From NCBI GenBank assembly GCA_003224135.1, contig QHYO01000579.1, positions 1-12,025 on the forward strand: a stretch of DNA of 12,025 nucleotides, in the 5' to 3' direction. This DNA comes from Acidobacteriota bacterium (GTDB taxonomy: Bacteria; Acidobacteriota; Terriglobia; Acidiferrales; UBA7541). Shown here in pieces: positions 1 through 12,025 of this stretch; position 1 is the stretch's first letter; each line of letters opens with the position of its first letter. Below the pieces are notes generated by a model. It did not search any database and had not been told where the DNA came from. It saw only the letters and a program-made list of their open reading frames with translations. The position numbers were made by a program, and so were the translations under genes.

Positions 1-1457
1 GGATGTTTTGCGCCGGCGCGAATATTTACATGCTGGCCAGCTCCTCTCACGCGTGGAAGGTGAATTTCTGCAAATTCACAAATGAAACGCGCAACGGTAT
101 GGAAGACTCGAGCCGCCACGACGGATTGAAATTCCTTGCGGCTCTGAATGGAACCACGGCAGGAGGCGGCTACGAACTGGCGCTGGCATGTGACGAAATT
201 TTGCTGATCGACGACCGCTCGAGCGCGGTCAGCTTGCCGGAAACACCGCTCCTCGGCGTGCTGCCCGGTACCGGCGGGCTAACGCGCGTGGTGGATAAAC
301 GCAAAGTGCGCCGCGACCTCGCCGATTTGTTTTGCACCAATCCCGACGGTGTGAAGGGCGAACGCGCGAAGTCGTGGGGACTCGTCGACGAAATCGTAGC
401 TCCCGCAAATTTTGCCAAGTCTGTTCAAGAACGCGCGGCGAAATTGGTCGCGTCCTCTACGCGTCCTGCAGCGGTGAAGGGAATTGAGCTTCGCCCGCTT
501 TCCAGAAAACTTGACGATAGCGGATATCACTACTCTCAAGTGGACGTTCTGTTCGACCGCGACGCGCGAACCGCCACAATTACGATTCGCGGTCCGCGAG
601 GCGCCCAGCCGGAAACGATCGGCGCGATTCATGCCGCGGGCGATTCGTGGTGGCCGCTCGCCATGGCGCGCGAACTGGACGACGCCGTATTGATGTTACG
701 TGCGAACGAGCCTGAGCTTGGACTCTTCCTCCTGAAGACCGAAGGAGAAATTCCTCCCGCGCTGCAAGTGGACACGGTCCTCGCGAATTCCCGCGAAGAT
801 TGGCTCGTGCGCGAGACGGTAGGATTGTTGCGCCGTACTTTCGCTCGTCTCGATGTCTCCTCGCGCAGCATGTTCGCGATCATTGAAAAAGGTTCCTGTT
901 TCGCCGGAACGCTGCTGGAGCTGGCTCTAGCCGCCGATCGCTCGTACATGCGCGCCCTGCCCGAGGCGGAAATCGCCGCGACAAGCGGCGTCAAAAATAA
1001 CGCGGCAAGCGGCACGGGCGAGGAAGCCCCGAAAATCGCGCTCAGCGCTGTGAACTTCGGCATCTTTCCTTCAGTGAATGGACGAAGCAGACTCGAAACA
1101 CGATTCCGCGGGGACCTTCAAAAGCTGGCGAAGCTGCGCGCGAAAGCAGGTGAGGCACTCCGTGCGGAGGACGCCATGGAACTTGGCCTCGTTACTGTCG
1201 CGCCCGACGATCTCGATTGGGAAGACGAATTGCGCCTCGCAATTGAAGAACGCACCAGCCTTTCGCCGGACGCGCTTACGGGCATGGAAGCGAGCCTGCG
1301 TTTTCCCGGCGCCGAAACTACCGATACAAAAATCTTTGGCAGGCTCTCCGCCTGGCAGAATTGGATCTTTATCCGCCCGAACGCCACCGGCGAACAGGGA
1401 GCCCTGAAACTCTTTGGCAAAGGATCGAAAGCAAAATTCGATCGGGAGCGTGTGTGA
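1..1457 (+). CDS. boxC: Benzoyl-CoA-dihydrodiol (2,3-epoxybenzoyl-CoA) lyase, 5'-truncated by the window edge
   Basis: BoxC opens the ring of 2,3-epoxybenzoyl-CoA hydrolytically, giving 3,4-dehydroadipyl-CoA semialdehyde and formate in the aerobic benzoyl-CoA (Box) pathway. About 484 residues are visible. BoxC proteins are about 550 long, so roughly 65-70 N-terminal residues lie before base 1 and the first visible ATG (base 3) is internal. It opens with the crotonase oxyanion-hole stretch FCAGANI. At visible residues 54-58 and 78-80 are GGGYE and LPE, whose glutamates align with the two catalytic acids of enoyl-CoA hydratases. A second, weaker crotonase-like half follows (SCFAGTLLELALAADRS near residue 300), as in BoxC. 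The stop codon overlaps the next start codon (TGATG), so it is translationally coupled to boxB. Identification is by recall of the family and the adjacent boxB makes it firm. Confidence 0.93.
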   Translation, partial: MFCAGANIYMLASSSHAWKVNFCKFTNETRNGMEDSSRHDGLKFLAALNGTTAGGGYELALACDEILLIDDRSSAVSLPETPLLGVLPGTGGLTRVVDKRKVRRDLADLFCTNPDGVKGERAKSWGLVDEIVAPANFAKSVQERAAKLVASSTRPAAVKGIELRPLSRKLDDSGYHYSQVDVLFDRDARTATITIRGPRGAQPETIGAIHAAGDSWWPLAMARELDDAVLMLRANEPELGLFLLKTEGEIPPALQVDTVLANSREDWLVRETVGLLRRTFARLDVSSRSMFAIIEKGSCFAGTLLELALAADRSYMRALPEAEIAATSGVKNNAASGTGEEAPKIALSAVNFGIFPSVNGRSRLETRFRGDLQKLAKLRAKAGEALRAEDAMELGLVTVAPDDLDWEDELRLAIEERTSLSPDALTGMEASLRFPGAETTDTKIFGRLSAWQNWIFIRPNATGEQGALKLFGKGSKAKFDRERV

Positions 1458-2881
1458 TGGAATCGAACTATCAGGACCGCATACCGAATAACGTTGGCCT
1501 CGGCTCAAATCGCACGCTGCAGCGAGCGCTTGAACACTGGCAGCCGGAATTTTTGAATTGGTGGCATGGACTCGGGCCCAGCGACTTCAACGCTTCAAGC
1601 GTCTATCTGCGCACGGCAATCAGCGTGGATACAAAAGGCTGGGCGACGTTCGATTACGTCCGCATGCCGGATTACCGTTGGGGAATTTTTCTCGCGCAGC
1701 AGGAAGACGATCGCCGGGTCGGGTTTGGTGACCACTTTGGCCAGCCAGTGTGGCAGCAAGTGCCCGGCGAACATCGCTCTACACTGCGCCGCTTAATCGT
1801 TACGCAGGGAGATACGGAACCGGCGTCTGTCGAACAACAGCGCTTGTTGGGACACACGGCGCCGTCACTTTACGATCTGCGAAATTTGTTTCAGGTGAAC
1901 GTCGAGGAGGGCCGCCATCTTTGGGCCATGGTGTATTTGCTTCACGCCTATTTCGGGCGCGATGGCCGCGAGGAAGCCGAAGAATTGCTGGAGCGTCACT
2001 CCGGCGACGCGGACAAGCCCCGCATTCTGAGTACATTTAATGAGCCGATCAGCGACTGGCTCAGTTTTTATATGTTTACGTATTTCACTGACCGCGACGG
2101 AAAATTCCAGTTGAAGTCATTAGCGGAATCGAGTTTCGATCCGCTCGCCCGCACCTGCAAATTCATGCTGACCGAAGAAGCGCATCACATGTTTGTGGGG
2201 GACACCGGAATCGGCCGCGTGATCAAGCGCACCATTGAGGTCATGAAAGAGCTTGGCACCGATGATCAGATTGCTTTGCGAAAAGCCGGAGTAATCGATC
2301 TGCCTACCATCCAAAAATATCTCAACTTCTGGTTCAGCTCATCGCTCGATTTGTTTGGCGGAGATTCATCCTCGAACGCGGCATCGTATTTTGCAAATGG
2401 TTTAAAAGGCCGTCCCGACGAAATCAAATACGAAGATCACATCGAAGCGGAGTCGAGCTACACTCTGGAACTCCCAGATGGAAAAGGCGGCATCCGCGAA
2501 GAGAGAATCCCCATGCGCAATGCGGTAAACGAAGTGGTACGCGAAGCCTATGTGCGTGATTGCGAAAAGGGAATGGCGCGCTGGAATCGCCATCTCGAAG
2601 AAGCGGGCTATCCGCACCGCATGACTCTGCCAAGCACAAGGTTTCGCCGCACCGTGGGAAGTTGGGCGAACGTTCCAACAAATCCAGAAGGCAAGCCCAT
2701 CAGCGCCGAAGAATTCAACGCGCGCCAGGATGAGTGGCTGCCGACATCGGACGACCGCGCTTACGTGCACAGTGTCATGAGAGGTGTTTTCGAGCGCGGA
2801 AAGATGGCGGGTTGGATCGCTCCGCCAGAACGCGGCATCAATACGCAGCCCATCGATTTTGAATACATAAAATTCCACTGA
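1457..2881 (+). CDS. boxB: Benzoyl-CoA 2,3-epoxidase, diiron oxygenase subunit BoxB
   Basis: BoxB is the diiron component that, with electrons from NADPH via BoxA, inserts one oxygen atom of O2 into benzoyl-CoA to form 2,3-epoxybenzoyl-CoA. The product is 474 residues, essentially the length of the Azoarcus evansii enzyme. The ATG at 1457 was chosen because the protein then starts as BoxB does. GGGAG lies 8 bases upstream, and the start overlaps the boxC stop by one base; the frame is open further upstream but only inside boxC. Candidate iron ligands in ferritin-like order are E121, E151 and H154 (EEGRH), D212, and E241 and H244 (EEAHH). Each is one residue later than the A. evansii ligands as I remember them. 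No boxA is in the window, so the reductase must lie elsewhere, perhaps upstream of boxC. Confidence 0.95.
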   Translation: MESNYQDRIPNNVGLGSNRTLQRALEHWQPEFLNWWHGLGPSDFNASSVYLRTAISVDTKGWATFDYVRMPDYRWGIFLAQQEDDRRVGFGDHFGQPVWQQVPGEHRSTLRRLIVTQGDTEPASVEQQRLLGHTAPSLYDLRNLFQVNVEEGRHLWAMVYLLHAYFGRDGREEAEELLERHSGDADKPRILSTFNEPISDWLSFYMFTYFTDRDGKFQLKSLAESSFDPLARTCKFMLTEEAHHMFVGDTGIGRVIKRTIEVMKELGTDDQIALRKAGVIDLPTIQKYLNFWFSSSLDLFGGDSSSNAASYFANGLKGRPDEIKYEDHIEAESSYTLELPDGKGGIREERIPMRNAVNEVVREAYVRDCEKGMARWNRHLEEAGYPHRMTLPSTRFRRTVGSWANVPTNPEGKPISAEEFNARQDEWLPTSDDRAYVHSVMRGVFERGKMAGWIAPPERGINTQPIDFEYIKFH

Positions 2882-2958
2882 AATTCCCGACAGCTATTTA
2901 ATCCTCCATCTTGCGTCGCACTTGTAGAGCCGTGTCCTATCGCGCAAACTCTAACTCG

Positions 2959-4476
2959 ATGATTTCTGACCAGGTACTGAAAGAGGCGTTGAGGCGCTAT
3001 TGGGGCTACGACGTATTTCGCCCGAAGCAGGAAGAGATTGTACGAGACATCCTCGGCGGGCGCGACGTTTGCGTCGTGATGCCGACCGGCGGCGGCAAAT
3101 CTTTGTGCTATCAACTGCCTGCCGTTCTGCAGCGAGGGCAAACGGCGATTGTGGTATCGCCGCTGATCGCGCTGATGCAGGACCAAGTCGCGCAACTTGC
3201 GCAGATAGGAATTCCGGCGGCGCTGCTGAACAGCAGCCAATCGTGGGACGAGCAGCGAGAAACGGAGCGTTCCGCGGAGGCCGGAGAGTTTCGCCTGCTC
3301 TATCTTTCCCCGGAGCGCCTGGCGAAGCAGGAAATCGTCGAGTGGCTCGCAAAAGTGCCGGTTTCTTTTTTCGCGATTGACGAAGCGCATTGCATTTCGG
3401 AGTGGGGCCACGAATTCCGCCCGGATTACCGCCAACTGAGCCTTCTGCGCAAGGAATTCCCTGGCAAACCGATCGCTGCCTTTACGGCGAGCGCGACGCG
3501 GCGTGTCCGCCACGACATCATCGATCAGCTCAAACTGGAAGACCCTGGAAAGTTCATCGCCAGTTTTCACCGCAAAAATCTCAACTACCAGGTGGTCGCC
3601 TGCGATTCTAGGACGCAGGACGAAAAGCTTCTCGAGATTCTGCGCAAGCACAACGGCAGCGCAGCGATTGTGTATTCACCAACGATCAAACGCGTGGGCG
3701 CGACCGTCGCGACTCTGCGCGAACACGGAATCGCGGCGATTGGCTATCACGCCGAAATGGACAACGCGCAGCGAAAGAAGAATCAGGAGCGCTGGATGGC
3801 GGATGAGGTCAACGTTCTGGTTGGGACCGTGGCGTTCGGTCTCGGCATCAACAAAAGCGCGGTTCGCGCAGTGGTGCATCTCTCGTTGCCAAAATCGATC
3901 GAGCAGTATTACCAGGAAGCCGGCCGCGCCGGGCGCGACGGCAAACCTTCGGATTGTTTTTTGCTGTGGCAGAAAAAGGATGCCGGACTGCTTGCGTACT
4001 TCATCGAACAGATTGCAGATCACGCTGAGAAGAAGCGTTCGTGGGATCGCTATCACGAAGTTCGCGGCTTCGCCGAATCGAAAGAATGCCGCCACAAAAT
4101 CATCTGCAACCACTTCGGGGAAAAAGTGGCGTGGAAAAGCTGCGAAGCATGCGATGTCTGTCTTCCTCCAATGGAGAAGCAGAGCGACGGCGAGCAACGC
4201 CATCCGCGCGAAAGGAAAAAGAAGACCAAGCTTGCCGCGACCATCCGTGAACGTGAAATTGATGCGCCCATGTTGGCGGCACTGAAGCAATGGAGACGCA
4301 AAAGATCGCACGCGGACAAAGTGCCCGCTTTTATAATTCTGCATGATTCGACGTTGGAGCATCTGTGTTGGTCGCGACCGGGCTCTCTCTTACAACTCAG
4401 GACCACACCAGGAATAGGTGACCTAAAGCTCGAGCGGTACGGAAAAGAAATTCTGGAAGTGCTGCACAAAAAGTAA
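2959..4476 (+). CDS. recQ: RecQ-family ATP-dependent DNA helicase, short form (helicase-Zn-HRDC)
   Basis: This is a 3'-5' superfamily 2 DNA helicase of the RecQ family, acting in recombination and replication-fork repair. In 505 residues one sees motif 0 FRPKQ (20-24), Walker A PTGGGKS (42-48), DEAH (141-144) followed by the aromatic-rich loop ISEWGHEFRPDYR, TASAT (176-180), and motif VI QEAGRAGRDG (319-328). The RecQ zinc cysteines are C377, C395, C398 and C401. The C-terminus from about 432 resembles an HRDC domain (LHDSTLEHLC near 461-470, GIGDLKLERYG near 485-495). Only about 30 Lys/Arg-rich residues separate zinc site and HRDC, so the winged-helix domain of E. coli RecQ (about 110 residues) is absent. 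ATG 2959 is preferred by alignment; no good Shine-Dalgarno is visible, and a TTG at 2911 or GTG at 2935 are in-frame alternatives. It starts 77 bases after boxB. Confidence 0.92.
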   Translation: MISDQVLKEALRRYWGYDVFRPKQEEIVRDILGGRDVCVVMPTGGGKSLCYQLPAVLQRGQTAIVVSPLIALMQDQVAQLAQIGIPAALLNSSQSWDEQRETERSAEAGEFRLLYLSPERLAKQEIVEWLAKVPVSFFAIDEAHCISEWGHEFRPDYRQLSLLRKEFPGKPIAAFTASATRRVRHDIIDQLKLEDPGKFIASFHRKNLNYQVVACDSRTQDEKLLEILRKHNGSAAIVYSPTIKRVGATVATLREHGIAAIGYHAEMDNAQRKKNQERWMADEVNVLVGTVAFGLGINKSAVRAVVHLSLPKSIEQYYQEAGRAGRDGKPSDCFLLWQKKDAGLLAYFIEQIADHAEKKRSWDRYHEVRGFAESKECRHKIICNHFGEKVAWKSCEACDVCLPPMEKQSDGEQRHPRERKKKTKLAATIREREIDAPMLAALKQWRRKRSHADKVPAFIILHDSTLEHLCWSRPGSLLQLRTTPGIGDLKLERYGKEILEVLHKK

Positions 4477-4499
4477 TGTCGCCGGTGTGAAAGAAACGC

Positions 4500-4528
4500 T
4501 TGCGAAATGTTGCTCTCAAATGTATTCT
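4500..4528 (+). promoter_or_regulatory. Predicted sigma-70-type promoter of the sulfurtransferase leader
   Basis: A -35 like TTGCGA (4500-4505) is followed after exactly 17 bases by a -10 like TATTCT (4523-4528). The expected +1 is near 4535, one base before the ATG of the Cys-rich leader ORF. The region from 4697 to the sulfurtransferase start shows no comparable promoter, so transcription probably has to cross the leader and its terminator. Prediction only. Confidence 0.5.
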
Positions 4529-4535
4529 TCTGTTG

Positions 4536-4619
4536 ATGAGTTTCTATCCCCAGATGAGCATGGCGATGCGCGGTTGTTGTCCGTGCTGTTCCCGCATGCC
4601 GTCTGGCGAGGGGAAGTAG
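4536..4619 (+). CDS. Cys-rich leader peptide upstream of the sulfurtransferase (27 aa)
   Basis: A 27-codon ORF ends in RGCCPCCSRMPSGEGK, with four cysteine codons within five at 4575-4589 (TGT TGT CCG TGC TGT). The ATG at 4536 coincides with the predicted transcription start and has no Shine-Dalgarno, suggesting leaderless translation; in-frame ATGs at 4554, 4560 and 4566 are alternatives. The stop TAG is at 4617-4619. An intrinsic terminator follows at 4657-4696, and the sulfurtransferase gene begins at 4743. Cys-rich leader peptides controlling sulfur-metabolism genes are known from mycobacteria, including ahead of related sulfurtransferases, so the peptide's role is probably in its translation and not in the product. 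I have not compared it with any database, and its expression is inferred. Confidence 0.6.
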   Translation: MSFYPQMSMAMRGCCPCCSRMPSGEGK

Positions 4620-4666
4620 ACTATCTAGTTTGACCGTCTAACTTCGAAGGATTTTGACCCACCGCC
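4605..4666 (+). promoter_or_regulatory. Possible antiterminator pairing in the sulfurtransferase leader
   Basis: GGCGAGGGG (4605-4613, the last codons of the leader ORF) can pair with CCCACCGCC (4658-4666, the 5' arm of the terminator) in 7 of 9 positions. A ribosome stalled at the Cys codons would leave 4605-4613 free for this pairing and block the terminator. A ribosome reaching the stop codon at 4617 would cover it and let the terminator form. The pairing was found by eye and no folding energy was computed. Confidence 0.4.
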
Positions 4667-4696
4667 AGTGCAATCGGCAGGTGGGTTTTGTGTTTT
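4657..4696 (+). terminator. Intrinsic terminator (attenuator) before the sulfurtransferase gene
   Basis: ACCCACCGCC (4657-4666) pairs with GGC-A-GGTGGGT (4676-4686): ten base pairs with one bulged A (4679) and a 9-base loop. The T-rich tract TTTTGTGTTTT follows at 4686-4696. It sits 180 bases beyond the recQ stop and only 46 bases before the sulfurtransferase ATG, downstream of the leader peptide ORF. That position fits an attenuator better than a plain recQ terminator, although it could serve as both. Confidence 0.75.
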
Positions 4697-4742
4697 CAGG
4701 GCAGATTCTGAATCGAGGCAAATTTGAAAAGGAGAGTAAGCG

Positions 4743-5621
4743 ATGTCCGACTATAAGCATCCCGAAGTATTGGTCACAACCGAATGGGCGGCAGAACATC
4801 TGAACGATCCGAAAGTCCGTTTTGTGGAAGTGGACGTGGACACGAGTGCCTACGATCAGGGCCACATCGCGGGCGCGGTAGGCTGGAATTGGCAGACACA
4901 GTTGCAGGACAACGTGCGGCGAGATCTGATCGAGAAAGCCGCGTTGGAAAAGTTGCTGTCCGATTCCGGCATCTCCAACGACACGACAATCATTCTTTAC
5001 GGCGACAACAACAACTGGTTTGCGGCCTACGCTTTCTGGCAATTGAAATTGAATGGCCATAACGATGTACGTTTGCTGAACGGTGGCCGCAAAAAGTGGG
5101 CCGAAGAAAAACGCGAATTGACGACAGCTCCGGCAAAGGTGACGCCGGCATCGTACAAAGTTGCCGGCACTGACGAATCCATTCGCGCAAAACGGGACAC
5201 GGTGTTCGCAGTGGTGGACAAGAAATCGAAAGGTCAGCTTGTTGATGTGCGTTCCGTGGACGAGTTCACGGGGAAAATTCTTGCGCCTCCGGGACTTTCG
5301 GAAACGGCTCAGCGTGCAGGACACATTCCCGGCGCTGCCAATATTCCGTGGGCACAAGCCGCGCGCGAAGACGGCACGTTCAAGTCATACGACGAACTAA
5401 AGCAGCTCTACGGGGGAAAGGGAATCGACGGCCGCGACGAAGTGATTGCTTATTGCCGCATTGGCGAGCGCAGTTCGCACACCTGGTTCGTGTTGAAGTA
5501 TCTACTCGGGTTCGAAAATGTGCGCAATTACGACGGTTCGTGGACCGAATGGGGCAATCTGATCGGTGCGCCGATCGCGAATCCGACGGTAGAAACGGCG
5601 TCCGCCGCAGGCACGCGATAA
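4743..5621 (+). CDS. Thiosulfate sulfurtransferase, two-domain rhodanese of the CysA/SseA type
   Basis: This cytoplasmic enzyme moves sulfane sulfur from thiosulfate to a thiophilic acceptor through a persulfide on an active-site cysteine. The protein has 292 residues in tandem rhodanese domains, the usual length. The C-terminal domain (about 165-275) carries the active loop YCRIGERSSHTW with C238. The N-terminal domain (about 8-125) has ILYGDNNNWF with D88 where a cysteine would be, so that domain is catalytically silent. DVDTSAYDQGHIAGA (31-45) and NYDGSWTEWG (262-271) strongly recall mycobacterial CysA2/CysA3. The ATG at 4743 has a strong Shine-Dalgarno (AAAAGGAGAG) with an 8-base gap. An attenuator-like leader with a Cys-rich peptide precedes it, a terminator follows directly, and tRNA-Cys sequences lie just downstream, so the unit looks monocistronic and cysteine-responsive (inference). 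Confidence 0.93.
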   Translation: MSDYKHPEVLVTTEWAAEHLNDPKVRFVEVDVDTSAYDQGHIAGAVGWNWQTQLQDNVRRDLIEKAALEKLLSDSGISNDTTIILYGDNNNWFAAYAFWQLKLNGHNDVRLLNGGRKKWAEEKRELTTAPAKVTPASYKVAGTDESIRAKRDTVFAVVDKKSKGQLVDVRSVDEFTGKILAPPGLSETAQRAGHIPGAANIPWAQAAREDGTFKSYDELKQLYGGKGIDGRDEVIAYCRIGERSSHTWFVLKYLLGFENVRNYDGSWTEWGNLIGAPIANPTVETASAAGTR

Positions 5622-5649
5622 AAAGATTCCCGCCGTTTCGGGAATTTTT
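5622..5649 (+). terminator. Intrinsic terminator of the sulfurtransferase gene
   Basis: ATTCCCG (5626-5632) pairs with CGGGAAT (5639-5645) around a 6-base loop. The stem can be extended by a G-T wobble and A-T pairs using AAA at 5622-5624 and TTT at 5647-5649. Runs of T follow the stem. It begins immediately after the stop codon. Confidence 0.8.
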
Positions 5650-5677
5650 GTGATTTCGTTTTGTTTTGCAAAACGAA

Positions 5678-5718
5678 GGCGCGGTCGCCAAGTGGTAAGG
5701 CAAAGGTCTGCAAAACCT
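5678..5718 (+). pseudogene. 5' half of a tRNA-Cys(GCA), broken after the anticodon loop
   Basis: GGCGCGG (acceptor 5' strand), T8, GCC/GGC D-stem with an AAGTGGTAA loop, and an anticodon arm AGGT-CTGCAAA-ACCT are all present in order, with anticodon GCA at 5710-5712. From about 5719 the sequence no longer matches a tRNA. The T-arm is missing, and there is no CCGCGCC-T-CCA to pair with the acceptor strand. The matching 3' half was not found elsewhere in the window. It cannot fold into a functional tRNA. The 13 bases GGTCTGCAAAACC at 5705-5717 recur in the intact tRNA-Cys at 5877-5889. Confidence 0.75.
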
Positions 5719-5802
5719 GCCTAAATCAGAGGCTCCGTGCGGTTTCGGTTTCAATAGCTTACAAGGACTTGAATAGGGGTAGATAGGCGCTGCGGGGGCA
5801 TT

Positions 5803-5836
5803 TTGGGTACAGGTTTGGGTATAACTTGGATACAGG
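5803..5836 (+). repeat. Three phased 11-bp direct repeats, consensus TTGGGTACAGG
   Basis: TTGGGTACAGG (5803-5813), TTGGGTATAAC (5815-5825) and TTGGATACAGG (5826-5836) lie head to tail, with starts 12 and 11 bases apart, close to one helical turn. They lie between the broken and intact tRNA-Cys genes. The middle copy contains TATAAC (5820-5825), which could also be a -10 for the intact tRNA. Arm-type integrase sites near tRNA attachment sites have this look, but no integrase is present here. Confidence 0.5.
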
Positions 5837-5847
5837 ATTTTCATTTT

Positions 5848-5924
5848 GGTAGCGATGCCGAAGAGGTCGAGGCGCTGGTCTGCAAAACCAGTCTTAACGG
5901 GTTCGAGTCCCGTCGCTACCTCCA
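5848..5924 (+). tRNA. tRNA-Cys, anticodon GCA, CCA encoded
   Basis: The cloverleaf is complete: acceptor GGTAGCG/CGCTACC, D-stem GCC/GGC, anticodon stem CTGGT/ACCAG with loop CTGCAAA (anticodon GCA at 5882-5884), variable TCTTA, and T-stem ACGGG/CCCGT with loop TTCGAGT. The discriminator is T (5921), the hallmark of tRNA-Cys, and CCA is encoded at 5922-5924. Its acceptor and D-arm differ from the broken copy at 5678, so the two derive from different tRNA-Cys genes. Confidence 0.95.
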
Positions 5925-6003
5925 TATTGCTTTGGAGACAGCCCGCGTATCATTTCCCCGACAAGCGAGAAGAGCCAGCTGAGACGAAACTTCCAGTGTT
6001 TAG

Positions 6004-6207
6004 CCTAAGCCCGGCGTTCGCAAACAACTTAAAGCCCTCAAGTGGGGACAACAGAGTGGCACGGGTGCGCTATGCAAAACGGCGCTAGAGTTTAGATATT
6101 CCGAACTCGACCGCAAGAACGTAGCGGACGGGTACACCGCAGAAAATACGGAATTGGTTCACGCGAAATGCCATCAGGAACGGCAGGCTGCAAAAGGTCA
6201 CGCCTGA
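6004..6207 (+). pseudogene. Remnant of an HNH-like small protein
   Basis: An open stretch of 67 codons between TAG (6001-6003) and TGA (6205-6207) has no usual start codon near its beginning. Its translation contains LKALKWGQQSG, then a lone GALC where a C-x-x-C pair would be expected, then ELDR, ADGYTAENTELVH and AKCHQERQ. This order resembles the end of HNH-type Cys/His-rich proteins from memory. A single T-to-G change (TGT to GGT) would explain the missing first cysteine. It is probably a decayed, N-terminally truncated gene; whether it is expressed is unknown. Confidence 0.4.
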
Positions 6208-6234
6208 AACATCGGCGCTTGCGCGTTTAGCAAC

Positions 6235-6594
6235 TTACAGGGCCGCCCGCTCTGGTGCCAGTTCCAGAATCGCCGGAATCAGTTCGCTCGCCAATTCCAG
6301 CTTATCCAGCAATCTTGCCGCCCCAATGCTGTCTGCTAATGTGTTCGCTTCATCATCATTTGCAAAAGATATTGCTAGCAGCTTTGTACCAGCGAATAGA
6401 TGCTGTTTTGCGCCGTCAGCCATGTGCAAGTCAAAGATAATTTCATCAGGACGCAATTCCTCCGTCTTCTGGATTGCTTCAGATAAGGTCGCGGCTTCAC
6501 CGACGAGCGTAATATCTTCGCGTTCGCTCAACAAGATTCGAATTGCCTTGCGTACGGCTTCTGCGTCTTCAGCTAAGAGAACCTTGACGCACAT
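6235..6594 (-). CDS. Stand-alone response-regulator receiver domain protein
   Basis: The 119-residue protein is a single CheY-like receiver domain with no output domain. The acidic pair E9-D10 and the phosphoacceptor D55 (IIFDLHMADG) bind magnesium and accept phosphate. S76 (ISFAND) is in the switch position and K98 (LLDK) is the conserved lysine. The usual proline after the aspartate loop is replaced by alanine, and no proline follows K98. GGAGG lies 4 bases upstream of the ATG, a slightly short but convincing gap. No histidine kinase is adjacent, so the partner is unknown. It may be a receiver that lost a NarL-type DNA-binding domain, or one acting by protein-protein contact. It is transcribed against its neighbours. 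Confidence 0.85.
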   Translation of the reverse strand: MCVKVLLAEDAEAVRKAIRILLSEREDITLVGEAATLSEAIQKTEELRPDEIIFDLHMADGAKQHLFAGTKLLAISFANDDEANTLADSIGAARLLDKLELASELIPAILELAPERAAL

Positions 6595-6638
6595 AGTGCC
6601 TCCGTTCGAACTAGTAGCTCGGGACTCAGCTCAAGTTT

Positions 6639-6667
6639 TAGATACCCTCTGAACGAATACGAGTCAA
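6639..6667 (-). promoter_or_regulatory. Possible promoter of the receiver gene
   Basis: On the minus strand TTGACT (6662-6667) and TATCTA (6639-6644) are separated by 17 bases, about 45 bases upstream of the receiver gene's start codon. The -35 is good, the -10 poor. Confidence 0.3.
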
Positions 6668-6747
6668 CGCGGATTTCAAGAGCGTACGCTAGCGGACGCA
6701 AACGCACGCCCTTTGACAGTGGATTCCGCTGGCGTCGAACAAGAAAA

Positions 6748-6765
6748 TGTAAGACTGTTCTTACA
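6748..6765. promoter_or_regulatory. Perfect inverted repeat TGTAAGA-N4-TCTTACA
   Basis: Two 7-base arms (6748-6754 and 6759-6765) are exact reverse complements around CTGT. The dyad lies in the gap between the divergent receiver gene (starting at 6594, leftward) and the small plus-strand gene at 6825, where an operator would sit. No U-tract follows, so it is unlikely to be a terminator. The regulator is unknown. Confidence 0.4.
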
Positions 6766-6824
6766 GCGAAACCGCAGGAGAGCATGTTGCCCATCGAGCT
6801 GGGTTGGTTGGGAGAAGGGACACC

Positions 6825-7052
6825 GTGCGCAACGTAGTTCTGAAATACCCAATCTGGCAGAAGCCCTACCGAGCAGCTGTAATAGAAACAAATCCTAAAC
6901 TGCTCAAACAGAAAATCGCAGGCGCAGAGCAGGCCGCCATATTGCGACTCAAGCAACTACAAAACAGCGCAGACAATCATCATGAACTGATAGCACTTAC
7001 GGACGCGCTGACAGCATTGAAAATACTCGGAGAAACAATCTGGGCTGAGTGA
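6825..7052 (+). CDS. Small hypothetical protein (75 aa)
   Basis: I do not recognise a function. The GTG at 6825 was chosen because AAGGGA lies a few bases upstream; a TTG at 6804 would add seven residues. The product starts with a KYPIWQKPYRAAVIETNP segment and continues as a predicted helical region rich in Ala, Leu, Gln and Glu (residues about 25-75, with KIAGAEQAAILRLKQLQ and LTDALTALKILGE), probably a helical hairpin. No signal peptide, membrane segment or cysteine is present. I vaguely recall similar short proteins with this W-x-KPY...E-x-(N/D)P pattern in Acidobacteria, without known role. The next small gene follows after 36 bases on the same strand, so they may be co-transcribed. Confidence 0.6.
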   Translation: MRNVVLKYPIWQKPYRAAVIETNPKLLKQKIAGAEQAAILRLKQLQNSADNHHELIALTDALTALKILGETIWAE

Positions 7053-7088
7053 GACGAAGGCACATATTTACGTTTCGAGGATAGCGAA

Positions 7089-7334
7089 ATGGCCGACACC
7101 TACCGAATCACTTCCCACGGCCCAAACTTCATAATCAAACACAACGCCGGCATGACGGTCGGCGTATACAGCACACAGCGAGAAGCATTACGCGAAATCG
7201 AAGCGTTCGAACAGGATGACTTGATGCTGGAAACAGCGAGAAGCTTAGTCAAGAGCGCGGTCGATGTGTTAGTGCAAACCCATAATATCGACCGCCGGGC
7301 TGCGCATGGTTGGATTAGAGAGGCAGCGGAATAG
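7089..7334 (+). CDS. Small hypothetical protein (81 aa), C-terminus faintly ANTAR-like
   Basis: The function is not recognised. The ATG at 7089 has GAGG 8 bases upstream. The N-terminal part (FIIKHNAGMTVGVYSTQREALREIEAF) alternates short strand-like stretches with a helix. The C-terminal helices (ETARSLVKSAVDVLVQTHNI, then DRRAAHGWIREAAE) resemble the A-x3-L...A...W/L-R-x-A rhythm of ANTAR RNA-binding domains, a weak visual likeness only. It ends at TAG 7332-7334, and the same frame stays open beyond the stop for another 46 codons (see 7335-7475). The preceding small gene lies 36 bases upstream. Confidence 0.6.
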   Translation: MADTYRITSHGPNFIIKHNAGMTVGVYSTQREALREIEAFEQDDLMLETARSLVKSAVDVLVQTHNIDRRAAHGWIREAAE

Positions 7335-7475
7335 CCATACCTTAGCAGCGACCAGTGCTCAGCTTCGGAGCGCGTCACGATCCTCGTTGACTACGTCCGG
7401 CTAGCCGATGGCACCGAGTGGGGCAATTCTACAACGGAAGAAGCAAAGAAGCTGGCGGCTCGTTACCAGAAATAA
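7335..7475 (+). pseudogene. Coding-like fragment in frame with the preceding gene
   Basis: After the TAG at 7332 the frame continues open for 46 codons to TAA (7473-7475). The later part, VTILVDYVRLADGTEWG followed by a Lys/Ala-rich end, reads like protein and recalls short DYV-x-x-ADG-x-x-WG segments of hypothetical proteins. No usual start codon precedes it, so it is either a fragment of a lost gene or the former C-terminus of the 7089 gene after a stop mutation. Confidence 0.35.
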
Positions 7476-7501
7476 TTACGGCCTCCGCTTCAAAGTGATG
7501 C

Positions 7502-7606
7502 CTGATTGACGGCAAAACCGTCCATCTTGAATTTAAAGCTTCCGATTATGCTGCTTATCAAGAGTTAGAACAGGCAGCGAGTGACCGCCGTCTTGTCCAT
7601 GCTTAA
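7502..7606 (+). pseudogene. Degenerate coding-like fragment
   Basis: A 34-codon stretch reading LIDGKTVHLEFKASDYAAYQ and ending LVHA-stop has protein-like composition. It lacks an ATG, GTG or TTG start and is preceded closely by a stop in its own frame (7496-7498). An overlapping frame just upstream reads RFKVMPD before a TGA, so a single frameshift could have split a former gene here. No function can be named. Confidence 0.25.
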
Positions 7607-7731
7607 CGGTAAGGAAGCAGTGCTGACGTTGCGATTGCGGCGAATAGGAGTAGCAGGAATAGTCTGAGTAAAATCGTTCGCATGCAAGAAGTGTGCTACC
7701 CCTGTGAAAATGCGTCAAGGCTGGTTTCCTC

Positions 7732-8004
7732 TTGTTTGCCATTCGCCGCTATGCCCCGGCGTCCCGCCCGCCCCCAGGGACCACTTCGCAGGACCTGGCT
7801 ACCTTGAAGAATTACCAAAGGATTCTGTGGATTTCAGCTACTGTATATGTCGTCATTTTTGTGCGCGGTTTTGTCTACGGCTACTCAATGATCGGCGAAA
7901 TCCCTACTGCGGCAATTGCCGTAGGGGAGATTCTCAACGCGTCGATTTTAGCAACAATTATTAGTCAGCTTTGGAAAACCTACCATCAAGGTCGCTCAGT
8001 TTAG
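7732..8004 (+). CDS. Small putative membrane protein (up to 90 aa)
   Basis: The function is not recognised. From the TTG at 7732 the product has a short basic, Pro-rich N-terminus, then two hydrophobic stretches: ILWISATVYVVIFVRGFVYGY (about residues 32-52, interrupted by one Arg) and a second from IPTAAIAVGEIL to ATIISQLW (about 58-81). These could be two membrane helices with a short hairpin turn. No ATG starts the frame. A second TTG at 7804 with AGGA upstream would give a protein that begins right before the first helix, and may be the better start. The frame is preceded by a TGA at 7705-7707. It lies alone between degraded fragments and the convergent rpoD unit. Base composition is more AT-rich here than in the flanking housekeeping genes. 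Confidence 0.45.
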   Translation: MFAIRRYAPASRPPPGTTSQDLATLKNYQRILWISATVYVVIFVRGFVYGYSMIGEIPTAAIAVGEILNASILATIISQLWKTYHQGRSV

Positions 8005-8096
8005 GATCAAAACGACCGAAGAATAGGCTGGAGAACCGGGTGATCTCGGCAAAGAGCGACCACAGCAGGCTGAATTAGCGCTTCGTATGAAAGTTC

Positions 8097-8294
8097 CTAC
8101 GGGCGATCGAGTTCAACCTCGTTCTGATGGGACCAGTCAATGGTAGGGTCGAGCGAGGGATCGACGGGAGTACCATTCGCATTCTCCCCTTCTTTGCTCT
8201 TGGCGAGTTTTTTTTGTGCGCGGCGTTCGGCCTTTTCCTTTTGTTTTTCGAGCCGCTTCATTTCTTTCTGGCGCTTCTGAAATGTAATTGACAT
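8097..8294 (-). CDS. Small Lys/Glu-rich protein downstream of rpoD (65 aa)
   Basis: The function is unknown. The protein begins MSITFQKRQKEMKRLEKQKE and continues as a highly charged helix of Lys, Arg, Glu and Gln to about residue 37, likely an extended or coiled-coil helix. A disordered tail follows, with VDPSLDPTIDWSHQNEVELD. The ATG at 8292-8294 has GAGGAG ahead of it with a 7-base gap. A longer open frame overlapping rpoD exists, but its upstream part is only the antisense-free shifted reading of rpoD. It starts 52 bases after the rpoD stop, on the same strand with no terminator between, so co-transcription with rpoD is likely. I recall similar short proteins next to rpoD in Acidobacteria, which is weak evidence for a conserved pair. 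Confidence 0.7.
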   Translation of the reverse strand: MSITFQKRQKEMKRLEKQKEKAERRAQKKLAKSKEGENANGTPVDPSLDPTIDWSHQNEVELDRP

Positions 8295-8346
8295 GGGTGT
8301 CTCCTCGAAGTTAGGTTGACGCCGGTAGTGCTCCTGAACGAGTTCC

Positions 8347-10062
8347 CTAAATAGAGCTCTCGACGAAAATTCGGAAGCGACGCGAGCGTGACGGATGCCG
8401 CAACTTACGCAGCGCCTTCGCTTCAATCTGACGAATTCTTTCCCGCGTAACGTCGAACACCTGCCCCACTTCCTCGAGGGTGTGTTCGCTGCCATCGTCC
8501 AGACCGAATCGCATCTTGATGATTCTTTCCTCGCGCGGCGTCAGCGTGCGCAACATGGACGCCATCTGTTCTTTCAGGTTCAGGTGAATAGCCGCGTCGG
8601 AGGGAGACACGACGCCCTTGTCTTCGACCAGGTCGCCGAGATGTGTCTCTTCGTCTTCGCCAATCGGCGTTTCAAAGGACACGGGCTGCTGCGCAATTTT
8701 TTTGGTCTTGCGGACGGAATCGACGGAAACGTCCATACGCTTCGCGATTTCTTCAGAAGTCGGCTCGCGGCCAAGCTCCTGCACCAATTGCGCGCTGGTG
8801 CGAACCTGCTTATTGATGGTCTCAATCATGTGAACAGGAACGCGAATGGTTCGTGCCTGGTCGGCGATGGCGCGAGTGATTGCCTGCCGAATCCACCAAG
8901 TCGCGTAAGTGGAAAATTTGTAGCCCCGACGCCATTCAAACTTGTCGGCGCCTCGCATCAAGCCGATGTTGCCTTCCTGGATCAGGTCAAGAAACTGCAG
9001 CCCGCGATTTGTATATTTTTTTGCAATGGAAACGACGAGGCGCAGGTTTGCTTCGGTCAGTTCTTTTTTGGCTTGCTCGGCATCGGCCTCGCCACGAAGA
9101 ATAATCGTGAGCGCGCGTTTCAAATTCGTTGCGGAGGCTTTACCGGCTTCTTCAATCTCGCGAACCTGCACGCGGCACAAGCGGAGCTTCTTGCGCGCTT
9201 CTGCAGCAACTTCGCCTCGTGATGCGTTGGCGCGGCGTTCAAGGCGCGCTGATTCGCGCTCCAGCAATTGCAGCCTCTCAACCGTGTGGCGCACCAGATC
9301 AATCAAGCGTTTCCGTTCGCGCTCCTTGAAATGAACGGAACGAACCAGATGTGACATTTCGATGCGCGTCCGAGCCAAGTGGCGTCTGGCTCTCACGTGT
9401 GCACGCTTGTTTGAGGTTATGGTGTTTTCGAGCTTGATCGCCTGTTTTAGAGCCAGATCATAAAATTTCGCGATCTTGTCGATCAGTTGCAGCGTCTGAC
9501 GGGTCTTGCTCTCAATTTTCTCCGGAGTCAGATCTTCATCGTCGAAGTGTATAATCTCTTTAATGGGACGGCTGCCATTTCGCAGTTCTTCGGCAACCGC
9601 GATCAACGCTTTCAGCACGATCGGCGAACGGGAAATTGTTTTCAGTACCAGCAATTGCCCGCGCTCCATGCGCTTCGCGATGGACACTTCGCGTTCGCGT
9701 GTGAGCAACGGCACTACACCCATCTCGCGCAGATACGTTCTTACTGGGTCGCTGGTTTTGTCCAACAAGCCTGGCTTGCGGTCCGCGTCGGTCTCTTCGC
9801 TTTGAGCAGGCTCGTGCGGCAGCTCGATTTCGGTTGTTTCGGTAACTTCGAGAGCCGTGTGGGCAAGCTTCGCCGCCGAAGCGTCTTCGTAAATCTCGAT
9901 GCCGTCGGTTTCAAGGCTGGCGAAAAGACTATCCAGCTCCTCGGTCGTATGTTCCTCGGCCGCGAGCACCCCATTCACTTCATCTGTGAGCAGATAGCCG
10001 CGTTCCTTACCTACACTAATAAGGTTGCGGATCTGGTCGAACTTTTCCTGGGTCACGAGCAC
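8347..10062 (-). CDS. rpoD: RNA polymerase primary sigma factor RpoD (sigma-70/SigA)
   Basis: This is the housekeeping sigma factor that directs RNA polymerase to -10/-35 promoters. In 571 residues the order is region 1.1-like N-terminus (1-85), region 1.2 ([19 protein letters not shown], 105-123), a charged non-conserved region (about 135-330), and region 2 ([20 protein letters not shown], 339-358). Region 2.3-2.4 includes [15 protein letters not shown] (381-395), region 3 runs about 410-490, and region 4.2 has the helix-turn-helix [20 protein letters not shown] (528-547). The GTG at 10060-10062 is the first possible start after an in-frame stop (TGA about 18 bases upstream), and GGGGGAG precedes it with a suitable gap; a second GTG two codons later is an alternative. 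A small Lys/Glu-rich gene follows. No dnaG is adjacent. Confidence 0.96.
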
Positions 10063-10249
10063 GAAGGTCTCTCCCCCTCAAGCCACTACAAGAACTGCCC
10101 GGTCTTCTTCTACAAGTCTTCTTCTGCGCAACGGCCGCACTGGTACACGACCGTGAAACGCCGCCTGAATGCCACGGAAGATGATGGACGGACTGCAGCC
10201 GTAGCTGAACTTCGCCCCGCTGCTCTTAATGATCTGGATGACGTCTACC

Positions 10250-10258
10250 ATTATATCA
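10250..10258 (-). promoter_or_regulatory. Extended -10 promoter of rpoD
   Basis: On the minus strand the sequence reads TGA-TATAAT: a perfect -10 (10250-10255) with the TGn extension (10256-10258). No good -35 stands 16-18 bases upstream, as is common for extended -10 promoters. The expected start near 10243 gives rpoD an untranslated leader of about 180 bases. Confidence 0.6.
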
Positions 10259-10314
10259 CTACACTGCAAGCTCGGAACGCCGTTCGCGCCCGGATCCAAA
10301 AAAATTGTTGAAAT

Positions 10315-10323
10315 TGTGGATAA
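10315..10323 (-). promoter_or_regulatory. Perfect DnaA box TTATCCACA
   Basis: The minus strand reads TTATCCACA, the exact consensus DnaA box, about 60 bases upstream of the rpoD -10. Only one copy is visible, so this is not an origin. It may bring rpoD transcription under DnaA control, or be a chance match in an AT-rich stretch. Confidence 0.4.
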
Positions 10324-10362
10324 CTATCCGGCAAACGAACCGTTTTTGGGAAACAGACAGTC

Positions 10363-10398
10363 GAACGGCCAAGGCGCCTTACGCGCCCCCGACCGTCC
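10363..10398 (-). terminator. Strong hairpin after the DEAD-box helicase gene
   Basis: On the minus strand GGACGGTC pairs with GGCCGTTC (8 bp, two wobbles). Inside it GGCGC pairs with GCGCC around a GTAAG loop, with a small internal loop between the stems. It begins about 13 bases beyond the helicase stop codon. The tail has few T residues, so it may be a weak terminator or an mRNA 3'-end stabiliser. Confidence 0.5.
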
Positions 10399-10410
10399 TT
10401 TGGAAGAGCC

Positions 10411-11634
10411 TTAGCCTTCGAGCTGTACCTGCAGGACTTCTCCCGGCAGGCAAATCAGGCTGGGCTTGGTCAGGTCAGAAGGGCGGTCGGCGGAGGGCCG
10501 AAGCTGCTCTTTCGGCCGAGGCTGACTGCCATCCGTACGCATCCTCTCCATTTTGATGCCTAGCGCGCGTTCGAGCTGAAACAACTCGGTGCGCTGATCC
10601 TTTACAAAAAGAGTCGAGGCAACGCCGCTGCCACCGGCGCGGCCGGTGCGGCCAACGCGATGAATGAAGTTTTCCGCCACTTCGGGCAAGTCGTAGTTGA
10701 TGACGTGGACGATGTCCTGCACATGGATCCCGCGCGATGCCAGGTCTGTCGCGACGAGAACGCGGAAGCGCCCTCGCTGGAAGCCTTCGAGTGCTGCGGT
10801 ACGCTGCGACTGCGAACGATCGCCGTGAATCATTGCGGCGTTGATTCCTTCGCGATTCAAGGTTTTGGCGATGCGCTCCGTTCCGCGCTTGGTGCGCGAG
10901 AACACCAGGCAGCGGCCGGTTTCCTTGCCAAGCAGATGGTGCAGCATTGCCTGCTTGCCGTCCATGGGAACCTCAAATGCCTGAAGTCGCACGTTTTCCG
11001 CCGGCTTCAGAGTGGAGCCAAAGGTCAGGCGAACAGGATTTTTGGTGAAGTCCTTCACAAGGCGTTGCATGTCGCCTTCCATGGTTGCGGAAAAGCACAA
11101 CGTTTGGCGCTCTCTCGGGAGAGTTCGCGCGATCCTGCGGATTGCCGGGAGAAATCCCATGTCCAGCATGCGATCTGATTCGTCCAGAACGAGCGTGTGC
11201 AGCGCGTTGAATTGAACTTGTTGGCGGTCAAGATAATCTTCCAACCGGCCGGGTGTAGCGACCATTAGACGAGCACCATTGCGGATGGCCATGAGCTGCT
11301 GGCGCTCCGGCAAACCACCAACGACCAAAGCGGCGGCGGGAAGCTTGCCGCGTAATGCGTTGTACTGCGTTGCGACCTGCATCGCCAGTTCGCGCGTAGG
11401 AACGAGCACCAGCGCGGCGATTCCCGGCTTTTGCTGGGTGAGCAGCTTTTCGATGACCGGGATCAGGAACGCGAGAGTCTTGCCCGTGCCGGTTTGAGCG
11501 GTCGCGAGCACATCCTTGCCTTCAAGAGCCTGCGGGATCGCCGCGGCTTGCACTGGGGTCGGCGTGGTAAAACGGCCGGCGAGCAGGCGTTCTTTCAGGC
11601 TTGGAGATAGAGATAGTTCAGAGAAATTTTGCAT
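10411..11634 (-). CDS. DEAD-box ATP-dependent RNA helicase, RhlE-like
   Basis: This is an RNA-remodelling ATPase of superfamily 2, with roles in ribosome assembly, RNA decay or cold adaptation. The 407 residues show the Q motif (F4 with PTPVQ at 25-29), motif I AQTGTGKT (46-53), Ia PTRELA (79-84), GG (106-107), TPGR (127-130), motif II (151-154), SAT (182-184), ATDLASRGIHV (295-305) and HRVGRTGRAG (325-334). Motif II reads DESD instead of DEAD (codons GAC GAA TCA GAT). A short basic, Pro-rich tail follows the core from about 360, typical of RhlE-like proteins. The ATG at 11632-11634 starts the protein just before the Q motif; only a weak GAAAG precedes it. An extended -10 lies about 190 bases upstream, so it has a long leader. 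It is monocistronic by appearance. Confidence 0.92.
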   Translation of the reverse strand: MQNFSELSLSPSLKERLLAGRFTTPTPVQAAAIPQALEGKDVLATAQTGTGKTLAFLIPVIEKLLTQQKPGIAALVLVPTRELAMQVATQYNALRGKLPAAALVVGGLPERQQLMAIRNGARLMVATPGRLEDYLDRQQVQFNALHTLVLDESDRMLDMGFLPAIRRIARTLPRERQTLCFSATMEGDMQRLVKDFTKNPVRLTFGSTLKPAENVRLQAFEVPMDGKQAMLHHLLGKETGRCLVFSRTKRGTERIAKTLNREGINAAMIHGDRSQSQRTAALEGFQRGRFRVLVATDLASRGIHVQDIVHVINYDLPEVAENFIHRVGRTGRAGGSGVASTLFVKDQRTELFQLERALGIKMERMRTDGSQPRPKEQLRPSADRPSDLTKPSLICLPGEVLQVQLEG

Positions 11635-11686
11635 TTAGCTTTCATGCTGGCTGAGGCCTTCGCGGGGCACACGGAGAAGATCCGGG

Positions 11687-11711
11687 CTGGCGCAATGGCC
11701 TGCATTGCCAG
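11687..11711 (-). promoter_or_regulatory. Hairpin in the 5' leader of the DEAD-box helicase gene
   Basis: On the minus strand CTGG-CAATG pairs with CATTG-CG-CCAG around CAGGC: nine base pairs with a 2-base bulge. It sits about 55 bases before the start codon, inside the predicted leader. Read on the plus strand, it is followed by TCTTATTTTG and could also act as a terminator in that direction, but no plus-strand gene ends here. Confidence 0.35.
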
Positions 11712-11825
11712 TCTTATTTTGAATTACGCTGAAAACGTACGGAGGATACGGAGGGCGGGTATTCTCAGATAACTTACGAAACCAGAGGGACCGCACAACA
11801 CAACCGCGGTATTAAGCGCAAGAAA

Positions 11826-11834
11826 AGTATAGCA
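11826..11834 (-). promoter_or_regulatory. Extended -10 promoter of the DEAD-box helicase gene
   Basis: The minus strand reads TGC-TATACT: a 5/6 -10 hexamer (11826-11831) with the TGn extension (11832-11834). No clear -35 is found at 16-18 bases. The start would be near 11819, leaving a leader of about 185 bases. Confidence 0.5.
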
Positions 11835-11886
11835 CGCATCTGAGAAAATTGTTCGGCGGACGACGGAAAAGCTTGAGTGCGCTCGT

Positions 11887-12024
11887 TCAGTTAACGTCCT
11901 TCCGACCCGCCCGGGAAGGCGTTGCCGTCTTCGATCTTTTCCCGGACTGCGGTTTGACCTTGTTTTTTGCCCAACGCTCAATGGCATTTTTCCGGGAATG
12001 TAACTGCATCCGTTTCTCTACGCC
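11887..12024 (-). CDS. C-terminal end of an unrecognised Lys/Arg-rich protein (partial)
   Basis: A minus-strand frame enters from beyond the right edge and ends at TGA (11887-11889), giving 45 residues. It reads EKRMQLHSRKNAIERWAKNK, then a Lys/Ser/Thr/Pro-rich basic tail ending GRKDVN. The tail looks like a flexible nucleic-acid-binding or ribosome-associated extension, but no family can be named from so little. An in-frame ATG at MQLHS could make this a 40-residue protein, although no Shine-Dalgarno can be judged there. An overlapping frame on the same strand is open at 11724-11987, but its composition is less protein-like. Confidence 0.45.
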   Translation of the reverse strand, partial: GVEKRMQLHSRKNAIERWAKNKVKPQSGKRSKTATPSRAGRKDVN

Positions 12025-12025
12025 A

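Follow-up and report, generated by a model that had tools for sequence, protein, structure and literature searches.

A 12,025-nucleotide stretch of acidobacterial DNA (the window; contig C597 of an 804-contig assembly) carries, ahead of a two-domain rhodanese sulfurtransferase gene, an element that, with a probability of roughly 0.9, is a ribosome-mediated transcription attenuator sensing charged tRNA-Cys. Judged from sequence, its logic is the classical one of attenuation, here for Cys, and the family, phylum and regulon are new. The parts of the element, their conservation and covariation and the target genes are observed directly, and from these we infer the transcript start, ribosome stalling, termination and the response to cysteine. 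The closest named matches of the sulfurtransferase come from assemblies of Acidobacteria gp2 and Candidatus Acidiferrales (an order in the class Terriglobia). A RecQ-type helicase gene lies upstream, followed by TTGCGA and TATTCT, the leader ORF, the terminator (4658-4697) and the sulfurtransferase gene (4743-5621), whose ATG at 4743 is preceded by AGGAGAG. Elsewhere in the window, at 3-2881, an enoyl-CoA-hydratase-type gene adjoins a PaaA/PaaC-type gene (Pfam), and we take the pair to resemble boxC and boxB, genes of the aerobic benzoyl-CoA degradation pathway. The features of the locus are as follows.

4500-4505, plus strand: -35-like TTGCGA of the proposed leader promoter, 17 nt before TATTCT and under the threshold of a simple scan
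4523-4528, plus strand: -10-like TATTCT, 7 nt before the leader ATG
4536-4619, plus strand: leader ORF of 27 codons plus TAG, peptide MSFYPQMSMAMRGCCPCCSRMPSGEGK, read from the sequence, in a frame that relatives keep constant with respect to the antiterminator arm
4550-4564, plus strand: segment 1 (protector), pairing with 4594-4607, from the whole-leader fold and control pairings
4575-4589, plus strand: regulatory codons TGT TGT CCG TGC TGT, where 74 of 90 copies keep three or more Cys in this frame
4602-4613, plus strand: segment 2, antiterminator 5' arm TCTGGCGAGGGG, from covariation and folds
4613-4645, plus strand: nested hairpin P2, GAAGT (4613-4617) with ACTTC (4641-4645), which covaries
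4658-4668, plus strand: segment 3, CCCACCGCCAG, common to the antiterminator 3' arm and the terminator 5' arm, from covariation
4676-4697, plus strand: segment 4, GGCAGGTGGG, and the T-rich tail, from covariation and the fold
4743-5621, plus strand: two-domain rhodanese sulfurtransferase, the putative controlled gene, with PF00581 in two stretches and top PDB sequence matches 1uar, 3aax and 3hwi
5626-5650, plus strand: intrinsic-terminator-like hairpin directly 3' of the sulfurtransferase gene, read by eye (a simple terminator scan gives the same inverted repeat on the minus strand only)
5848-5924, plus strand: tRNA-Cys(GCA), linked and probably not attenuator-controlled in the window

Direct reading bears out the 27-codon leader with its CCPCC motif (ATG at 4536, stop TAG at 4617-4619) that an earlier sequence-only reading had described. 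The same holds for its 10-bp intrinsic terminator before the sulfurtransferase gene. This hairpin has 10 pairs and a single bulged A, folds at -16.4 kcal/mol, is followed by TTTTGTGTTTT and was not among the results of the simple terminator scan of the window. Homologues of the sulfurtransferase occur in 43 of 61 genomes, and upstream DNA was compared at 29 loci in correct orientation, leaving out L015, where the contig ends. At 15 same-genus loci, the window included, a Cys-rich ORF, typically M..QKNA..CICCMCCMRVSSGAGRLS, precedes CCCACCGCCAG-loop-CTGGCAGGTGGG-T tract. The attenuator was to be abandoned if relatives kept neither the Cys codons nor its terminator; both are conserved. Eight homologues that are more distant (68-74% identity), seven of which belong to the same genus, lack the leader, and six homologues from other families have either no leader or Cys-rich ORFs of a different build. 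Among the named loci L033-L037, a Cys-containing leader is found at L034-L037 together with the same chassis (the arm TCTGGCGxGGG, the nested hairpin and a CCCACCGCC terminator) and in a degenerate version at L033; some of these are the same places as others (L034 and L129; L037 and G081:C370). A protein start of MxxYAH was dropped as a mark of leader-free homologues, as L034-L036 start in this way and have leaders.

Two observations concern individual leaders at these loci. In L017 (G022:C15), one of the 15, an in-frame TGA stands just before the Cys run of an otherwise intact attenuator, and may reflect sequencing error, decay or recoding. The Cys-rich ORFs before sulfurtransferase homologues at L027, L029, L030 and L031 are of other designs, with CSCSGGR before a GC hairpin or CCC at or near the ORF end, and are perhaps independent Cys leaders in related families.

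The partner that had been proposed for the 5' arm of the terminator, GGCGAGGGG (4605-4613), pairs with it in a covarying manner, although the antiterminator is longer than first described and comprises TCTGGCG and GGG around a nested hairpin. The leader stop sits at the 5' arm of P2, two pairs of which differ in the window from most relatives on both sides. The 1:2 helix joins CCAGAAGA, in the QKN codons, to TCTTCTGG. When folded, the RNA 4600-4672, before segment 4 exists, takes the antiterminator form (-24.2), as does 4588-4694 (-38.6); 4630-4694 takes the terminator form, and the whole leader RNA combines the terminator with the 1:2 helix (-60.3). The minimum-energy fold of 4600-4694 is the terminator (-32.4), not the antiterminator, and the switch would therefore rely on folding during transcription.

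Covariation was assessed in alignments of increasing size. RNAalifold found no covarying pair among 15 close copies. In alignment A3 (19 sequences), five pairs of the antiterminator and P2 are changed on both sides, which 1 of 500 shuffles equalled, and the terminator of these 19 close copies is without covariation and no better than shuffles. Alignment A4 (39 copies) holds 21 double-change cells against 9.6, a value that no shuffle reached, and a number of further pair types not above shuffles. Alignment A5, with 96 copies (one row being an opposite-strand echo, L146), was fitted to the terminator and P2, not to the outer antiterminator helix. Here, 82.7% of antiterminator and P2 cells are paired and 12 of 17 pairs show double changes, a number that one slid register equals. 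Double-change cells number 116 (36 in the outer antiterminator helix, 80 in P2 and none in the inner GGG:CCC part) against 39 in shuffles, a count inflated by the relatedness of the copies, several of which come from one genome. The score of 0.201 exceeds both the 0.112 of shuffles (0 of 500 reaching it) and the 0.037-0.078 of slid registers, which preserve relatedness. For the terminator, 95.6% of cells are paired and 7 of 11 pairs show double changes, in 29 cells versus 4.3. Both pairings named for a covariation check by the sequence-only reading thus covary over the 96 copies.

The pairing of segments 1 and 2 has a mean of -18.1 in native leaders, compared with -13.6 when shuffled and -14.8 when partners are swapped. 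It beats the swapped-partner mean in 73 of 90 copies and all 20 shuffles in just 36 of 90, and is weak in Thr-type copies. This protector pairing completes the trp-type design. In L220, L224, L225 and L226, all before sulfite reductase, the leader ends in ISGQRSFRT and the arm contains the self-complementary CTCTGGCCAGAG; these leaders may be a subtype with a different fold.

The hairpin evidence bears on a second explanation, translational control, in which a stalled ribosome would free the ribosome-binding site in the mycobacterial style and the hairpin would be incidental. There is precedent for this: Cys leaders of Actinobacteria, including those of mycobacteria, are described without conserved terminators (PMC1262725), those of Mycobacterium smegmatis are cited as translation attenuation (PMC13236596), and one mycobacterial Cys leader precedes cysA2, a related gene (PMC4633059). 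Here, however, the hairpin has a T tract, is paired almost throughout and covaries, while AGGAGAG starts about 32 nt past the T tract, outside the covarying structures. Control at the level of translation is thus improbable, and transcription attenuation is the preferred reading.

Across its six frames, the window has four Cys within five codons a single time. Dinucleotide shuffling gives at least one such motif in 23 of 200 versions of the whole window, and shuffling of 4478-4742 does so in 13 of 2000. Because shuffles also produce it, CCPCC is a mildly unusual chance event that is only suggestive when taken alone, and it is conservation that settles the matter. An ATG ORF reaches the arm in one fixed frame relative to it in 82 of 90 copies. 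Within the 19 codons before the arm, the 74 copies with at least three Cys in this frame compare with 18 and 2 in the other frames, and the mean number of Cys is 4.17 compared with 1.52 and 0.30. Both Cys codons are used in the fixed frame (TGT 267, TGC 108). Eight of the 16 copies with fewer than three Cys are Thr/Ile leaders before aspartate kinase, and the remainder include L197, L221 and L222, with the Cys run in another frame.

This pattern weighs against a riboswitch or T-box type RNA that binds a ligand or tRNA and in which the Cys codons are a by-product of a conserved RNA. Leader segments 1 and 2 are indeed conserved as RNA, but Cys is kept in a single frame with either codon and gives way to Thr/Ile before aspartate kinase, and the only Rfam matches at gathering score are tRNAs, which makes such an RNA very unlikely. 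In Rfam 15, the attenuator matched no known family (with E relaxed to 1, unrelated sub-threshold matches joined the tRNAs), and for lack of a family match a riboswitch or T-box identity was rejected. It is just as hard to sustain that the Cys-rich peptide is itself the product, binding thiols or metals ahead of an ordinary terminator: CxCC patterns recur among the leaders, but the peptides vary widely across genera while the pairing persists, and the chassis also occurs with Cys-free leaders.

The weak -10 box stands 7 nt ahead of the leader ATG, and the leader mRNA is therefore probably leaderless, or nearly so, with a predicted transcript start at or beside the A of the ATG. Such a -35/-10 pair is found in 14 of 16 same-genus sulfurtransferase leaders. 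A rule that requires a -35/-10 pair with 4 of 6 bases each, ending 4-12 nt before an in-frame ATG, is satisfied by 37 of 89 leaders (25 of the 37 at 6-8 nt) and by 36 of 82 in the fixed frame, compared with 0-13 leaders at twenty shifted registers, and an SD-like motif precedes the leader start in 1 of 89. Promoter spacing and the scarcity of SD-like motifs across leaders thus also point to a probable leaderless start. A simple promoter scan finds nothing on the plus strand between 4697 and 4743, where transcript starts were to count against the attenuator. The scan decides little, since the proposed leader promoter (8 of 12 consensus bases; threshold 9) escapes it too.

The element combines the marks of a transcription attenuator: clustered regulatory codons, a terminator before the gene, an antiterminator that shares the 5' arm of that terminator, a 1:2 protector and targets in the cognate pathway. 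With transcription beginning at or beside the leader AUG, as the promoter spacing suggests, a ribosome would load at once. When cysteine is sufficient, the ribosome would reach the stop at 4617 and cover segment 2, leaving segment 3 to pair with segment 4, and RNA polymerase would stop after 4685. When cysteine is short, the ribosome would stall at 4575-4589 and block segment 1, so that segment 2 is left free; segments 2 and 3 would then pair around P2, the terminator would not form in time, and the sulfurtransferase gene would be transcribed. In the absence of a ribosome, segments 1 and 2 would pair and the terminator would form by default. The attenuation model of the sequence-only reading is thus supported by conservation and covariation and is amended by the addition of the 1:2 protector and the probable leaderless start.

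The leader and terminator claimed upstream of the sulfurtransferase gene are real, and the probable attenuator that they form is one of several in this genome. The sulfurtransferase gene and cysD (C500) each have one, as does aspartate kinase (C304), there with a Thr leader. A further Cys leader, on C68, stands at the contig end and has as its relative L223, found before sulfite reductase. Two RNA models were searched, R1, which includes the Cys region and was trained on Cys leaders, and R2, which covers the chassis only. In the order, R1 matched 74 of 95 genomes (E 0.1); in the class, 125 of 299 (E 0.01; 67 of the 125 outside the window's own family, and no match in 174); and in the phylum, 13 of 297 (1e-4; ten of the 13 within the class, and no match in 284). 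These counts cover the Cys or Thr type and include Thr-only genomes (e.g., G010), and their weakest matches were not inspected singly. Searched in 12 genomes, R2 gave 35 matches with E below 0.01, in 11 genomes. Of these, 27 are Cys leaders (2 to 9 Cys), located before sulfurtransferase (7), cysD (8), sulfite reductase (6), outer-membrane proteins (2), siroheme synthase (1), tRNA-Cys (1), an unassigned gene (1) and a contig end (1). The remaining eight, of Thr type or similar, stand before aspartate kinase (7) or semialdehyde dehydrogenase (1). All 35 were read out.

A survey of downstream genes covered 96 distinct copies in 97 entries (L190 and L226 are one place), which are not a random sample. 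The longest ORFs close behind the copies cluster into 23 sulfurtransferases, 20 CysD, 16 sulfite reductases, nine aspartate kinases, six outer-membrane receptors, five rhodaneses, three sulfonate-type binding proteins, three TauE and ten singletons, and L213 has none. Pfam assigned PF01507, PF01077/PF03460, PF00696, PF25183, PF00581, PF13379/PF09084, PF01925, PF19307 (SrpI-type encapsulin shell), PF00266 (desulfurase-type), PF04358 (DsrC) and PF04143 to representative targets; the name CysD for the PF01507 group rests on the CysN-like ORF that follows, read by eye. At the five rhodanese loci and L237, an encapsulin-type ORF comes next (by sequence motif, with Pfam for L196 only). SrpI is present in 9 of 151 genomes, and among these nine sampled encapsulin loci the attenuator is found at four and absent at five. 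The targets of most copies belong to sulfur assimilation, with outer-membrane receptor and unassigned targets remaining. The predicted regulon thus comprises sulfurtransferase, cysD, sulfite reductase, siroheme synthase, sulfur transporters and the SrpI encapsulin operon. In addition, a weak Cys-leader match (L241) precedes a peroxiredoxin-like gene, recognised by eye.

Of the 16 same-genus loci that have a leader, 14 carry a tRNA-Cys gene on the same strand 3' of the leader-bearing sulfurtransferase gene; the eight leader-free homologues have none (within 1.5 kb or less). L009 has no tRNA-Cys within reach, and L008 has a broken-looking one not called by ARAGORN; at L123, the sulfurtransferase gene is just 79 codons long. 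Control of this tRNA together with the sulfurtransferase was rejected as a main claim: a terminator-like hairpin, read by eye, separates the two at L018 as well as in the window, another tRNA-Cys is present on C546, and an attenuator directly precedes tRNA-Cys in 1 of 95 genomes (exact pattern). That case, L151 (G004:C241), places the attenuator 36 nt before tRNA-Cys in a genome without a sulfurtransferase match, and is possibly a sensor tRNA controlled by its own attenuator, or else a relic of gene loss. At L157, a tRNA-Cys lies upstream of another Cys attenuator. By eye, the window (5678-5924) and L004, L010 and L018 each contain a truncated tRNA-Cys 5' half and, about 100-200 nt behind it, a different tRNA-Cys that is intact, an arrangement that looks as though the gene had served an integrated element, or the scar of one, as an attachment site.

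The same chassis occurs with Thr/Ile codons, Cys-free, before aspartate kinase, and sensor codons therefore look exchangeable. Weaker matches suggest leads to further versions. An Ile/Val-rich ORF outside the fixed frame (L192; R2, E 0.048) precedes an acetolactate-synthase-like gene with TPP-enzyme domains. In the three phylum matches outside the class, an ORF with Trp-Trp precedes a trpE-like gene, one rich in Trp a trpB-like gene and one with Met/Cys a MetY-like gene (genes by eye). We give even odds to the broader proposal that Acidobacteriota possess one exchangeable chassis on which the sensor codons alone vary, Cys serving a sulfur regulon that includes a sulfur nanocompartment and, in one genome, tRNA-Cys, and Thr/Ile serving aspartate kinase. 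If so, attenuators would have spread between pathways through codon swapping on a common RNA, and Cys, Thr/Ile and perhaps other versions on one chassis would form a natural series on how attenuators change specificity. Cysteine attenuation is known from few cases, and a terminator-based family across one class predicts which genes form the sulfur regulon in abundant soil bacteria, most of them uncultured, and offers a possible regulatory route to the SrpI encapsulin operon.

Enteric attenuators of the trp/thr/his type follow a four-segment logic of 1:2, 2:3 and 3:4 pairings with regulatory codons in a leader ORF. The family described here shares this logic and codon placement, but differs in its probably leaderless start, in the hairpin nested in its antiterminator and in the use of one chassis for different amino acids. 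Canestrari in 2020 reportedly described leaderless polycysteine leaders of mycobacteria. Those leaders resemble the present ones in their short Cys-rich ORF, in a leaderless start (here probable) and in having the cysA2 sulfurtransferase among their targets; unlike them, with no conserved terminator reported and control cited at the level of translation, the present family has a covarying terminator and antiterminator and belongs to another phylum. Open-licence literature, mostly titles and the starts of abstracts, yielded neither a Cys attenuator in Acidobacteriota nor a description of this family or regulon, but terminator-based Cys attenuation is not new as a kind, since it is predicted for the uORFC-8-2 motif before cysS in Rhodobacterales (PMC8632094). 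Both are predicted ribosome-mediated Cys attenuators with an intrinsic terminator; compared by description rather than alignment, uORFC-8-2 has two tandem Cys codons and cysS only, whereas the present family precedes several sulfur operons. Finally, the SrpI family-2 encapsulin of Synechococcus and its cysteine desulfurase are reported to rise on sulfur starvation (PMC8049743), and the Cys attenuator before the SrpI operon at four of the nine sampled loci is proposed here as a route for such control.
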